Assembly: GCF_009649175.1 (NCBI RefSeq)
Contig: NZ_WJPO01000009.1
Coordinates: forward strand, 1-64,000
DNA from: Rhodovulum strictum
Lineage (GTDB): Bacteria; Pseudomonadota; Alphaproteobacteria; Rhodobacterales; Rhodobacteraceae
Length of the DNA: 64,000 nt
Reading direction: 5' to 3'
The notes under the pieces are model-generated. The model did no database searches and had not been told where the DNA came from. It worked only from the letters and a program-made list of their open reading frames with translations. The position numbers were made by a program, and so were the translations under genes. Positions 1 to 64,000 of the stretch are shown here, in pieces (position 1 is the stretch's first letter; every line of letters begins with the position of its first letter).

Positions 1-85
1 GGCGATACATCTCCTCATACAACGCCCCGTCAACATGCGCTCCGCGCGCAAAATCAGGCGAGGGGGGGTAAAGTCTGGTCATCAT
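1..85 (-). CDS. acs: acetyl-CoA synthetase, N-terminal fragment (cut by window edge)
   Basis: Only the first 28 codons lie in the window, read leftwards. The translation begins MMTRLYPPSPDFARGAHVDG and continues into ALYEEMY, which matches the start of AMP-forming acetyl-CoA synthetases (a YPPS.EF...AHVDAAKYEEMY pattern). These enzymes make acetyl-CoA from acetate, ATP and CoA. A GGGAGGA ribosome-binding site at 92-98 lies 6 nt before the ATG at 85; an in-frame ATG at 91 abuts it and is less likely. The gene diverges from a short-chain fatty acyl-CoA type regulator, which fits. The call rests on a short N-terminus, so another acyl-CoA synthetase is possible. Confidence 0.65.
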   Translation of the reverse strand, partial: MMTRLYPPSPDFARGAHVDGALYEEMYR

Positions 86-485
86 CGTCATTCCTCCCTT
101 CGGGCTTGCCGGGACGGATGCCGCACCCGCCCGGGCGCCCCGGTTCCTCTTGAACATTTCCTGTCCGGGGCCGGACCCCGGGGCAAATCGCGTCAGGCAG
201 CCCGTGCACGACCATGCCGACCCGTGCACGGGCCCTGCGGGCGATGTTGCGCATCTGCCCGGGCTGGCGCAACTGCCCGATCCGCCGGTCGGCGCGGATC
301 TGCCCCGGGTTGCGGCCGGTCCGCGCGCGCCGCCGGGGCAGGTCTGGCCCGGCGCGATACTTTACGGCGATCCGGCCTTTGGAACGCATTATGGAAAACA
401 AGACGGCAAGAGCTTTTCAGGAAAGTGTTTTCCGGTAAATCTGGGGACTGGTTCTGTAAAGGCACAGGCCACGGAGGGAGAGGAC
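86..485. other. divergent acs/regulator intergenic region
   Basis: This 400 bp stretch separates the divergent acs fragment and the XRE/ScfR-type regulator. I see no convincing protein in it; the open frames are GC-rich shadows without homology. It should hold both promoters. The one clear structure is a repeated AT-rich motif at 414-439, annotated separately. Confidence 0.5.
414..439. promoter_or_regulatory. candidate ScfR operator: two 11-mers
   Basis: Two 11-mers, TTTTCAGGAAA (414-424) and TTTCCGGTAAA (429-439), lie as direct repeats with a 4-nt spacer, 47 bp before the regulator's ATG. Each is itself roughly palindromic (TTT...AAA). RamB/ScfR-family regulators are known to bind paired TTT...AAA motifs near their own genes, so autoregulation and control of acs are plausible. 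The link to this regulator is inferred from position only. Confidence 0.35.
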
Positions 486-1796
486 ATGCCACGCAGCGCG
501 CTGACCGGCACGCGCATCCGCGAGCGGCGCGCCCTGTTGGGGATGCGTCAGGCCGATCTTGCGCGCCTGGCGGGTATCTCGCCGTCCTATCTGAACCTGA
601 TCGAGCATAACCGCCGCAGAATCGGGGGCAGGCTTCTGGTTGAACTGGCCCGCCATCTGGGAGTCGAGGCCAGTGCGCTGACCGAGGGTGCGGGGGCTGC
701 GCTGATCGAGACGCTGCGCGAGGCCGCCGCGGTGCAGGAGGGCGGCAGCGCCGAGATCGACCGGATCGAGGAACTCGCCGGGCGATTCCCCGGCTGGGCG
801 GCGCTGCTGGCCGCGCGTCACCGCCGGGTGCGCGAACTGGAACGCACCGTCGAGATGCTGACCGACCGGATGACCCATGACCCGTTCCTGTCGGCCTCGC
901 TGCACGAGGTGATTTCGGCGGTCACGGCGATCCGCTCGACCGCGGCGATTCTGGCCGAGACCGAGGATATCGACCCCGACTGGCGGCGGCGGTTCCACCG
1001 CAACCTGTCGGATGACAGCCGCCGTCTGGCCGAGGGGGCGCAGGCGCTGGTGGCCTATCTGGACGAAGGCGCCGAGGATCCGGGTACCCAATCCTCGCCG
1101 CAGGAGGAGGTCGAGGCGTTCCTGAAGGCGCGCGAGTATCATCTGCCGGAACTGGAAGACGCCCGGCCCGCCGATCCCGCGGATATGGTGGCGGCGTCGC
1201 AGGAACTGACCTCTGCCCCGGCGCGCGAGCTGGCGCTGGGATTCCTTGTCCGCTATCGCCGCGATGCCGAGCGGATGCCGCTGGCGGAGTTCGCCGCGGC
1301 GGCGCGGGAGGAGGGGCTGGATCCCGGCCGGCTGGCGGCGCGCTTCGGTGTCGATCCGGCCGCAGCCTTTCGCCGTCTCGCGGCCTTGCCCGCGGCGCTG
1401 GCGGGCGGGCCTGTGGGGCTGGCAATGTGCGACGGGTCCGGCACGCTGACCTTCCGCAAGCCTGTCGAGGGTTTCGCGCTGCCCCGTTTCGGCGCGGCCT
1501 GCCCGCTCTGGCCGCTTTATCAGGCGCTGGCCCGGCCGATGGCGCCGTTGCGCGCGGTGGTCGAGCCGGGCGGGCCGATGCCGCCGCGCTTTCTGACCTA
1601 TGCGTTGTGCCAGCCCGCGCTGGCTGCCGGATTCGATGGCCCGCAGGTGCTGGAGGCGGCAATGCTGATCCTGCCCGCCGAGACGGTCGCGATCCCCGAA
1701 AGCCCGGCCCAGCCGATCGGAACATCCTGCCGGATCTGCCCCCGGCGGAGCTGTGTGGCCCGGCGCGAGCCCTCGATCCTGGCCGATGGGTTCTGA
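486..1796 (+). CDS. XRE-family short-chain fatty acyl-CoA regulator (ScfR/RamB-like)
   Basis: A 436-residue regulator. Residues 8-60 form an XRE helix-turn-helix (IRERRALLGMRQADLARLAG, then a LNLIEHNRR recognition-helix region). The long middle and C-terminal part resembles the DUF2083 acyl-CoA-sensing domain of the ScfR family. It ends in the family's cysteine cluster GTSCRICPRRSC. Relatives (RamB, PccR) control acetate or propionate assimilation genes. The start at 486 is chosen because GGAGGGAGAGGAC precedes it and the HTH begins at once; upstream in-frame codons are low-complexity. Its divergent partner is acs and its downstream neighbours are a CheY-like protein and a transporter-kinase, so a role in acetate regulation is likely but inferred. 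Confidence 0.85.
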   Translation: MPRSALTGTRIRERRALLGMRQADLARLAGISPSYLNLIEHNRRRIGGRLLVELARHLGVEASALTEGAGAALIETLREAAAVQEGGSAEIDRIEELAGRFPGWAALLAARHRRVRELERTVEMLTDRMTHDPFLSASLHEVISAVTAIRSTAAILAETEDIDPDWRRRFHRNLSDDSRRLAEGAQALVAYLDEGAEDPGTQSSPQEEVEAFLKAREYHLPELEDARPADPADMVAASQELTSAPARELALGFLVRYRRDAERMPLAEFAAAAREEGLDPGRLAARFGVDPAAAFRRLAALPAALAGGPVGLAMCDGSGTLTFRKPVEGFALPRFGAACPLWPLYQALARPMAPLRAVVEPGGPMPPRFLTYALCQPALAAGFDGPQVLEAAMLILPAETVAIPESPAQPIGTSCRICPRRSCVARREPSILADGF

Positions 1797-1879
1797 CGGG
1801 TTTTGACAGCGCCGCGCTTTGCGCGGATATTCGGGGGAAAGGCCGGCGAAGAAACGCCCGGGGGGAGGAATGACGGACC

Positions 1880-2248
1880 ATGGGCAAGCGTGTCCTGCTC
1901 ATCGAGGACGAACCGAACATCATCGAGGCGATCCGCTTCATCCTGTCGCGCGAAGGCTGGCGGGTGGACACCCATTCCGATGGCACCACCGCCTTTGACC
2001 GGGTGACCGCGGTCCGGCCGGATATCGTCATCCTCGACGTGATGCTGCCCGGCCGGTCGGGCTTTGACATCCTACGCGACATCCGCGCCGATGCCGGGCT
2101 GAACGGGTTGCCGGTGCTGATGCTGACCGCCAAGGGGCAGGTCAAGGACCGAGAGATGGCCGAAAGGGTGGGCGCGAGCCGGTTCATGGCCAAGCCGTTC
2201 TCGAATACCGAGGTGCTGGCCTCGGTGCGGGAACTGACGGGGGCCTGA
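1880..2248 (+). CDS. receiver-only (CheY-like) response regulator
   Basis: 122 residues forming a single receiver domain without an output domain. The acidic pocket is E9-D10-E11, the phosphoacceptor D53 (IVILDVMLPG), followed by the conserved T (MLTAKG) and K (FMAKPF). A GGGGGAGGA site precedes the start by about 12 nt. It sits 4 nt upstream of a small membrane protein that overlaps the transporter-histidine kinase gene, so all three are probably one operon and the kinase at 2513-5197 is its likely phosphodonor. In CrbS/CrbR systems the regulator carries a DNA-binding domain; this one does not, so it must act on another protein. Confidence 0.85.
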   Translation: MGKRVLLIEDEPNIIEAIRFILSREGWRVDTHSDGTTAFDRVTAVRPDIVILDVMLPGRSGFDILRDIRADAGLNGLPVLMLTAKGQVKDREMAERVGASRFMAKPFSNTEVLASVRELTGA

Positions 2249-2252
2249 CGGC

Positions 2253-2516
2253 ATGGGGCGCGCGACGCTGTTCCTGGCCCGCGAAGGGTATCGGCGGCGG
2301 CGTCTGGCGGACATGGCAAGGCTGTTGCCGCTCCTGGGGCTGGCGCTGTTCCTGGTGCCGGTGCTCGATGCCGAGGACGGGCTTACGGCGGCGATGCTGA
2401 TCTATCTGTTCGCCGTCTGGGGGGGGCTGATCGCGCTGTCGGCGCTGGTGGCGCGGCTTCTGTGCCGTTCGGGCGCGATGGACGATGCCGTGCGCGCGCC
2501 CGAGGACGCGCCATGA
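2253..2516 (+). CDS. small membrane protein of the sensor operon
   Basis: An 87-residue protein with two probable transmembrane helices (roughly residues 22-40 and 47-67: LLPLLGLALFLVPVL, then AMLIYLFAVWGGLIALSALV) and a basic N-terminus (YRRRRLAD). I do not recognise the family. It starts 4 nt after the response regulator stop and its TGA overlaps the ATG of the downstream kinase by 4 nt, so the three are translationally linked. In related genomes small DUF485-like proteins often accompany acetate symporters; this could be a distant counterpart, but the similarity is positional only. Confidence 0.6.
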   Translation: MGRATLFLAREGYRRRRLADMARLLPLLGLALFLVPVLDAEDGLTAAMLIYLFAVWGGLIALSALVARLLCRSGAMDDAVRAPEDAP

Positions 2517-5197
2517 TCGCCTTCGATCTGCTCGTTGCGATTTGCCTCCTTTATGTCGCGCTGCTGTTCGGTGTCGCCTTTCTGGCCGACCGGCGCGCGG
2601 CGGCGGGCCGGGGTGGCTGGCTGCGCTCGCCGCTGATCTACACGCTGTCGTTGTCGGTCTATTGCACCGCTTGGACCTTTTACGGCGCGGTGGGTTATGC
2701 GGCACGCTCGGGGCTGGAATTCGTCACCATCTATCTGGGGCCGACGCTGATCTTCATCGGGTGGTGGTGGACACTGCGCAAGCTGGTGCGGATCGGGCGC
2801 ACCCAGCGGATCACCTCGATCGCCGATCTGATCTCGTCGCGCTATGGCAAGTCGAACGCGCTGGGCGTGATCGTCACGCTGATCGCGGTCGTCGGTGTGA
2901 CGCCCTATATCGCGCTGCAACTGCAATCGGTGACGCTGTCCTTTGCTGTCTTTGCGCCCAGCGGCGCCGGGCCTTGGGCGCTGACCGACCTGAATTCGAC
3001 GGCGCTGACCGTGGCGGGGGGGCTGGCGCTGTTCACCATCCTGTTCGGCACCCGCAACCTGGATGCCAACGAGCGCCACCACGGCGTCGTGATCGCCATC
3101 GCGGTCGAGGCCGTGGTCAAGCTGATCGCGCTGCTGGCGGTGGGGGTGTTCGTGGTCTGGGGCCTTGCGGGCGGCGTCTCGGCGATGATCGAGCGGATCG
3201 AGGCCTCGCCGCTGGCGGGCATGCCGATCCAGCCGGGACGCTGGATCGGGCTGACCTTCCTGGCCGCCGCGGCGATCCTGACGCTGCCGCGGATGTTCCA
3301 GGTTCTTGTGGTCGAGAACGAGAACGAGCGCCACCTTGCCACCGCCTCCTGGGCCTTTCCGGCCTATCTCTGCCTGATGAGCCTGTTCGTCGTACCCATC
3401 GCCGTGGTGGGGCTGGCCGAGATGCCTGCGGGCGCGAACCCGGACCTGTTCGTGCTGACCCTGCCGCTGGCGCATGGCCATGACGGGCTGGCCGCGCTGG
3501 CCTTTCTGGGCGGGTTTTCCTCGGCCACCTCGATGGTGATCGTGGCCTCCATCGCGCTGTCCACGATGGTGTCGAACCATATCGTCATGCCGCTGTTCCT
3601 GAGCCTGACCAGAACCAGCGCCCCGATGTCGGGAGATGTGCGGATGCTGGTGCTGCGGGCGCGCCGGTTCTCGATCGGCGGGGTGCTGCTGCTGGGCTAT
3701 CTCTATTACCGGATGTCGGGCGGCTCCGAGGCGCTGGCCGCGATCGGGCTGATCTCGTTTGCAGGCATCGCGCAGGTGCTGCCCGCGCTGGTCGGCGGCA
3801 TCATGTGGCGCGGCGCCACCCGGCTGGGGGCGCTGGCCGGGCTGACGCTGGGTTTCGGGCTCTGGGCCTATACGTTGTTGCTGCCAAGCTTTGGCGGGGG
3901 GGCGGTGATGGGTCCGGCGCTGCTGGCCGAGGGCCCGTGGGGCATTTCCTGGCTGCGCCCGCAGGGGCTGTTCGGGCTCGATGGGCTCGATCCGCTTGTC
4001 CATGCGCTGGTGGTGTCGATGGCGGCGAATGTGCTGGGCTTCGTCACCGTTTCGCTGATGACCTTTCCCGATCCGATCGAGCGCATCCAGGCCGCGCAAT
4101 TCGTCAATGTCTTCGACCATTCCTCGGCCGGGCCGGGCTGGCGGCAGGGCGGCGCCGAGGCTGAGGATCTGCTGTTGATGGCCCAGCGCATCATGGGCGC
4201 GGACGAGGCGCAGGCGCTGTTCCGGCGAAGCGCCGCCGATCAGGGCAAGCAGGGCTTCCTGCCCGACATCACCCCCGATTTCCTGCAACGGCTGGAACGC
4301 GCGCTGGCAGGTTCGGTCGGGGCGGCGACGGCGCATGCGATGGTCGGCCAGATCGTCGGCCGCTCGGCGGTTTCGGTCGAGGATCTGATGCGCGTGGCCG
4401 ACGAGACGGCCCAGATGATGGAATATTCCAGCCAGCTCGAGGCCAAGTCCGAGGAACTGGCCCGCACCGCCCGGCAATTGCGCGAGGCCAACGAGAAGTT
4501 GACCGAACTGAGCGTGCAGAAGGACGCCTTTCTCAGCCAGATCAGCCATGAACTGCGCACGCCGATGACCTCGATCCGGGCATTTTCCGAGATCCTGATG
4601 GGCGCGGACGGGATGCGGCCCGAGGACATGGGCAGGTATTCCCGCATCATCCACGAGGAAAGCCTGCGGCTGACCCGGTTGCTGGACGATCTGCTGGATC
4701 TGTCGGTGCTGGAAAACGGTCAGGTCTCGCTGAACCTTCAGGAAGTGACGCTGGCCGATCTGATCGACCGGGCGGTGGCGGCGACCGGCAGCCTTCAGGG
4801 CGGGCTGACGATCCGGCGCGATGCGGCGGCCGAACGGGTGCGACTGATGACCGATGGCGACCGTCTGAGCCAGGTTTTCATCAACCTGATCTCGAACGCG
4901 CATAAATACTGCGATGCCGAAGGGCCCGAACTGACGATACGGGTGCGGGCGGCGCGGGGTGCTGTGGCGGTGGATTTCGTGGATAACGGCTCGGGCATCC
5001 CCGAGCGCAGCCAGGCGATCATCTTCGAGAAGTTCTCGCGCCTGACCGATCCGCGCAAGGCGGGCGGCGCCGGGCTGGGACTGGCGATCTGCCGCGAGAT
5101 CATGGGCCGGCTCGGCGGCTCGATCGTCTATCTGCCAGGGCAGGGCGGCGCGGCCTTCCGCGTCAGCCTTCCGCAGGTCCGCGCCGAAGCGGCCTGA
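2513..5197 (+). CDS. sodium/solute symporter-histidine kinase fusion (CrbS/CbrA-like)
   Basis: 894 residues. The N-terminal half, about residues 1-510, is a sodium:solute symporter-like domain of 12 or 13 membrane helices. A soluble linker and coiled coil (about 590-660) lead to a HisKA domain with phosphoacceptor H679 in SQISHELRTPMTSI. A HATPase_c domain follows (NLISNAHKY N-box, DNGSGIP G1, GGAGLGLAI G2). CrbS-type proteins sense or transport short-chain acids and control acs expression. The start at 2513 uses the ATGA overlap with the previous gene. I see no obvious PAS domain. Substrate and output are inferred from the acs/ScfR neighbourhood. Confidence 0.88.
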   Translation: MIAFDLLVAICLLYVALLFGVAFLADRRAAAGRGGWLRSPLIYTLSLSVYCTAWTFYGAVGYAARSGLEFVTIYLGPTLIFIGWWWTLRKLVRIGRTQRITSIADLISSRYGKSNALGVIVTLIAVVGVTPYIALQLQSVTLSFAVFAPSGAGPWALTDLNSTALTVAGGLALFTILFGTRNLDANERHHGVVIAIAVEAVVKLIALLAVGVFVVWGLAGGVSAMIERIEASPLAGMPIQPGRWIGLTFLAAAAILTLPRMFQVLVVENENERHLATASWAFPAYLCLMSLFVVPIAVVGLAEMPAGANPDLFVLTLPLAHGHDGLAALAFLGGFSSATSMVIVASIALSTMVSNHIVMPLFLSLTRTSAPMSGDVRMLVLRARRFSIGGVLLLGYLYYRMSGGSEALAAIGLISFAGIAQVLPALVGGIMWRGATRLGALAGLTLGFGLWAYTLLLPSFGGGAVMGPALLAEGPWGISWLRPQGLFGLDGLDPLVHALVVSMAANVLGFVTVSLMTFPDPIERIQAAQFVNVFDHSSAGPGWRQGGAEAEDLLLMAQRIMGADEAQALFRRSAADQGKQGFLPDITPDFLQRLERALAGSVGAATAHAMVGQIVGRSAVSVEDLMRVADETAQMMEYSSQLEAKSEELARTARQLREANEKLTELSVQKDAFLSQISHELRTPMTSIRAFSEILMGADGMRPEDMGRYSRIIHEESLRLTRLLDDLLDLSVLENGQVSLNLQEVTLADLIDRAVAATGSLQGGLTIRRDAAAERVRLMTDGDRLSQVFINLISNAHKYCDAEGPELTIRVRAARGAVAVDFVDNGSGIPERSQAIIFEKFSRLTDPRKAGGAGLGLAICREIMGRLGGSIVYLPGQGGAAFRVSLPQVRAEAA

Positions 5198-5208
5198 GCC
5201 CGGCGAAA

Positions 5209-5222
5209 CGGTTTGTAAACCG
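5209..5222. terminator. perfect palindrome after kinase gene
   Basis: CGGTTTGTAAACCG is a 6-bp inverted repeat with a 2-nt centre, 12 nt after the kinase stop and 44 nt before the next ATG. It lacks a T-tract, so it may be a weak terminator or an operator rather than a full intrinsic terminator. Confidence 0.3.
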
Positions 5223-5265
5223 GGATCGTGCGAAAGCTCTGGAAAGCAAGACCTGTGGGCGGCAG

Positions 5266-6387
5266 ATGACCGAGAACGCACATCGCGCGATATTGCGACA
5301 GATACTGGGCGATGCCCGGGTTTCGATGCCTTCGGTCCGCACGGCCGAGTCGGGCAGCGACGGGCGTTTCGCGCTGCGCCTTGAAGCGGCGCGCGCGATC
5401 CGCGACGATTTCGGCATCACCGGCATGGTCGAGGATTGCGCCCTGTCGCGCCTGCGGCTCGAGGATCTGGGCGAGCAGGTAACGCCCGAGCGGCTGTCGA
5501 TGGTGCTGCGCAACGGCAAGGGGCGGCTGGGGCTGGCCGTCTATTCGCCGGAACTGGCACTGGCGTTGCTGGAATGGCGTCTTCTGGGGATACTGGCGTC
5601 CGAGGCCGCTGCGCCGCGCAGCCTGACCGCGACCGATGCCGCGATTCTGGCCGACCTGACCGACCCGCTCTTGTCGCGCTTCGGCGCGGCGATGGCGGCG
5701 CTGCCGGGCGGGGACTGGGCGGCGGGCTATGCGCAGGGCAACGTGATCGAGGATGTGCGCCACCTGCCGCTGATCCTGGCCCAGTGCGGCTATCACGGCT
5801 ACCGGCTGACGCTGAAGCTGGGCGAGGGGTTGCGCGGGGGCGAACTGTTCCTTGCGTTGCCCGAATCGGCCCAGCCCGAACAGCAGAAGACCCCCGAGAA
5901 GGACAGCGCCCCCTGGCCCGAGGCGCTGCGCTCGGGCGTGCTGGGGGCCGAACTGGTGCTGAACGCGGTTCTGTGGCGCACGCGGCTGTCGGCGGCCGAG
6001 ATCGGGCGGCTTCGGCCGGGCGATCTGGTGCCGATGCCCGCAACCGCGCTGGGCGCCGTCCGTCTGGAAGGGCCGGGCCGGGTCGTCATCACCGAGGGGC
6101 GGCTTGGGCAGGCCAATGGCGAGCGCGCGGTCAAGATCGCGGGCCCGGACGAAGACCAGCCGGGCCTGTCTGCGCTGTCCGCCGCGCCGGATCATGGTGC
6201 GCCGCCGCCCGGTTTCGCGCCCGAGGAGGAAGATTCAGGTTTCCCCCTTGCCACGGATTTCCCGGCCATGGCGGATCTTCCGGACGAGACGGATTTCCCC
6301 GCAATGGCGGACTTTCCCGCGATGGGCGATTTCGACGCCGAGGAGTCAGATTTCGGCTTCGACTTCCCGGCGATGGCGCAGAACTGA
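5266..6387 (+). CDS. orphan FliM/FliN-type (SpoA domain) protein with repetitive acidic tail
   Basis: 373 residues. The C-terminal part of the folded region (about 222-292: GAELVLNAVLWRTRLSAAEI, then GRLRPGDLVPM and later GRLGQANGERAVKI) resembles the SpoA/surface-presentation domain of flagellar switch proteins FliM/FliN. The first 200 residues are compatible with a divergent FliM-like middle domain. The last 45 residues are a low-complexity acidic tail carrying four DFPAM motifs (TDFPAMAD, TDFPAMADFPAMGD, FDFPAMAQN). No other flagellar or type III secretion gene lies nearby. Function is unknown; a motor-switch accessory or an independent SpoA protein are both possible. Confidence 0.65.
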   Translation: MTENAHRAILRQILGDARVSMPSVRTAESGSDGRFALRLEAARAIRDDFGITGMVEDCALSRLRLEDLGEQVTPERLSMVLRNGKGRLGLAVYSPELALALLEWRLLGILASEAAAPRSLTATDAAILADLTDPLLSRFGAAMAALPGGDWAAGYAQGNVIEDVRHLPLILAQCGYHGYRLTLKLGEGLRGGELFLALPESAQPEQQKTPEKDSAPWPEALRSGVLGAELVLNAVLWRTRLSAAEIGRLRPGDLVPMPATALGAVRLEGPGRVVITEGRLGQANGERAVKIAGPDEDQPGLSALSAAPDHGAPPPGFAPEEEDSGFPLATDFPAMADLPDETDFPAMADFPAMGDFDAEESDFGFDFPAMAQN

Positions 6388-6403
6388 GCCGCCGCGCCCG
6401 CGG

Positions 6404-6844
6404 CTACCGCTCTGCGGCCAGCGCCTCGATCCGCTGTTCGAGCCCGGGTGCGGCAAAGCCCGCGCGGGCCAGCGCCGCCATGATCTCGGGGGTGGGCCGA
6501 TCTCCGGCCATGGCAAGTGCCCAGATCACGGACGAACGGAACCCCGCCCGGCAATATCCGAAATGCGGCCCCGGCAGGTCGGTCAGCGCCCGTCGCTGGG
6601 CCGCAATGGTCTCGGGCGTGATCCCGTCATGGGTCACCTCGACCACGGCAAAATCCAAGCCGGCCGCGCGCGCCGCCGCCTCGATATCGGCCGCCTGCTC
6701 GCCCGGGGCAACCTCGGCATCGGGGCGGTTACAGATCACTGTGCGGTAGCCCGCGGCCGCCAGCGCCGCCATATGCTCGGCCGAAACCTGCGGGGCGGCA
6801 GAGAAATCATCCGTAAGATGAACCATCGGCGGAAGATTGCTCAT
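6404..6844 (-). CDS. TIGR01244/DUF442 phosphatase-like protein (beta-lactamase hydrolase-like)
   Basis: 146 residues resembling the dual-specificity-phosphatase-like domain also fused to sulfur dioxygenases (Blh/DUF442). It contains DDFSAAPQVSAEHMAALAAAG, the GYRTVICNRPD strand, and the active-site loop GPHFGYCRAGFRSS (a C-x-x-G-x-R pattern typical of this family). AGGAG lies 7 nt before the ATG at 6844, favouring it over an in-frame ATG at 6877. It is convergent with the SpoA-like gene. Relatives act in sulfide or sulfur metabolism or as phosphatases; the substrate here is unknown. Confidence 0.75.
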   Translation of the reverse strand: MSNLPPMVHLTDDFSAAPQVSAEHMAALAAAGYRTVICNRPDAEVAPGEQAADIEAAARAAGLDFAVVEVTHDGITPETIAAQRRALTDLPGPHFGYCRAGFRSSVIWALAMAGDRPTPEIMAALARAGFAAPGLEQRIEALAAER

Positions 6845-6993
6845 CTTTTCGCTCCTGCGGAGCGGTTCTGGAAACAAGCTCCGCTCGTGTCGGAAAAACT
6901 GCGCATTTTCAGGCGTCTCCTTGGAATCCCACCAGAGATTTCCGGCATTTCCGGTCGAGAATCAATGCCTGCGCAGCGGAACACGTCCGGGAA

Positions 6994-7007
6994 TTGACGT
7001 GTGTCAA
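6994..7007. promoter_or_regulatory. FNR/FixK-type box upstream of dksA-like gene
   Basis: TTGAC-GTGT-GTCAA is a perfect inverted repeat with the FNR/FixK half-site spacing (TTGAY-N4-RTCAA). It is centred about 63 bp upstream of the ATG at 7064 and 143 bp from the divergent start at 6844. It suggests oxygen-responsive control of the DksA-like gene; the divergent gene could share it. Confidence 0.6.
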
Positions 7008-7063
7008 AGCCGGAGGCGTCCGGGCGGTGCAAAGGTCTGCCGCAGAGCGAACGGGGGACAGTC

Positions 7064-7381
7064 ATGGCGACGCTTGGCGACAGAAAGCAACAGCTTCTGA
7101 ACCGTTTGGCGGAGCTGGACGGCCGACTCCACGATATCGAGGCCGAGCTTGACACGCATCAGTCCAAGGACTGGGGCGAGCTCGCGGTCGAGCGTGAGGA
7201 GGACGAGGTGCTGGAAGGCATGGGCATCTCGGGTCTCGCCGAAGTTAAGCAGATAAATGCAGCTCTCGCGCGAATCGAGGATGGCAGTTACGGTTATTGC
7301 GTGCGTTGCGGGGAGGAGATCTCCGAGGAACGACTGGATGTCGTGCCGGCTACGCCGTTTTGCCGCATCTGTGCCCGGTGA
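7064..7381 (+). CDS. TraR/DksA-family zinc-finger protein
   Basis: 105 residues. An N-terminal helical hairpin (RKQQLLNRLAELDGRL, then DIEAELD) precedes a four-cysteine zinc finger CVRCGEEISEERL...CRIC at about residues 79-103. Proteins of this family bind RNA polymerase through its secondary channel and modulate ppGpp responses. This one is shorter than the 151-residue DksA and lacks its long coiled-coil tip, so it is closer to the TraR/YbiI type. GGGGGACA precedes the start. The FNR-type palindrome upstream suggests anaerobic regulation. Confidence 0.85.
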   Translation: MATLGDRKQQLLNRLAELDGRLHDIEAELDTHQSKDWGELAVEREEDEVLEGMGISGLAEVKQINAALARIEDGSYGYCVRCGEEISEERLDVVPATPFCRICAR

Positions 7382-7408
7382 CTGCAGGTGTAAGGGAACG
7401 ACCGAAAA

Positions 7409-7684
7409 ATGAGCAACGCGAGCCAAGGCAGCCGTATGCCAGCCTATTCCAACAGCATGATGCATGATGAAACGCGGGCGATGATCCGGGCACGGATCGA
7501 GACGCTTCTGACCTCGGGGGCGGTGGCCAGTCAGGTCAGCCGCCGCCTGGTCACCAAGGGCTGTCAGAGCCCCTGGTCCGACACGCCGGACCCGTCCAGG
7601 ATGGTCGGCACCCGTCCCGCGGAACGCAGCAGCGAAGGGAGATGCGGATGGCGTTCGAACAACTCAAGGCGGGAATCGCTCTGA
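7409..7684 (+). CDS. possible small protein, unrecognised
   Basis: A 91-codon frame 27 nt after the DksA-like stop, preceded by AAGGGA about 10 nt from its ATG. The first 50 residues look protein-like (HDETRAMIRARIETLLTSGA), but the last third is arginine/serine-rich and overlaps the next small gene in another frame. It may be a real short gene of this operon, perhaps ending earlier through a sequence difference, or a chance frame. I do not recognise it. Confidence 0.3.
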   Translation: MSNASQGSRMPAYSNSMMHDETRAMIRARIETLLTSGAVASQVSRRLVTKGCQSPWSDTPDPSRMVGTRPAERSSEGRCGWRSNNSRRESL

Positions 7685-7860
7685 TCCTCGAAGAGATCGA
7701 GAAGCGTCCCGACGACCGCCATATCCTTCAGGAACAGTTGCGCGAGAAGATCGCCGAATTCCGGGCGCTGGGCCTGCCGGTACCCGAGGATATCCTGCGG
7801 CTCGAAGAGGAACTTGGCGACGACGACGCCGACGACATCTACGACAACATGCCGGTCTGA
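7648..7860 (+). CDS. small acidic helical protein, unrecognised
   Basis: 70 residues, strongly acidic and probably all-helical (AFEQLKAGIALILEEIEKRP, then EQLREKIAEFRALG), ending ELGDDDADDIYDNMPV. The ATG at 7648 has AAGGGAG 6 nt upstream; an ATG at 7642 would abut that site. The base composition and codon use fit a real gene. Function unknown. Confidence 0.55.
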   Translation: MAFEQLKAGIALILEEIEKRPDDRHILQEQLREKIAEFRALGLPVPEDILRLEEELGDDDADDIYDNMPV

Positions 7861-7992
7861 CGCGGCCCCTGCCTGCAAGCGCGGGGGGTGTCATCCAGAT
7901 GTTGCGTTTCCGGTCCCGCTGTCCCCTAATGGCGCCCAGCGTCTGAGCGCCCGCCTTTGGCGGTGCCGCTTTCCGTCAAGGGGACCGGACAG

Positions 7993-10122
7993 ATGAGCCA
8001 TCTTGTTGCGGTGGAAGAGCCTGCGCCGGGCATCCGGCGGCTGGTCTTGCAGAACGGCCCGGCAAACACGATGACGCCCGAACTGCTTGGCGCGCTCGAC
8101 ACCGCGCTTGAAGGGGCGCTTGCGACGCGGGGCACGCGCGCGGTGCTGATCGCGGCGCGGGGCGGGCGGGTGTTTTCGCTGGGTCTGAGCCCGACCGCCA
8201 CGGGTGCCGGGGATGCCGCGCGGCTGCGCGCGATCTGCGCCCGGCTCGACGCCGCCGATATGCCGGTGGTCGCGCTGGTCGGCGGGATGGCGTCGGGGGG
8301 TGGGTGCGAACTGGCGCTGGCCGCCCATTACCGGGTGGTGCTGCCCGTCACCGAATTCTGCCTGCCCGACATCGCCATCGGCCTGCCGCCCGCGGCCGGA
8401 ACGACCCAACGCCTGCCGCGGCTGATCCCGCCCGAAGCGGCGCTGGATCTGCTGCTGTCGGGCCAGCCGGTAGGGGCGGCGAAGGCGCGGCGGCTTGGTC
8501 TGGTCGATGCAGTGGTCGATGGCGATCTCGACGCGGCGGGGCTGCGCTTTGCCCTTGGCCTGATCGAGGAACGGGCCGGACCCCGCCCCGCCCCCGCCCT
8601 TGCCCTGCCGCCCTTCGAGCGGCTGCATGCCGCCGTGGCCGCCCGCCGCGAGGCGCTGCCTGCGGCCGGGCCGGTCGAGGCGCCCGCGCGCGTTCTGGAT
8701 TGCGTCGATTCGGCGGCGATGCTGCCCTTTGCGGCGGCGCTCGACTACGAGGCGGCGGCGCATGAGGATTGCCGCGACAGCCCCACGTTCCGGGCCTTGC
8801 GCCACATCGCGTTGGGCGAGGCGGCGGCGCGGCGCCGGGCGACCGGCTGGGCCAAGGCCGCCCGCCCGGTCGAGACGGTGGGGATCTGGGGCTGGGGAAT
8901 AGGTGCCGCGGCGCTGGCGGCAAGCGTTCTGACAGCGGGCCGGGCTGTGTGCATGGCCGCGCCCGATGCAGCGGCGCTGGCCGAAGGCGCGGCCCGTGTC
9001 GATGCGATTCTGGGCGCGGCAAGCGGCGGCGGGGCCAAGGATGCGACGGCGCGAAACGCAGCCTGGGCGCGGTTTTCGGCACGCACCGGGCCCGCGGGAC
9101 TGGCGCGTTGCAGCGTGGTGATCGAGGCGGGGGCGGGGCCGTGGTCGGAGCGCGCGGGCGGGTTTTCGGCGCTGGCCGGTGTCGCGGCGCCCCAGGCGGT
9201 TCTGGTCGGTACCGGTGCGCTGGTCGCGCCCGCCTTGCTGGCCGAAAGCGGGCAGCGGCCCGAGGCGACGATCTGGCTGAACCTGCCCGATCTGGTGCCC
9301 GAGGCCACGCTGGCCGAGATGGTCTGCACGCCCGCGACCAGCGAGGCCGCGATCGCGACTCTGGGGGAAATCGTTCATGCAACCCAGCGCCTTGGCTTGA
9401 TCGCCCATGGGGAAAGCCCGGTTCTGGGCGTCCTGATCGGTGCGCTCGAAGCGGCGGATGCGCTGGTCGAGGGTGGCGCCTCGCCCTATGCGGTGGACCG
9501 CGCGCTGCGCGATTGGGGGCTGAGCCATGGCCCTTACGAGATCGCCGACCGGCTGGGGCTTCAGACGCTTCTGGCGTTGCGCGCAGACCTACCCGGCGGT
9601 TCCGATCCCGAGGCGCGGCCGATCCTTGTGGCGGCGCAGCTTGTCGCCGAGGGGCGGGGGGGGCATGCGACCGGGCGGGGTTATTACGTCTATTGCGAGC
9701 CCGGCGCCCGCGGTCAGCCCGATCCCGCGCTCGATCCGCTGCTGGCCGAGGCGCGCGCGGTGCTGGGCCGCAACCCGCGCCCGGTCACCGATGCCGAGAT
9801 CCGCGCGCAGGTGCTGGCGGGCATGGCGCAGGCCGGTGCGGGGCTGTTGCGGCGGGGTGTGCTGCGCCGGGCGGTCGAGATCGACCTGGCGCTGGTCCAT
9901 GGCGCCGGGTTGGCGCGCTGGCGTGGCGGGCCGATGCGGGCGGCGGACGAACGCGGGTTGCTCTGGCTGCGGCGCACGCTGCGGCTGATGGCCGAACGGC
10001 CCGGCGGCGCCGCGATCTGGACGCCCGACCCGCTGATCGGCGATCTGATCAAGACCGGACGTCAGTTCTGCGATTTCGACGGGAGGGCCGCGGCCGCCCC
10101 TGCCGATGTCAGCCCAGCATGA
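7993..10122 (+). CDS. FadJ-like enoyl-CoA hydratase / 3-hydroxyacyl-CoA dehydrogenase with altered dehydrogenase site
   Basis: 709 residues with the usual FadJ/FadB order. The crotonase domain (about 1-190) keeps the oxyanion region and the first catalytic glutamate (GGMASGGGCELALAAHYR), while the second is aspartate (CLPDIAIG where LPE is usual). The NAD-binding domain begins with VGIWGWGIGAAALA, a GxGxxA variant. The segment that should hold the catalytic histidine (HFFNP) reads TIWLNLPDLVPE, so the dehydrogenase may be inactive or specialised. Two C-terminal 3HCDH-like domains follow. No thiolase gene is adjacent. A beta-oxidation role is inferred. Confidence 0.8.
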   Translation: MSHLVAVEEPAPGIRRLVLQNGPANTMTPELLGALDTALEGALATRGTRAVLIAARGGRVFSLGLSPTATGAGDAARLRAICARLDAADMPVVALVGGMASGGGCELALAAHYRVVLPVTEFCLPDIAIGLPPAAGTTQRLPRLIPPEAALDLLLSGQPVGAAKARRLGLVDAVVDGDLDAAGLRFALGLIEERAGPRPAPALALPPFERLHAAVAARREALPAAGPVEAPARVLDCVDSAAMLPFAAALDYEAAAHEDCRDSPTFRALRHIALGEAAARRRATGWAKAARPVETVGIWGWGIGAAALAASVLTAGRAVCMAAPDAAALAEGAARVDAILGAASGGGAKDATARNAAWARFSARTGPAGLARCSVVIEAGAGPWSERAGGFSALAGVAAPQAVLVGTGALVAPALLAESGQRPEATIWLNLPDLVPEATLAEMVCTPATSEAAIATLGEIVHATQRLGLIAHGESPVLGVLIGALEAADALVEGGASPYAVDRALRDWGLSHGPYEIADRLGLQTLLALRADLPGGSDPEARPILVAAQLVAEGRGGHATGRGYYVYCEPGARGQPDPALDPLLAEARAVLGRNPRPVTDAEIRAQVLAGMAQAGAGLLRRGVLRRAVEIDLALVHGAGLARWRGGPMRAADERGLLWLRRTLRLMAERPGGAAIWTPDPLIGDLIKTGRQFCDFDGRAAAAPADVSPA

Positions 10123-10324
10123 TCCCGATCACGACCATCATCAGCCCCAGCGCCGACATGCCCAGCGCGGCCATGTTCAGCGCGACCGCCTTTTGTAGCC
10201 GCGCGCGCAGTTCGGATTCTGACAGATTGGCGCCGCGCGCTGCACGCACCTGAAGGATCACCCGGACGATCCCCGCAAGCCCGGCCAGCGACAACGCCGC
10301 CCCGATCCAGATCAATGCCGCCAT
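10109..10324 (-). CDS. small two-helix membrane protein
   Basis: 71 residues with two predicted transmembrane helices (about 4-26, IWIGAALSLAGLAGIVRVIL, and 48-70, ALNMAALGMSALGLMMVVIG) and a charged loop (NLSESELRARLQKA). GGAGGG precedes the ATG at 10324. The 3' end overlaps the convergent FadJ-like gene by 14 nt. The family is not recognised; such short proteins are common and uncharacterised in this bacterial family. Confidence 0.6.
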   Translation of the reverse strand: MAALIWIGAALSLAGLAGIVRVILQVRAARGANLSESELRARLQKAVALNMAALGMSALGLMMVVIGIMLG

Positions 10325-10454
10325 CGCACCCTCCGCCTTGGACTGGCCCAGCGCCTAGTTCATGGGGCGCGGGGGCGCAAGGGGCAGGGGGCTTGCGGGC
10401 GGGCGGGCGCGGCGCTAGGTCAGGCCTCCGACCCGCCAGAGAGGAGCCGCGAGC

Positions 10455-10715
10455 GTGACCGAGACGCCCACCGATATCAGCTATAACGTCACCGCCGAGG
10501 AATTGCGCCAGTTCATCGAGCGTTATGAACGGCTTGAGGCCGAGAAGAAGGACATCGCCGACCAGCTGAAAGAGGTGATGGCCGAGGCCAAGGGGCGCGG
10601 CTATGATACCAAGGTGCTGCGCAAGATCATCGCGCTGCGCAAGCGCGACCGCGACGAGATCGCCGAGGAAGAGGCGATGCTGGAGCTTTACAAGCAGGCG
10701 CTCGGGATGCCGTGA
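10455..10715 (+). CDS. gapR: GapR-family DNA-binding protein (DUF2312)
   Basis: 86 residues matching the DUF2312/GapR family of alphaproteobacterial nucleoid proteins that clamp overtwisted DNA and stimulate type II topoisomerases. The N-terminal coiled coil reads ELRQFIERYERLEAEKKDIA and the basic region KGRGYDTKVLRKIIALRKRD; it ends in the conserved EEEAMLELYKQALG. The start is GTG at 10455 with GAGGAG 8 nt upstream. Near-universal conservation makes the identification firm. Confidence 0.93.
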   Translation: MTETPTDISYNVTAEELRQFIERYERLEAEKKDIADQLKEVMAEAKGRGYDTKVLRKIIALRKRDRDEIAEEEAMLELYKQALGMP

Positions 10716-10743
10716 CCGGGCGGGCAACGCCCCTGCGCGGTAC

Positions 10744-11619
10744 TCAGACGGTGATGACCTCGACGCCCTTGATGGTGGCAATCGCATCAAGGTCCGCTTC
10801 GTAGCGGGCGGTCAGGTCCTCGACCAACTCGCCGAACCAGCCCGGCGCGTCGATTTCCTGATCCACGGCGTCGGGCAGGGCATATTTGTCGAGAAAGGCC
10901 GCAACGACGCGGCGGCGCTGCGCCTCGCTGACCGGCGGCTTCTCGTCGAGATAGGCGCGCAGCCGTTTCATGCCGGCGGGCTGCATGATCGTGTCCAGCA
11001 GATCGTCGGTCCCGCGCAGTTGCGTGCCTTCGGGCAGGCCCGCGATGCGGGTCATCAGCGCGGGCCAGATCAGCGGCGTGTCCTCGTTGCACCAGATCGT
11101 CAGCCGCGCCTTGGGCACCGCATCGCGGATCCGGCGCACCACGTCCGACCAAGTCAGCGAAAGGGGGTCTGTCCCCGCAAGGAAGTCACGGAAATCGCGT
11201 TCGGGTGACTTCGCAAAAAGCGCAGGCAGCAAGGTCGCGGGGTTGCGCAGCCCGAGAAAGAACGCGCAGGGCTGGTCGGGAAAGAGTTGCGCGAGCCAAT
11301 GCGCCTTGGTGCCCGCCATCGGGTAAAGCGTGCCCTCGCCCAGCGCCTTTTGCGGCACGCACAGGAAGGACTGGTTCACCAGGATCAGTCGCTCTGCCTT
11401 TTCGCCATTCGTCGTCGCCTCGAAGATCATCTGCTGCATCTCGGCCGTCGCCGGGCGGCCGCGCAACGAGACGATCATTTCGCGCAGGATCGGGCGGTAG
11501 CGGCCGGGGCCCGGTACGGCGATGCCCTGCTTTGCCAGGATGCCGCGGTTCTTGAGCAGGCCCTTCAGCAGCCGCTCGTCATCGGTGCAATGCGCGCCGA
11601 TGTGATAGACCAGTTCCAT
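10744..11619 (-). CDS. uncharacterised protein, sulfotransferase-like N-terminus
   Basis: 291 residues. It opens MELVYHIGAHCTDDERLLKG, which resembles the HIGAHKTGT phosphate-binding start of bacterial sulfotransferase-like proteins but without the usual residues after the histidines. A later segment (KARLTIWCNEDTPLIWPALM) resembles the RVIVWRYEDFPLIWP type seen in related Rhodobacteraceae proteins. No signal peptide or membrane helix is evident. The start at 11619 is chosen at the HIGAH motif; the longer open frame upstream overlaps the divergent ABC permease. Function unknown. Confidence 0.6.
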   Translation of the reverse strand: MELVYHIGAHCTDDERLLKGLLKNRGILAKQGIAVPGPGRYRPILREMIVSLRGRPATAEMQQMIFEATTNGEKAERLILVNQSFLCVPQKALGEGTLYPMAGTKAHWLAQLFPDQPCAFFLGLRNPATLLPALFAKSPERDFRDFLAGTDPLSLTWSDVVRRIRDAVPKARLTIWCNEDTPLIWPALMTRIAGLPEGTQLRGTDDLLDTIMQPAGMKRLRAYLDEKPPVSEAQRRRVVAAFLDKYALPDAVDQEIDAPGWFGELVEDLTARYEADLDAIATIKGVEVITV

Positions 11620-11709
11620 GCTGCCTGCGCCCCGTTTCTTCGGTCTTCGTTGCGCGCGAGTATACGGGCCGTTCTGGACAGGAAAATGCCTTTCCTGTAA
11701 TCGCCGGGC

Positions 11710-13389
11710 ATGGCAGCGAGAATTGATCCGGAAAACCGTCCGCAATCCGGGCTCGGGCGTCTGGCCCTGCTGCGCCTGCGGCCCGATCCGTGGTCCCTGG
11801 GCGCGCTTCTGATCGCGGCGCTGGTGCTGATGCCGATCCTGTCGGTGATGTGGATCGCGTTCACGCCCAAGCAGAACATCTGGCCGCATCTCGTCTCGAC
11901 AACGCTGCCGCGCTATCTGTCGAACACGGCCTTTCTGATGGTGGGCGTGGCGGCGCTGGCCTCGGCGGTGGGGGCGGGGGCGGCCTGGCTGATCTCGGTC
12001 TACCGCTTTCCGTTCTCGCGCTGGCTGGAATGGCTGCTGCTGCTGCCGCTGGCGATCCCGGCCTATGTGGGCGCCTATGCGCTGGTCGATTTCCTGGAAT
12101 ATGCGGGGCCGGTGCAGACCGCGCTACGCGATCTTTTCGGTTGGCAGAGCGCGCGGGACTACTGGTTCCCGCAGGTCCGATCGCGCGAGGCGGCGGTGAT
12201 CGTGCTGGCGGCCGCGCTTTACCCTTACGTCTATCTGTTGTCCCGCGCGGCCTTTCGCGAGCAGTCGGGCGGCGCCTATGAGGTGGCGCGCGCGCTGGGG
12301 GCGGGGCCGTTTGCGCTGTTCCGCCGGATCGGCCTGCCGCTGGCCCGGCCTGCCATCGCGGCCGGGGCGGCCATCGTGATGATGGAGACGGTGAACGATT
12401 TCGGCACGGTCCAGTATTTCTCGGTCCAGACGCTGACCACGGGCATCTTCTCGGTCTGGCTTCAGGGCGGCAATGCGGGCGGCGCGGCGCAGATCGCCAT
12501 GGTGATCCTGGTGCTGATCCTGGTGCTGGTTGCGCTGGAAAAGATCAGCCGCCGCAACCTGCGCTTTCACAATCTGGGCCGGGCGCATCGTCCGCTGGTT
12601 CCGGTCCGGCTGACCGGCCCCGCTGCCTGGGCCGCGACGCTGGCCTGCGCGCTGCCCGTCGCGGTGGGCTTCGTGCTGCCGGTGGGCGTGATGGCGTCGC
12701 ATGCGCTGGCCAATACCGCGGCCTGGGTCGATCCGGGGTTGCTGCGCGCATTGGCGAACACGCTGACGGTGGGCGGGATCGCCGCTGTGGGCACGGTCGC
12801 GGCGGGGCTCTTTCTGGTCTATTCGGTGCGGCTGACCGGGCGCACCCTGCCCAAGCTGCTGCTGCCGATCACCACCATCGGCTATGCGGCGCCGGGCGCG
12901 GTACTGGGGGTCGGTCTGCTGATCCCGATGGCGGCGGCCGACAACGCGCTTGCCGATCTGGTCGAGGGCGCCTTTGGCGTCGATATCGGCCTGGTGATGA
13001 CCGGCTCGGCCTTTGCGATCATCTATGCCTATGGCGTGCGGTTCTTTGCCATCGCGCAGGGGGCCGCGGATGCGGCGATGGGCCGGATCGCGCCCAGCCT
13101 GCCGATGGCGGCCCGCTCGCTGGGGCGTTCGGCGCGGGGCACGCTGACTGCTGTCCACCTGCCGCTGATCCGTACCTCGGTCGGCACCGCGCTGCTGCTG
13201 GTCTTTGTCGATTGCGTCAAGGAACTGCCTGCGACGCTGCTGCTCAGGCCGTTCAACTACAACACCCTCGCGACGCGGGTCTATGAAAAGGCCAGCCTCG
13301 AGAATCTGGGCGATGCCGCACCCGCTGCGCTGCTGGTCAGCGCGGTCGGGCTGGTCGCGGTCGGGCTTCTGGCGCGCGCCAACCGCTGA
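11710..13389 (+). CDS. ABC transporter permease, iron(III)/Fbp-type
   Basis: 559 residues with about 12 membrane helices arranged as two binding-protein-dependent permease domains, the architecture of FbpB/SfuB iron(III) permeases. EAA-type loops that contact the ATPase appear in each half (YEVARALGAGPFALFRRIGL about residues 190-210, and ARSLGRSARGTLTAVHLPLI in the second half). Neither the binding protein nor the ATPase gene is adjacent, which is unusual for ABC systems; both must be encoded elsewhere. The ion specificity is inferred from family resemblance and not from context. Confidence 0.85.
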   Translation: MAARIDPENRPQSGLGRLALLRLRPDPWSLGALLIAALVLMPILSVMWIAFTPKQNIWPHLVSTTLPRYLSNTAFLMVGVAALASAVGAGAAWLISVYRFPFSRWLEWLLLLPLAIPAYVGAYALVDFLEYAGPVQTALRDLFGWQSARDYWFPQVRSREAAVIVLAAALYPYVYLLSRAAFREQSGGAYEVARALGAGPFALFRRIGLPLARPAIAAGAAIVMMETVNDFGTVQYFSVQTLTTGIFSVWLQGGNAGGAAQIAMVILVLILVLVALEKISRRNLRFHNLGRAHRPLVPVRLTGPAAWAATLACALPVAVGFVLPVGVMASHALANTAAWVDPGLLRALANTLTVGGIAAVGTVAAGLFLVYSVRLTGRTLPKLLLPITTIGYAAPGAVLGVGLLIPMAAADNALADLVEGAFGVDIGLVMTGSAFAIIYAYGVRFFAIAQGAADAAMGRIAPSLPMAARSLGRSARGTLTAVHLPLIRTSVGTALLLVFVDCVKELPATLLLRPFNYNTLATRVYEKASLENLGDAAPAALLVSAVGLVAVGLLARANR

Positions 13390-13549
13390 GCGTGCCCTGC
13401 CGCGCGTTAAACCGTCATCTGCGTAAACACCTTGAACACCACTTGCCGTCAGGATGCGGGCAGGGGACCGGCGGGCTTTGCAGCGATTGCCGTTCGCAGC
13501 GGCGTCCCGGGGCCGATACGGCGCGGCGGATGGGCGGGGCGGCATTTCG

Positions 13550-14128
13550 ATGGGACGGAACTTCGCCGGGATCGTTCTGACCGCGTGGGCCATGGTCCTT
13601 GCCGGGGCTTCGGGGGCGGCTGCCCTCGATCTGCTGGAGGATACCCATCTCATCGACATCCAGGCCGGATCGAACAGATCCTCGGCGGCGCAGGGGCTGA
13701 GCGTGGGGGGATACGAACTGGCAGATGGCGGCCGGGTGTCGTTCCGCGACTGGTACACCCCGCGTTTCCCCGACCTGTCGGTGCTTCTGCTGACCCAGGT
13801 TTCCGCGAATTTCGGGGTGATCTGGGGGTTCGGCACAGGCGAGCGGGCCCCCAAGTACCGGATCGAGCCCGCGTTTCATCTGGGCTTTGTCTACCAGACC
13901 CGGCCCTTCGACGGCGCGACCCTGTCGCTGAAGGCGACCCACCCGATCGGCGGGCGGCTGAGGGAATCGGCCTGCGTAGCGGATTACGGCGATATCGGCG
14001 GTGTCGTGCCGGTCAATTGCAGGCTGGCGGCAGACTTGCTGCCGCCAGAGGAAACGCTGAACTACCTGCTCCGTATGAAGGGGCGAAGCGATGCCCGGAT
14101 CAGTCTGGATTTCGAGTTCCGGTTCTGA
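13550..14128 (+). CDS. secreted protein of unknown function
   Basis: 192 residues with a signal peptide (MGRNFAGIVLTAWAMVLAGA, cleaved near SGAAA). The mature part is rich in aromatic and short beta-strand-like segments (SVLLLTQVSANFGVIWGFGT, YRIEPAFHLGFVYQTRPFDG) and ends in LDFEFRF with a terminal phenylalanine, as in outer-membrane beta proteins. Two cysteines (about residues 144 and 155, AC.ADY and NCRL) could pair. The start at 13550 is chosen at the signal peptide. Its 3' end abuts the convergent subtilase gene with no gap. Confidence 0.6.
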   Translation: MGRNFAGIVLTAWAMVLAGASGAAALDLLEDTHLIDIQAGSNRSSAAQGLSVGGYELADGGRVSFRDWYTPRFPDLSVLLLTQVSANFGVIWGFGTGERAPKYRIEPAFHLGFVYQTRPFDGATLSLKATHPIGGRLRESACVADYGDIGGVVPVNCRLAADLLPPEETLNYLLRMKGRSDARISLDFEFRF

Positions 14129-15016
14129 TCACTTGATCGCGACGGGGGCCAGTGCCCGGGCAATGCTGGCCTCGCCACGGCCATGCAGAGCGGCGGAATA
14201 GTCCTTGATCGTGTCCTTGCGCGCGGTGTTCAGCAACTGGTTGGTGATCTGCGTCGGCGTTGCATTGGTGAACTTGCTGCCCAGAACCGCCGAATAGCCC
14301 GACACGATCGGGGCGGCAAAGGATGTGCCGTAAAGCCCGGTCGTGTTTCCGGTGACGCCGACGACAAGGAACTGATTCTGAACCGTCGCGTTGTTGCCCG
14401 CGGTGTTCGAATAGGAGGCCAGCGAGGCCGGCCGGTCCACCGAGCCATGCGCGCTGAGCGCGCCCACGAAGATCGCCGATTGCTTGCCGATCAGATCGCG
14501 GTTCAGGTAGTCCATATTGCCCGATGCGTTGGCGCTGCCGACCGCAACCCCGTCATTGCCGGCGGCCTTGACGACGACCGCCTTGCCGTCCCGGGCATAG
14601 GCGATGATCGAAGTCTCGCGCGCGCTCCAGCCGATTGTCGAATACCCCGCCTTGGCGACCATGCCATAGCTCAGGTTGAGGGTGTTCAGCCCCTTTTGCA
14701 GCGTCACGGCGCGGGTATTGGTGAAGTCTTGCGTGCGTACCGTCGCGCTCGGTGCCATCAGCTGGGCCTCGAGTGCGGTCCATTCCCCGTGACGAAGCCG
14801 TTCGGTCGTGCCGCGGAGATTGCCGCCATAGGTTTGCGTGCTGTTGAAATCGTCGATCACGGTGATCGTGGTGTTCTGCCCCTTGAACCCAAGGCTCCAC
14901 GCCTGACCGATTTCCGACGGCATCCAGGGCCGAACCTCCTGCGCGGACGCAACAGAGGCAGTCAGTGTCAAGGCGGCTGCCTTCAGCGCCAGCGAGAGAG
15001 AGCGGATCAGCGTCAT
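14129..15016 (-). CDS. secreted S8 (subtilisin-like) serine protease
   Basis: 295 residues with a Sec signal peptide (SLSLALKAAALTLTASVASA). The subtilase triad is recognisable but in unusual settings: Asp in TITVIDDFNS, His in RLRHGEWTALEAQLMAPSAT (normally HGTHVAG), and Ser in TGLYGTSFAAPIVSGYSAVL. KAAGNDG marks the oxyanion region. There is no pro-domain of normal length and no C-terminal translocator, so the protein should be released to the periplasm or medium. AAGGA lies about 9 nt before the ATG at 15016. It ends exactly at the convergent secreted-protein gene. Confidence 0.85.
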   Translation of the reverse strand: MTLIRSLSLALKAAALTLTASVASAQEVRPWMPSEIGQAWSLGFKGQNTTITVIDDFNSTQTYGGNLRGTTERLRHGEWTALEAQLMAPSATVRTQDFTNTRAVTLQKGLNTLNLSYGMVAKAGYSTIGWSARETSIIAYARDGKAVVVKAAGNDGVAVGSANASGNMDYLNRDLIGKQSAIFVGALSAHGSVDRPASLASYSNTAGNNATVQNQFLVVGVTGNTTGLYGTSFAAPIVSGYSAVLGSKFTNATPTQITNQLLNTARKDTIKDYSAALHGRGEASIARALAPVAIK

Positions 15017-15188
15017 GCCGTCATTCCTTTCCTTCTGTTCCCCGCGACCGCAGCATTGCCGCAGAAGATGGCCGCAATGTGCCGTTTGCGGGCCCATTCC
15101 CGGGCGAGGACGCTTGCGCGCCGGGCTGCCGCCCCGTATCCCGGAACCATCGGCCCGGTTTGCGGACCGGGCCCGGACAGAGGTTCCG

Positions 15189-15650
15189 ATGCGTCGCGCC
15201 CTTGCCCTGATTGCCGCCCTTGCCCTGGCCGCCTGTGTGCCGCCGGATCCGACAGCCGCGCCCGGGCCGATGCGCACCATGCGGGGCAATCTGGTGCTGC
15301 CAGACCCCTCCGATCCCGGCCGGTTCGAGGTCTTTGCCCGGGCGGGCGATTCCGGTGCGGATCTGTGGTGCGCGGCATCTGAGTTTGCCGAGCGCGAATT
15401 GCGCGTGCCGGTCAACCGGCGCATCTATGTCGTCACCCCGCGCGGCTCCAGCGCGGCCCGGCCCGGGGCCAGATCGGTCGTCTTCACCGTCGCACCCGAT
15501 GCGGCCCTTCTGGCCGCGGCCGAGGCACTGCCCATGGGACTGACGATGGATGTAGGCCGGCCCGGGCGCAACTTCCTGCCGGTTCACGGGCGCACCGCCT
15601 GCCGACCGCTTTTCGAGCGCCGCTTCGGGCCAGGCTTCACGGTTCCGTGA
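15189..15650 (+). CDS. putative lipoprotein
   Basis: 153 residues. The N-terminus MRRALALIAALALAACVPPD is a lipoprotein signal with the lipobox LAAC (Cys16). The mature domain has two or three further cysteines (DLWCAASEFA, GRTACRPLF) and reads like a small alpha/beta fold (VNRRIYVVTPRGSS). The family is not recognised. It lies alone between the divergent subtilase and the ubiT operon. Confidence 0.65.
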   Translation: MRRALALIAALALAACVPPDPTAAPGPMRTMRGNLVLPDPSDPGRFEVFARAGDSGADLWCAASEFAERELRVPVNRRIYVVTPRGSSAARPGARSVVFTVAPDAALLAAAEALPMGLTMDVGRPGRNFLPVHGRTACRPLFERRFGPGFTVP

Positions 15651-15727
15651 TCGCCCGGCCGAGAACGGTGCGTTTCCGGGAAAACCCGCCGGATGTGACA
15701 ATTCGTGCCCCGGACAGCACCTGACTT

Positions 15728-15741
15728 TTGACGTAGGTCAA
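15728..15741. promoter_or_regulatory. FNR/FixK-type box upstream of ubiTUV
   Basis: TTGAC-GTAG-GTCAA has perfect half-sites and FNR spacing. Its centre is about 43 bp upstream of the ubiT ATG at 15778. This is a typical activating position if transcription starts close to the start codon. It indicates anaerobic induction of the O2-independent ubiquinone genes. Confidence 0.7.
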
Positions 15742-15777
15742 GTCCTTCGCACGAACATCGCTGTATCGACATCTCCC

Positions 15778-16314
15778 ATGACACCCGATCCCCAGTCCTC
15801 GCGCCTTTCCGGCGGGCCCGGCGGTTTTCCGTTCGCGCCGCCGCTTCCGCTGTTCCTTCTCAACCCCATCCTCAGGCGGATCGTGCACCGTATCGCGGTG
15901 CAGAACCCCGACATGTTCGATCGGCTCGGGCCGCACCGGCATGCCTATTTCCTGATCGACCCGGTCGACATCCCGTTCATGCTGTATCTGCGCCCCGATC
16001 CCGAGGCGCTGGATTTCCGCGCCGTCGGCCGCAGGAATCCGCCACCGCATGCCGCGCGGATCTCGGGCAAGTTCCTCGATCTGCTGACGCTGATGGATAC
16101 CGAGCAGGATGGCGACGCGCTGTTCTTCTCGCGCGATCTGATCGTGACCGGCGATACCGAGGCGGTGGTCTGCCTGCGCAATGCGCTGGACGATGTGGAC
16201 GATCCGATTGCCGAAAGCGTGGCCGACATGTTCGGCCCGCCCGGGCGCGCCGCGCTGAACGCCCTGCGCCGTGCCGCCGAAAACGCCCAGAAACGGAAAG
16301 GGGCCAAGACATGA
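15778..16314 (+). CDS. ubiT: UbiT, SCP2-type lipid-binding factor for anaerobic ubiquinone synthesis
   Basis: 178 residues with an SCP2-like domain (VHRIAVQNPDMFDRLG, YFLIDPVDIPFMLYL, HAARISGKFLDLLTLMD, DALFFSRDLIVTGDTEAVVC). UbiT binds ubiquinone intermediates and, with UbiU and UbiV, allows hydroxylation of the ring without oxygen. The stop codon overlaps the ubiU ATG by 4 nt, giving a tight operon. The FNR-type box just upstream fits expression under anoxia. Confidence 0.9.
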   Translation: MTPDPQSSRLSGGPGGFPFAPPLPLFLLNPILRRIVHRIAVQNPDMFDRLGPHRHAYFLIDPVDIPFMLYLRPDPEALDFRAVGRRNPPPHAARISGKFLDLLTLMDTEQDGDALFFSRDLIVTGDTEAVVCLRNALDDVDDPIAESVADMFGPPGRAALNALRRAAENAQKRKGAKT

Positions 16315-17318
16315 ACGCCATGGTCAAGCCCGAGCTGATCTGCCCCGCGGGCACCCCCGCCGCGCTGCGCTCGGCGGTCGATGCAGGCGCGGATGCCGTC
16401 TATTGCGGCTATCAGAACGCCACCAATGCGCGCAATTTCGTCGGGCTGAACTTCACGCCCGAGGAGATGGAGAAATCCATCCGCTACGCCCATGACGGCG
16501 GCACCAAGGTTCTGATCACGCTGAACACCTTCCCGCCCGCGGGCAAGGTCGAGCTGTGGAAGGAGATGGTCGACCTGTCGGCGCGGCTGGGCGCGGATGC
16601 CTGCATCGTCGCCGATATCGCGGTGGCCGCCTATATCCGCGACAATTATCCTGACCTGCGGATTCACCTGTCGGTGCAGGCCGCCGCCTCGTCGCCCGAG
16701 GCGATCGAGTATTACGTCCGCGAATTCGGCGTAAAGCGTGTGGTGCTGCCGCGCATCATGACGATCAGCGAGATCAAGGGGCTGGTTCAGGAAATCCCCT
16801 GCGAGGTCGAGACCTTCATCTTCGGCAATCACGGCCTGATGGTCGAGGGGCGCTGTTCGCTGACCAACTATGTCACCGGCCAGTCGACCAACATGGACGG
16901 CGCCTGTTCGCCCGCGGCCTGCGTGAAATACGAACGCGCCGCCGATGGCAGCATGTCGACGATCCTGGGCGATTACATGATCGACCGCTTTGGCCCCGAG
17001 GAAACCGCAGGCTACCCGACGATCTGCAAGGGCCGCTACAAATGCGACGCGCGCGACGGCGGCTACTACGCCTTCGAGGAGCCGATCAGCCTGAACGCCT
17101 CGACCATGCTGCCCGACCTTATCAGTGCGGGGGTGCATGCCTTCAAGATCGAGGGGCGGCAGCGGTCGCGCGCCTATGTCAAGAAGGTGGTCGCCGCCTT
17201 CCGCGAGGCGGTCGATTCGATCATGGCCGGGCAGGAGCCGAAGCTTGCCGATCTCGTCGCGCTGACCGAGGGTCAGAAGCAGACCGAGGGCGCGCTCAAG
17301 ACCAAGAAATGGAGGTGA
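16311..17318 (+). CDS. ubiU: UbiU, U32-family anaerobic ubiquinone hydroxylation protein
   Basis: 335 residues, peptidase-U32-like. It begins PELICPAGTPAALRSAVDAG and carries the four-cysteine [4Fe-4S] ligand set spread over VEGRCSLTNYV, DGACSPAACVKYE and PTICKGRYKC. UbiU forms a heterodimer with UbiV that hydroxylates the quinone ring using prephenate as oxygen donor. Length and motifs fit E. coli YhbU. ATG overlaps the ubiT stop. Confidence 0.93.
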   Translation: MNAMVKPELICPAGTPAALRSAVDAGADAVYCGYQNATNARNFVGLNFTPEEMEKSIRYAHDGGTKVLITLNTFPPAGKVELWKEMVDLSARLGADACIVADIAVAAYIRDNYPDLRIHLSVQAAASSPEAIEYYVREFGVKRVVLPRIMTISEIKGLVQEIPCEVETFIFGNHGLMVEGRCSLTNYVTGQSTNMDGACSPAACVKYERAADGSMSTILGDYMIDRFGPEETAGYPTICKGRYKCDARDGGYYAFEEPISLNASTMLPDLISAGVHAFKIEGRQRSRAYVKKVVAAFREAVDSIMAGQEPKLADLVALTEGQKQTEGALKTKKWR

Positions 17319-17322
17319 CGGC

Positions 17323-18243
17323 ATGAACCCGTCTCTGACCCTGGGGCCGAACCTGTTTCACTGGCCGGCCGAGCAGAAGATCGACTTCTACAATCGCATC
17401 GCGGATGAAAGCCCGGTCTCGACCGTCTATCTGGGCGAGGTGATCTGTTCCAAGCGCACCCCCTATTTCGACGACGAGCACCTGCCCGCGGTGGCCGAGC
17501 GGCTGGAACGCGCGGGCAAGAAAGTGGTCTATTGCTCGTTCTCCGAGGTGGTCATCAAGCGCGAGCGCAACATCCTGATGGAATGGTCCCAGCAGGAAGG
17601 ACGCGATCTGGAGGTGAACAATACCGCGGCCCTTCTGCACCTCAAGGACAAGCCGCACCGGATCGGCGGGCTTCTGAACGTCTATAACGAGGACACCATG
17701 GCCTATCTGGCAGGCCAGGGCGCAACCCATTTCAGCCTGCTGCCCGAATTGCCGCGCGCGGCCATCGCGCGGCTTGGCGAAAAGGCAAGGGAACTGGGTG
17801 TCGGCGTCGAGGTGCAGGTCTTTGGCCGGGCGTCGCTTGCGCTGTCGGCCCGCTGCTATCACGCCCGCGCGCATGAGCGGACCAAGGACAATTGCCAGTT
17901 CGTCTGCGGCGACGACCCGGACGGCATGACGCTGATGACGATGGACGAAAAGCCGTTCCTGACGATCAACGGCATCCAGACGCTGAGTTACGGCTATCTC
18001 GACCTGATGGCCGATCTTGACGACATGCGCGATATCGGGGTGACGCATTTCCGGGTGATGCCGCATACCTGTGACATGATCGCGGTGACACGGGCCTTCG
18101 ACGACGTGCTGGCGGGCCGGATCGAAATGGCCGAGGGCGAGGCGCGCCTGCGCGGTCTCGGCATCGAGGCGCCCTTCGTCAACGGTTTCTATCGCGGCCG
18201 GGCCGGTCATGACTGGGTGCCGCGGGTGGCCGAACCGGCGTGA
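17323..18243 (+). CDS. ubiV: UbiV, U32-family partner of UbiU
   Basis: 306 residues, also U32-like, 4 nt downstream of ubiU. Features include LTLGPNLFHWPAEQKIDFYN, the VYLGEVICSKRTPY segment, and cysteines in SARCYHARAH, NCQFVCGDDPDGM and PHTCDM compatible with the [4Fe-4S] ligand set. It works with UbiU and UbiT in oxygen-independent ubiquinone synthesis. A repeat element follows its stop codon. Confidence 0.93.
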   Translation: MNPSLTLGPNLFHWPAEQKIDFYNRIADESPVSTVYLGEVICSKRTPYFDDEHLPAVAERLERAGKKVVYCSFSEVVIKRERNILMEWSQQEGRDLEVNNTAALLHLKDKPHRIGGLLNVYNEDTMAYLAGQGATHFSLLPELPRAAIARLGEKARELGVGVEVQVFGRASLALSARCYHARAHERTKDNCQFVCGDDPDGMTLMTMDEKPFLTINGIQTLSYGYLDLMADLDDMRDIGVTHFRVMPHTCDMIAVTRAFDDVLAGRIEMAEGEARLRGLGIEAPFVNGFYRGRAGHDWVPRVAEPA

Positions 18244-18255
18244 CCCTTGCAGGTG

Positions 18256-18306
18256 GTGGGTTGACACCCACCCTACGCCTCTCACCCCACCCTACGCCTC
18301 TCACCC
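18256..18306. repeat. palindromic/tandem intergenic repeat after ubiV
   Basis: The hairpin GTGGGT-TGAC-ACCCAC (18256-18271) runs into a 19-nt unit (CACCCTACGCCTCTCACC) present twice in tandem. The string CACCCACCCTACG is shared with the repeat between rpoA and rplQ at 24084-24135, so both belong to one dispersed family. It lies 13 nt after the ubiV stop. Confidence 0.6.
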
Positions 18307-18352
18307 CATCGCACGCCCCGGCCCCGCGCCGGGGCGTTGCCTTTTGGTCCCG

Positions 18353-19078
18353 TCAGGCCCGTCGCCGCAACGCCGCAAGTCCGCCGAGCGCCGCCAGCAG
18401 CCCGAACCACGACGCGGGCAGGGGCGCCGACACCACGCTGGGGGTCTCGGTGAAGAAATCGTCGCCGGTCTCGTCGGAGAACAGGAACCACATTCCGGGC
18501 TGTGCGGTCATTGCCACCGAGGCGTCGCCGACGACGCAATCGGGGTCGGGTGGACAGGAATATGAATATTCGCCGTAGGAACGGACGTGGTCGCCTGCGG
18601 TGGAAGAGGCCGTGATCAAATCGTAGTCGATGGCCCCTGTCTGGATGAACAGCCACCAAGACGTTATGTTTGCCGACACATCCGTTGAAAATTCCACGAA
18701 GAAGAAGTTGCTGTAATGGTGCGTCCAGTCCCCATCGTCGAAAGTGAACTCGGTCAGTGTGGCGTTTGCGGACTGCCATGTCGAGCTGTGAAAGCCGCCC
18801 GATGCCAGTGGTGCGAACGAGATTCCGTTGGCCCCGGCCCAATAATAGGTCTCGGGGGCGAGGGCGAAATCCGTGTCGACATCGAGGCTGAAGGTCAGCG
18901 CCGTGGGATTGTCGAAGATTTTCGGAGTTATCCCGCCGCTCAAGTCCGGGTGAATAACGGCATTATAGGCGGTCTCGAAAGGAGAGCCCTGATAGACGAG
19001 AGTGGCGGCATCGGCGGAAGCGGGAAAAGTAACAGCGATAACAGGCAACAGCAAAAGAGGACGCAACATGAGAACCAT
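18353..19078 (-). CDS. secreted VPLPA-CTERM sorting-domain protein
   Basis: 241 residues. The C-terminus APLPASWFGLLAALGGLAALRRRA divides into the VPLPA-CTERM sorting motif, a membrane helix and a basic tail, as in substrates of exosortase/rhombosortase-type anchoring. The N-terminus is a signal peptide (LLLLPVIAVTFPASADA). The body is rich in Ser, Thr, Phe and Trp and low in Lys, with two cysteines (SCPPDPDC), as expected for an exported beta-rich protein. No sorting enzyme is in the window. The start may be 19078 or 19069; neither has a strong ribosome site. Its GC content appears lower than that of its neighbours. Confidence 0.8.
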   Translation of the reverse strand: MVLMLRPLLLLPVIAVTFPASADAATLVYQGSPFETAYNAVIHPDLSGGITPKIFDNPTALTFSLDVDTDFALAPETYYWAGANGISFAPLASGGFHSSTWQSANATLTEFTFDDGDWTHHYSNFFFVEFSTDVSANITSWWLFIQTGAIDYDLITASSTAGDHVRSYGEYSYSCPPDPDCVVGDASVAMTAQPGMWFLFSDETGDDFFTETPSVVSAPLPASWFGLLAALGGLAALRRRA

Positions 19079-19404
19079 CCGGAATGAACCTTAACCTCTG
19101 TTAAGGCTATCCCGGAAAGTGCTTGCTGTCTACGCGAATAGAACATTGGTTACAGCTACTTAAGGTTGATCTGCGCGGGATGCCGCGCCGTCATGGGCGT
19201 TCATCGCCCTTCCGCGAAGCGGCGCATGCGCCCCAGGGCCGACGAGGCTGGCGGGATTGTGCACGCAATGGACGCGGCCCTTGATCTCGCGCAGCGCCAC
19301 GCGTATACGCCCCCGGTGGCCCGCTCGGGCCGCCCATCCACAATCAGGAAACGCCGTGGCCGCCCAACTCGCTTCGGGGGCGCGTCCGGCCAAGGAGAAG
19401 CGAC
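19079..19404. other. intergenic region before rplO
   Basis: 326 bp between the VPLPA-CTERM gene and rplO. It shows no convincing coding sequence on either strand; frames in both directions lack homology. The part near 19085-19165 is AT-rich relative to the rest. rpmD, the usual upstream neighbour of rplO, is not here, so rplO must have its own promoter in this stretch. I could not place one with confidence. Confidence 0.5.
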
Positions 19405-19881
19405 ATGAAACTGAATGAACTCCGTGACAACCCGGGTGCCGCGAAAAAGGCCAAGCGGGTCGGCCGTGGCCCGGGCTCGGGCAAGGGCAAGACCGCCGGG
19501 CGCGGCATCAAGGGTCAGAAATCGCGTTCGGGCGTGTCGATCAACGCCTTCGAGGGCGGTCAGATGCCGCTGTACCAGCGGCTGCCCAAGCGCGGCTTCA
19601 ACAAGCCCAACCGCAAGGCCTATGCCGTGGTGAACTTGGGCCTGATCCAGAAATTCGTCGATGCCGGCAAGCTCGACGGCACGGTCGCGATCACCGAGGA
19701 CGCGCTGGTGGCCTCGGGCCTCGTGCGCCGCAAGCTCGACGGCATCCGCGTCCTTGCCAAGGGCGAGGTGACGGGCAAGCTGACGCTCGACGTGACCGGT
19801 GCCTCGCGCGCGGCTGTCGAGGCGGTCGAGAAGGCGGGCGGCACGCTCAAGACCGCCGCCCCGGCCGAGGCGACCGAATAA
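19405..19881 (+). CDS. rplO: 50S ribosomal protein L15
   Basis: 158 residues with the standard L15 start [20 protein letters not shown] and the glycine-rich basic segment [21 protein letters not shown] central [17 protein letters not shown] motif follows. It binds 23S rRNA in the large subunit. AAGGAGAAGCGAC precedes the start. rplO here heads a detached block rplO-secY-adk rather than following rpmD. Confidence 0.97.
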
Positions 19882-19989
19882 GTGGTTGTTCGCAGGCCCC
19901 GGGCCGCTTACATCCTGACCTAGTTTTCCATTGCGCCGCCGGAGCCGGAAGACGGTTTCGGCGGCGTTGTCCTTGAACAGAGGCTCAGC

Positions 19990-21348
19990 ATGGCATCTGC
20001 AGCAGAGCAAATGGCCGCGAACATGAGCTGGGGGGCCTTCGGCAAGGCCACCGAGCTGCGCCAGCGGATCTTCTATACACTCGGCCTTCTGATCGTCTAT
20101 CGCCTGGGAACCTATATCCCGGTGCCCGGCATCGACGGCGTCGAGCTGCGCAACTTCATGGATCAGGCGGCGGCCGGTCTGGGGGGCATCCTGTCGATGT
20201 TCACCGGCGGCGCGCTGGGCCGGATGGGCATCTTCGCCCTCGGCATTATGCCCTATATCTCGGCCTCGATCATCGTGCAGCTTCTGGCCGCGATGGTGCC
20301 CCAGCTCGAACAGCTCAAGAAAGAGGGCGAGCAGGGTCGAAAGAAACTGAACCAGTACACGCGCTACGGCACGGTGTTCCTGGCGACCTTCCAGGCCTAC
20401 GGGCTTGCGGTCAGCCTCGAGGCTGGGGGGCTTGCCTCGGATCCCGGCTGGTTCTTCCGCGCGGGCACGGTGATCACCCTTGTCGGCGGCACCATGTTCC
20501 TGATGTGGCTGGGCGAGCAGATCACCGCGCGCGGCGTCGGCAACGGCATCTCGTTGATCATCTTCGTCGGCATCATCGCGGAAATCCCCGCGGCGCTGGC
20601 GCAGTTCTTCAGCCAGGGCCGGTCGGGTGCGCTGTCGCCTGCGATCATCATCGGCGTGATGGTGATGGTGGTGGTGACGATCGCCTTCGTGGTGTTCATG
20701 GAACGCGCGTTGCGAAAGATCCACATCCAGTACCCGCGCCGCCAGGTCGGCATGAAGGTCTATGATGGCGGCTCGTCGCACCTGCCGATCAAGGTGAACC
20801 CGGCGGGGGTCATCCCGGCGATCTTTGCCTCGTCGCTGCTGTTGCTGCCGACCACCATCGCGACCTTCTCGCACAATCAGGCTGGCCCGGTGATGTCGGC
20901 GCTGCTGGCCTATTTCGGGCCCGGCCAGCCGCTTTACCTTGCCTTCTTCTCGGGCATGATCATCTTCTTCACCTATTTCTACACGTTCAACGTGTCCTTC
21001 AAGACCGAGGACGTGGCAGATAACCTGAAGAACCAGAACGGGTTCGTTCCGGGCATCCGACCGGGCAAGCGGACGCAGGAATATCTGGACTATGTCGTGA
21101 CCCGCATCCTGGTGCTCGGCTCGGGCTATCTGGCGCTGGTTTGCATGCTGCCCGAAGTCCTGCGCGCCCAGCTTGCCATCCCGTTCTATTTCGGAGGAAC
21201 CTCGGTGCTCATCGTCGTCTCGGTGACGATGGACACCATCCAGCAGGTTCAGTCCCACCTTCTGGCGCACCAGTACGAGGGGCTGATCGAGAAATCGCAA
21301 CTAAGACGCAAGCGCAAAGGCGCAAGGAAAGGGACAGCGCGCAGATGA
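19990..21348 (+). CDS. secY: protein translocase subunit SecY
   Basis: 452 residues with ten membrane helices. Recognisable are the N-terminal [20 protein letters not shown], the plug region ([20 protein letters not shown]), and the C5 cytosolic loop ([20 protein letters not shown], then [13 protein letters not shown]). It is the channel of the Sec translocon. The C-terminus is an unusually basic tail ([17 protein letters not shown]) produced where the gene runs into adk; the two overlap by 4 nt. Confidence 0.97.
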
Positions 21349-21992
21349 ACATCATCCTGTTGGGCCCCCCGGGGGCCGGGAAGGGCACGCAAGCCCGCCG
21401 GCTCGTGGAGGAACGGGGCATGACCCAGCTTTCCACCGGTGACATGCTGCGCGAGGCGCGCAGCTCCGGCACCGAGATGGGAAAGAGGGTGGCGGCGGTC
21501 ATGGATCGCGGCGAACTGGTGACCGACGAGATCGTGATCGGCCTGATCGCCGAAAAGCTCGAGGGCGGTGCCGGCGGCGGTTTCATCTTCGACGGCTTCC
21601 CGCGCACGCTGGCCCAGGCCGACGCGCTGGGCGCGCTTCTGGACAGCATCGGCCAACGGCTGGATGCGGTCATCGAGATGCGCGTGGATGACGAGGCCCT
21701 GGTGGCGCGGATCACCGCGCGTTCGACCTGCGCAAGCTGTGGCGAGGTCTATAACGACAACACCCGCCCGATTCCGGCCGATGGCAGATGCGTCAAATGC
21801 GGCGGGACCGAGTTCAGCCGCCGCGCCGACGACAATGCCGACAGCCTGCGCCAGCGTTTGATGGAGTATTACAAGAAGACCTCGCCGCTGATCGGCTATT
21901 ACCACGCCAAGGGTCAGTTGTCCGGCGTGGACGGGCTGGGCGAGATCGACTCCGTTTCGGCCGAGATCAAGGCTTTGCTTGACAAGGCTTGA
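21345..21992 (+). CDS. adk: adenylate kinase, zinc-LID type
   Basis: 215 residues. The P-loop [13 protein letters not shown]-binding segment ([10 protein letters not shown]) and [10 protein letters not shown] are canonical. The LID has a four-cysteine set, CASCGEVY...CVKCGG, like the metal-binding Adk of Paracoccus denitrificans and Gram-positive bacteria. It interconverts ATP + AMP and 2 ADP. The ATG overlaps the secY stop. Confidence 0.96.
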
Positions 21993-22001
21993 CACTCCCC
22001 C

Positions 22002-22030
22002 TTGACGCGAAACGGGATTCGCCCTAGGCA
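22002..22030 (+). promoter_or_regulatory. promoter for rpsM-rpsK-rpoA-rplQ
   Basis: TTGACG (22002-22007) and TAGGCA (22025-22030) are spaced 17 nt apart, 150 nt before the rpsM start. The -35 is near consensus; the -10 is weaker. Another TTGACA lies at 21989-21994 without a matching -10. Confidence 0.5.
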
Positions 22031-22179
22031 CGGCGTCTCGAACAGGAATCGACCTTTTGTCGCACGCGGTGGAAGCCGGGGTGGCAGGGGCAGAGCGGCC
22101 CGAAGGCAGCATGCTTTCGGGCCTCAGTTGTGAAAAAAGGCTCTGGCGCAACGGAGCCGCAACGAAAGGAAAGACACGC

Positions 22180-22548
22180 GTGGCACGTATCGCTGGCGTA
22201 AACATCCCCACCGGAAAGCGCGTCCCCATCGCCCTGACCTATATCCACGGAATCGGCCCGGCCTCGGCCGACGCGATCTGCACGGCCGTCGGCATCGACC
22301 TCACCCGCCGCGTCAACGACCTGACCGATGCCGAGGTGCTGGCCATCCGCGAGCATATCGACGCCAACTACACCGTCGAGGGCGACCTGCGCCGCGAAGT
22401 GCAGATGAACGTCAAGCGCCTGATGGATCTGGGCTGCTATCGCGGCCTGCGTCACCGCCGCAACCTGCCGGTCCGCGGTCAGCGCACCCACACCAATGCC
22501 CGCACCCGCAAGGGCCCGGCAAAAGCCATTGCCGGCAAGAAGAAATAA
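22180..22548 (+). CDS. rpsM: 30S ribosomal protein S13
   Basis: 122 residues, the usual S13 length, starting from GTG at 22180 ([20 protein letters not shown]) with AAAGGA 6 nt upstream. The HhH segment [20 protein letters not shown] and the basic tail [18 protein letters not shown] are canonical. It lies in the head of the small subunit and contacts tRNA. The GTG start is notable because the longer upstream frame has no S13 similarity. Confidence 0.97.
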
Positions 22549-22563
22549 GGGAGGGCAGGACAG

Positions 22564-22953
22564 ATGGCACGCGACAAGACCCGCATCCGCCGCAAGGAAC
22601 GCAAGAACATCGCCGCTGGCGTGGCGCATGTGAACAGCTCGTTCAACAACACCAAGATCCTGATCTCCGATGTGCAGGGCAACGCGATTGCCTGGTCGTC
22701 GGCGGGCACCATGGGCTTCAAGGGCTCGCGCAAGTCGACGCCCTATGCAGCGCAGATGGCCGCCGAGGACGCTGGCCGCAAGGCGCAGGAGCACGGCGTC
22801 AAGACCCTCGAGGTCGAGGTCCAGGGCCCCGGCTCTGGCCGCGAATCGGCTTTGCGCGCGCTGGCCTCGATCGGCTTCAACATCACCTCGATCCGCGACG
22901 TGACCCCCATCGCGCATAACGGCTGCCGTCCGCCGAAGCGCCGCCGGGTCTGA
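22564..22953 (+). CDS. rpsK: 30S ribosomal protein S11
   Basis: 129 residues with [47 protein letters not shown] and the C-terminal [18 protein letters not shown] of S11. It binds 16S rRNA on the platform near the mRNA exit. It starts 15 nt after rpsM. rpsD, which follows rpsK in enterobacteria, is absent here, as is usual in alphaproteobacteria. Confidence 0.97.
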
Positions 22954-22967
22954 TCGGGACTTCTTTG

Positions 22968-22991
22968 CCCGGGCCGGATTCCCGGCCCGGG
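22968..22991. terminator. strong hairpin between rpsK and rpoA
   Basis: CCCGGGCCGG (22968-22977) pairs perfectly with CCGGCCCGGG (22982-22991) across a 4-nt loop. There is no T-tract, so it may be an attenuator, processing site or mRNA stabiliser rather than a full terminator; rpoA lies 70 nt downstream and needs read-through or its own promoter. Confidence 0.4.
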
Positions 22992-23061
22992 TTCGTCGCT
23001 ATTTCCCTCGGGCGTTCTTCGCTGCGGACATGGGCGAAGGACAGGAATTGAGGAGACGCAC

Positions 23062-24078
23062 ATGATCCACAAGAATTGGCAGGAACTCATCAAGCCGGTG
23101 GCGCTCGAGATCAAGCCGGGCAACGATCCCGCGCGCCAGGCGACCGTCGTCGCCGAGCCGCTGGAACGCGGCTTCGGCCTGACGCTGGGCAATGCGCTGC
23201 GCCGGGTGCTTATGAGCTCGCTGCAGGGCGCGGCGATCACGTCCGTCCAGATCGACAACGTGCTGCACGAGTTCTCCTCGGTCGCAGGCGTGCGCGAGGA
23301 CGTGACCGACATCGTGCTCAACCTCAAGGGCGTCGCGCTCCGGATGGAGGTCGAGGGGCCCAAGCGGCTGTCGGTTTCGGCCAAGGGGCCGGGCGTGGTC
23401 ACCGCGGGCGACATCTCGGAAACCGCCGGGATCGAGGTGCTGAACCGCGAGCATGTGATCTGCCATCTCGATGACGGGGCCGACCTGTTCATGGAACTGA
23501 CCGTGAATACCGGCAAGGGCTATGTCGCTGCCGACAAGAACCGCCCCGAGGATGCGCCCATCGGCCTGATCCCGATCGACGCGATCTACTCGCCGGTCAA
23601 GAAGGTCGCCTATGACGTGCAGCCCACCCGCGAGGGTCAGGTGCTCGACTATGACAAGCTGACTCTCAAGATCGAGACCGACGGCTCGGTGACCCCCGAT
23701 GACGCGGTGGCCTTCGCCGCCCGCATCCTTCAGGATCAGCTGTCGATCTTCGTCAATTTCGACGAGCCTGAATCGTCGAGCCGCGAATCCGACGACGAGG
23801 GGCTGGAGTTCAACCCGCTCCTGCTCAAGAAGGTGGACGAACTGGAACTCAGCGTCCGTTCGGCCAACTGCCTGAAGAACGACAACATCGTCTATATCGG
23901 CGATCTGATCCAGAAAACCGAAGCCGAGATGCTGCGCACCCCGAACTTCGGCCGCAAGTCGCTGAACGAGATCAAGGAAGTGCTGTCGGGCATGGGGCTG
24001 CACCTTGGCATGGATGTCGAGGAATGGCCGCCCGAGAACATCGAGGATCTGGCCAAGAAGTTCGAGGACCAGTTCTGA
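23062..24078 (+). CDS. rpoA: RNA polymerase subunit alpha
   Basis: 338 residues. The N-terminal assembly domain includes [20 protein letters not shown] and a later [15 protein letters not shown]. The C-terminal DNA-binding domain has [20 protein letters not shown] followed by [22 protein letters not shown] precedes the start. The gene is followed by a palindromic repeat before rplQ. Confidence 0.98.
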
Positions 24079-24083
24079 AGGAC

Positions 24084-24135
24084 GGTGGATTTCACCCACC
24101 CTACGCCAGACGGGTAGGGTGGGTGCCAACCCACC
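24084..24135. repeat. palindromic repeat between rpoA and rplQ
   Basis: A 12-bp perfect inverted repeat, CACCCACCCTAC (24093-24104) and GTAGGGTGGGTG (24114-24125), carries smaller flanking hairpins, including GGTGGGT-GCCA-ACCCACC (24118-24135). It shares CACCCACCCTACG with the repeat after ubiV. It begins 6 nt after the rpoA stop within an essential operon. Confidence 0.65.
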
Positions 24136-24238
24136 GCCGCGACGATACGGGCATTCCGCCCCAAGGAGAGCGGCCCGCACGCATGGGCTGCCGGACAAAG
24201 CAAAACCGCCCCAACGAGGGCAATGACGGAGAAAACAC

Positions 24239-24658
24239 ATGCGTCACGCTCGCGGCTATCGCCGCCTGAACCGCACCCATGAGCACCGCAAGGCGATGTT
24301 CGCCAACATGGCCGGATCGCTCATCGAACACGAACAGATCAAGACCACGCTGCCGAAGGCCAAGGAACTCAAGCGCATCGCCGACAAGCTGGTGACGCTG
24401 GGCAAGCGCGGCGACCTGCATGCCCGCCGCCAGGCCGCGGCGCAGCTGAAACAGGACGCGCATGTTGCCAAGCTCTTCGAGGTTCTGGGCCCGCGCTATG
24501 CCGAACGTCAGGGTGGCTATGTCCGCGTCCTGAAGGCGGGCTTCCGCTATGGCGACATGGCGCCGATGGCGATCGTCGAACTGGTTGACCGTGACCCCGA
24601 GGCGAAGGGCGCCGCCGACCGCGCCCGGGTCGAAGCCGAGGCCGAGTCCGAGGACTAA
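24239..24658 (+). CDS. rplQ: 50S ribosomal protein L17
   Basis: 139 residues with the canonical [20 protein letters not shown] start, [20 protein letters not shown], and [20 protein letters not shown] near the end, followed by an acidic extension. It sits near the exit tunnel of the large subunit. It ends the alpha operon and is followed at once by an intrinsic terminator. The 160-nt gap to rpoA is longer than usual because of the inserted repeat. Confidence 0.97.
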
Positions 24659-24678
24659 GCGTCGCAGGCACCGGATAC

Positions 24679-24714
24679 GAAGAAGGCCCCACATGCCGGT
24701 GGGGCCTTCTTCAT
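24679..24714 (+). terminator. intrinsic terminator of the alpha operon
   Basis: A 14-bp perfect stem, GAAGAAGGCCCCAC with GTGGGGCCTTCTTC, has a 6-nt loop and a short ATTT run, 21 nt after the rplQ stop. The A-rich and T-rich stem ends could also serve in the opposite direction. Confidence 0.85.
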
Positions 24715-24754
24715 TTCGGGGGTCAGTCCGTGCCGGGCGCCCCGGCCGTGCCTC

Positions 24755-24940
24755 TCAGGCCATGATCTCGGCGCCCGCCCGGGGCTGGTTGTCCTCGATC
24801 ATGCGGTCCACATCGAGCAACATTCGTTCGAGTTGGACGTCTGCAACGGGCGTCGCGCCCAGATATTCCAGAATGTCGGTGCGGATGCCGGCGGGCAGCC
24901 GCATGAGGCGATTGAAATGGTTGGGGTGGATTGTACGCAC
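24755..24940 (-). CDS. small protein divergent from luxR
   Basis: 61 residues starting from GTG at 24940: MRTIHPNHFNRLMRLPAGIR, then ILEYLGATPVADVQLERMLL. An excellent AAAGGAG site lies 6 nt upstream of the GTG, which argues strongly for translation. The sequence looks like a small helical domain of mixed charge with no membrane segment. I do not recognise it. It is divergent from the quorum-sensing regulator with an 89-bp shared promoter region, so co-regulation is possible. Confidence 0.55.
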   Translation of the reverse strand: MRTIHPNHFNRLMRLPAGIRTDILEYLGATPVADVQLERMLLDVDRMIEDNQPRAGAEIMA

Positions 24941-25029
24941 CGAATACTCCTTTAGACTATGACTTCACGCGCGTCTCCGCAGCGACAATTTAAGGTTGAC
25001 TGAAAATCCTGCAACTTGTCTAAAAAGTC

Positions 25030-25641
25030 ATGTTCGAGAAATCGGTGTTTGACAGGGAATTGAGGGTTCTCGACTCGTTGGCTCCTCAGGGGTACAACAT
25101 CGGGCTACATATCAGGTTCACGTCCCCCCTGATGACCTTCCAGACGTATGATCCGGAGTGGCTGGTCTACTACACCGAACATGGATATGTCCTGCGCGAC
25201 CCGATGGTGGCGTGGGGCTTCTCAACCACCGGCGCGACACGGTGGAGCAATCAGACAATCCCCGACCCGTTCGGCATCCTCAAGGAAGCGGCGCGGTTCG
25301 GCTTGAGGTACGGCGTGACGATCTCCTGGGGGCCGATCACCTCCAGGACCATTGCGAGCGCGGCACGAGCAGATCGGGAATTCGAGGATGCCGAGATCGC
25401 CAAGATCGAGTCCCTCGTGCGTCGGTTGCACGACATGACCGAGCCGCCGCAAGAGCTGACCAAGGCTCAGATCGAGGCGCTGAAATGCATCGCGGACGGC
25501 GACCGCCATGCGGCCGCTGCCGGCAAGCTGGGGATCTCGGAAAGTGCGCTCAAGGCTCGTCTGGCATCTGCCCGCGAGCGGCTGATGGCGCGCACGACCG
25601 CCGAAGCGATTCAGCGCGCAAAGGATTACAGGCTGCTTTGA
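25030..25641 (+). CDS. LuxR-family autoinducer-binding transcriptional regulator
   Basis: 203 residues. The N-terminal acyl-homoserine-lactone domain keeps the family residues: W and Y in EWLVYYTEHGY, D-P in LRDPMVAWG, W in TRWSNQ. The C-terminal LuxR HTH follows (LTKAQIEALKCIADGDRHAA, then LGISESALKARLASARERLM). It is compact compared with LuxR (about 250). No strong ribosome site precedes the ATG. The synthase gene follows after 57 nt in the same direction, so this is a cognate pair. Confidence 0.9.
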   Translation: MFEKSVFDRELRVLDSLAPQGYNIGLHIRFTSPLMTFQTYDPEWLVYYTEHGYVLRDPMVAWGFSTTGATRWSNQTIPDPFGILKEAARFGLRYGVTISWGPITSRTIASAARADREFEDAEIAKIESLVRRLHDMTEPPQELTKAQIEALKCIADGDRHAAAAGKLGISESALKARLASARERLMARTTAEAIQRAKDYRLL

Positions 25642-25698
25642 CGGCCGTCGCCCTCCGCAAGGTTTTCGACAACACCACCAACCCTGCAGGAGGCTCTT

Positions 25699-26289
25699 AT
25701 GCAGACCACGACCCTTTCCTTCGAAAACATCCACAACCATGGCGAGCTGTTCGCCAACATGCTTCGTGCGCGGCGCGAGCTGTTCATCGAGCGCAACAAA
25801 TGGGACCTGCCCGAGGCGCTGGGCATGGAATACGATCAGTACGACACCCCCGCCAGCCGCTGGGTCGTCGTCCATGACGAGCTGGGGCAGGTGCTGGCCG
25901 GTAACCGGCTGACGCCCACCACGGCGCGCTGCGGCATCTACACCTACATGATCCGCGACGCGCAGAAGGGGCTGCTGGACACGATCCCGGCGAACCTTCT
26001 GCACGACGAGGCACCGGTGGCCGAAACCGTCTGGGAAAGCTCGCGGCTCTTCGTGTCGCAGCGGGTGCCGCTGGCCCAGCGTCGGCCGATCTATTTCAAC
26101 CTCGTGCAGGAACTGGCCAAGGCGGCCCGCAATCTGGGCGCCACGCAATGCCTGACGCTGCTGAACGCCAACTGGACCATGTGGTACAAGCGCGTCGGCA
26201 TCGACATGACCGCGCAGGGCCCGGTGATGGAAATCGACGGCATCAAGAACCAGGTAGTGTCGATGAACTTCGCCTCGAACCTGCACTAG
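25699..26289 (+). CDS. acyl-homoserine-lactone synthase, LuxI family
   Basis: 196 residues with the LuxI invariant residues in order: R and F in RARRELFIERNKW, the W, E-D-D set in EYDQYDTP, R in GNRLTPT, and E...R in WESSRLFV. The enzyme joins an acyl chain to S-adenosylmethionine to make the quorum-sensing signal; the chain length cannot be read from the sequence. AGGAGG lies 5 nt before the start. A GC-rich hairpin follows the stop. Confidence 0.93.
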   Translation: MQTTTLSFENIHNHGELFANMLRARRELFIERNKWDLPEALGMEYDQYDTPASRWVVVHDELGQVLAGNRLTPTTARCGIYTYMIRDAQKGLLDTIPANLLHDEAPVAETVWESSRLFVSQRVPLAQRRPIYFNLVQELAKAARNLGATQCLTLLNANWTMWYKRVGIDMTAQGPVMEIDGIKNQVVSMNFASNLH

Positions 26290-26297
26290 CCGCGTGT

Positions 26298-26324
26298 CGG
26301 CCTCCGCCGCGAGGGCGGGGGCCG
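26298..26324 (+). terminator. hairpin after luxI
   Basis: CGGCCTCCGCC and GGCGGGGGCCG pair over 11 positions (one G-T) with a 5-nt loop, 9 nt after the luxI stop. The run of T that would mark a classical terminator is weak. Confidence 0.5.
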
Positions 26325-26393
26325 TCCGGTCATTGCACTTGGCAGTCCGCACGCGCATATCCTTGGGCGAGCGCAAAAAAACGGATTGTGCCG

Positions 26394-27779
26394 ATGACCC
26401 GCCTCGCTGTCCTTCTCTGCCTTCTTGTCCTTGCCCCGCCGCTTGCGGCCGAGGAACCGCGCGTGCCGGGCAGCCCGGCCGAGATCGCGCTGTCCTTTGC
26501 CCCCGTGGTGCGCCAGAGTGCGCCCGCCGTGGTCAATATCTACGCCCGCCGGGTGGTGGCCGAACGCCTGGGCCCGTTCGCGGACGATCCGTTTTTCTCT
26601 CAGCTTTTCCGCGATTTCGGCCGGGTCCAGCCGCGTGTCCAGAACTCGCTGGGTTCGGGTGTGATCGTGTCCGGCGACGGGCTGGTGGTTTCGAACTACC
26701 ATGTGGTCGGCCAGGCGACCGAGATTCGCGTGGTGCTGTCGGACCGGCGCGAGTTCGATGCCGAGGTGCTTCTGGCGGATGAGGAATCCGACCTTGCCAT
26801 CCTGCGCCTCAAGGGCGCGCAGGGTCTGCCCGCGCTGGCATTGCGCGACTCCGACACGGTCGAGGTGGGCGATCTGGTGCTGGCCATCGGTAACCCGTTC
26901 GGTGTGGGCCAGACGGTCAGCCAGGGCATCGTCTCGGGGCTGGCGCGTTCGGGCCTGTCGATCGGGGGCGGGCGGGGCTATTTCATCCAGACCGATGCCG
27001 CGATCAACCCCGGCAATTCGGGTGGTGCGCTGGTCGACATGGCCGGTCGGCTGGTAGGCATCAATACCGCGATTCTTTCGCGCTCGGGCGGGTCGAACGG
27101 CATTGGCTTTGCGATCCCGGCGAACCTGGTGATGCGCTTTGTCGATCAGGCGCGCGAGGGCCGCGACCGCTTTCAGCGCCCCTGGGCGGGTGTGTCGGGT
27201 CAGTCGGTCGATGCCGCGCTGGCCGAGGGATTCGGTCTTGACCTGCCGCGCGGGGTGGTGCTGACGCAGATTCATGCCGACAGCCCCTTCGGCAAGGCTG
27301 GGCTCAAGGTGGGCGATGTGGTGCTTGAGCTTGGCGGCGCGCCGGTGAACACGCCGCAGGAAATGCTGTTTCGCCTGTCGGCCGAGGGTGTCGGCGGCAA
27401 GATCGCCCTGCGCTACCTGCGCAAGGGACGCGAGGCAGAGGCGCGCGTTGTCCTGATCGCGCCGCCCGAGACGCCGCCCCGCGCGCCCGTGACGATTGCC
27501 GGGCGCAGTGTTCTGGCGGGGCTGTCGGTGGTCAACCTCAACCCCGCCGTCGCGCAGGAAACCGGCCTGCCCGGCGATGCGACCGGCGTTCTTGTCACCG
27601 ATCCGGGCGAAGTCGGCGCGCGGGTCGGCCTGCGCGCGGGCGATATCCTGTTGCAGATGAACGACCGCGCGATCCAGACTACCCGGGATGTCGCCGAGGC
27701 CGCGCGCGCGGGCGGGCGCAACTGGCAGGTGGAATACCTGCGGAACGGCCGGCGCGGCCTGCTGCGCTTCCGGGTCTAG
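26394..27779 (+). CDS. DegP/Do-family periplasmic serine protease
   Basis: 461 residues. A signal peptide (LAVLLCLLVLAPPLAAEEPR) precedes a trypsin-like domain with catalytic His in VVSNYHVVGQ, Asp in DEESDLAILRL and Ser in INPGNSGGALVDMAG. Two PDZ domains follow (about 270-350 and 375-455; GLKVGDVVLELGG and GLRAGDILLQMND). HtrA proteins degrade or refold damaged envelope proteins. It precedes rarA by 9 nt. Confidence 0.93.
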   Translation: MTRLAVLLCLLVLAPPLAAEEPRVPGSPAEIALSFAPVVRQSAPAVVNIYARRVVAERLGPFADDPFFSQLFRDFGRVQPRVQNSLGSGVIVSGDGLVVSNYHVVGQATEIRVVLSDRREFDAEVLLADEESDLAILRLKGAQGLPALALRDSDTVEVGDLVLAIGNPFGVGQTVSQGIVSGLARSGLSIGGGRGYFIQTDAAINPGNSGGALVDMAGRLVGINTAILSRSGGSNGIGFAIPANLVMRFVDQAREGRDRFQRPWAGVSGQSVDAALAEGFGLDLPRGVVLTQIHADSPFGKAGLKVGDVVLELGGAPVNTPQEMLFRLSAEGVGGKIALRYLRKGREAEARVVLIAPPETPPRAPVTIAGRSVLAGLSVVNLNPAVAQETGLPGDATGVLVTDPGEVGARVGLRAGDILLQMNDRAIQTTRDVAEAARAGGRNWQVEYLRNGRRGLLRFRV

Positions 27780-27788
27780 GCGGCAGGC

Positions 27789-29111
27789 ATGGCCGATCTT
27801 TTCGACCGCATCGAGCCCGAGCAGCCCCACAAGGCTGGCCCCCGGCCGCTTGCCGACCGGCTGCGGCCGAGACGGCTGGCGGACGTGATCGGGCAGGAGC
27901 ATATCCTGGGCCCCGATGGGCCGCTTGGCGTGATGCTTGCCTCGGGCAGCCTGTCTTCGCTGATCCTGTGGGGGCCGCCCGGCGTGGGCAAGACCACCAT
28001 CGCCCGGCTTCTGGCCGACGAGACCGATCTGCATTTCGTCCAGATCAGCGCCATCTTCACCGGGGTCGCCGAGCTGAAGAAGGTGTTCGAGGCCGCCCGG
28101 ATCCGCCATGCCAACGGGCAGGGCACGCTGCTGTTCGTCGACGAGATCCACCGCTTCAACAAGGCCCAGCAGGACGGCTTTCTGCCGCATATGGAGGATG
28201 GGACAATCCTTCTGGTCGGCGCGACCACCGAGAATCCGTCCTTCGAGTTGAACGCCGCCCTTTTGTCGCGCGCGCAGGTGCTGGTGCTGGACCGGCTGGA
28301 TCTGGCGCATCTGGAACTGCTGGCCCAGCGCGCCGAACACGAGCTGGGCCGGGCGCTGCCGCTGACCGGGCCGGCCCGCGAGCAATTGCTGGAAATGGCC
28401 GATGGCGATGGCAGGGCGCTGGTGAACCTGATCGAGCAGATCGCGGCGTGGACGGTCGAGGGCGCGCTGTCGCCCGAGGCGCTGGCCAGACGGCTGCAAC
28501 GGCGTGCCGCGCAATACGACAAGTCGGGCGAGGCGCATTACAACCTGATCTCGGCGCTGCACAAGTCGGTGCGCGGCTCGGACCCCGATGCGGCACTCTA
28601 TTGGCTGGCGCGGATGCTGGAGGGGGGCGAGGATCCCCGCTTCCTGGCCCGCCGCATCACCCGCATGAGCATCGAGGATATCGGGCTTGCCGATCCGCAG
28701 GCGCAGACGATCTGTCTGGATGCCTGGGCCGTCTATGAGCGGCTCGGCAGCCCCGAAGGGGAACTGGCGCTGGCGCAGGCGGTCCTGTATCTGGCGCTCG
28801 CCCCGAAATCGAATGCGGGCTATGCAGCCTACAAGAATGCGCGGGCCGCGGCGAAACGCACGGGGTCCGAACCGCCGCCCAAGCACATCCTGAACGCGCC
28901 GACCCGGCTGATGAAGGAGCAGGGCTATGGCGCGGGCTACGAATACGACCACGATACCGAGGCCGGTTTCTCGGGGCAGGACTATTTCCCCGAGGCGATG
29001 AAGCGCGGGGTCTACTACAATCCCGTCGAGCGCGGCTTCGAGCGCGAGCTGAAGCGCCGGCTGGACTATTTCACCAAGCTGCGCGCGCAGCGGCAGGACG
29101 GCGGGTCGTAG
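27789..29111 (+). CDS. rarA: replication-associated recombination protein A (AAA+ ATPase)
   Basis: 440 residues. RarA/MgsA features are the AAA+ Walker A GPPGVGKTT, Walker B (LLFVDEIHRFNKAQQ), sensor ATTENPSFELN, and the C-terminal tetramerisation region (QGYGAGYEYDHDTEAGFSGQ). It acts at stalled replication forks together with RecA, SSB and the clamp loader. The gene starts 9 nt after the protease gene. A structured repeat begins 12 nt after its stop. Confidence 0.95.
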   Translation: MADLFDRIEPEQPHKAGPRPLADRLRPRRLADVIGQEHILGPDGPLGVMLASGSLSSLILWGPPGVGKTTIARLLADETDLHFVQISAIFTGVAELKKVFEAARIRHANGQGTLLFVDEIHRFNKAQQDGFLPHMEDGTILLVGATTENPSFELNAALLSRAQVLVLDRLDLAHLELLAQRAEHELGRALPLTGPAREQLLEMADGDGRALVNLIEQIAAWTVEGALSPEALARRLQRRAAQYDKSGEAHYNLISALHKSVRGSDPDAALYWLARMLEGGEDPRFLARRITRMSIEDIGLADPQAQTICLDAWAVYERLGSPEGELALAQAVLYLALAPKSNAGYAAYKNARAAAKRTGSEPPPKHILNAPTRLMKEQGYGAGYEYDHDTEAGFSGQDYFPEAMKRGVYYNPVERGFERELKRRLDYFTKLRAQRQDGGS

Positions 29112-29123
29112 CGGCAGGGGTTT

Positions 29124-29202
29124 CGCCCTGGCTTGCGCCAGGGCGACCGGCTGGGGGGCGCTGCCCCCCAGACCCCCCGGGATATTTGAGGCCAGAAGAA
29201 GG
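29124..29202 (+). repeat. structured intergenic repeat, copy A
   Basis: Modules in order: hairpin 1 (CGCCCTGGC-TTGC-GCCAGGGCG, 29124-29145), hairpin 2 (GGGGGGC-GCT-GCCCCCC, 29153-29169), and a conserved tail ending GATATTTGAGGCCAGAAGAA (through 29202). Copies B and C have the same order, with a different hairpin-1 sequence that still pairs perfectly. It follows rarA. Confidence 0.8.
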
Positions 29203-29297
29203 CAAGAGCGGGCGGTTGACAATTGCGGCCAAGGCGCAGATGGGAAGCCCATGACAGGCAATGGAACGATCCTTTCGGCGGCGCGGAGGCCGATGCC

Positions 29298-30335
29298 ATG
29301 ACCGGCGTGCAGACCCTGACCGTCGCCTCGGGCGAGGGCGAGCAGCGGCTGGACCGCTGGTTCCGCCGGCGCTTTCCGCATGTTCCCCAGACCCGCATCG
29401 AGAAGATGTGCCGCAAGGGCGAGATCCGGGTGGATGGCGGCCGGGTGAAACCCGCCACGAGGCTGGAAGAGGGCCAGCAGGTGCGCGTCCCGCCGCTGCC
29501 CGCGCCCGGCGAGGCGCCGCCGCGCGCCGCGGTCAGCGAGGCCGATGCCGCGATGATCCGCGCGGCCGTGCTTTTTCGCGACGACCATATCATCGCGCTG
29601 AACAAGCCGCCGGGGCTGGCGACGCAGGGCGGCAGCGGCCAGACCCGCCATGTCGACGGGCTGGCCGAGGCGCTGCGCTTCGGGCTGGACGAGAAGCCCC
29701 GGCTGGTGCACCGGCTGGACCGCGACACCTCGGGGGTGCTGCTGCTGGCGCGCACGCGTGCGGTGGCGGCTGCGCTGACCGCCGCCATTCGGGCGCGCGA
29801 GACGCGCAAGATCTACTGGGCCGCCGTCGCGGGCGTGCCGAGCCCGGCCATGGGCACGATCCGGTTCGGGCTTGTGAAGGCGCCGGGCCATGGCACCGGG
29901 GGCGAGGGCGAGAAGATGCGCTGCATCCATCCCGACAAGGTGGACAAGACCCCCGACGCCAAGCGCGCCGTCACCGATTACGCGGTGCTGTCGTCGCTGG
30001 CCAAGCGGGTGTCCTGGTGTGCGCTGGTTCCTGTCACCGGGCGTACCCACCAGCTGCGCGCGCATATGGCCGAGATCGGCCACCCCGTCGTAGGCGACGG
30101 CAAATATGGCGGCTCCGGCCAGGTGAACGAGGGCGAGGGCTGGGGCGCGCAGCTTGGCGGCGAGATCAGCCGCAAGTTGCACCTGCATGCCCGATACCTG
30201 CGGCTGGTCCATCCGGTCACCGGCAAGGCGCTCAGCCTCACCGCGCCGCTGCCCGAGCACATGAAACGCACCTGGGACATGCTGGGCTGGGCCGAAAGCG
30301 ACGTGCCCGCCGACCCGTTCGAGGATCTCGCATGA
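29298..30335 (+). CDS. rluC: RluA/RluC-family 23S rRNA pseudouridine synthase
   Basis: 345 residues. An N-terminal S4 RNA-binding domain (RLDRWFRRRFPHVPQTRIEK) precedes the pseudouridine synthase domain with the catalytic aspartate in PRLVHRLDRDTSGVLLLA. KPPGLATQGG, TGRTHQLRAHMAEIGHPVVG and YGG motifs follow. Family members modify U955, U2504 and U2580 in E. coli, but the exact site is not readable, so the symbol is by resemblance. The start at 29298 is chosen at the S4 domain; the stop overlaps the next ATG by 4 nt. Confidence 0.85.
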   Translation: MTGVQTLTVASGEGEQRLDRWFRRRFPHVPQTRIEKMCRKGEIRVDGGRVKPATRLEEGQQVRVPPLPAPGEAPPRAAVSEADAAMIRAAVLFRDDHIIALNKPPGLATQGGSGQTRHVDGLAEALRFGLDEKPRLVHRLDRDTSGVLLLARTRAVAAALTAAIRARETRKIYWAAVAGVPSPAMGTIRFGLVKAPGHGTGGEGEKMRCIHPDKVDKTPDAKRAVTDYAVLSSLAKRVSWCALVPVTGRTHQLRAHMAEIGHPVVGDGKYGGSGQVNEGEGWGAQLGGEISRKLHLHARYLRLVHPVTGKALSLTAPLPEHMKRTWDMLGWAESDVPADPFEDLA

Positions 30336-31003
30336 CCGGCCCAAGGCTGGCGCTGTTCGATGTGGACGGCACGCTGGTCGACAGCCAGTCCCATATCGCC
30401 GGGGCGATGGAGGCGGCCTTTGCCGCCGAGAACCTGCCCGCCCCCCGGCGAGAGGCCATCCTGTCCGTGGTGGGGCTTTCGTTGCCGCTGGCCATCGCCA
30501 CGCTTGCTCCCGCCCAGTCCGAACCCGCCCGGGCCCGGATGCTGGACGCCTATCGCGAGACCTATTTCGGCCTGCGTGTCGGCACCGAGGCATCGCCGCT
30601 TTTCCCCGGTGCGCGTGCGGCGCTTGATGCGCTGGCCGGTGCCCCCGGTGTGGTTCTGGGCATCGCAACCGGCAAGTCGCGCCGCGGGCTCGAGGCGATC
30701 CTTGCCGCGCATGGCCTTTCGCAGCTTTTCGACACGCTGCAACATGCCGACGATCACCCCTCGAAGCCGCATCCCGCGATGGTGCTGGCCGCGCTTGAGG
30801 AAACCGGGGTGGCGCCCGGCGCTGCGGTGATGATCGGCGACACCAAGTTCGACATCGAGATGGGGCGCGCGGCGGGGGTGCGGACCCTGGCGGTGGGCTG
30901 GGGATATCATCCGGCTGACCGGTTGGCCGGGGCGGATGCGCGGATCGACGGTTTCGGGGCGCTGCCCGCGGCGCTTGACCGGCTCTGGGGAGGCAGCGCA
31001 TGA
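30332..31003 (+). CDS. HAD-IA family phosphatase (phosphoglycolate-phosphatase-like)
   Basis: 223 residues with the HAD motifs in order: motif I LALFDVDGTLVDSQ, motif II GIATGK, the lysine in SKPHPAMV and motif IV MIGDTKFDIEMG. The cap domain sits between motifs I and II, typical of subclass IA. Members dephosphorylate phosphoglycolate, pyrophosphate or sugar phosphates. It is translationally coupled to the pseudouridine synthase and to the ATP12 gene (4-nt overlaps). The substrate is unknown. Confidence 0.85.
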   Translation: MTGPRLALFDVDGTLVDSQSHIAGAMEAAFAAENLPAPRREAILSVVGLSLPLAIATLAPAQSEPARARMLDAYRETYFGLRVGTEASPLFPGARAALDALAGAPGVVLGIATGKSRRGLEAILAAHGLSQLFDTLQHADDHPSKPHPAMVLAALEETGVAPGAAVMIGDTKFDIEMGRAAGVRTLAVGWGYHPADRLAGADARIDGFGALPAALDRLWGGSA

Positions 31004-31719
31004 GCGGATGGACCGCGAAACGGTTCTGGACGGCTGCCGATGTGGCCGAGGCCGGGGACGGGTTCACCGTGCTGCTGGACGGACGGCCCGTGCGTACCCC
31101 GGCCAAGGCCGAGTTCGTGCTGCCCACCCGCGCCATGGCCGAGGCCGCGGCCGCGGAATGGAACGCGCAGGAGGGCGCGTTGCGGCCCCAGACCATGCCC
31201 GTCACGCGCGCCGCCAATGCCGCCATCGACAAGGTGCGTGTCCAGCATGCCGAGGTCGCGGCACTGATCGCGGCGTATGGCGAAAGCGACCTGATCTGTC
31301 ACCGTGCCGAAAGCCCTGCCGAACTGGTCGCCCGTCAGGCGGCAGGCTGGGATCCGCTGCTTGACTGGGCGCGCACGGCGCTGGGCGCGCCGCTCAGGCC
31401 GGGCCGCGGGGTTCTGCCTTGTGCCCAGCCCGGCGAAAGTCTTGCCGTGCTGGGCGGGCGGGTCGCGGCGCAGGACGCCTTTGCGCTGACCGCGCTGCAT
31501 GACCTTGTGGCGCTGTCGGGGTCGCTGGTGATCGGGCTTGCGGCGTTGGAAGGGGCTGTGGCCCCGATCGAGCGGTTGTGGGATCTCTCGCGCATCGACG
31601 AGACTTGGCAGCAGGAGCAATGGGGCGTTGATGACGAGGCCGCCGAGGTTGCGGCGGCCCGGCGGCGCGACTTCCTTCAGGCCCGCCGCTTCCTCGATCT
31701 GGCCGCGCCGCCCGCCTGA
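31000..31719 (+). CDS. ATP12-family F1-ATPase assembly chaperone
   Basis: 239 residues. Characteristic features are the N-terminal KRFWTAADVAEAGDGFTVLL, then DGRPVRTPAKAEFVLPT; the centre WNAQEGALRPQTMPVTRAAN; and YGESDLICHRAESPAELVAR. ATP12 proteins bind the F1 alpha subunit before its assembly in mitochondria and alphaproteobacteria. It is the last gene of a three-gene overlapping operon. Confidence 0.9.
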   Translation: MSGWTAKRFWTAADVAEAGDGFTVLLDGRPVRTPAKAEFVLPTRAMAEAAAAEWNAQEGALRPQTMPVTRAANAAIDKVRVQHAEVAALIAAYGESDLICHRAESPAELVARQAAGWDPLLDWARTALGAPLRPGRGVLPCAQPGESLAVLGGRVAAQDAFALTALHDLVALSGSLVIGLAALEGAVAPIERLWDLSRIDETWQQEQWGVDDEAAEVAAARRRDFLQARRFLDLAAPPA

Positions 31720-31946
31720 GACCCGGTCCCGGCGCCTGACTGCCCATTCTTCGGGCGGGGCCGCTGCTGCGGCGAATGGCGTGCCGACGCAGGCCCGGAT
31801 GGGGCAGTGCGGCCTTGACCTGTCGGCGGGAATTTGCCCAAACTTGGCGCGCCGAGGGGGAAGCGGCCTTATGTCTGCCTCCCTTCCAAACCCCGCAGGG
31901 GTCAAGAAAAGCCGCCCGAGAGGTGGATATTCAGGAAGAGGTAAAC

Positions 31947-32966
31947 ATGAAGTATTCCGTTTTTCTGGGCGCGCTGACCGGTGCCGGTCTTGCCGCCGGG
32001 GCAGTGGCGGCCGGGACGCTGGACGACGTCAAGGCCCGCGGCAAGGTGAATTGCGGCACCAATACCGGGCTTGTAGGCTTTGCTGCGCCGGATGCGAATG
32101 GCGAGTGGCAGGGTTTTGACGTTGCGCTCTGCCGGGCCGTTGCGGCGGCCGTCCTCGGCGATCACAGCGCGGTCGAGTTCGTCTCGACCACCGGCCGGAC
32201 GCGATTCACGGCATTGGCCTCGGGCGAGATCGACCTTCTGGTGCGCAACACGACCTGGACCTTCACCCGCGATGTGGACCTGAAATTCACCTTCGTCGGC
32301 GTCAACTATTATGACGGCCAGGGCTTCATGGTGCCGAAATCGCTGGGCGTGACCTCGGCCAAGGAACTCGATGGCGCGACCATCTGCATCCAGACCGGCA
32401 CCACGACCGAACTGAACCTTGCCGACTTCTTCCGCACCAACAACATCAGCTACGAGCCCGTCCCGATCGAGACCAATGCCGAGGGCCAGCAGCAATACCT
32501 GGCCGGGGCTTGCGACGCCTATACCACCGACATTTCGGGGCTGGCCGCGACCCGCGCCACGTTCGAGGATCCGACCGCCCATGTGATCCTGCCTGAGATC
32601 GTGTCCAAGGAGCCGCTGGGCCCGCTGGTCCGCCACGGCGATGATGAATGGGCCGATGTGGTGCGCTGGACGCTGTTTGCGCTGATCGCGGCCGAGGAAT
32701 ATGGCGTGACCTCGGCCAATATCGACGAACTGGTTGCCAATCCGGCCTCCAACCCCGAGATCAGCCGCCTGCTTGGCACCGAGGGCGATCTGGGGCCGAT
32801 GCTGGGCCTTTCCGTCGACTGGGCCGTAAAGGCGATCAAGGCCGGCGGCAATTACGGCGAGTTGTTCGAGAAGTTCATCGGCCAGAACACCCCCATCGGC
32901 CTGCCGCGCGGGCTGAACGCGCAATGGACCGATGGCGGGCTGCTTTACGCCCCGCCGTTCCGGTAG
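31947..32966 (+). CDS. bztA: glutamate/aspartate ABC transporter substrate-binding protein
   Basis: 339 residues. A signal peptide (FLGALTGAGLAAGAVAAGTL) leads into the amino-acid-binding protein fold: VNCGTNTGLVGFAAPDANG, GFDVALCRAVAAAVLG, and LLVRNTTWTFTRDVDLKFTF. It is the periplasmic receptor for glutamate, glutamine, aspartate and asparagine, by analogy with the R. capsulatus Bzt system. bztB, C and D follow. A GAAGAGGT site precedes the start. Confidence 0.92.
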   Translation: MKYSVFLGALTGAGLAAGAVAAGTLDDVKARGKVNCGTNTGLVGFAAPDANGEWQGFDVALCRAVAAAVLGDHSAVEFVSTTGRTRFTALASGEIDLLVRNTTWTFTRDVDLKFTFVGVNYYDGQGFMVPKSLGVTSAKELDGATICIQTGTTTELNLADFFRTNNISYEPVPIETNAEGQQQYLAGACDAYTTDISGLAATRATFEDPTAHVILPEIVSKEPLGPLVRHGDDEWADVVRWTLFALIAAEEYGVTSANIDELVANPASNPEISRLLGTEGDLGPMLGLSVDWAVKAIKAGGNYGELFEKFIGQNTPIGLPRGLNAQWTDGGLLYAPPFR

Positions 32967-33107
32967 GGCCAGATCACAAGGGCGCGGGACATCCCGCGCC
33001 CTTCGCCTATCTGGCACTGGGACAGGAAAAACCCGGGCAGGGTGCGCCACCGGCAGGGGTGCCCAGGACAGGTCATCGCCCGGGGGCAGCCACAGGGAGC
33101 GCCCGCC

Positions 33108-34364
33108 ATGACCATGATGACAGCCCCGCCGAAGCAGACCTTCCGTGTGGGCATGCTGATCCATGACACGCGCTATCGGTCGCTGACGATCCAGATCGTC
33201 GTGCTGAGCGCCGCGATGCTGATGGCCGCCTGGCTCATCAACAACACGATCCAGAACCTTGCCGTGCTGGGCAAGCCGATCAGTTTCGGCTTCCTGTCCT
33301 CGGCCGCGCAATACGACATCAACCAGATGCTTGTGTCCTATACCAACCAGGACACCCACCTGCGCGCCGCCTTTGTCGGGCTTCTGAACACGCTGCTGGT
33401 GGCGGTGCTGGGCTGCGCGCTTGCCACCGTGCTGGGCGTGCTGATCGGCGTGCTGCGGCTGTCGAAGAACTGGCTGGTGGCGCGGCTGATGACGGCCTAT
33501 GTCGAGATCTTCCGCAATGTCCCGGTACTGCTCTGGATCGTTTTCGCCATGGCGATCCTGATCGAGACGCTGCCCACCCCGCGCGACTTCCGCGGCGAGG
33601 AGGCGACTGCCTCGATGCTGCTGGGCGACAGCATCGCGATCACCAATCGCGGCGTCTACATCCCCGAACCGCTGTTCTCCCGCTCGCTGGGCGATCTGCC
33701 CCTGCCCGGCGCCGTCGCGATCAGCCTCGATCTTGTGGCGATCCTCGCGCTGTTGGCGGGCGGGCTTGCCGCCAGTGCCGCCATCCGCCGCCGGGCCGAG
33801 CGGATCCAGAACGCCACCGGCAAACGCCCCGCAACATGGCATCTGCGGCTTGGCGTGATCGTGCTGCCGCAGGCCGCGCTGCTGGCCGCGCTGGGCTTCC
33901 ATCTGGGCTACCCGGAACTGCGCGGCTTCAATTTCCAGGGCGGTATCCATCTGCGCAACTCGCTGCTGGCGCTCTGGCTGGCGCTCTCCTTCTACACCGC
34001 CGCCTTCATCGCCGAAATCGTCCGCGCCGGGATTCTGGCCATCGACCGGGGCCAGACCGAGGCCGCCGCCGCGCTGGGCCTGCGCCCGGGCCGGATCATG
34101 CGGCTGGTGATCCTGCCCCAGGCGCTGCGCGTCATCATCCCGCCGCTGATCTCGCAATACCTGAACCTGACCAAGAACTCCTCGCTCGCCATCGCGGTGG
34201 GCTACATGGACATCACCGGCACGCTGGGCGGGATCACGCTGAACCAGACCGGGCGGGAACTGGAATGCGTGCTGCTGCTGATGCTGGTCTATCTGGCGAT
34301 CTCGCTCATCATCTCGGCGGTGATGAACTGGTACAATGCCCGTGTCCGGTTGGTGGAGCGCTGA
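33108..34364 (+). CDS. bztB: amino-acid ABC transporter permease BztB
   Basis: 418 residues with eight or so membrane helices. The HisM-type permease domain contains the EAA loop [20 protein letters not shown], then PQALRVIIPPLISQYLNL. A large insertion between helices (about residues 165-270) is typical of BztB. It pairs with BztC. The ATG at 33108 is chosen over other in-frame ATGs because the first helix starts shortly after; a GGGAGCG-like site precedes it. Confidence 0.92.
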   Translation: MTMMTAPPKQTFRVGMLIHDTRYRSLTIQIVVLSAAMLMAAWLINNTIQNLAVLGKPISFGFLSSAAQYDINQMLVSYTNQDTHLRAAFVGLLNTLLVAVLGCALATVLGVLIGVLRLSKNWLVARLMTAYVEIFRNVPVLLWIVFAMAILIETLPTPRDFRGEEATASMLLGDSIAITNRGVYIPEPLFSRSLGDLPLPGAVAISLDLVAILALLAGGLAASAAIRRRAERIQNATGKRPATWHLRLGVIVLPQAALLAALGFHLGYPELRGFNFQGGIHLRNSLLALWLALSFYTAAFIAEIVRAGILAIDRGQTEAAAALGLRPGRIMRLVILPQALRVIIPPLISQYLNLTKNSSLAIAVGYMDITGTLGGITLNQTGRELECVLLLMLVYLAISLIISAVMNWYNARVRLVER

Positions 34365-34365
34365 G

Positions 34366-35667
34366 ATGCCGGGCCAACCCTTCGTCCGCAGCCATATGCT
34401 GCCCGAACGCGCCCCTCCCGCAACCGCCGCGGGACCGCTGCTGTGGCTGCGCGAGAACCTGTTTTCCTCCTGGTTCAACGCGATCCTGACGCTGCTATCC
34501 TTGGGGTTCGTCTGGTATGTGCTGGCCCATGCGCTGCCCTGGATCGTGCAGTCGAGCTGGACCGCCAATTCGCTGACCGAATGCCGCCAGCAGATCGCCG
34601 CCAGCCACGGGCCGGGCACCTCCGGCGCCTGCTGGGCGGTGATCCGCGAACGCTATCTGCAACTGATCTTCGGCTTCTATCCCTCGCGGCTCTACTGGCG
34701 GCCGATCCTTGCCTTCGGCCTGACGCTGGCCGCGCTGGCCCCGATCCTGTTCCCCGCGCTGCCGCGCCGCCTGCTCTGGCTCTCGTCCACGGTGCCCTTC
34801 CTCGTGCCCTGGCTTTTGTGGGGTGGCTCGCTCTGGCTGCCGGTCTCGATCGCGCTGGGGGCCGTGCTGGGCTATGCCGCCCTGCGGCTTGTCACGCCGC
34901 TGGCCGGGTCGCTGGCGGGGGTGATCGCGGCGGGGCTGGTGCCGGTGCTCTGGTGGCTTTTCGGCGCCGGTCCCGCGACCGGTCTGCTGCAATCGGCACT
35001 GCCGCTGGCCATCGACAGCGTGCAAAGCCGCGCCTTCGGCGGCTTCATGCTGTCGATCACCATCGGCATCGTCGCGATCACCTGTTCGCTGCCCATCGGC
35101 ATCCTGCTGGCGCTGGGGCGGCAATCGGACCTGTTCATCGTCAAGACGCTTTGCGTCGGCTTCATCGAGTTCATCCGCGGCGTGCCGCTGATCACGCTCC
35201 TGTTCGTGGCCTCGCTCCTGCTGAACTATTTCCTGCCGCCGGGCACCAGTTTCGACATCATCCTGCGCGTCATCATCATGGTGACGCTGTTCGCCGCCGC
35301 CTACATGGCCGAGGTGATCCGCGGCGGGCTTGCCGCCCTGCCCAGGGGCCAGTACGAGGCCGCCGCCGCGCTGGGGCTGGATTACTGGAAGGCGCAGCGG
35401 CTCATCATCATGCCGCAGGCGCTGAAGATCTCGATCCCCGGCATCGTCTCGACCTTCATCGGGGTGTTCAAGGACACCACGCTGGTCTCGATCATCGGGC
35501 TTCTCGACCCGCTCGGCTTCTCCAACGCGATCCGCGCCGATACCGCCTGGAACGGCATCGTCTGGGAGCTTTACGGCTTCATCGCCGCGCTGTTCTTTGT
35601 CTTCTGCTTCGCCATGTCCCGCTATTCGATGTATCTCGAGCGCAAGCTCGCGACCGAACACCGCTGA
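34366..35667 (+). CDS. bztC: amino-acid ABC transporter permease BztC
   Basis: 433 residues. It has a long periplasmic and membrane N-terminal part ([28 protein letters not shown]) and a C-terminal permease domain with the EAA loop [20 protein letters not shown], then [20 protein letters not shown]. The start is 1 nt after the bztB stop. Together with BztB it forms the membrane channel. Confidence 0.92.
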
Positions 35668-35680
35668 GGAGGTCCGCGCC

Positions 35681-36472
35681 ATGTCCGACCCGAGCAATGC
35701 CCGCGACATCGACCGCTCGCGCATGGCCGTCCGCGACGAAGTCGCGATCCGGATCGCCGGCATGAACAAGTGGTATGGCAGCTTCCACGTCCTGCGCGAC
35801 ATCGACCTGACCGTGCATGTCGGCGAACGCATCGTGGTCTGCGGCCCCTCCGGCTCGGGCAAGTCCACCCTGATCCGCTGCATCAACCGGCTGGAGGAAC
35901 ATCAGTCGGGCAGCATCGTCGTGGACGGGATCGAACTGAGTTCGGATCTGAAGAATATCGACAAGGTGCGCTCCGAAGTCGGGATGGTGTTCCAGCATTT
36001 CAACCTCTTTCCGCATCTGACGATTCTGGAGAACTGCACGCTGGCGCCGATCTGGGTGCGCAAGGTACCCCGCAGGGAGGCCGTCGAGACGGCGATGCAT
36101 TTCCTCGAAAAGGTCCGCATCCCCGAACAGGCACTGAAATATCCCGGCCAGTTGTCGGGCGGCCAGCAGCAGCGCGTCGCGATCGCGCGCGCGCTGTGCA
36201 TGCGGCCCCGGATCATGCTGTTCGACGAACCGACTTCGGCGCTCGATCCCGAGATGATCAAGGAAGTGCTCGACACCATGATCGCGCTGGCCGAAGAGGG
36301 CATGACGATGCTGGTGGTCACCCACGAGATGGGCTTTGCCCGGCAGGTCGCGAACCGCGTGATCTTCATGGATCAGGGCCAGATCGTCGAGCAGAACGCC
36401 CCCGAGGCGTTTTTCGGCAATCCGCAATCGGACCGCACGAAACTGTTCCTGAGCCAGATCCTCGGGAATTGA
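35681..36472 (+). CDS. bztD: amino-acid ABC transporter ATPase BztD
   Basis: 263 residues. ATPase motifs are Walker [11 protein letters not shown]-loop [10 protein letters not shown], signature LSGGQQQR, Walker [15 protein letters not shown] and the H-loop [17 protein letters not shown] site precedes its ATG. It powers the Bzt transporter. A structured intergenic repeat begins 9 nt after the stop. Confidence 0.95.
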
Positions 36473-36480
36473 GGCGGGTT

Positions 36481-36560
36481 TCGGCTTGCCCTGGCAAGCC
36501 GACGCGGCCGGGGGGCGCTGCCCCCCGGAACCCCCCGGGGTATTTTGGCCAAGAAGAAGG
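36481..36560 (+). repeat. structured intergenic repeat, copy B
   Basis: Hairpin 1 is CGGCTTGCC-CT-GGCAAGCCG (36482-36501), hairpin 2 is GGGGGGC-GCT-GCCCCCC (36510-36526), and the tail includes GGGGTATTTTGGCCAAGAAG (36537-36556). The order of modules matches copies A and C. It lies after bztD and before the sigma-54 promoter of the ferredoxin gene. Confidence 0.8.
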
Positions 36561-36641
36561 GGATGTCGGCTTTGCGACGCGGATCGGACAGAAAAGCCGA
36601 CGACAGCCGGAAATAGGGGCGGTTTCGGGCATCCGGTGCCT

Positions 36642-36657
36642 TGGCATGATTCCTGCT
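36642..36657 (+). promoter_or_regulatory. sigma-54 (RpoN) promoter of the ferredoxin gene
   Basis: TGGCATGATTCCTGCT matches the -24/-12 consensus with GG and GC exactly 10 nt apart. It lies 76 nt before the ATG at 36734. Nearby upstream there is an imperfect NifA-like TGT-N10-ACG (36565-36580), but it misses one base of the consensus and may be chance. Confidence 0.65.
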
Positions 36658-36733
36658 TGGGGCGGGTAGCGAGCTTCGACCGGTTCGCCCCCCAGAGATC
36701 CGCCCGCCGGGCAGCCACAGACAGGAAAAGCAA

Positions 36734-37105
36734 ATGGCCATCGTGACTTTCTCTTCGCCGCTGATGCACAAGGACAAGGCGGTCTACGCCATCGCAGGCG
36801 ACACCAAGACCATCCTTGCCCTTGCCGAAGAGCACCGGATCCCGATTCCCTTTGAGTGCCGGGACGGAAATTGCGCGTCCTGCCTGATCGAGGTGAGCTA
36901 TGACGAGCCCGAGCGGAAGAAGGCCATCATGCTGACCGAAAAGGAAAAGACGACGCTGAAGGAGCTGGGCAAGCTGACCGCGCAGGAGATCGAGGATGCC
37001 GAGGTGCGCGACATGCCGCCCCGCTACCGGCTGGCCTGCCAGTTCATCGCGCGCGACGAGGACGTTACCATTACCTTTACCGGAACGCCCGGCGGCGCCG
37101 ATTGA
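36734..37105 (+). CDS. [2Fe-2S] ferredoxin (FdxD-like)
   Basis: 123 residues, plant-type ferredoxin fold. Cysteine ligands are in FECRDGNCASCLIEV (three) with the fourth in YRLACQFIA. The insertion between (EKEKTTLKELGKLTAQEIED) is typical of FdxD-like proteins in Rhodobacter. FdxD of R. capsulatus is linked to nitrogen fixation and RpoN, and the sigma-54 promoter here agrees. No nif gene is in the window, so a nitrogen-related role is inferred. AGGAAAAG precedes the start. Confidence 0.8.
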   Translation: MAIVTFSSPLMHKDKAVYAIAGDTKTILALAEEHRIPIPFECRDGNCASCLIEVSYDEPERKKAIMLTEKEKTTLKELGKLTAQEIEDAEVRDMPPRYRLACQFIARDEDVTITFTGTPGGAD

Positions 37106-37124
37106 GGTGCGGCTTCCGGCCGGG

Positions 37125-37631
37125 TCAGGGAGTGATGTCGCGCGGTGTGACGAACTCGACGACCCGGCCGGTGCCCGGGATGACCTCGCTCCAGTCGGCG
37201 GCGTCGAATTCGGCCACCAGCGTCGCACAGGTTGGATAGGTCACAAAACGCTGCGTTCCAGGCGGCCGCTGCAACAGCCGCGCGGCGAATTCGGCAATGC
37301 CGGGATTGTGGCCGAGCATCAGGACCGGCGATGCGGCGCAATGCTTCAGCACGTCCAGCATGCGTTGCGCAGGCGCGTGGTAAAGAGCGGGATCGCGCCG
37401 CATCACCGCGCAATCGCCCAGCACCGGGGCCATCAGTTCCCAGGTCTCGACCGTGCGCCGCGCGGTCGAGGCGACCACCTCGGCCGGGACATGCCCACGC
37501 GCGGCCAGCCATTCGGCGATCCGGGGGGCGGCGTCGCGGCCGCGCGCGTTCAGCGGGCGGTCATGGTCATCCTGCCCCGGGTCGTCCCAGCTCGATTTCG
37601 CATGGCGGACCAGGATCAGGCGCAGGGTCAT
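37125..37631 (-). CDS. SixA-type histidine phosphatase family protein
   Basis: 168 residues from ATG 37631; an in-frame ATG at 37667 adds 12 residues and neither has a strong ribosome site. The RHG active-site motif (LILVRHAKSSWDDPGQDDHD, then RPLNARG) and the second histidine (VLMLGHNPGI) identify a phosphohistidine phosphatase of the SixA/phosphoglycerate mutase superfamily. E. coli SixA removes phosphate from phosphotransfer domains. The partner here is unknown. Confidence 0.85.
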   Translation of the reverse strand: MTLRLILVRHAKSSWDDPGQDDHDRPLNARGRDAAPRIAEWLAARGHVPAEVVASTARRTVETWELMAPVLGDCAVMRRDPALYHAPAQRMLDVLKHCAASPVLMLGHNPGIAEFAARLLQRPPGTQRFVTYPTCATLVAEFDAADWSEVIPGTGRVVEFVTPRDITP

Positions 37632-37691
37632 CGGCGGGCCGTCTTGCTGCTCGTCGGGTGGGGGCATCCTGTCACAGCTTTCCCGGGCCGA

Positions 37692-38552
37692 CTAGCCCGT
37701 TTGACGCGGCGCGCGGATCAGCGATCCCGCCCCGTGATCGGTGAAAAGTTCCAGAAGACAGGCGTTCGGCGCGCGCCCGTCCAGGATCACCACGGCCCGC
37801 ACACCGCCTTCGATGGCGGCCAGCGCGGTTTCGGTCTTGGGGATCATGCCGCCCGCGATCACGCCTTCTTCGGTCAGCGCGCGGATATGGTCGGGCGTCA
37901 GTTCGGTCACCACCTCGCCGCCCGCATCCTTGACCCCGGCCACATCGGTCAGCAGCAGGAGCCGGTCGGCCTTGAGTGCAGCGGCAATCGCACCCGCCGC
38001 GGTGTCGCCATTGACGTTGAAGGTCTCGCCCTCGCGGCCCGCACCGATGGGGGCCACGACCGGGATCATGCCCGCGTCGAACAGGCTGTGCAGCACGCGG
38101 GGGTTCACCTCCGACGGTGTGCCGACATAGCCCAGCGAGGCGTCGGTCTGATCGCAGATCATCAGCCCGCCATCCTTGCCCGACAGCCCCACCGCACGGC
38201 CGCCCTGATCGTTGATCGCCTGCACGATGCGCTTGTTCACGCGGCCCGAGAGGACCATTTCCACCACCTCGACGGTGGCGGCGTCGGTCACCCGCTTGCC
38301 GCGCACGAACTCGGACTGCACGCCAAGCCTGGCCAGCATCTCGTTGATCATCGGCCCGCCGCCATGCACCACAACCGGGTTCACGCCGACCTGGCGCATC
38401 AGGACGACATCGCGCGCGAAACTCTCCATCTCCTTGTCGTCGCCCATGGCATGGCCGCCGAACTTGATGACGACGATGGCGCCCGTATAGCGCTGAAGAT
38501 AGGGAAGCGCCTCGGACAGCGTCCGGGCGGTGGCGATCCAGTCGCGATTCAT
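37692..38552 (-). CDS. argB: acetylglutamate kinase
   Basis: 286 residues, the usual length. Recognisable are [31 protein letters not shown], the [20 protein letters not shown] segment, the [20 protein letters not shown] nucleotide region and [10 protein letters not shown]. It phosphorylates N-acetylglutamate in arginine synthesis and is usually feedback-inhibited by arginine. The start at 38552 gives the conserved [16 protein letters not shown]; an upstream ATG at 38570 would add six residues. Confidence 0.96.
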
Positions 38553-38683
38553 GGCGGTCTGTTTTCTCATCTGGCATGTCCGGCTTCTGGGCGCATGTGT
38601 TATCCCGCCCGGACCCGCGCGCCAAGGGTGATTGTCTTTTTGCAATGCGCGCGTAGGGTTGCGCGGCCAGAGGGAAATGCGCG

Positions 38684-39415
38684 ATGGACCAGAAGATCCT
38701 GCTCTTGACCGGTGCAAGCCGGGGAATCGGCCATGCCACGGTCAAACGCTTCTCGGCCGAGGGATGGCGGGTTCTGACCTGTTCGCGCCAGCCCTTCGAC
38801 CCGCGCTGCCCCTGGCCCGGCGGGGCCGAGAACCATATCCAGATCGACCTGGCCGATGCCGCCGCGACGAAACGCGCGATCGAGGTGATCCGCGGCAAGC
38901 TGCCCGAGGGCAAGTTGCATGCGCTGGTCAACAATGCCGGGATCTCGCCCAAGACGGAAACGGGCGGGCGGCTGAACACGCTGGAAACCGACCTGCGCAC
39001 CTGGGGACATGTGTTCAACGTGAACTTCTTTGCCTCGATCGTTCTGGCGCGCGGGCTTCAGGATGAACTTGTCGCGGCGAAAGGTGCGGTCGTGAACGTG
39101 ACCTCGATCGCGGGCAGCCGGGTGCATCCCTTTGCGGGTGCGGCCTATGCCACGTCCAAGGCCGCGCTGGCCGCGCTGACCCGCGAGATGGCGCATGATT
39201 TCGGGCCGCTGGGGGTCAGGGTGAACGCCATCGCACCGGGCGAGGTCGATACCTCTATCCTGTCGCCCGGTACCGAAAGGATCGTCGAGACCCTGCCCTT
39301 GCGCCGCCTTGGCCAGCCCGACGAGGTGGCAAGCGTGATCCATTTCCTCTGTTCCGACGAGTCGAGCTATGTCACCGGAACCGAGATCGAGGTGAATGCC
39401 GGGCAGCACGTCTGA
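38684..39415 (+). CDS. short-chain dehydrogenase/reductase
   Basis: 243 residues of classical SDR type. The cofactor motif is [11 protein letters not shown], followed by NNAGIS, catalytic Ser in VNVTSIAGS, and YATSK. The C-terminal [20 protein letters not shown], then [17 protein letters not shown] are standard. It is a NAD(P)-dependent oxidoreductase of unknown substrate. It is convergent with engB, which begins 12 nt after its stop. Confidence 0.9.
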
Positions 39416-39426
39416 GGCCGGTGGCC

Positions 39427-40080
39427 TCAGCCGATGCCCGCGATGATCGCGCGCAGCGTGGCGATGCCGTCGCCCTTTTCCGACGAGGTCAGCACGATTT
39501 CGGGAAAGGCCGCCGGGTGGCGGGCCAGCGCGCCGCGCACCTGGTCCAGCACCTTCTCGCGGTCCTTGTCCTTCACCTTGTCGGCCTTGGTCATCACCAC
39601 CTGAAAGGTCACCGCCGCCCCGTCGAGCAGGCGCAGGATCTCCTCGTCCACCGCCTTGACCCCATGGCGCGTGTCGATCAGCACGAAGGCGCGGCGCAGG
39701 GTCTGGCGGCCCGCCAGATAGGCCTTGAGCAGCCGCTGCCATTTCTCGACCACCGCCACCGGCGCCTCGGCATAGCCATAGCCGGGCAGGTCCACCAGGT
39801 AATGGCGCTCGCCCAGGGTGAAGTAGTTGATTTCCTGCGTGCGCCCCGGCGTGTTCGAGGCCCGCGCCAGCGCCTTGCGCCCTGTCAGCGCGTTGATCAG
39901 GCTCGACTTGCCCACATTCGAGCGGCCCGCGAAACAGATCTCGGCTCGGTCGGCAGGCGGCAGCCCGTCCATCGCGACCACGCCTTTCAGGAAATCGACG
40001 GGTCCGGCGAACAGCTTGCGCCCGTATTCGGCGGCCTCTGTGTCGGGCTCGGGGGCCAGCGGGAAGGGCAGGGTGGTCAT
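39427..40080 (-). CDS. engB: ribosome biogenesis GTPase YihA/EngB
   Basis: 217 residues. GTPase motifs: G1 AGRSNVGKSS, G2 NTPGRTQ, G3 VDLPGYG, G4 MTKADKV, G5 TSSEKGDG. It is required for large-subunit assembly. The start overlaps the upstream acetyltransferase stop by 4 nt, as part of the operon running yidC, MOSC gene, acetyltransferase, engB. Confidence 0.95.
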   Translation of the reverse strand: MTTLPFPLAPEPDTEAAEYGRKLFAGPVDFLKGVVAMDGLPPADRAEICFAGRSNVGKSSLINALTGRKALARASNTPGRTQEINYFTLGERHYLVDLPGYGYAEAPVAVVEKWQRLLKAYLAGRQTLRRAFVLIDTRHGVKAVDEEILRLLDGAAVTFQVVMTKADKVKDKDREKVLDQVRGALARHPAAFPEIVLTSSEKGDGIATLRAIIAGIG

Positions 40081-40715
40081 CGTGCGGCCTCCAGCGCGGT
40101 CAGGTCGCTGCCGCGTATGGCGTTCAGGTTGCGGTCGATCTTTTCGGTTGGCCAGTCCCACCACGCGATGGCCAGAAGCCGCGCGATGGTGGCGTCGTCG
40201 AAGCGGCGCCGAACCTCGCGCGCGGGATTGCCGACGACCACGGCATAGGGCCGTACGTCGGAGGCGACCACCGCCCCAGCGGCGATGATCGCACCCGCGC
40301 CGATGGTCACGCCCGGTATCAGCCGCGCCTCGGTTCCGATCCAGACATCGGGGCCGATCACGGTGTCGCCGCGGTTCTCGGCTTCCCATGTCGCGGGGTC
40401 GAACCCCTGTTCCCACCCGCCGCCGAAGATGTTGAACGGAAAGGTGGAAAAGCCCGACATCGCATGGGTGCCGCCATTCATGTGGATCTGCACGCCATGG
40501 GCAATGGCAACGAAATCGCCGATCACCAGCCGGTCGCCGACGAAATCGAAATGATGCAGCACGTTGCGGTCAAAGAAATCGCCGGTTTGGTGGCGGTCGT
40601 CGTAATAGGAATAGCGCCCCACGGCGACATTGGCGCGCCCCTCGGCCAGCGGACGCAGGAAGGTAACGGCGGGGGCCGCCGCCATCGGGTGCAGGCGGTT
40701 CGGATCGGGGGCCAT
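40077..40715 (-). CDS. hexapeptide-repeat acetyltransferase (CatB/xenobiotic type)
   Basis: 212 residues. Left-handed beta-helix repeats are evident (VIGDFVAIAHGVQIHMNGGT; TVIGPDVWIGTEARLIPGVT; IGAGAIIAAGAVVASDVRPY), with the catalytic His in AHGV or GGTHAM. The conserved GNPAREVRRRF end and WWDWP are typical of the xenobiotic acetyltransferase/CatB family, which includes chloramphenicol acetyltransferases. The start at 40715 overlaps the stop of the MOSC gene. Natural substrate unknown; resistance should not be assumed. Confidence 0.85.
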   Translation of the reverse strand: MAPDPNRLHPMAAAPAVTFLRPLAEGRANVAVGRYSYYDDRHQTGDFFDRNVLHHFDFVGDRLVIGDFVAIAHGVQIHMNGGTHAMSGFSTFPFNIFGGGWEQGFDPATWEAENRGDTVIGPDVWIGTEARLIPGVTIGAGAIIAAGAVVASDVRPYAVVVGNPAREVRRRFDDATIARLLAIAWWDWPTEKIDRNLNAIRGSDLTALEAAR

Positions 40716-41461
40716 CAGAGCAGCTCCACCCGGTCGTCCAGCGCCACGCGCCCGCCGGCGACCACCTTTGCATAGACGCCCAGATCGGTATGGCCCCAAT
40801 GCGAGTCCAGTACGCCCAGCGTGTCGGTATCGCGCTTGCCGGTCTCGGGGTTGACGGTGGTTGCCATGCAACGCCCGATCCGCTCGCAGATCTCGACCTC
40901 GGCCGCGCCCAGACGCAGCCGCCGGCCGATCCAGTCGAATTCTTCCCAGGGGGCCAAACCTTCGACCCAGAAATTCCCGCGAAACCGCCGCGGATCAAGC
41001 GGGCGGCCCACCGCATCCGACAGTGCCCGCAGCGAGGACAGGCCCAGAATGCTGACCGAGGGGAAATCGGTATCGGTCATCCCCCGCCCCGGCACCCGCA
41101 CGATTCGTACCGGGGCCGCGCGGTCCGCGGGCATCAGCGGCGCCACCCAGTCGAGAAAGGCCGCGGCCTCGCGGTCGGGGGAAAAGGTCAGGTCGGGCCG
41201 CGCCGGATGGCTCAGCGTCACGGTTTCCGCCGCCTCGTCCAGCCGCGCCATGATCGCCATCAGTTCCGGCGCCTTCGCCCCGCGCGAGAAATTCGCACAT
41301 GGCGCCCAATCGGTACCATCGGTGCGGGCGGCGTCATGCGCCACCGCCCATTCCCTGTCCCAGGGCAGCGGGCGCCCCGGCTCCAGCGTGACTGCCCCGA
41401 GCGCCTCTGCACCGTGCCCCTTGACGGGATGGCGCCAGATTTGCGCGAGGCGGGCCGTCAT
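40715..41461 (-). CDS. MOSC-domain protein
   Basis: 248 residues. The N-terminal MOSC_N-like beta barrel begins LAQIWRHPVKGHGAEALGAV and the C-terminal MOSC part includes RFRGNFWVEGLAPWEEFDWI and the cysteine region EVEICERIGRCMATTVNPET. MOSC domains bind sulfur or molybdenum cofactor intermediates and include mARC- and YiiM-like enzymes. The ATG overlaps the end of yidC and its stop overlaps the acetyltransferase, so the genes are coupled. Substrate unknown. Confidence 0.85.
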   Translation of the reverse strand: MTARLAQIWRHPVKGHGAEALGAVTLEPGRPLPWDREWAVAHDAARTDGTDWAPCANFSRGAKAPELMAIMARLDEAAETVTLSHPARPDLTFSPDREAAAFLDWVAPLMPADRAAPVRIVRVPGRGMTDTDFPSVSILGLSSLRALSDAVGRPLDPRRFRGNFWVEGLAPWEEFDWIGRRLRLGAAEVEICERIGRCMATTVNPETGKRDTDTLGVLDSHWGHTDLGVYAKVVAGGRVALDDRVELL

Positions 41462-43326
41462 TTCTTGCTCGGCTCGGGCTTCTTCTTCTGGAAGCTCGAT
41501 CGGATATTGCCGAACACGTCCGGTTTGTAGCCATGGCTGCGCATGATCACGTATTGCTGGACGAAGGTGATCAGGTTGTTCGCGATCCAGTAGATGATCA
41601 GGCCAGAGGCAAAGCCGCCCAGCATGAACATGAAGATCCAGGGCAGCCAGGCAAAGACCATGGCCTGGGTCGGATCGGTCGGCATCGGGTTCAGCTTCTG
41701 TTGCAGCCACATCGAGACGCCGAAGATCAGCGGCAGGATACCGATGAAGACCAGCGCCAGGATCGAGCCGGGCACCGGCGCATCCCAGGGCAGCAGCCCG
41801 AACAGGTTGAAGATCGAGGACGGGTCAGGCGCCGACAGATCCTTGATCCAGCCGATCCAGGGCGCATGCCGCAGTTCGATGGTGACGAAGATCACCTTGT
41901 AGAGCGAGAAGAAGATCGGGATCTGCACCAGCAGCGGCAGACAGCCCGCCGCCGGGTTCACCTTTTCCTTCTTGTAAAGCGCCATCATCTCCTGCTGAAG
42001 CTTCTGGCGGTCGTCGCCTGCGCGCTCCTTGATCTTCTCCATCTCGGGCTGAAGTTCCTTCATCTTCGCCATCGAGGTGTAGGACTTGTAGGCCAGCGGC
42101 AGCACCGCAGCCTTGATGATCAGCGTCAGCGCGATGATCGCCCAGCCCATCGCACCGGCCACGCCCAGTTGCACCAGGCTCGCATGCAGCCAGTGCAGCA
42201 GCCAGAAGATCGGCTTGGTGAAGAAGAAGAACCAGCCCCAGTCGATCGAGTCGATGAAGCGGTAGATACCCTGCTCGCGCTCGTAGCCGCGGATCGTCTC
42301 CCACTCCTTGGCACCGGCAAACAGCATCGATTCCGAGGTCACGCTTTCGCCCGGCGCCAGCGTGAACAGCGGCATGCGGGTTTCCACCTGATAGATGTCC
42401 GCGCCCTCGACATATTTCACGACCGAGGTGAATGGCTGGCCCGGCTGCGGGATCAGCGTCGTCATCCAGTACTTGTCAGTGAAGCCGATCCAGCCGTTCT
42501 GCTCGACCGGCACGATCTCGGCGCGCGCGGCCTCGCGGTCCATGAAGGACAGGTCGACCAGCTTCTTGTATTTCAGTTCCGACAGCTCGTTGTCGGCCTG
42601 CCGTACAACGCCCTCGTGCAGGATGAAGAAGTTCACCGTGTCAGGCTTGCCATGACGCGCGACGATGCCATAGGGCGCCAGACGCACGGTCTCGCCGCTG
42701 CGGTTCTCGACGCTCTGCGCGATGGTGAACAGGTAATCCTCGTCCACGCTGATCGTGCGGCGGAAGACCAGCCCGGCGCCGTTGTCCCAGACCAGCGTCA
42801 CGGGACGGTTCACCCCAAGCGTGCTGCCGCTCTCGACGGTCCATTCGGTATTGGCGCCCGGCACCTGCTCATAGCTCAACTGCCCGGCCGGGGCCCAGCC
42901 ATGCAGCGCGTAATAGGGGCGCGCGCTGCCGACCGGCGACAAGAGCCCGACAATGCCCGAATCCGGGTCGATCGTCTCGTTGTAATCCTTCAGCGCAAGC
43001 TGGTCGATCCGCCCCCCCAGCAGCGAGATCGCCCCGGTCAGGCGCGGGGTGTCGATCTCGAGCCGCGGCACATCGGTCCCGGGGGCGGTTTCGGCGGCGG
43101 CCGCGGGCGGTGCCTCTCCGGTGGTGGCGGCAGGCGGCGTCAGTGCCATGCCGGGCACGGCGCTTTCGGCGGGCGTGCCAGGAACGGCCTCGCTGCTTTC
43201 GACCGCAACCTGCTCGGGTTCGGGGAACCACTCGGGCATGACCCTCGGCCCGACGGTGTACCACAGAAGGATCACCAGAAAGCTCAGCGCCGTCGCAAAG
43301 AGAAGGTTCTTGCCTTGTTCGTCCAT
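41458..43326 (-). CDS. yidC: membrane protein insertase YidC
   Basis: 622 residues. An N-terminal helix (LLFATALSFLVILLWYTVGP) precedes the large periplasmic beta-supersandwich domain with a proline/alanine-rich linker (about 40-90). The conserved insertase core follows: helices with MGWAIIALTLIIKAAVLPLA, YKSYTSMAKMKELQPEMEKI, a coiled coil, and C-terminal helices ending in a basic tail. It inserts proteins into the inner membrane with or without SecYEG. The start at 43326 matches the usual MDEQNKN form. Confidence 0.96.
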   Translation of the reverse strand: MDEQGKNLLFATALSFLVILLWYTVGPRVMPEWFPEPEQVAVESSEAVPGTPAESAVPGMALTPPAATTGEAPPAAAAETAPGTDVPRLEIDTPRLTGAISLLGGRIDQLALKDYNETIDPDSGIVGLLSPVGSARPYYALHGWAPAGQLSYEQVPGANTEWTVESGSTLGVNRPVTLVWDNGAGLVFRRTISVDEDYLFTIAQSVENRSGETVRLAPYGIVARHGKPDTVNFFILHEGVVRQADNELSELKYKKLVDLSFMDREAARAEIVPVEQNGWIGFTDKYWMTTLIPQPGQPFTSVVKYVEGADIYQVETRMPLFTLAPGESVTSESMLFAGAKEWETIRGYEREQGIYRFIDSIDWGWFFFFTKPIFWLLHWLHASLVQLGVAGAMGWAIIALTLIIKAAVLPLAYKSYTSMAKMKELQPEMEKIKERAGDDRQKLQQEMMALYKKEKVNPAAGCLPLLVQIPIFFSLYKVIFVTIELRHAPWIGWIKDLSAPDPSSIFNLFGLLPWDAPVPGSILALVFIGILPLIFGVSMWLQQKLNPMPTDPTQAMVFAWLPWIFMFMLGGFASGLIIYWIANNLITFVQQYVIMRSHGYKPDVFGNIRSSFQKKKPEPSKK

Positions 43327-43457
43327 GGGAAACCGCCGCCCTGTCCGTTGGAGGTGTGCGTGGTTCAACAGATTGCGCCCGGCGAGGTCAAGCGGTTTTG
43401 CCGACGCATGCGGGCGGGTTCGCGCCTGCCTGTCCCCGCGCCCGGCGCATCGCTGTC

Positions 43458-43500
43458 CCGGACACGAACAGTCCGGCTTTCCTCTTGGCAAAAATACCCA
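43458..43500 (-). repeat. partial structured repeat, copy D
   Basis: Read on the minus strand it has the tail module TGGGTATTTTTGCCAAGAGG (43500-43481), related to copies A-C, followed by a short hairpin CCGGAC-N7-GTCCGG. Hairpin 2 is missing. It lies between ttcA and yidC. Confidence 0.55.
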
Positions 43501-43528
43501 AATCTCGACCGTGCGGCCAGGCGCGCCG

Positions 43529-44389
43529 TCAGGGCAGGGGCGGGACGTTTCCGGCTGCGGGGGCGGGCCGCGTCAGCCCCGCGAAATCGAACAGCGCCGG
43601 GTCAAGAAGGTGTGAGGGTCGCGCGTTCATCAGCGCGCGGAACATCTTCTGGCGGCGGCCGGGATGGTTCGCCTCCCACTGGTCGAGCAGCGCCTTGACC
43701 TGCATCCGCTGCAACCCGTCCTGGCTGCCGCACAGGTTGCAGGGGATCACCGGATAGTTCATCGCGCGCGCGAAGCGTTCGCAATCTGCCTCGGCGACAT
43801 GGGCCAGCGGGCGATAGACGAACAGATCGCCTTCCTCGTTCACCAACTTGGGCGGCATCGTTGCCAGCCGCGAGCCATGGAAAAGGTTCATGAAAAAGGT
43901 TTCAAGGATGTCGTCGCGATGATGGCCCAGCACGATGGCCGAACAGCCTTCCTCGCGAGCGATCCGGTAAAGATGGCCGCGCCGCAGCCGTGAGCAGAGC
44001 GCGCAATAGGTCCGGCCTTCGGGCACCTTGTCCATCACGATGGAAAAGGTGTCGCGATACTCGATCCGGTGCGGCACCCCCATTCGGGTCAGGAACTCGG
44101 GCAGCACGGTCGCCGGAAAGCCCGGCTGGCCCTGGTCGAGATTGCAGGCCAGAAGGTCCACGGGCAACAGCCCGCGCCATTGCAATTCGTGAAGCGCGGC
44201 CAGCAGCGTGAAGCTGTCCTTGCCGCCAGACAGGCAGATCAGCCAGCGCGCGCCGCGTTCGATCATGCCGTATTGCTCGATCGCCTCGCGGGTCTGGCGC
44301 ACGATCCGCTTGCGCAGCTTGCGGAACTCGATCGAAGAGGGCGCACCGAAGAACAGCGGGTGGATATCGTCTTCGGCATCGTCAAGCAT
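43529..44389 (-). CDS. ttcA: tRNA 2-thiocytidine(32) synthetase
   Basis: 286 residues. The PP-loop [12 protein letters not shown] and the two CxxC pairs ([12 protein letters not shown] and [12 protein letters not shown]) are the TtcA signature; the cysteines hold a [4Fe-4S] cluster. GHHRDD is also conserved. It thiolates C32 in certain tRNAs. Start ATG at 44389 ([20 protein letters not shown]). Confidence 0.95.
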
Positions 44390-44518
44390 GGCGCGCGCAT
44401 CCTGGGGTCGGAATTGCACGCCATATCGCAAGCGCCGGGCCGCGCGTAAAGTCCTTTGCGATTCGCGCCTTCGGGGCGAGAGTGGGGCGTCCTTGCAGGC
44501 TACGGGAGAAGATAGGCC

Positions 44519-45466
44519 ATGGATTACGTCTTCAGCGTGCGCAACATCCGCCGCGGCACGTTCGGCTCGGAACCCGGAGCGAGCCATTTCCTCGAGGTGC
44601 CGCAAGACGCCGCCGCGCCCGACCCCGCACACCGGATCACCAAGCGCGACTGGTTCGCCAAGGTCCAGGACAAGGCGAAATCCGGCATGCTCGACGGTCA
44701 TCCGGCGGGCGATATCGTGATGTATGTCCATGGCTACAACAACAGCCAGACCACGATGCTGGCCCGCCACCGCAAGATCCGCAGGGGGCTGGAGGCGCAT
44801 GGCTTCGGCGGTGTCGTGGTCAGCTTTGACTGGCCCAGCGCGGACAGCGCGCTGAACTATCTCGAGGACCGCACCGACGCCAAGAAGACCGCGTTCCGTC
44901 TGGTGGACGAGGGCATCGCGTCCTTCGCGGCGCTGCAACGCCCCGATTGCCGGATCAACATGCACCTGCTGGCCCATTCCATGGGCTGCTATGTCCTGCG
45001 CGAGGCGTTCGACGATGCCGATGACCGCCCGGCCGTCGCCGCCCATAGCTGGTCGGTCAGCCAGATCATGCTGGTCGGCGCCGACGTGTCGGTCGACTCG
45101 ATGGAGGAGGGCAATCCGAAAAGCTCGTCGCTTTATCGCCACTGCGTCCGGCTGACGAACTACTACAACCCCTATGACAACGTTCTCTCGCTGTCGCACA
45201 TCAAGCGGATCGGCGTGTCGCCGCGGGCGGGGCGGGTCGGCTTGCCCGACCGGCGGCCCGAGAAGGCGGTGAACATCTATTGCGGTGATTATTTCGACCG
45301 CCACAAGGACATGCTGGGCGACCATCCGAACGTCGCGCATAGCTGGTATTTCGACGATGCCCATTTCCTGCAGGACGTGTTCCTGACGGTGCAGGGCGCC
45401 ATGGACCGGCACGAATTCCCGACCCGGTTGCCCACGACCCAGGGCAATCTGGCGCTCCGGCCCTGA
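44519..45466 (+). CDS. alpha/beta hydrolase (DUF900-like)
   Basis: 315 residues. An alpha/beta hydrolase with the nucleophile elbow [25 protein letters not shown] as oxyanion loop, and [20 protein letters not shown]. The aspartate and histidine complete the likely triad ([10 protein letters not shown] and [10 protein letters not shown]). It has no signal peptide. DUF900-type hydrolases are esterase-like with unknown substrates. It is divergent from ttcA and convergent with yidD. Confidence 0.8.
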
Positions 45467-45469
45467 GCC

Positions 45470-45715
45470 TCAGCCGTCCTGCGCCTTGTTCTTCGGTTCG
45501 GGCACCGGATCATAGCCGCAGCCGCCCCACGGGTTGCAGCGCAGGATGCGCCAGGCTGCCATCGCGCCGCCCTTGATCGCGCCATGCTTTTCCAGCGCCT
45601 CCAGCGCGTAGGCCGAGCAGGTCGGCTGATAGCGGCAGTTGAACCCGACCCATGGGCTGAGGATCAGCCGATAGGCCCGGATCGGCAAGGCCAGCAGGCG
45701 GGCCAGCGGGGTCAT
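45470..45715 (-). CDS. yidD: membrane protein insertion efficiency factor YidD
   Basis: 81 residues with the full YidD signature: LLALPIRAYRLILSPWVGFN, CRYQPTCSAYALEALEKHGA and LRCNPWGGCGYDPVP. It is a small membrane-associated protein that aids YidC-dependent insertion. Its start overlaps the rnpA stop by 4 nt, in the common order rpmH-rnpA-yidD. Confidence 0.95.
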   Translation of the reverse strand: MTPLARLLALPIRAYRLILSPWVGFNCRYQPTCSAYALEALEKHGAIKGGAMAAWRILRCNPWGGCGYDPVPEPKNKAQDG

Positions 45716-46134
45716 CGCGCGCGCCCATGCACCTTGGCCAGCGCGCGTTTAAGGTCGGCCTGCATGGCGGCGAAATCGCGGGTGGCGGTGATCTCGGGCC
45801 TGCCGACCAGGACGTAATCCCAGCCTTCGCGGCCATGGGCGGGCAGAACCAAGCGGGCAATCTCGCGCAAGCGGCGCTTGGCGCGGTTGCGGGCGACGGC
45901 GTTTCCGACCTTCTTCGAGCAGGTGAAACCGACGCGGATGCGCTCGGCCTCGGCCTCGCCCTCGGCGCGTTCGCGGGCCTGAAGGATGAAACCGGGCGCG
46001 GACTGACGTAGGGCGCGTGCGGCACGCAGGAAATCGACGCGCTTGCACAGCACCTTCGGACACAGAGAAGCCGCCGCAGGCGTTTCCGTGGACCCCGGCG
46101 TTTCGCCTGCCACGTTCGCCCCCGGCGGTCTCAT
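45712..46134 (-). CDS. rnpA: ribonuclease P protein component
   Basis: 140 residues from ATG 46134. The core KRVDFLRAARALRQSAPGFI, GFTCSKKVGNAVARNRAKRR and LREIARLVLP includes the RNR motif that binds RNase P RNA. The first 28 or so residues are poorly conserved, and a shorter start cannot be excluded. It works with the catalytic RNA to mature tRNA 5' ends. Confidence 0.92.
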   Translation of the reverse strand: MRPPGANVAGETPGSTETPAAASLCPKVLCKRVDFLRAARALRQSAPGFILQARERAEGEAEAERIRVGFTCSKKVGNAVARNRAKRRLREIARLVLPAHGREGWDYVLVGRPEITATRDFAAMQADLKRALAKVHGRAR

Positions 46135-46160
46135 TGTGTCCGGACTGGTCGGCGCGTGTC

Positions 46161-46295
46161 TTACGCGCTCAGCCGCTTGCGGCCGCGGGCGCGGCGGGCG
46201 TTCAGGATCTTGCGGCCGGCCTTGGTGGCCATGCGCGCACGGAAGCCATGGCGCCGCTTGCGGACCAGGTTCGAGGGCTGGAAGGTGCGTTTCAT
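46161..46295 (-). CDS. rpmH: 50S ribosomal protein L34
   Basis: 44 residues: [20 protein letters not shown] followed by [20 protein letters not shown] and RLSA, the standard L34. It is too short to stand out by length, but the sequence is unmistakable. Start at 46295, stop TAA at 46161-46163. The first gene of the rpmH-rnpA-yidD operon. Confidence 0.97.
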
Positions 46296-46596
46296 CGCGC
46301 TTCGCTCCGTTCGCTCAGGCCCAAACCGCGTGCGGATTCGAAGGCCCCATGTTGTTCGAAGCCCGGTCTTTAGGGGGTCGGGCCGGACAAGTCAATTCAT
46401 CCCTGCACGGAATTGTTGCAACAGATGGCGGATTCCATGGCCCCGAATGTTACGGCCGCGTTGCGAATCCCTGCCAAAGCCTGTCCCTTTCGTCACCGCC
46501 GATCAAGGCCGCGTGAGGCCCCTGTCAGGAGCATGGCCCGCGGCGCATCTTGCGAGGGCGCGAGACAAGCCGGAAAGAGCCCGAAGGATGAGCGAC
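46296..46596. other. intergenic region between rpmH and the TVP38-like gene
   Basis: 301 bp between divergent genes. It contains a good rpmH promoter (annotated separately). I see no further gene and no clear promoter for the rightward operon. Confidence 0.5.
46367..46395 (-). promoter_or_regulatory. rpmH promoter
   Basis: On the minus strand TTGACT (46395-46390) and TAAAGA (46372-46367) are separated by 17 nt, and lie 72 nt before the rpmH start. Both hexamers are close to the housekeeping consensus. Confidence 0.6.
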
Positions 46597-47313
46597 ATGA
46601 CCGACACGCCAAGGCCCGGCCTGGCCCGCCGCCTGCCGCTGATCGCGATCCTGCTGGTCGCGGCATTGGGGGCGCTGACGCTGCGCGAGCATTTGTCCTT
46701 CCAGGCGCTGGCCGAGCATCGCGAGGCGCTGATCGCGTTTCGCGACACCCATCTGGTTGCGACCGTCCTGGGCTTTCTGGCCGCCTATGTGCTGATCGTC
46801 GCCTTCTCGCTGCCCGGGGCGCTGGTGGCGACGCTGACGGGGGGCTTCCTGTTCGGGCTGTTCCCGGGCGTGCTGTTCAACGTCAGCGCCGCGACCCTTG
46901 GCGCCGTCCTGATCTTCCTTGCGGCCCGCGCCGGGCTGGGCGAACGGCTGGCCGCGCGGCTCGACGCCTCCGAAGGCCGGGTCAAGCGGCTGCGCGAGGG
47001 GCTGCGCGAGAACGAACTGTCGGTCCTGTTCCTGATCCGGCTGGTGCCTGCCGTGCCCTTCTTCGTGGCGAATCTGTTGCCCGCGCTGGTCGGCGTGCGG
47101 CTCGACCGGTTCGCGCTGACCACCTTCTTCGGCATCATGCCCGGCGCGCTGGTCTACACTTGGGTCGGCGCCGGGCTGGGCGAGGTGCTGGCCCGCGGCG
47201 AGAGCCCGAATCTGGGCCTGATCTTCGAGCCGCATATACTCGGACCCCTCCTCGGCCTTGCCGCGCTGGCCGCGCTGCCGATGATGGTCCGCCTTGTCCG
47301 CAAGGCCCGCTGA
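46597..47313 (+). CDS. TVP38/TMEM64 (DedA-superfamily) membrane protein
   Basis: 238 residues with five or six membrane helices. The SNARE-associated/VTT core includes VAFSLPGALVATLTGGFLFG, LFPGVLFNVSAATLGAVLIF and FLIRLVPAVPFFVANLLPAL. DedA-superfamily proteins are lipid scramblase- or transporter-like. The ATG at 46597 has AAGG 9 nt upstream; an ATG at 46588 abuts it. The next gene, a flavoprotein, starts 1 nt after the stop, a pairing often seen for this family. Confidence 0.85.
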   Translation: MTDTPRPGLARRLPLIAILLVAALGALTLREHLSFQALAEHREALIAFRDTHLVATVLGFLAAYVLIVAFSLPGALVATLTGGFLFGLFPGVLFNVSAATLGAVLIFLAARAGLGERLAARLDASEGRVKRLREGLRENELSVLFLIRLVPAVPFFVANLLPALVGVRLDRFALTTFFGIMPGALVYTWVGAGLGEVLARGESPNLGLIFEPHILGPLLGLAALAALPMMVRLVRKAR

Positions 47314-47314
47314 G

Positions 47315-48727
47315 ATGGCGCGCATCAGGACCGATCTGTGCATCCTCGGCGCAGGCTCGGGCGGGCTGTCGCTGGCGGCGGGGGCGGTGCAGATGGGCGC
47401 CCGCGTCGTGCTGGTCGAGGGGCACCGGATGGGCGGGGATTGCCTGAACTATGGCTGCGTGCCCTCCAAGGCATTGCTGGCGGCGGCGAAACAGGCCCAG
47501 AGCATGCGGCAGGGCGGCTGCGGCATCCCGGGGGTCGCGCCGCAGATCGACTACGCCGCGGCCATGGCCCATGTGCAGGCCACCATCGCCACCATCGAAC
47601 CCCATGACAGCGTCGAACGGTTCGAGGGGCTGGGCGTGCGCGTCATCCCGGCCTGGGGCCGCTTCCTGAACGAAGGCGAGGTCGAGGCCGGCGGGCACAT
47701 CATCCGCGCTCGCCGCTTCGTGATCGCCACCGGCGCGCGCCCCTCCATCCCGCCGATCCCGGGGCTCGATAAGGTGCCCTATCTGACGAACGAAACGCTG
47801 TTCGACCTGCGCGAGCGGCCCGGCCACCTGCTGATCCTTGGCGGCGGCCCGATCGGCATGGAAATGGCGCAGGCGCATCGGCGGCTGGGCGCCGAAGTCA
47901 CCGTGATCGAGGCCGAGCGCGCGCTGAACCGCGAAGACCCCGAACTTGCCGCCATCGTTCTGGACCGTCTGCGCGCCGAAGGCGTCCGGCTGATCGAGGG
48001 CACCCGGGCCGAGCGCATCAGCGGCCAGCCCGGCGCCGTAACGGTCGAGACCGCCCGGGGCCCGCTCACCGGCACCCATCTTCTGGTCGCGACCGGCCGC
48101 CTGCCCGCGCTCGACCGGCTGGACCTTGCCGCGGCGGGGATCGAGGCCACGCAAGCCGGGGTCAGCGTCGGCCCCGACCTGCGCAGTTCCAATCGCCGCG
48201 TCTATGCCATCGGCGATGCGGCGGGGGGGATGCAGTTCACCCATGTCGCGGGCTATCACGCGGGCGTCGTGATCCGCCCGATCCTCTTGGGCCTGCCCGC
48301 AAGGGCCGGGACCGCCCATATTCCCCAGGTCACCTATACCGACCCCGAACTTGCGCGGATCGGCCCGACCGAGGCCGAGGCCCGCGCGACGCATGGCCCG
48401 CGGCTGGAAATTGCCCGCTTCGCCTTTTCGGGCAATGACCGCGCCATCGCCACCGGCCGGACCGAGGGGCTGATCAAGGTGATGGTCCTCCGGGGCCGCC
48501 CCATCGGTGTGTCCATCGCGGGCGAGGGGGCGGGGGATCTGATCGGGCTGTGGGCGTTCGCGCTCGCCAATGGGCTGAAGATGGCCGATATCGCGAAGAT
48601 GGTTGCGCCTTATCCGACGCTGGGCGAGGTTAGCAAGCGGGCGGCAGGTGCGTACTTCTCGCCCAGATTGTTCGAGAATCCCTGGGTCAAACGGGCCGTT
48701 CGCATCACGCAGCGCCTCTTGCCCTGA
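47315..48727 (+). CDS. FAD-dependent pyridine nucleotide-disulfide oxidoreductase (mercuric-reductase/Lpd-like)
   Basis: 470 residues. FAD motif LCILGAGSGGLSLAAGAVQM, redox disulfide GGDCLNYGCVPSKAL, NAD motif LLILGGGPIGMEMAQAHRRL, and second FAD segment VYAIGDAAGGMQFTHVAGYH. The C-terminal active-site region reads VAPYPTLGEVSKRAA, with tyrosine where dihydrolipoamide dehydrogenases have histidine, as in mercuric-reductase-like members. No metal-binding N-terminal domain is present, so mercury is not implied. The electron acceptor is unknown. It is coupled to the TVP38-like gene. Confidence 0.88.
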   Translation: MARIRTDLCILGAGSGGLSLAAGAVQMGARVVLVEGHRMGGDCLNYGCVPSKALLAAAKQAQSMRQGGCGIPGVAPQIDYAAAMAHVQATIATIEPHDSVERFEGLGVRVIPAWGRFLNEGEVEAGGHIIRARRFVIATGARPSIPPIPGLDKVPYLTNETLFDLRERPGHLLILGGGPIGMEMAQAHRRLGAEVTVIEAERALNREDPELAAIVLDRLRAEGVRLIEGTRAERISGQPGAVTVETARGPLTGTHLLVATGRLPALDRLDLAAAGIEATQAGVSVGPDLRSSNRRVYAIGDAAGGMQFTHVAGYHAGVVIRPILLGLPARAGTAHIPQVTYTDPELARIGPTEAEARATHGPRLEIARFAFSGNDRAIATGRTEGLIKVMVLRGRPIGVSIAGEGAGDLIGLWAFALANGLKMADIAKMVAPYPTLGEVSKRAAGAYFSPRLFENPWVKRAVRITQRLLP

Positions 48728-48752
48728 GCCCTGGGGGGCATGGGCGTGTGTG

Positions 48753-50168
48753 ATGTTCCTGAATTCGCTCTCCGGCCGGTTCCTGATGCTGACGATCCTG
48801 TTCGTCATGCTGGCCGAAGTGCTGATCTTCCTGCCCTCCATTGCGCGGTTCCGCGAGGATTACCTGCTGTCGCGGCTGGAACGGGCGCAGATCGCCTCGC
48901 TTGCACTTCTGGTCACCGACGAGATGATCGACGAGGATATCGAGGCGGAACTGCTGGCCAATGCGGGCGTCTACAACGTCGCGTTGCGCCGCGATCAGGC
49001 GCGCGAACTGGTCCTGTCCTCGCCGATCCCCGAGCCGGTCCACCAGAGCTATGACCTGCGCGACCCGGGCGCGGTCGAACTGATCGTGGATGCGTTGCAC
49101 GAGCTTACCGATCCGGTCCCGCGCGTGATCCGCGTGATCGGCGAACCGGTGCGCGATGCGGGCCTGCTGATCGAGGTCACGATGGGCACCGAATCGCTGC
49201 GCGCGGCGATGATCGAGTACGGGTTGCGCATCCTGTGGCTCTCTGCGGTGATCTCGGTGATGACGGCGCTGTTGCTGTTCCTTGCGGTCCAGCGGCTGAT
49301 GGTGACGCCGATCCGGCGCGTCGTGCGCGCCATGCAGCTTTACGCCGAGGCGCCCGAGGACACCCGCCGCATCATCTCGCCCACCGCCCGGGTGCGCGAG
49401 TTGAACGAGGCCGAAACCGCGTTGCAAAGCCTTCAGAACGAACTGACCGGCGCGCTGCGCCAGAAGGAACGGCTGGCCCAGCTTGGCGCCGCCGTCGCCA
49501 AGATCAGCCACGATCTGCGCAACATCCTGGCCACCGCCCAGTTGTTCGCCGACCGGATGGAGGCCAGCGAGGATCCGGGCGTCAAGCGTGCCGCGCCCAA
49601 GATCGTCGGCGCGATCAGCCGCGCGGTGAACCTGTGCGAGACGACGCTGGCCTTTGGCCGCGCGCAGGAACCGCCGCCCCGGCTGGAACGGGTGCGGCTG
49701 GCCGCCATCGTCAACGATGTGGTGGATGCCGAACGGCTGGCTGCGGGCGACGAGGATATCAGCTTTGCCGAGGATGTGCCCGCGGGGCTGGTGCTGCGCG
49801 CCGATCCCGAACAGCTGCACCGCGTCCTGACCAACCTGATCCGCAATGCGCGTCAGGCGATTCTGGCCAGCGGCAAGCCCGGCGAGATCGGTATCCGCGC
49901 CGAGGAGGACGAGGCCACCTGGACCATCCATGTCACCGATACCGGCCCTGGGCTGCCGCCCAAGGCGCGCGAGCATCTGTTCCAGCCCTTTCAGGGCGGC
50001 ACCCGCAAGGGCGGCACGGGGCTCGGCCTTGCGATCTCGGTCGAACTGGTGCGCGGCCATGGCGGAGCGCTGGTGCTGCGCCGCTCGGACGCCACCGGCA
50101 CCGATTTCGAGATCAGGCTGCCGAAATCCGAAGCGGTGCTGTTCGGACAGGACCAGAAGGCTTCGTGA
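48753..50168 (+). CDS. membrane sensor histidine kinase (orphan)
   Basis: 471 residues. Two membrane helices (about 10-30 and 160-185) flank a periplasmic sensor of about 130 residues (EMIDEDIEAELLANAGVYNV). A HAMP-like linker, HisKA (AAVAKISHDLRNILATAQLF) and HATPase_c (NLIRNARQA, DTGPGLP, GGTGLGLAI) follow. No response regulator is next to it. It starts 25 nt after the flavoprotein gene and probably belongs to its operon. Confidence 0.9.
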   Translation: MFLNSLSGRFLMLTILFVMLAEVLIFLPSIARFREDYLLSRLERAQIASLALLVTDEMIDEDIEAELLANAGVYNVALRRDQARELVLSSPIPEPVHQSYDLRDPGAVELIVDALHELTDPVPRVIRVIGEPVRDAGLLIEVTMGTESLRAAMIEYGLRILWLSAVISVMTALLLFLAVQRLMVTPIRRVVRAMQLYAEAPEDTRRIISPTARVRELNEAETALQSLQNELTGALRQKERLAQLGAAVAKISHDLRNILATAQLFADRMEASEDPGVKRAAPKIVGAISRAVNLCETTLAFGRAQEPPPRLERVRLAAIVNDVVDAERLAAGDEDISFAEDVPAGLVLRADPEQLHRVLTNLIRNARQAILASGKPGEIGIRAEEDEATWTIHVTDTGPGLPPKAREHLFQPFQGGTRKGGTGLGLAISVELVRGHGGALVLRRSDATGTDFEIRLPKSEAVLFGQDQKAS

Positions 50169-50197
50169 TCCGTTGCACCGCGCGGTCGGTTTGCCCC

Positions 50198-50226
50198 TTG
50201 CAATGCCCCGGCGCGGGCGTTACATC
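50198..50226 (+). promoter_or_regulatory. promoter of tRNA-Arg
   Basis: TTGCAA (50198-50203) and TACATC (50221-50226) have 17-nt spacing and end 10 nt before the tRNA 5' end, a natural position for a tRNA promoter. Confidence 0.5.
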
Positions 50227-50236
50227 CCCCTTCCAC

Positions 50237-50313
50237 GCGCTGGTAGCTCAGTTGGATAGAGTACTTGACTACGAATCAAGGGGTCGGGGGTTCGAATCCT
50301 CCCCAGCGCGCCA
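50237..50313 (+). tRNA. tRNA-Arg (anticodon ACG)
   Basis: The 77-nt gene folds as a standard cloverleaf. Acceptor GCGCTGG pairs with CCAGCGC, the anticodon stem is CTTGA/TCAAG with loop CTACGAA (anticodon ACG), and the T-loop is TTCGAAT. CCA is encoded. This tRNA reads CGN arginine codons after A34 deamination. An integrase remnant points at its 3' end, so it is an insertion site for mobile DNA. Confidence 0.97.
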
Positions 50314-50321
50314 CCTCTCCC
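50303..50321. repeat. att-like direct repeat, tRNA copy
   Basis: CCAGCGCGCCACCTCTCCC at the tRNA 3' end recurs at 50514-50532 with one mismatch (g to a at position 8). This is the pattern left by tRNA-targeting integration; the 3' end of tRNA-Arg would be the attachment core. Confidence 0.6.
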
Positions 50322-50334
50322 GCAATGAGCTGAT

Positions 50335-50523
50335 TTAGCGGCGCTTTTTTGTGGCGTTTGCACTTTGCGCGGGGGAGTTTGCAACGTTCTGTTCCTGTTC
50401 CTCCCCCATCACGGCCGCCTGGCGCTGAGTCGCGCGCGTGCAGTGCTCGGCCTCCTCCAGAGTGACGTGGCCCGTCCAGACGGCGATCTGGTGGGGCGTG
50501 GCGCCCGCCTCGGCCAGCGCACC
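50335..50523 (-). pseudogene. truncated tyrosine recombinase (integrase) remnant
   Basis: About 60 codons (ALAEAGATPHQIAVWTGHVT, then LEEAEHCTRATQRQAAV) match the C-terminal end of phage-type tyrosine recombinases, normally LAEAG.TPHQIAAITGH.T followed by YTRAADQ. The catalytic tyrosine is replaced by cysteine (HCTRA) and the upstream two-thirds is absent: beyond codon ALAEAG the frame turns into unrelated sequence exactly at the second att-like repeat. It points toward the adjacent tRNA-Arg and is a scar of a lost integrative element. Confidence 0.75.
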
Positions 50524-50532
50524 ACCTCTCCC
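50514..50532. repeat. att-like direct repeat, distal copy
   Basis: CCAGCGCACCACCTCTCCC, 18 of 19 bases identical to the tRNA-Arg 3' end at 50303-50321. It marks the point where integrase similarity stops. Confidence 0.6.
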
Positions 50533-50909
50533 TACCCAATTCTTGGCCCGGCAACCTGCTGATCCGAATCGGGGCAACCCGTTCATCCGGCCCGATTTTC
50601 TGCTCCTGACGCTCTGCGGGCGGCCTGGCACCCCTGCCTGAACCGGTTTCAAGCCCTCACAACGCCCCGGGGCCGCGTATCAGCGTCGCAGGGGGGCCGA
50701 CTCTGGATGCCATTGGCGTCGGGGCGCGCTATTGTCCCGCGTGGTCGGCGGCGCTGCGCTGTCCCGAGGGGAAAGGCCCCTTCGGGACGGGCTGATGCTT
50801 CATGGCCTGCGCGGGCGGTATCTGGGGCCCCCGCCGGAACCCTCAGGAGGACGTCCTGCCGTGGGGCGTGTGTGCTGCGCCCGGGCAGCGGACAGAAAAA
50901 GGATGGAAG
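50533..50909. other. intergenic region before the anchored cytochrome gene
   Basis: 377 bp between the distal att-like repeat and the cytochrome start. No convincing gene is visible; the open frames are shadows. It should hold the cytochrome promoter, but I could not assign one with confidence. An AAAAAGGA ribosome site lies just before 50910. Confidence 0.4.
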
Positions 50910-52295
50910 ATGGCCAATAACTCTCAAAACCTGATCCGGCTGATCGTTGCCGCTCCGGCGATCGGTCTTGCGATCGTCGCCGTGAACTACAGCTCTGCCC
51001 CGCCGCCCGCCCCGGCCCCCGCCGTCGAGGCTCCGGCCGAGGACGCGGTCGTCGAGGACGCGATCGCCGAAGAGGCCGTTGCCGAGGAAGTGACCGAGGA
51101 AGAAGCCGCCGAGGACGCCGCCGAAGAGGCGCCGGCCGAGGAAGAGGTCACTGAAGAAGCCGCTGCGGAAGAAGTCGTCGCGGAAGAGGCTGCCGAAGCG
51201 GTCGCCGAGGAAGCCGTCGAAGAGGCTGCCGCGGAAGAAGAAGTTGCGGAAGAGGCCGTTGAGGAGGAAGCCGTCGAGGACGTTGCCGAGGAAGCCGCCG
51301 TCGAGGCGCCCGCGGTCGACACGCCGGAAGCCGTCGCCTCTGCCATGAGCCTGGCCGAGCAGGCCGCTGCGCTGGCCGCGGAGTATTCCGACCTTGCCGC
51401 CCGCGCCGCGGCGCTTGCCGGCCTGTCCGCCGCCATCGTCGAGGCACCGGCGGAAGAAGCGGTCGCCGAGGAAGTGACCGAAGAGGCCGCGGAAGAAGCG
51501 GCTGCCGAGGAAGTGACCGAAGAAGCCGCGGAAGAAGCGGTCGCCGAGGAAGTGACCGAGGAAGCCGCGGAAGAAGCGGTCGCCGAGGAAGTGACCGAAG
51601 AAGCCGCGGAAGAAGCGGTCGCCGAGGAAGTGACCGAGGAAGCCGCGGAAGAAGCGGTCGCCGAGGAAGCGACCGAAGAAGCTGCGGAAGAGGCGGTAGC
51701 CGAGGAAGTGACCGAAGAAGCCGCGGAAGAAGCGGTCGCCGAGGAAGTGACCGAAGAAGCTGCGGAAGAAGCGGTTGCCGAGGAAGCGACCGAGGAAGCT
51801 GCGGAAGAGGCGCCCGCCGAGGAAGTGACCGAGGAAGCTGCGGAAGAGGCGGCGGCCGAGGAAGTGACCGAAGAAGCCGCGGAAGAAGCTGCGGCCGAGG
51901 AAGCTGCCCCCGCCGTCATGGCCGTGGCCTTCAGCGGCGATCCGGCCGCGGGCGAGGCGGCGTTCCGTCAGTGCACCACCTGCCACACGGTCACCAACCC
52001 GGCGGGCGAAATGCTGGCGGGCCGTGGCCTGGCGGTTGGTCCGAACCTCTACGGTGTTGCAGGCCGTCCGGCCGGCGAGGTCGAGGGCTTCAAATACTCG
52101 GCTTCCATGGCGGCGGCCGGGGCTGCGGGTCTTGTCTGGACCGAGGACCAGTTCGTGAGCTATGCGGGCAACCCGACCGCGTTCCTGCGCGAATACCTTG
52201 CCGATCCCCGCGCGCGTGGTGCCATGACCCACCAGGTCCGCCGCGAGCAGGAATCCTTTGACGTCTACGCCTATCTCGCCACGCTGGCGCAATAA
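50910..52295 (+). CDS. membrane-anchored cytochrome c2-like protein with long Glu/Ala repeat linker
   Basis: 461 residues. An uncleaved N-terminal membrane anchor (NLIRLIVAAPAIGLAIVAVN, about residues 7-27) is followed by about 315 residues of Glu/Ala/Val/Thr-rich linker, including eleven 13-residue units (residues 182-324). The C-terminal domain (about 340-461) is a cytochrome c2: heme motif CTTCH at 355-359, GPNLYGVAGR, then the likely axial Met439 in RGAMTHQV. It resembles R. sphaeroides c2 far more than cytochrome cy. It should carry electrons between cytochrome bc1 and an oxidase or photosynthetic reaction centre. The linker is extraordinarily long compared with known anchored cytochromes. 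Confidence 0.88.
   Translation: MANNSQNLIRLIVAAPAIGLAIVAVNYSSAPPPAPAPAVEAPAEDAVVEDAIAEEAVAEEVTEEEAAEDAAEEAPAEEEVTEEAAAEEVVAEEAAEAVAEEAVEEAAAEEEVAEEAVEEEAVEDVAEEAAVEAPAVDTPEAVASAMSLAEQAAALAAEYSDLAARAAALAGLSAAIVEAPAEEAVAEEVTEEAAEEAAAEEVTEEAAEEAVAEEVTEEAAEEAVAEEVTEEAAEEAVAEEVTEEAAEEAVAEEATEEAAEEAVAEEVTEEAAEEAVAEEVTEEAAEEAVAEEATEEAAEEAPAEEVTEEAAEEAAAEEVTEEAAEEAAAEEAAPAVMAVAFSGDPAAGEAAFRQCTTCHTVTNPAGEMLAGRGLAVGPNLYGVAGRPAGEVEGFKYSASMAAAGAAGLVWTEDQFVSYAGNPTAFLREYLADPRARGAMTHQVRREQESFDVYAYLATLAQ
51453..51881 (+). repeat. eleven 39-bp tandem repeats inside the cytochrome gene
   Basis: Each 39-bp unit encodes EEAVAEEVTEEAA, with variation at positions 4 (V, A or P) and 8 (V or A) and silent changes in several codons. 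Eleven full copies and a partial twelfth follow in phase. The array keeps the reading frame, so copy-number change would alter only linker length. Confidence 0.95.
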
Positions 52296-52334
52296 GGCCC
52301 ATCCGGCCCGCGTGGCCTGGACGTCCTGAACAAG

Positions 52335-52369
52335 AAGCCCCGTCCCGGCCACGCGCCGGGGCGGGGTTT
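52335..52369. terminator. bidirectional terminator between cytochrome and cbbO
   Basis: A 14-bp stem (AAGCCCCGTCCCGG with CCGGGGCGGGGTTT, two G-T pairs) with a 7-nt loop lies 39 nt after the cytochrome stop and covers the end of the convergent cbbO. The T run on one side and A run on the other fit termination in both directions. Confidence 0.75.
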
Positions 52370-54659
52370 ATCTTGTCAGACCGGCGTAAAGCATCGGCAG
52401 CCGTTCGGGCAGGCGCTCGACATTTTCCAGAACCAGATAGTTCCGCTGCCCGAAGATCTGCGCCACATACTGATCGGCGCGCGGATCGAGCGTCAGGCAG
52501 AACGGGATAACGCCCATCCGCGCCACCTCCTGCACCGCGGCGCGGGCGTCCTGGCGCAGGTATTGCGGATCGCGCGCGTCGATATCGGCAGGCGCCCCGT
52601 CGGTGATGACCAGCATCAGCTTCTTGTTCGCCGCCACCCGGTTCAGATGCGCCCCGGCATGGCGGATCGCGGCGCCCATGCGGGTGGAAAGCCGCCCCTC
52701 CATCCCGGCAAGGCGGGCCTTGGGCAGATCGCCCCAAGGTTGGTCGAAATCCTTGTAGCGCAGGTAGAAGACATTGTGCCGCCCGTCCGAACAGAAGCCG
52801 TGCAGCGCAAAGGCATCGCCGACCTTGTGGATCGCCTCGGACAGCAGGACGGTGGCGGCGCGGGTCAGGTCCAGAACGGTCTGATCCTGCCCCGCCACCT
52901 TGTCATTGGTAGATTCCGACAGATCCAGTAGCGTCATCACCGCAATGTCGCGGACCTTGCGCACGGATCGCATCATCACCCGCGGATCGGGCTGCTGGCC
53001 CATGCGGATATCGACCATCGCCTGCAAGGCGGCGTTGATGTCCAGTTCGTCCCCGTCCTCGAGCTTGCGGATGCGCTGTACGCCCTGCGGCTGCATCGCG
53101 TCCAGCAGGTGGCGCATGCGCTGGGTCAGCTTGCGGTTCTCGGTCAGGATCGCGTCGATCTCGGCCGGATCGCCCAGCCGCGGGCGCTTTTCCAGCACGG
53201 TCGCCCAGGCCGGGCGGGCCATCTGGATCTGATAATCGAACTCGTCATAGAAGACCGGGGGCGCGACCGGCTCCTTGCCTTCCTTCTCGTTGAAGGAAAT
53301 GCCGTTATCGTCGAACAATTCGTTCTCGGCGACCCAGATTTCCTGTGCATCCTCGCCCGCGGTCTCGACCTCGACCTCGTTCACCATCTCCATCAGCGAG
53401 ACATATTTGCGAACCTGTTCCGGGGCCTGCGCAAATCCCTTGTCCCAGTCGATTTCTTCGAATTCCCAGACATAGCGGTTGTCGTCGCGATAGGGCGCAC
53501 CCTGAACGTCGCGATACGCGGAATAGGGCCGGTCGCGCAGCCGATGGGCAAGCTCCAGCCCCAGATCGCGGGACATGCTAGAATCCGACAGTTCGGCCCC
53601 GGCGATCCGCTCCCGCGCCCAGAGTGCCAGCGGATCCTCGGTCGGCCAGTCTGGAGCCAGCAGGGCCAGCGCGATCCGGTCGAACTGCGCGCCCATCGAC
53701 CCGTCATCCGTGGGCGCGTGGAACCGCCGCCACAGATCGCGCAGGCGGGGAAAGCGCGCGATGGCCAGCGTTTCCACCCGCGCATCCTCGATCAGCCCGA
53801 TGCACGCCTGTTGCAGCGCGTTCAGACCATCCCCCGGGATCGCGGCCGTGGTCGCAACCACATGGGCGGCGGCATGCGCGGCGGCAGCGCGATAGAGATC
53901 GAGCCCCGGCACGCCCCGCCAGTCGTCATAGGCATCCGGCAGGTGCAGGAACCAGTCCGCGATGAAGGGGCGCACGCCTTCGCGGCTTTCGAAATCGCCC
54001 GCGGTGGGGCGCATCAGGAAATCCCGGCCCCAGAGCGCGCGCAGATACATCCCGATCCGGCGATGGATATCGACGAACAGCGTGCCTTTGCGTTCCTTTT
54101 GCAGCACGGCCTGCGATTCCGCGCTTTCCAGCCCGAAATAGCGCGTCAGTTCCTCGAAATCCGTGCGATGCGCCTGCGCGCCCCAATTGGCCCAGCGCCT
54201 GAGCCCGCCCAGCGTCAGCACATCCAGCAATTCCTCCAGATGCTCCAGCATGGGCCTCAGGCCGCGCGGGGCCTGGGCCAGAAGCTGGTTCAGCAATTGC
54301 AGATAGGCGCGAAACAGATCCGGGTCGGACAGCCGGCGCGATGCGACGGGCGCGGTCGCGATCACCCGCTCGATCACTGCCCCCGAGGTGCGCGAGGCAA
54401 AGCCCAGCAGCGTCTGGGCGAAATCGGGGATCACATCCTCGCCCAGATCGCGGGCAAGCGTCGGGGCCACCTCGATCCAGGTGCGCACGATATGATCGCC
54501 GCGCCCCATATGGCCCAGCGCGACCGCGCCCTTCAGCCAGTTGTCCAGCCCCCGCGGCGACAGCACCCGGATCGCATCGGGCCAGCACTGGTCGAGGATC
54601 GCGTGCTGGGCCTCGTCCAGTTCGGCGGTCAGCTCGGCGAAATCGGCGAGCGTGGCCAT
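52368..54659 (-). CDS. cbbO: CbbO, von Willebrand-type subunit of RuBisCO activase
   Basis: 763 residues. The C-terminal von Willebrand factor A domain has the MIDAS motif DLSES (TLLDLSESTNDK) and later ITDGAP; the N-terminal two-thirds is helical. CbbO links the hexameric CbbQ motor to RuBisCO through the MIDAS. Position next to cbbQ, S and L makes the call firm over related NorD proteins. It ends in the bidirectional terminator. Confidence 0.92.
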   Translation of the reverse strand: MATLADFAELTAELDEAQHAILDQCWPDAIRVLSPRGLDNWLKGAVALGHMGRGDHIVRTWIEVAPTLARDLGEDVIPDFAQTLLGFASRTSGAVIERVIATAPVASRRLSDPDLFRAYLQLLNQLLAQAPRGLRPMLEHLEELLDVLTLGGLRRWANWGAQAHRTDFEELTRYFGLESAESQAVLQKERKGTLFVDIHRRIGMYLRALWGRDFLMRPTAGDFESREGVRPFIADWFLHLPDAYDDWRGVPGLDLYRAAAAHAAAHVVATTAAIPGDGLNALQQACIGLIEDARVETLAIARFPRLRDLWRRFHAPTDDGSMGAQFDRIALALLAPDWPTEDPLALWARERIAGAELSDSSMSRDLGLELAHRLRDRPYSAYRDVQGAPYRDDNRYVWEFEEIDWDKGFAQAPEQVRKYVSLMEMVNEVEVETAGEDAQEIWVAENELFDDNGISFNEKEGKEPVAPPVFYDEFDYQIQMARPAWATVLEKRPRLGDPAEIDAILTENRKLTQRMRHLLDAMQPQGVQRIRKLEDGDELDINAALQAMVDIRMGQQPDPRVMMRSVRKVRDIAVMTLLDLSESTNDKVAGQDQTVLDLTRAATVLLSEAIHKVGDAFALHGFCSDGRHNVFYLRYKDFDQPWGDLPKARLAGMEGRLSTRMGAAIRHAGAHLNRVAANKKLMLVITDGAPADIDARDPQYLRQDARAAVQEVARMGVIPFCLTLDPRADQYVAQIFGQRNYLVLENVERLPERLPMLYAGLTR

Positions 54660-54662
54660 GGT

Positions 54663-55466
54663 CTAGAAATAGGTGGTGACGGCCGCGTCCAGCGCGTCGC
54701 GCATGTCCGGGTCGTCGGTGATGGGGCGCACCAGCGCCATCTGGCAGGCGGCGACAGCAGGAATGCCCTGCGCCATCAGCGACCCGGCATGGATCAGCAT
54801 CCGCGTGGAAATGCCTTCGTCCAGCCCGTGCCCCTTGAGGTTGCGCGCACGTTCCGCGATCGACACCAGCTTGTCGGCGTCCTTCGGGTCCACGCCTGCC
54901 TCATGGGCGACGATCTCGACCTCCACGGCATGGTCGGGATAGTTGAAATCCAGCGCGCCGAAGCGTTGCTTGGTGGATTGCTTCAGATCCTTCATCAGGC
55001 TCTGATAGCCCGGGTTGTAACTGATGACGAGGTGGAAATCCGGATGCGCGCGCAGCAATTCCCCTTTCTTCTCAAGGGGAAGCACGCGGCGATTGTCGGT
55101 CAGCGGGTGGATCACTACGGTCGTGTCCTGGCGGGCCTCGACGATCTCGTCGAGGTAACAGATCGCCCCGTGCCGCGCCGCGAAGGTCAGCGGCCCGTCC
55201 TGCCAGCGCGTGCCATCGGCATCCAGCAGGAACCGGCCCACGATGTCGGAGGCGGTCATGTCCTCGTTGCAGGCCACCGTGACCAGCGGCTTGCCCAGCT
55301 TCCAGGCCATGTGCTCGACAAAGCGGGTCTTGCCGCAGCCTGTCGGGCCTTTCAGCATCACCGGCATCCTGGCGGCATAGGCCGCCTGAAACATCGTGAC
55401 CTCGTTCGCGACGGGGCGGTAATAGGGCTCGGCCGCCACGCGGTATTGCTCGATCATCTCGTTCAT
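54663..55466 (-). CDS. cbbQ: CbbQ, AAA+ ATPase of RuBisCO activase
   Basis: 267 residues of MoxR-type AAA+ fold. Walker A GPTGCGKT at residues 40-47, Walker [11 protein letters not shown], sensor I region [10 protein letters not shown]. With CbbO it removes inhibitory sugar phosphates from form IA RuBisCO. The gene lies 3 nt upstream of cbbO and 53 nt downstream of cbbS. Confidence 0.95.
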
Positions 55467-55519
55467 TCTCGCCTCCGCTCGGGGTGCCCGCCGCGCAGAT
55501 CACGCGGCGGGCAGATGTC

Positions 55520-55876
55520 TCAGACCGGGGTGCCGCGATAGACCACCATGTTCGCGCCCTGGCTCTGGCTGAAATTGTTGTAGCCGATCAGGCGGACATG
55601 GTTGTCCGGGTTCGCCTCGTGACAGGCCTTCAGTTCGGCCAGGATCACGTCGACATCGGTTTCCCCGAACATCGGCAGCTTCCACATGTACCAGAAATTC
55701 GACATCGCATATTCCGGCTCGGTGTGTTCGATGGCCGGGTTCCAGCCATGTTTCACGATCCATTCCACCTGCTTGCGAATCTGCGCGTCATCCATCGGCG
55801 GCAGATAGGAAAAGGTGCCCATCTTGCGGCTTGCGGGATCCGACAGCCGCGAATTGTAGTCCTGAACCTTGCTCAT
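55520..55876 (-). CDS. cbbS: RuBisCO small subunit, form I
   Basis: 118 residues with [47 protein letters not shown] and LIGYNN. Eight copies cap the octamer of large subunits. It follows cbbL after 21 nt with a GGGAGAGAGAAT ribosome site. Confidence 0.97.
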
Positions 55877-55897
55877 ATTCTCTCTCCCTCTGGGCGA

Positions 55898-57319
55898 TCA
55901 GCGGTGCTGGGTGTCCAGCTTGTCCACGGTGTCGAACTCGAACTTGATCTCCTTCCACGTTTCCATGGCGATCTTCAGTTCGGGGCTGTGCTGGGCGGCG
56001 GCGATCAGGATGTCCTTGCCCTCCTTCTCGATCTCGCGGCCCTCGTTGCGCGCCTGCACGCAGGCTTCCAGCGCCACCCGGTTGGCCGCGGCACCCGCCG
56101 CGTTGCCCCAAGGGTGGCCCAGCGTGCCGCCGCCGAATTGCAGCACCGAGTCGTTGCCGAAGATCGAGACCAGCGCCGGCATGTGCCAGACATGGATCCC
56201 GCCCGAGGCCACCGGGAACAGGCCCGGCATCCCGCCCCAGTCCTGATCGAAGAAGATCCCGCGCGAGCGGTCTTCCTTGATGTATCGGTCGCGCATCAGG
56301 TCGATCCAGCCCAGCGTCGCCTCGCGGTCGCCTTCCAGCTTGCCGACGACGGTGCCCGAATGCAGGTGGTCGCCACCCAGCAGGCGCAGCAGTTTCGTCA
56401 GCACGCGGAAGTTGATGCCGTGGTTCGGGTTGCGGTCCATCACCGCATGCATGGCGCGGTGAACGTGCAGCAGCAGCCCGTTGTCCCGGCACCATTTCGA
56501 CAGCGAGTTATGCGCCGCCCATCCGATTGTCAGGTAATCCGACATGATGATCGGCGTGCCGATCTCCTTGGCGTATTCGGCGCGCTTGAACATCTCTTCC
56601 ACGGTCGGCGCGGTCACGTTCATGTAGTGACCCTTGCGCTCGCCGGTCTCGATCTCGGCCTTCTCGATGGCTTCCTGGCAGAAATCGAAGCGGTCGCGCC
56701 AGCGCATGAAGGGCTGGCTGTTCACATTCTCGTCGTCCTTGGTGAAGTCGAGACCGCCGCGAAGGCATTCATAGACCGCGCGGCCGTAATTCTTGGCCGA
56801 CAGGCCCAGTTTCGGCTTGATCGTGCAGCCCAGCAGCGGGCGGCCATACTTGTCCAGCTTGTCGCGCTCGACCTGGATGCCGTGGGGCGGGCCGAAGCAG
56901 GTCATCACGAACCACAACGGGAAGCGCACGTCCTCAAGTCGCAGTGAGCGCACCGCCTTGAAGCCGAACACGTTGCCCACGATCGAGGTGAACACGTTGA
57001 CGACCGAGCCTTCCTCGAACAGGTCCATCGGGTAGGCGATGAAGGCGTAGAACGCATCATCCGAACCGGGCACATCCTCGATCGCGTAGGCGCGGCCCTT
57101 GTAATAGTCCAGATCGGTCAGAAGGTCGGTCCAGACCGTCGTCCAGGTGCCGGTCGAGCTTTCGGCCGCGACCGCAGCGGCGGCTTCCTCGCGGTCCACG
57201 CCGGGCTGCGGGATCACCTTGAACACGGCCAGAACGTCGCTGTCCTTCACCTTGTAATCGGGTTCCCAATAGGTCGACCGGTATTCCTTCACACCGGCAT
57301 CGTATTTCTTGGCAGACAT
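55898..57319 (-). CDS. cbbL: RuBisCO large subunit, form IA
   Basis: 473 residues. The carbamylated lysine lies in [20 protein letters not shown], the other active-site lysine in [17 protein letters not shown], and loop 6 in [13 protein letters not shown]. The N-terminus [20 protein letters not shown] and co-location with cbbQO mark green-type form IA (IAq) rather than the red-type IC of many relatives. It carboxylates ribulose 1,5-bisphosphate. AGGAGG lies 5 nt upstream of its start. It is divergent from cbbR. Confidence 0.97.
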
Positions 57320-57405
57320 GGTGCCTCCTCCGCGAATGATCCGTCATCGCCCGATCCGAGTCGGGTCGCGGGCACTATGGCGGCTTGTGTCATTATGGAA
57401 AAATG

Positions 57406-57418
57406 AATAGTTCTTATT
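57406..57418. promoter_or_regulatory. candidate CbbR operator
   Basis: AATA-GTTCT-TATT is a perfect 4-bp inverted repeat with 5-nt centre, in an AT-rich patch of the 126-bp cbbL/cbbR gap. LysR-type proteins bind T-N11-A motifs of this kind; further TTA...TAG motifs surround it (57394-57428). CbbR would activate cbbLSQO and may repress itself. Confidence 0.45.
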
Positions 57419-57445
57419 TCCAGAATAGACGAAAGATTATGATCC

Positions 57446-58399
57446 ATGCCCGTCACCATCCGCCAGTTCCGCGTCTTCCAGTCCGTCGCCCGGCATGAAA
57501 GCTACACCCGCGCCGCCGAGGAACTGAACCTGACCCAGCCCGCCGTCTTCGCCCAGGTCCGCCAGCTCGAGGACCGGCTGGGCATGGTGCTGCTCGACCG
57601 GGTGGGCAAGCGGATGTTCCTGACCGATGCCGGCCGCGTCGTGCTGGAGGGCGCGCGCGAGACGCTCGAAGGGCTGGAGCGGATGAAGATGCGGCTGGCC
57701 GACATGCGCGGGCTGCGCGAGGGGCGGCTGCGGCTCGCTATCGTGTCCACCGCGCAGTATTTCATGCCCCGGCTGCTGGGCGATTTCTGCACCCGAAATC
57801 CCGGCATCGAGGTCGCACTGACCGTGACCAACCGCCAGGCGATCCTCGACCGGCTGGGGGCCAGCGAGGACGATCTGTGCGTGCTGGGCACCGTGCCCGA
57901 CGGGCTGGACGTGATCGCCACCGCGATTGCCGACAACCCCATCGTCGCGATCGCGCGCTACGATCACCCGCTGGTCGGTGAACGCAACATCGCGCCCGAA
58001 CGGCTGGCGCTGGAACCCTTCATCCTGCGCGAAGCGGGCTCGGGCACGCGGCTTGCCGCCGAACGCTTCTTCCGCGCCCGCGGGCTGACACTGCCGATGC
58101 GGATGGAACTGGGCTCGAACGAGGCGATCAAGCAGGCGGTGATCGGCGGGCTGGGGCTGGCGATGCTCTCGCGCGACACGCTCGCGCTGGAGGGTCAGAC
58201 CGGCGTTCTACAGGTGCTGGATCTGGCCGGTTTCCCGCTGATGCGGCAATGGCAGGTCGCCTATCCGCGCGGCAAGCACCTGTCGGTCGCGGCCGAGGCG
58301 TTCATGGATCATCTTGTCACCCATGCCCGCGCCGCGGTCGAGGCCGGCCCCGAACTGCCCCCCGCGCTGCCGGCAAAGATGGGCGGGAAGGTCGCCTGA
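57446..58399 (+). CDS. cbbR: LysR-type regulator CbbR
   Basis: 317 residues. N-terminal winged HTH (TIRQFRVFQSVARHESYTRA, then AEELNLTQPAVFAQVRQLED) and a LysR substrate-binding domain. Its position divergent from cbbL and its sequence identify CbbR, which responds to Calvin-cycle metabolites or redox state. Confidence 0.93.
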   Translation: MPVTIRQFRVFQSVARHESYTRAAEELNLTQPAVFAQVRQLEDRLGMVLLDRVGKRMFLTDAGRVVLEGARETLEGLERMKMRLADMRGLREGRLRLAIVSTAQYFMPRLLGDFCTRNPGIEVALTVTNRQAILDRLGASEDDLCVLGTVPDGLDVIATAIADNPIVAIARYDHPLVGERNIAPERLALEPFILREAGSGTRLAAERFFRARGLTLPMRMELGSNEAIKQAVIGGLGLAMLSRDTLALEGQTGVLQVLDLAGFPLMRQWQVAYPRGKHLSVAAEAFMDHLVTHARAAVEAGPELPPALPAKMGGKVA

Positions 58400-58425
58400 A
58401 CCGGCGCCGGGGTCTTCCGCGCTCC

Positions 58426-58860
58426 CTAGTCCAGCGCAGTCACGCTGCGCGTGGAGTAATCGACCGACCAGCGCTGCGCGAGGCTGGGGCAGCAATGCGG
58501 ATCGTCGGGGCCGGGCATCGAGGTGGTCAGTTCCATCCGCTCGGCGTGAAAGACCGGATCGCGCGGCTCGGCGCCGAACAGCCCCTCGACCGGGCCAGCA
58601 AAGCGCAGGCCGGCCGCATCCCGCGCGTAAAGCCCGGCATGGATCGTGAAGCCGCTGGCCGAACCCGGGATATGGGCATAAAGCACGGCCAAGGCGCGCA
58701 TCGCCTCGGCCGGATCGGCATTGTCGGGCAGCCAGTAGCTGCCCAGCGTCTCGCCCCCCGGCGAAAGGTCGCGCGCCAGTGCGGCGTCCAGATCGCCCCA
58801 GTCCTGGGACAGTGCCGGGCTTGCGGCCGCGAGAACACAGCAAAGAAACAGGGACTTCAT
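58426..58860 (-). CDS. secreted protein of unknown function
   Basis: 144 residues with a signal peptide (MKSLFLCCVLAAASPALSQD). The mature part (DLDAALARDLSPGGETLGSY; later DPHCCPSLAQRWSVDYSTRS) has a vicinal cysteine pair near the C-terminus. The family is not recognised. It is convergent with cbbR, 26 nt apart, and diverges from the DUF1989 gene by 71 nt. Confidence 0.65.
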   Translation of the reverse strand: MKSLFLCCVLAAASPALSQDWGDLDAALARDLSPGGETLGSYWLPDNADPAEAMRALAVLYAHIPGSASGFTIHAGLYARDAAGLRFAGPVEGLFGAEPRDPVFHAERMELTTSMPGPDDPHCCPSLAQRWSVDYSTRSVTALD

Positions 58861-58931
58861 GCGCGCGCTCCTTCGATGCTAAGAGCGTGTTGTCTTGTCC
58901 GCGTCCTGTCAAGCGTCGTCCCGGAGGCCTA

Positions 58932-59798
58932 ATGCCCGCCTTGCCCCCTGACCAGCCCGCCAAAGCGCCCCCCGATGCCGCCGCCCGCCGTGCCGCGCCC
59001 CCGGTGATCTGCTACCCGGACGGCACGCTGCCGCGCCCCGATCTGGCGCTTTATGCCCGGGCGCGGGCGGGCGCGGAAAAGACCGCCGAGATGCTGGTCC
59101 CGCCGCGCGAGGCACGTTGTTTCCGGGTCGCGGCGGGGCAGTTCCTGCGCATCTCCTGCCCCGAAGGGTCACAGGTGGGCGATCTGAACCTCTGGGCGGC
59201 GGGTGATCTGTCCGAACGGTTCTTTTCCGGCAAGACGCGTGCGCTGCATGGCACGCATGTTGGTGTTGGCGACCGGCTCTGGTCCTGCCTGCCCTGGCTG
59301 CGGCCGATGGCGACGATCACCACCGACAGCCTTGGCTGGTACGGGGTCGATGCCGACGGGGCGGGGGTGCATGACGTGATCGGCACCCGCTGCGATCCCT
59401 ATACCAACGCATTGCTGACGGGCGGGCAGTATCACCACCACTGCCATTCCAATCTGATCCGCGCGCTTGCGGCCGAAACCGGCCTGACCCCGGACGCGGC
59501 CGAACCGCATGTCCATGACGTACTGAACCTGTTCATGTGCACAGGCTTCACCCGCGACACGCAACGCTATTTCACCAAGGCCAGCCCCGCGCGCGCGGGC
59601 GATCATGTCGAGTTCTTCGCCGAGATCGACCTGCTGGGCGCGCTCTCGGCCTGTCCGTGGGGGGATTGCGGCACGAACAGCCCCGCCACCGCCACCTGCC
59701 ACCCGCTGATGGTCGAGATCCTCGCTCCCGCCCCCGGCGCGCTGTCCGGCTGGCGCTCGCCCGCCCCCGCCCCCTATGACCGCAGTCACGGGCTCTGA
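58932..59798 (+). CDS. DUF1989 protein (urea carboxylase-associated family)
   Basis: 288 residues matching the urea-carboxylase-associated (DUF1989) family: REARCFRVAAGQFLRISCPE, GSQVGDLNLWAAGDLSERFF and a metal-binding-like set of histidines and cysteines (GGQYHHHCHSNLIRALAAET, DCGTNSP...CHP). Relatives work in urea or allophanate or cyanurate-type amide breakdown. No urea carboxylase is nearby, so the substrate is unknown. GGAGGC precedes the ATG at 58932. Confidence 0.85.
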   Translation: MPALPPDQPAKAPPDAAARRAAPPVICYPDGTLPRPDLALYARARAGAEKTAEMLVPPREARCFRVAAGQFLRISCPEGSQVGDLNLWAAGDLSERFFSGKTRALHGTHVGVGDRLWSCLPWLRPMATITTDSLGWYGVDADGAGVHDVIGTRCDPYTNALLTGGQYHHHCHSNLIRALAAETGLTPDAAEPHVHDVLNLFMCTGFTRDTQRYFTKASPARAGDHVEFFAEIDLLGALSACPWGDCGTNSPATATCHPLMVEILAPAPGALSGWRSPAPAPYDRSHGL

Positions 59799-59805
59799 CC
59801 CCCTG

Positions 59806-59830
59806 GTCTTCTTCTTGGCAAATATACCCA
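59806..59830 (-). repeat. partial structured repeat, copy E
   Basis: Minus-strand TGGGTATATTTGCCAAGAAG (59830-59811) with a few bases beyond matches the tail module of copies A-D. The two hairpin modules of the full copies are missing. It lies 8 nt after the DUF1989 stop, before deoD. Confidence 0.55.
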
Positions 59831-59861
59831 TGTCGCGCCCGTGCCACAGGCGCGACGTTGG

Positions 59862-60566
59862 TCAGGCGAAAGCGGCCTCAAGCGCGATTTCCACCATGTC
59901 CCCGAAGCTGCTTTCCCGGTCCGCCGGGGGCAGGGCGGCACCCGTCAGCAGGTGGTCGGAAACGGTCAGCACCGCCAGCGCCCGCACGCCATGCCGGGCG
60001 GCCAGGATGTAAAGCTCGGCGGCCTCCATTTCGACCGCCAGAACCCCGTGGCGGGTCATCTGTTCGTTCAGGTCGGGGCGTTCATCGTAGAACACGTCCG
60101 ACGAATAGATGCCGCCCACATGGGCCGCGATGCCGCGGTCCGTGGCCGCCGCGTGGGCCGCCGACAAAAGGCCGAAATCGGCGCAGGGGGCGAAGTTCAG
60201 GTCGCGGAAGATGCCGCGCGAGGGCGTCGAAAGCGTCGAGGCCGTCATCGCCAGCACGATGTCGCGCAAACCCACATGGGGCTGCATCGACCCGGCCGAG
60301 CCGATGCGGATCAGCGTCCTGGCGCCAAAATCGCGGATCAACTCGTTGGCATAGATCGACAGCGAGGGCATGCCCATGCCGCTGCCATGGATCGTCACGC
60401 GATGGCCCCGCCATGTGCCGGTAAAGCCCAGCATGCCGCGGATGCGGTTGATGCAGACCGGATCGGTCAGGAAGGTCTCGGCCGCCCATTGCGCGCGCAT
60501 CGGATCGCCCGGCAGCAGCACGGTTTCCGCGATCTGGCCGGGTTCTGCGCCGATATGGATGCTCAT
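59862..60566 (-). CDS. deoD: purine-nucleoside phosphorylase (DeoD type)
   Basis: 234 residues with the DeoD hallmarks: [47 protein letters not shown] and [16 protein letters not shown], followed by the catalytic Asp in LTVSDH. It splits purine ribonucleosides and deoxynucleosides with phosphate. It stands alone between two repeat copies. Confidence 0.95.
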
Positions 60567-60635
60567 GGGGGCTCCGGTGCTGATCGTCCGAGGGTAGCGG
60601 CTGGCCTGGGCAAGGCCAAGTGCAGAGCGCTCAAT

Positions 60636-60732
60636 GGGTCGCCTTGCGCGGCAAGGCGACCAATGGGGGCGCTGCCCCCGCCGCCGCCGCCTGCGCGGCG
60701 GCTCCCCCGGAATATTTCAGGCCAGAAGAAGG
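60636..60732 (+). repeat. structured intergenic repeat, copy C
   Basis: Hairpin 1 is GTCGCCTTGC-GCG-GCAAGGCGAC (60638-60660), hairpin 2 is GGGGGC-GCT-GCCCCC (60665-60679). A third GCC/GGC-rich hairpin insertion follows (about 60680-60701), then the tail GAATATTTCAGGCCAGAAGA (through 60732). It lies between deoD and ecm. Confidence 0.8.
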
Positions 60733-60743
60733 CGCGGGGGCGT

Positions 60744-62711
60744 CTATTCCGCGGCGGCTGGTTCGGGGACGATCAGCCCGACAATATCGAACATGATGCG
60801 GTTCAGTTCGAAATCCTTTGGCGTGTAGACCTTGGCCACGCCCATCGCCCGCAGACGCTTTGCGTCGTCCTCGGGGATGATGCCGCCGACCACGACGGGC
60901 ACATGCGTCAGCCCGGCCGCGCGCATTTCGGCCATCAGGCTTTCCATCAGCGGGATATGGCTGCCCGACAGGATCGACAGGCCGACGATATCCACATCGC
61001 CCTCGCGCGCGGCGGCGACGATCTCGGCCGGGGTCAGGCGGATGCCTTCGTAATGGATTTCCATGCCGCAATCTCGGGCGCGGGCAGCGATCTGTTCGGC
61101 GCCGTTGGAATGACCGTCGAGGCCGGGCTTGCCGACCAGGAATCTTGGCCGCCGCCCCAGCCGGGCGGCCACGGCGTCAACCGCGGCGCGGATGTCGTCA
61201 AGACCCTCGGTCCGGTTCGAGGGGTTCTTGGACACGCCCGTCGGGCCGCGATACTGGCCGAAGACGTTGCGCATCACGTCGCCCCATTCGCCGGTGGTGA
61301 CCCCCGCCTTCGCCGCCGCGATCGAGGGCGGCATGATGTTGGCGCCCGTCGCCGCGGCCTCGCGCAGCGCCTTGAGCGCGTGCTGCACGGCATCGGCGTC
61401 GCGTTCGGCCCGCCAGGCATTCAGGCGCGCGATCTGGTCGGCCTCGACCGCCGGATCGACCACCATGATCGCGTCCTCGCCCGCGGTCAGCGGCGAGGGC
61501 TCGGCCTGGGTCCAGCGGTTGACTCCGACCACCACCGTCTCGCCGGTCTCGACGCCGACGATGCGCTCGGAATTGCTCTCGACGAGGCGCGATTTCATGT
61601 AGTCGATGGCCGCCACCGCGCCGCCCAGCGCGTCGATCTGGGCGAGTTCGGTGCGGGCATTGGCCTTGAGTTCCTCGACCCGCGCCGTCACCGCCGGGTT
61701 GCCGTCGAAGAGATCGCCATATTCCAGAAGGTCGGTTTCATAGGCGAGGATCTGCTGCATCCTCAGCGACCATTGCTGGTCCCAGGGGCGCGGCAGGCCC
61801 AGGGCCTCGTTCCAGGCGGGCAACTGCACGGCGCGGGCGCGGGCGTTCTTCGACAGGGTCACCGCCAGCATCTCGATCAGGATGCGGTAGACGTTGTTTT
61901 CCGGCTGCTGTTCGGTCAGGCCGAGCGAGTTCACCTGCACGCCATAGCGGAAGCGGCGGTATTTCGCGTCCTCGACGCCATAGCGGTCGCGGCAGATCTC
62001 GTCCCAGAGTTCCACGAAGGCGCGCATCTTGCACATCTCGGTGACGAAGCGGATGCCTGCGTTCACGAAGAACGAGATGCGGCCCACCATGTCGGGGAAA
62101 TGTTCGGGCGCGACCTTTGTCGTCAGATCGTCCAGCACCGCCGTCGCGGTTGCCAGCGCAAAGGCCAGCTCCTGTTCCGGCGTCGCGCCCGCCTCTTGCA
62201 GGTGGTAGGAACAGACGTTCATCGGGTTCCATTTGGGCAGATGCTCGCGGGTGTAGGCCGCGACATCGGTGATCATCCGCAAGGACGGTTTCGGCGGGCA
62301 GATATAGGTGCCGCGCGAAAGGTATTCCTTGATGATGTCGTTCTGGACGGTGCCCTGAAGCTGCGCGATGTCGGCGCCCTGTTCCTCGGCCACCGCGATA
62401 TAGAGCGCCAGAAGCCAGGGCGCGGGCGCGTTGATCGTCATCGAGGTGTTCATCTGTTCGAGCGGGATCTGGTCGAACAGGGTTCGCATGTCGCCCAGAT
62501 GTGCCACTGGCACGCCGACCTTGCCGACCTCGCCGCGGGCAAGCTCGTGGTCGCTGTCATAGCCCGTCTGGGTGGGCAGGTCGAAGGCGACGCTGAGGCC
62601 GGTCTGGCCCTTGGCGAGGTTCGTGCGGTAGAGCGCGTTCGACGCCTTGGCGGTGGAGTGGCCCGCATAGGTGCGGAACAGCCAGGGGCGGTCTTTCGTC
62701 GTCTCGGTCAT
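60744..62711 (-). CDS. ecm: ethylmalonyl-CoA mutase
   Basis: 655 residues. A B12-dependent acyl-CoA mutase with the substrate-binding barrel (YAGHSTAKASNALYRTNLAK, FDLPTQTGYDSDHELARGEV) and C-terminal cobalamin-binding domain with the DxHxxG motif GLDGHSNG. The divergent crotonyl-CoA carboxylase/reductase gene distinguishes it from methylmalonyl-CoA mutase. It converts (2R)-ethylmalonyl-CoA to methylsuccinyl-CoA in acetate assimilation. Confidence 0.93.
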   Translation of the reverse strand: MTETTKDRPWLFRTYAGHSTAKASNALYRTNLAKGQTGLSVAFDLPTQTGYDSDHELARGEVGKVGVPVAHLGDMRTLFDQIPLEQMNTSMTINAPAPWLLALYIAVAEEQGADIAQLQGTVQNDIIKEYLSRGTYICPPKPSLRMITDVAAYTREHLPKWNPMNVCSYHLQEAGATPEQELAFALATATAVLDDLTTKVAPEHFPDMVGRISFFVNAGIRFVTEMCKMRAFVELWDEICRDRYGVEDAKYRRFRYGVQVNSLGLTEQQPENNVYRILIEMLAVTLSKNARARAVQLPAWNEALGLPRPWDQQWSLRMQQILAYETDLLEYGDLFDGNPAVTARVEELKANARTELAQIDALGGAVAAIDYMKSRLVESNSERIVGVETGETVVVGVNRWTQAEPSPLTAGEDAIMVVDPAVEADQIARLNAWRAERDADAVQHALKALREAAATGANIMPPSIAAAKAGVTTGEWGDVMRNVFGQYRGPTGVSKNPSNRTEGLDDIRAAVDAVAARLGRRPRFLVGKPGLDGHSNGAEQIAARARDCGMEIHYEGIRLTPAEIVAAAREGDVDIVGLSILSGSHIPLMESLMAEMRAAGLTHVPVVVGGIIPEDDAKRLRAMGVAKVYTPKDFELNRIMFDIVGLIVPEPAAAE

Positions 62712-62941
62712 GGCGCGCCTCGCAGTCGGTTGGCAAGAAAATTTCGCTTCCGCCGAGATAAGGGTAAGGATCTGGCGATGTCAATTCGCTGCATTGCGGC
62801 AAGTCTGGATCGGACGGGACATAAAGTTACCAAGATCGCCCCGAATTTCGTTGCAATGTTGCGTGACGCCTTCTATCAGACCGGGGCATCCGCGTCGATT
62901 CTGCGCCGCGGCATGAATTTTCACCGATCAAGGAGGCCCCG

Positions 62942-64000
62942 ATGGCTTTGGACACGAACCCGTCGATCACACCCTACGAGGCGCCCGAGAAAGAGCTTTA
63001 CGAGATCGGCGAGATGCCGCCGCTCGGATACGTTCCGCCGAAGATGTATGCCTGGACGATCCGGCGCGAGCGTCATGGCGAGCCCGACAAGTCGTTCCAG
63101 GTCGAGGTGGTCGAGACGCCCGCGATCGACAGCCACGAGGTTCTGGTGCTCGTGATGGCGGCGGGCGTGAACTACAACGGAATCTGGGCGGGCCTCGGCG
63201 TTCCGATCTCGCCCTTCGACGGCCACGGCGCGCCCTATCACATCGCGGGCTCGGATGCCTCGGGCATCGTCTGGGCGGTGGGCGACAAGGTGAAGAACTG
63301 GAAGGTGGGCGACGAGGTCGTGATCCACTGCAACCAGGACGACGGCGACGACGAAGAGTGCAACGGCGGCGATCCGATGTATTCGCCCACCCAGCGGATC
63401 TGGGGCTACGAGACGCCGGACGGGTCGTTCGCGCAGTTCACCAACGTGCAGGCGCAGCAATTGCTGCCCCGGCCCAAGCACCTGACCTGGGAGGAATCGG
63501 CCTGCTACACGCTGACGCTGGCCACCGCCTACCGGATGCTGTTCGGCCACCACCCGCATGAGTTGAAGCCGGGCCAGAACGTGCTGGTCTGGGGTGCCTC
63601 GGGGGGGCTCGGCTCTTACGCGATCCAGTTGATCAACACTGCGGGCGCCAACGCCATTGCCGTCATCTCGGAGGAATCGAAGCGCGACTTCGTGATGAAT
63701 CTGGGCGCTAAGGGCGTGATCAACCGCAAGGACTTCAAGTGCTGGGGGCAACTGCCCAAGGTGAACACGCCGGAATACAAGGAGTGGTTCGCCGAGGCGC
63801 GCAAGTTCGGCAAGGCGATCTGGGACATCACCGGCAAGGGCGTGAATGTCGACATGGTGTTCGAGCACCCGGGCGAGTCGACCTTCCCGATCTCGACCTT
63901 CGTGGTCAAGCGCGGCGGCATGGTGGTGATCTGTGCCGGGACCACCGGGTTCAACCTGACGATGGACGCGCGCTATGTCTGGATGCACCAGAAGCGCATC
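62942..64000 (+). CDS. ccr: crotonyl-CoA carboxylase/reductase (cut by window edge)
   Basis: The first 353 residues are present. They match Ccr: MAYA-like YVPPKMYAWTIRRERHGEPD, then MAAGVNYNGIWAGLGVPISP, and the Rossmann motif VLVWGASGGLGSYAIQLINT. The enzyme carboxylates crotonyl-CoA with NADPH to (2S)-ethylmalonyl-CoA, the key step of the ethylmalonyl-CoA pathway. AAGGAGG lies 5 nt upstream of the ATG. It is divergent from ecm, which acts two steps later. Confidence 0.96.
   Translation, partial: MALDTNPSITPYEAPEKELYEIGEMPPLGYVPPKMYAWTIRRERHGEPDKSFQVEVVETPAIDSHEVLVLVMAAGVNYNGIWAGLGVPISPFDGHGAPYHIAGSDASGIVWAVGDKVKNWKVGDEVVIHCNQDDGDDEECNGGDPMYSPTQRIWGYETPDGSFAQFTNVQAQQLLPRPKHLTWEESACYTLTLATAYRMLFGHHPHELKPGQNVLVWGASGGLGSYAIQLINTAGANAIAVISEESKRDFVMNLGAKGVINRKDFKCWGQLPKVNTPEYKEWFAEARKFGKAIWDITGKGVNVDMVFEHPGESTFPISTFVVKRGGMVVICAGTTGFNLTMDARYVWMHQKRI

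Follow-up and report, generated by a model that had tools for sequence, protein, structure and literature searches.

The closest described system is a cytochrome of Rhodovulum sulfidophilum that Kimura et al. (2007, J Biol Chem 282:6463-6472) reportedly named cytochrome c2m. This protein is said to have migrated at about 100 kDa on gels with a deduced mass of about 50 kDa, and a double mutant reportedly showed no phototrophic growth. The title of a 2007 paper in J Biol Chem, as cited in PMC5646944, presents a membrane-bound cytochrome c as a reaction-centre donor in R. sulfidophilum; beyond this citation, no description of c2m was found among the literature matches listed. Cytochrome cy of R. 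capsulatus (CycY) and cytochrome c552 of Paracoccus (CycM) resemble c2m in consisting of an N-terminal transmembrane anchor, a linker and a C-terminal class I cytochrome, and, as proposed for c2m, they carry electrons from bc1. The passages of PMC7876108 that deal with the R. capsulatus protein give its linker as 69 residues, state that fast transfer to the reaction centre requires the full length and that about 45 residues suffice for respiration, and mention that both c2 and cy of this species also serve respiration.

The R. strictum gene that we compared with these systems lies at 50910..52295 (+) of the window, by which we mean the whole 64,000-nucleotide stretch of DNA that was analysed, and its translation of 461 aa has a deduced mass of 47.1 kDa. 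The earlier note had read this frame as an anchor, a Glu/Ala linker of about 315 residues and a c2 domain, a description that is borne out by the translation, the hydropathy profile, the residue composition and the PDB matches. The N-terminal hydrophobic anchor, residues 1-28, is encoded by the 84 nt preceding position 50994 (50910..50993, +) and is likely an uncleaved signal anchor, as judged from the hydropathy peak: the top 19-residue hydrophobic windows begin at residues 7 and 8, with a mean Kyte-Doolittle value of 2.16. The first half of the linker (residues 29-146; 50994..51347, +) is rich in Glu, Ala and Val and contains irregular repeats. Beyond it lie a conserved island, residues 147-176, with the sequence SLAEQAAALAAEYSDLAARAAALAGLSAAI and Leu or Ile at each seventh residue (51348..51437, +), a 39-bp tandem array encoding 13-residue units (51450..51903, +; 11.6 copies, 92% matches) and the cytochrome c2 domain, residues 343-461 (51936..52292, +). 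Most c2m orthologues begin alike, with M(A/S)NN.QNLIRLI, and because the N-termini are so similar the start codon at 50910 is supported; the mean majority fraction of the anchor is 0.83 in the alignment of 14 complete orthologues. The N-terminal hydrophobic segment suggests that c2m would be retained in the membrane. A simple scan of 50200-52600 found no sigma-70 promoter-like or terminator-like site.

The best PDB matches of the heme domain are cytochromes c2, headed by that of R. sphaeroides (1cxa, E 1.5e-34), and in the 63-row tree described below the domain is again closest to c2, in agreement with the c2-like character claimed for it previously. The CxxCH motif (CTTCH, residues 355-359) and Met439, both named in that claim, are present, and by its position in the family Met439 is the predicted axial heme ligand. 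General models score the domain low: Pfam Cytochrom_C gives 19.8 bits, just under its cut-off of 21.3, and the domain is absent from the 15 matches of this model in the R. strictum genome; the NCBIfam cytochrome c-550 model gives 51.2 against a cut-off of 240. The soluble c2 of R. strictum is 68% identical to the c2m domain, with which it shares the heme domain, but it has a signal-peptide-like start and no linker. The c2m domain of R. sulfidophilum DSM 1374 is 64% identical to that of R. strictum.

The c2m gene of DSM 1374, which we take to be that of the 2007 cytochrome c2m, encodes a protein of 504 aa and 49.9 kDa with a 356-residue acidic linker. We identified this genome (G013) by the first 6000 bases of its second contig, which are 100% identical to NZ_CP015419.1, and the part of PMC3738892 that concerns it equates DSM 1374 with R. 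sulfidophilum strain W4. The two proteins share a near-identical anchor, MSNNSQNLIRLIVAAPALG, as well as the Glu/Ala linker, the island and the c2 domain, and a convergent cbb cluster lies near the gene in both species. They differ in that the R. strictum linker repeats a 13-mer whereas that of R. sulfidophilum has no strong long repeat (best lag 5, 0.34), and in that the distance from the end of the heme domain to the VWA gene is about 1.2 kb in DSM 1374 and about 0.1 kb in R. strictum. On these sequence features the R. strictum gene is taken as the orthologue of DSM 1374 c2m: the protein has a c2-type domain with CxxCH and Met, a hydrophobic N-terminus, a long Glu/Ala linker and a mass of about 50 kDa. 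It differs from cy and c552 in that its domain is closest to c2 and its linker has about 314 residues rather than tens; set against the 69 residues of R. capsulatus cy (as given in PMC7876108), the linker is indeed far longer, as the earlier note had stated. The c2m architecture thus looks like one already known rather than a discovery, with R. strictum adding another instance. The proposal of an anchored c2-type carrier stands for the architecture as read from the sequence, but its novelty does not, given the 2007 report on R. sulfidophilum cited in PMC5646944.

Nor is the architecture unusual within the genus. All 16 Rhodovulum genomes searched, R. strictum and R. sulfidophilum DSM 1374 included, encode a closely similar c2 domain attached to a linker. 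The anchor and linker were read in all of them, 14 as complete copies, one split over two contigs (G010) and one with a 100-N gap in the repeats (G005). In the 14 complete copies the linker measures 307-426 residues, with a mean of 360, so the length that had been considered special is shared by the relatives, which refutes it by the criterion that the earlier note itself had set; since the linker is long throughout the genus, the 'giant' tether is the genus norm. This indicates that the long-tether c2m is a form found genus-wide rather than peculiar to a single strain. In two of the 16 assemblies the repeats cause a break or a gap (L102 of G010 and L098:5572-5671 of G005), so repeat counts taken from short-read assemblies may be unreliable.

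Across the family, c2 at E <= 1e-22 is present in 228 of 295 genomes (R. strictum included), and among the matches listed none from another sampled genus showed a long-tether c2m. Twelve long c2-bearing open frames of other genera, namely the 10 frames of at least 383 aa among the matches listed and 2 others, were read by eye and proved to be ordinary signal-peptide c2 genes with open GC-rich DNA upstream. A tblastn search of plasmids with a shortened c2m query returned 33 records, none of which covered 80% of the query, and the best 20 of the 33 match the heme domain alone.

Downstream of c2m in R. strictum, and convergent with it, are a cbbO-like gene for a VWA-domain protein (52368..54659, -; PF00092), cbbQ (54663..55466, -; PF08406) and the RuBisCO genes cbbS (55520-55876) and cbbL (55898-57319), open reading frames that together span 55520..57319 (-) and whose names were recognised by eye. 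The VWA gene, cbbQ, cbbS and cbbL are convergent with c2m in 9 of the 12 genomes examined, a count that leaves out G002, G008 (Rhodovulum sp. MB263), G010 and G015; for G004, G005 and G009 (Rhodovulum sp. P5), no cbb cluster was found in the flanking sequence retrieved. Upstream of c2m, a tRNA-Arg gene (50237-50313) is followed by an open reading frame at 50335-50652 (-) that by eye resembles the end of a tyrosine recombinase and has no Pfam match.

The linker of R. strictum c2m, residues 29-342, consists of about 314 residues (E113 A112 V37 T14 P12 D6 R1 K0) with a net charge of -118. The eleven 13-residue units that had been noticed earlier are real: they follow the pattern AEE[VA]TEEAAEEAx, begin at residues 186-316 and are confined to the second half of the linker, the non-repeat island at 147-176 dividing the halves. 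Comparing residues 181-341 with themselves at lag 13 gives an identity of 0.885, whereas 2000 shuffles averaged 0.33 and never exceeded 0.48. Between species, both the repeat unit and the repeat number change. Among the 13 of 14 complete copies scanned, the best repeat lag is 13 in R. strictum, G014 and G012, 14 in G004, 10 in G001, G007 and G009, 15 in G011, and 5 in G003, G006, G008, G013 and G015. Of six related pairs, five show higher similarity in the heme domain than in the linker, and only G006-G015 does not (0.925 vs 0.938). Each related pair has 46-80 gap positions in the linkers and none in the heme domains. Five of the 14 complete linkers contain a TREALTGSEEPLIGGD-like motif, which precedes the island in G011 (L026) and follows it in the other four (L029 of G006, L030 of G008, L031 of G013 and L032 of G015); since its position relative to the island varies, pieces of the linker move. 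Net charge ranges from -89 to -136 (13 copies) with almost no Lys or Arg, and the deduced masses of the 14 complete proteins range from 46.2 to 56.2 kDa. The conserved properties of the linker are its length and its negative charge, and selection appears to keep both roughly constant as the repeat sequence turns over.

Besides c2m, every one of the 16 Rhodovulum genomes encodes a soluble c2, PufC and a protein matching the cy/c552 type (E <= 1e-20). The cy/c552 alignments start between residues 1 and 18 of the R. strictum query, which is anchored, with the R. strictum protein being the only one read; its gene (G000:C7, L008) has PDB matches to Paracoccus c552 and R. capsulatus cy. By eye, R. 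strictum PufC carries three CxxCH motifs, as expected of a triheme subunit, and the portion of PMC6256444 that bears on this subject describes the triheme PufC subunit as constant in Rhodovulum. We built a heme-domain tree of 63 rows (32 from the genus, the 29 closest found in other genera and 2 from the PDB), in which the Rhodovulum c2m and soluble c2 form one group (99/98). Fourteen c2m, those of R. strictum and DSM 1374 among them, group together (94/83, and 86/83 in a second tree). The c2m of G004 pairs with its own soluble c2 (84/90; 81/85), that of G005 is unplaced, and the AU test does not reject a single clade holding all 16 (p-AU 0.329). From these trees we infer a duplication close to the root of the genus, probably followed by gene conversion, and because G004 shares the anchor and the island, a single origin of the tether is favoured. 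In the soluble c2 of G015, G006, G008 and G013 (L045, L046, L089 and L090) the heme motif is preceded by an additional residue, FNK(I/V)CQTCH, and these four share a long branch of 0.45.

We are confident in reading the R. strictum protein as a cytochrome c2m orthologue that would act as an anchored, flexible shuttle, working beside soluble c2 to carry electrons from bc1 to PufC. A c2 duplicate would have gained a signal anchor and an acidic, mostly unstructured linker of 300-430 residues. The anchor would fix the protein to the periplasmic face of the membrane and the linker would let the heme head range over tens of nanometres, so that the head could be reduced by cytochrome c1 of the bc1 complex and in turn pass electrons to PufC, the reaction-centre cytochrome subunit, alongside soluble c2. 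For R. strictum both this electron path and the function are those expected from orthology, and the disorder of the linker is likewise probable. The earlier note had preferred a long, acidic helical or rod-like tether that determines how far the heme domain reaches. A rigid rod of this kind draws on the abundance of the helix formers Glu and Ala and on the low proline content of the R. strictum linker (3.8%, with 121 consecutive residues free of proline), which extends to its two nearest relatives (3.8-5.1% across the three); in addition, an AlphaFold model of c2m made with three close orthologues has helices at residues 82-131 and 139-177. However, the mean pLDDT of that model is 41, the helical blocks reach 42-63, and the 13-residue array is drawn as coil, also at low confidence. 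Proline makes up 6.7% of the G004 linker and 8.5-10.5% of those in the ten remaining complete copies, so that it exceeds 6.5% in 11 of the 14, and the longest proline-free runs in these are 41-73 residues. Because most linkers are proline-rich, a rigid helix is unlikely as a conserved property. The negative charge noted above is, moreover, scarcely offset by Lys or Arg, and simple arithmetic gives an arm of about 314 residues a length of about 47 nm if it were one straight helix (1.5 A per residue), or about 113 nm if fully extended. The periplasm is usually narrower than 47 nm. The rod is therefore disfavoured as a conserved trait, and we consider it rather unlikely as an account of the linker.

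It is quite improbable, from the N-terminal sequences, that the hydrophobic segment would instead be a cleaved signal peptide that releases a soluble or secreted acidic cytochrome. The hydrophobic stretch is short, an A-P-A motif stands at about residues 15-17 in 13 of the 14 copies, and some copies have further A-x-A motifs after the segment; yet the A-P-A is itself part of the hydrophobic segment, with no more than about six hydrophobic residues before it, the position of the A-x-A motifs further on is not conserved, and the R. sulfidophilum protein is described as membrane-bound in the title cited in PMC5646944. The tether could also serve mainly respiration, through the oxidases, or a chain linked to carbon fixation, and not the reaction centre. 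The proximity of c2m to cbbLSQO in 9 of 12 genomes would fit the latter, and the statement in PMC7876108 that c2 and cy of R. capsulatus serve respiration too would fit the former, but a cy/c552-type match, able to serve oxidases, is also found in 16 of 16 genomes, and we regard this role as very doubtful. Since PufC likewise occurs in all 16, the long-tether trait is inseparable from phototrophy in this set.

The part of the linker that stands apart from the turnover of the repeats is the leucine island, a feature that had escaped the earlier note. Its mean majority fraction in the alignment of 14 complete proteins is 0.90 vs 0.80 for the heme domain; the figure is 0.67 for most of the linker before it and 0.64 for most of that after it, and the best 20-residue window of the linker outside the island, in low-complexity repeat, reaches 0.81. 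In all 16 genomes, Leu is invariant at the core positions 9, 16 and 23 of the island; position 2 has Leu in 15 of them and Val in the remaining one, 15 have Leu, Ile or Met at position 30 where the last has Ala, and both Tyr13 and a Gly at position 25 are invariant. The island of G005, which was spotted and set in register by eye and which the R. strictum island as query did not retrieve, is otherwise diverged, yet it keeps Leu at the first four heptad positions. At E <= 1e-5, the island profile matched only the R. strictum genome among the 295 genomes of the family. The highest hydrophobic moments of the linker are found in windows starting at residues 138-141, which overlap the island.

A heptad pattern of leucines possibly fits a short coiled coil, and we tentatively suggest that the island might pair two c2m chains, or might bind one fixed partner (bc1 or PufC), in this way. 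Against a coiled coil, the hydrophobic moment of the island is unexceptional for its composition (456 of 5000 shuffles reach the same value), the Gly at position 25 is invariant, and the AlphaFold helix is of low confidence. If the suggestion is true, c2m would be a two-headed or docked carrier in which fast-evolving acidic arms, whose length is selected, flank the island.

What this analysis adds to the known c2m is testable: the linker persists in length and acidity although its repeats turn over, and a single heptad island is conserved throughout the 16 genomes searched. With three carriers in one genus, namely soluble c2, a cy/c552-type cytochrome and the long-linker c2m, Rhodovulum offers a natural system for the effects of tether length on photosynthetic electron transfer.
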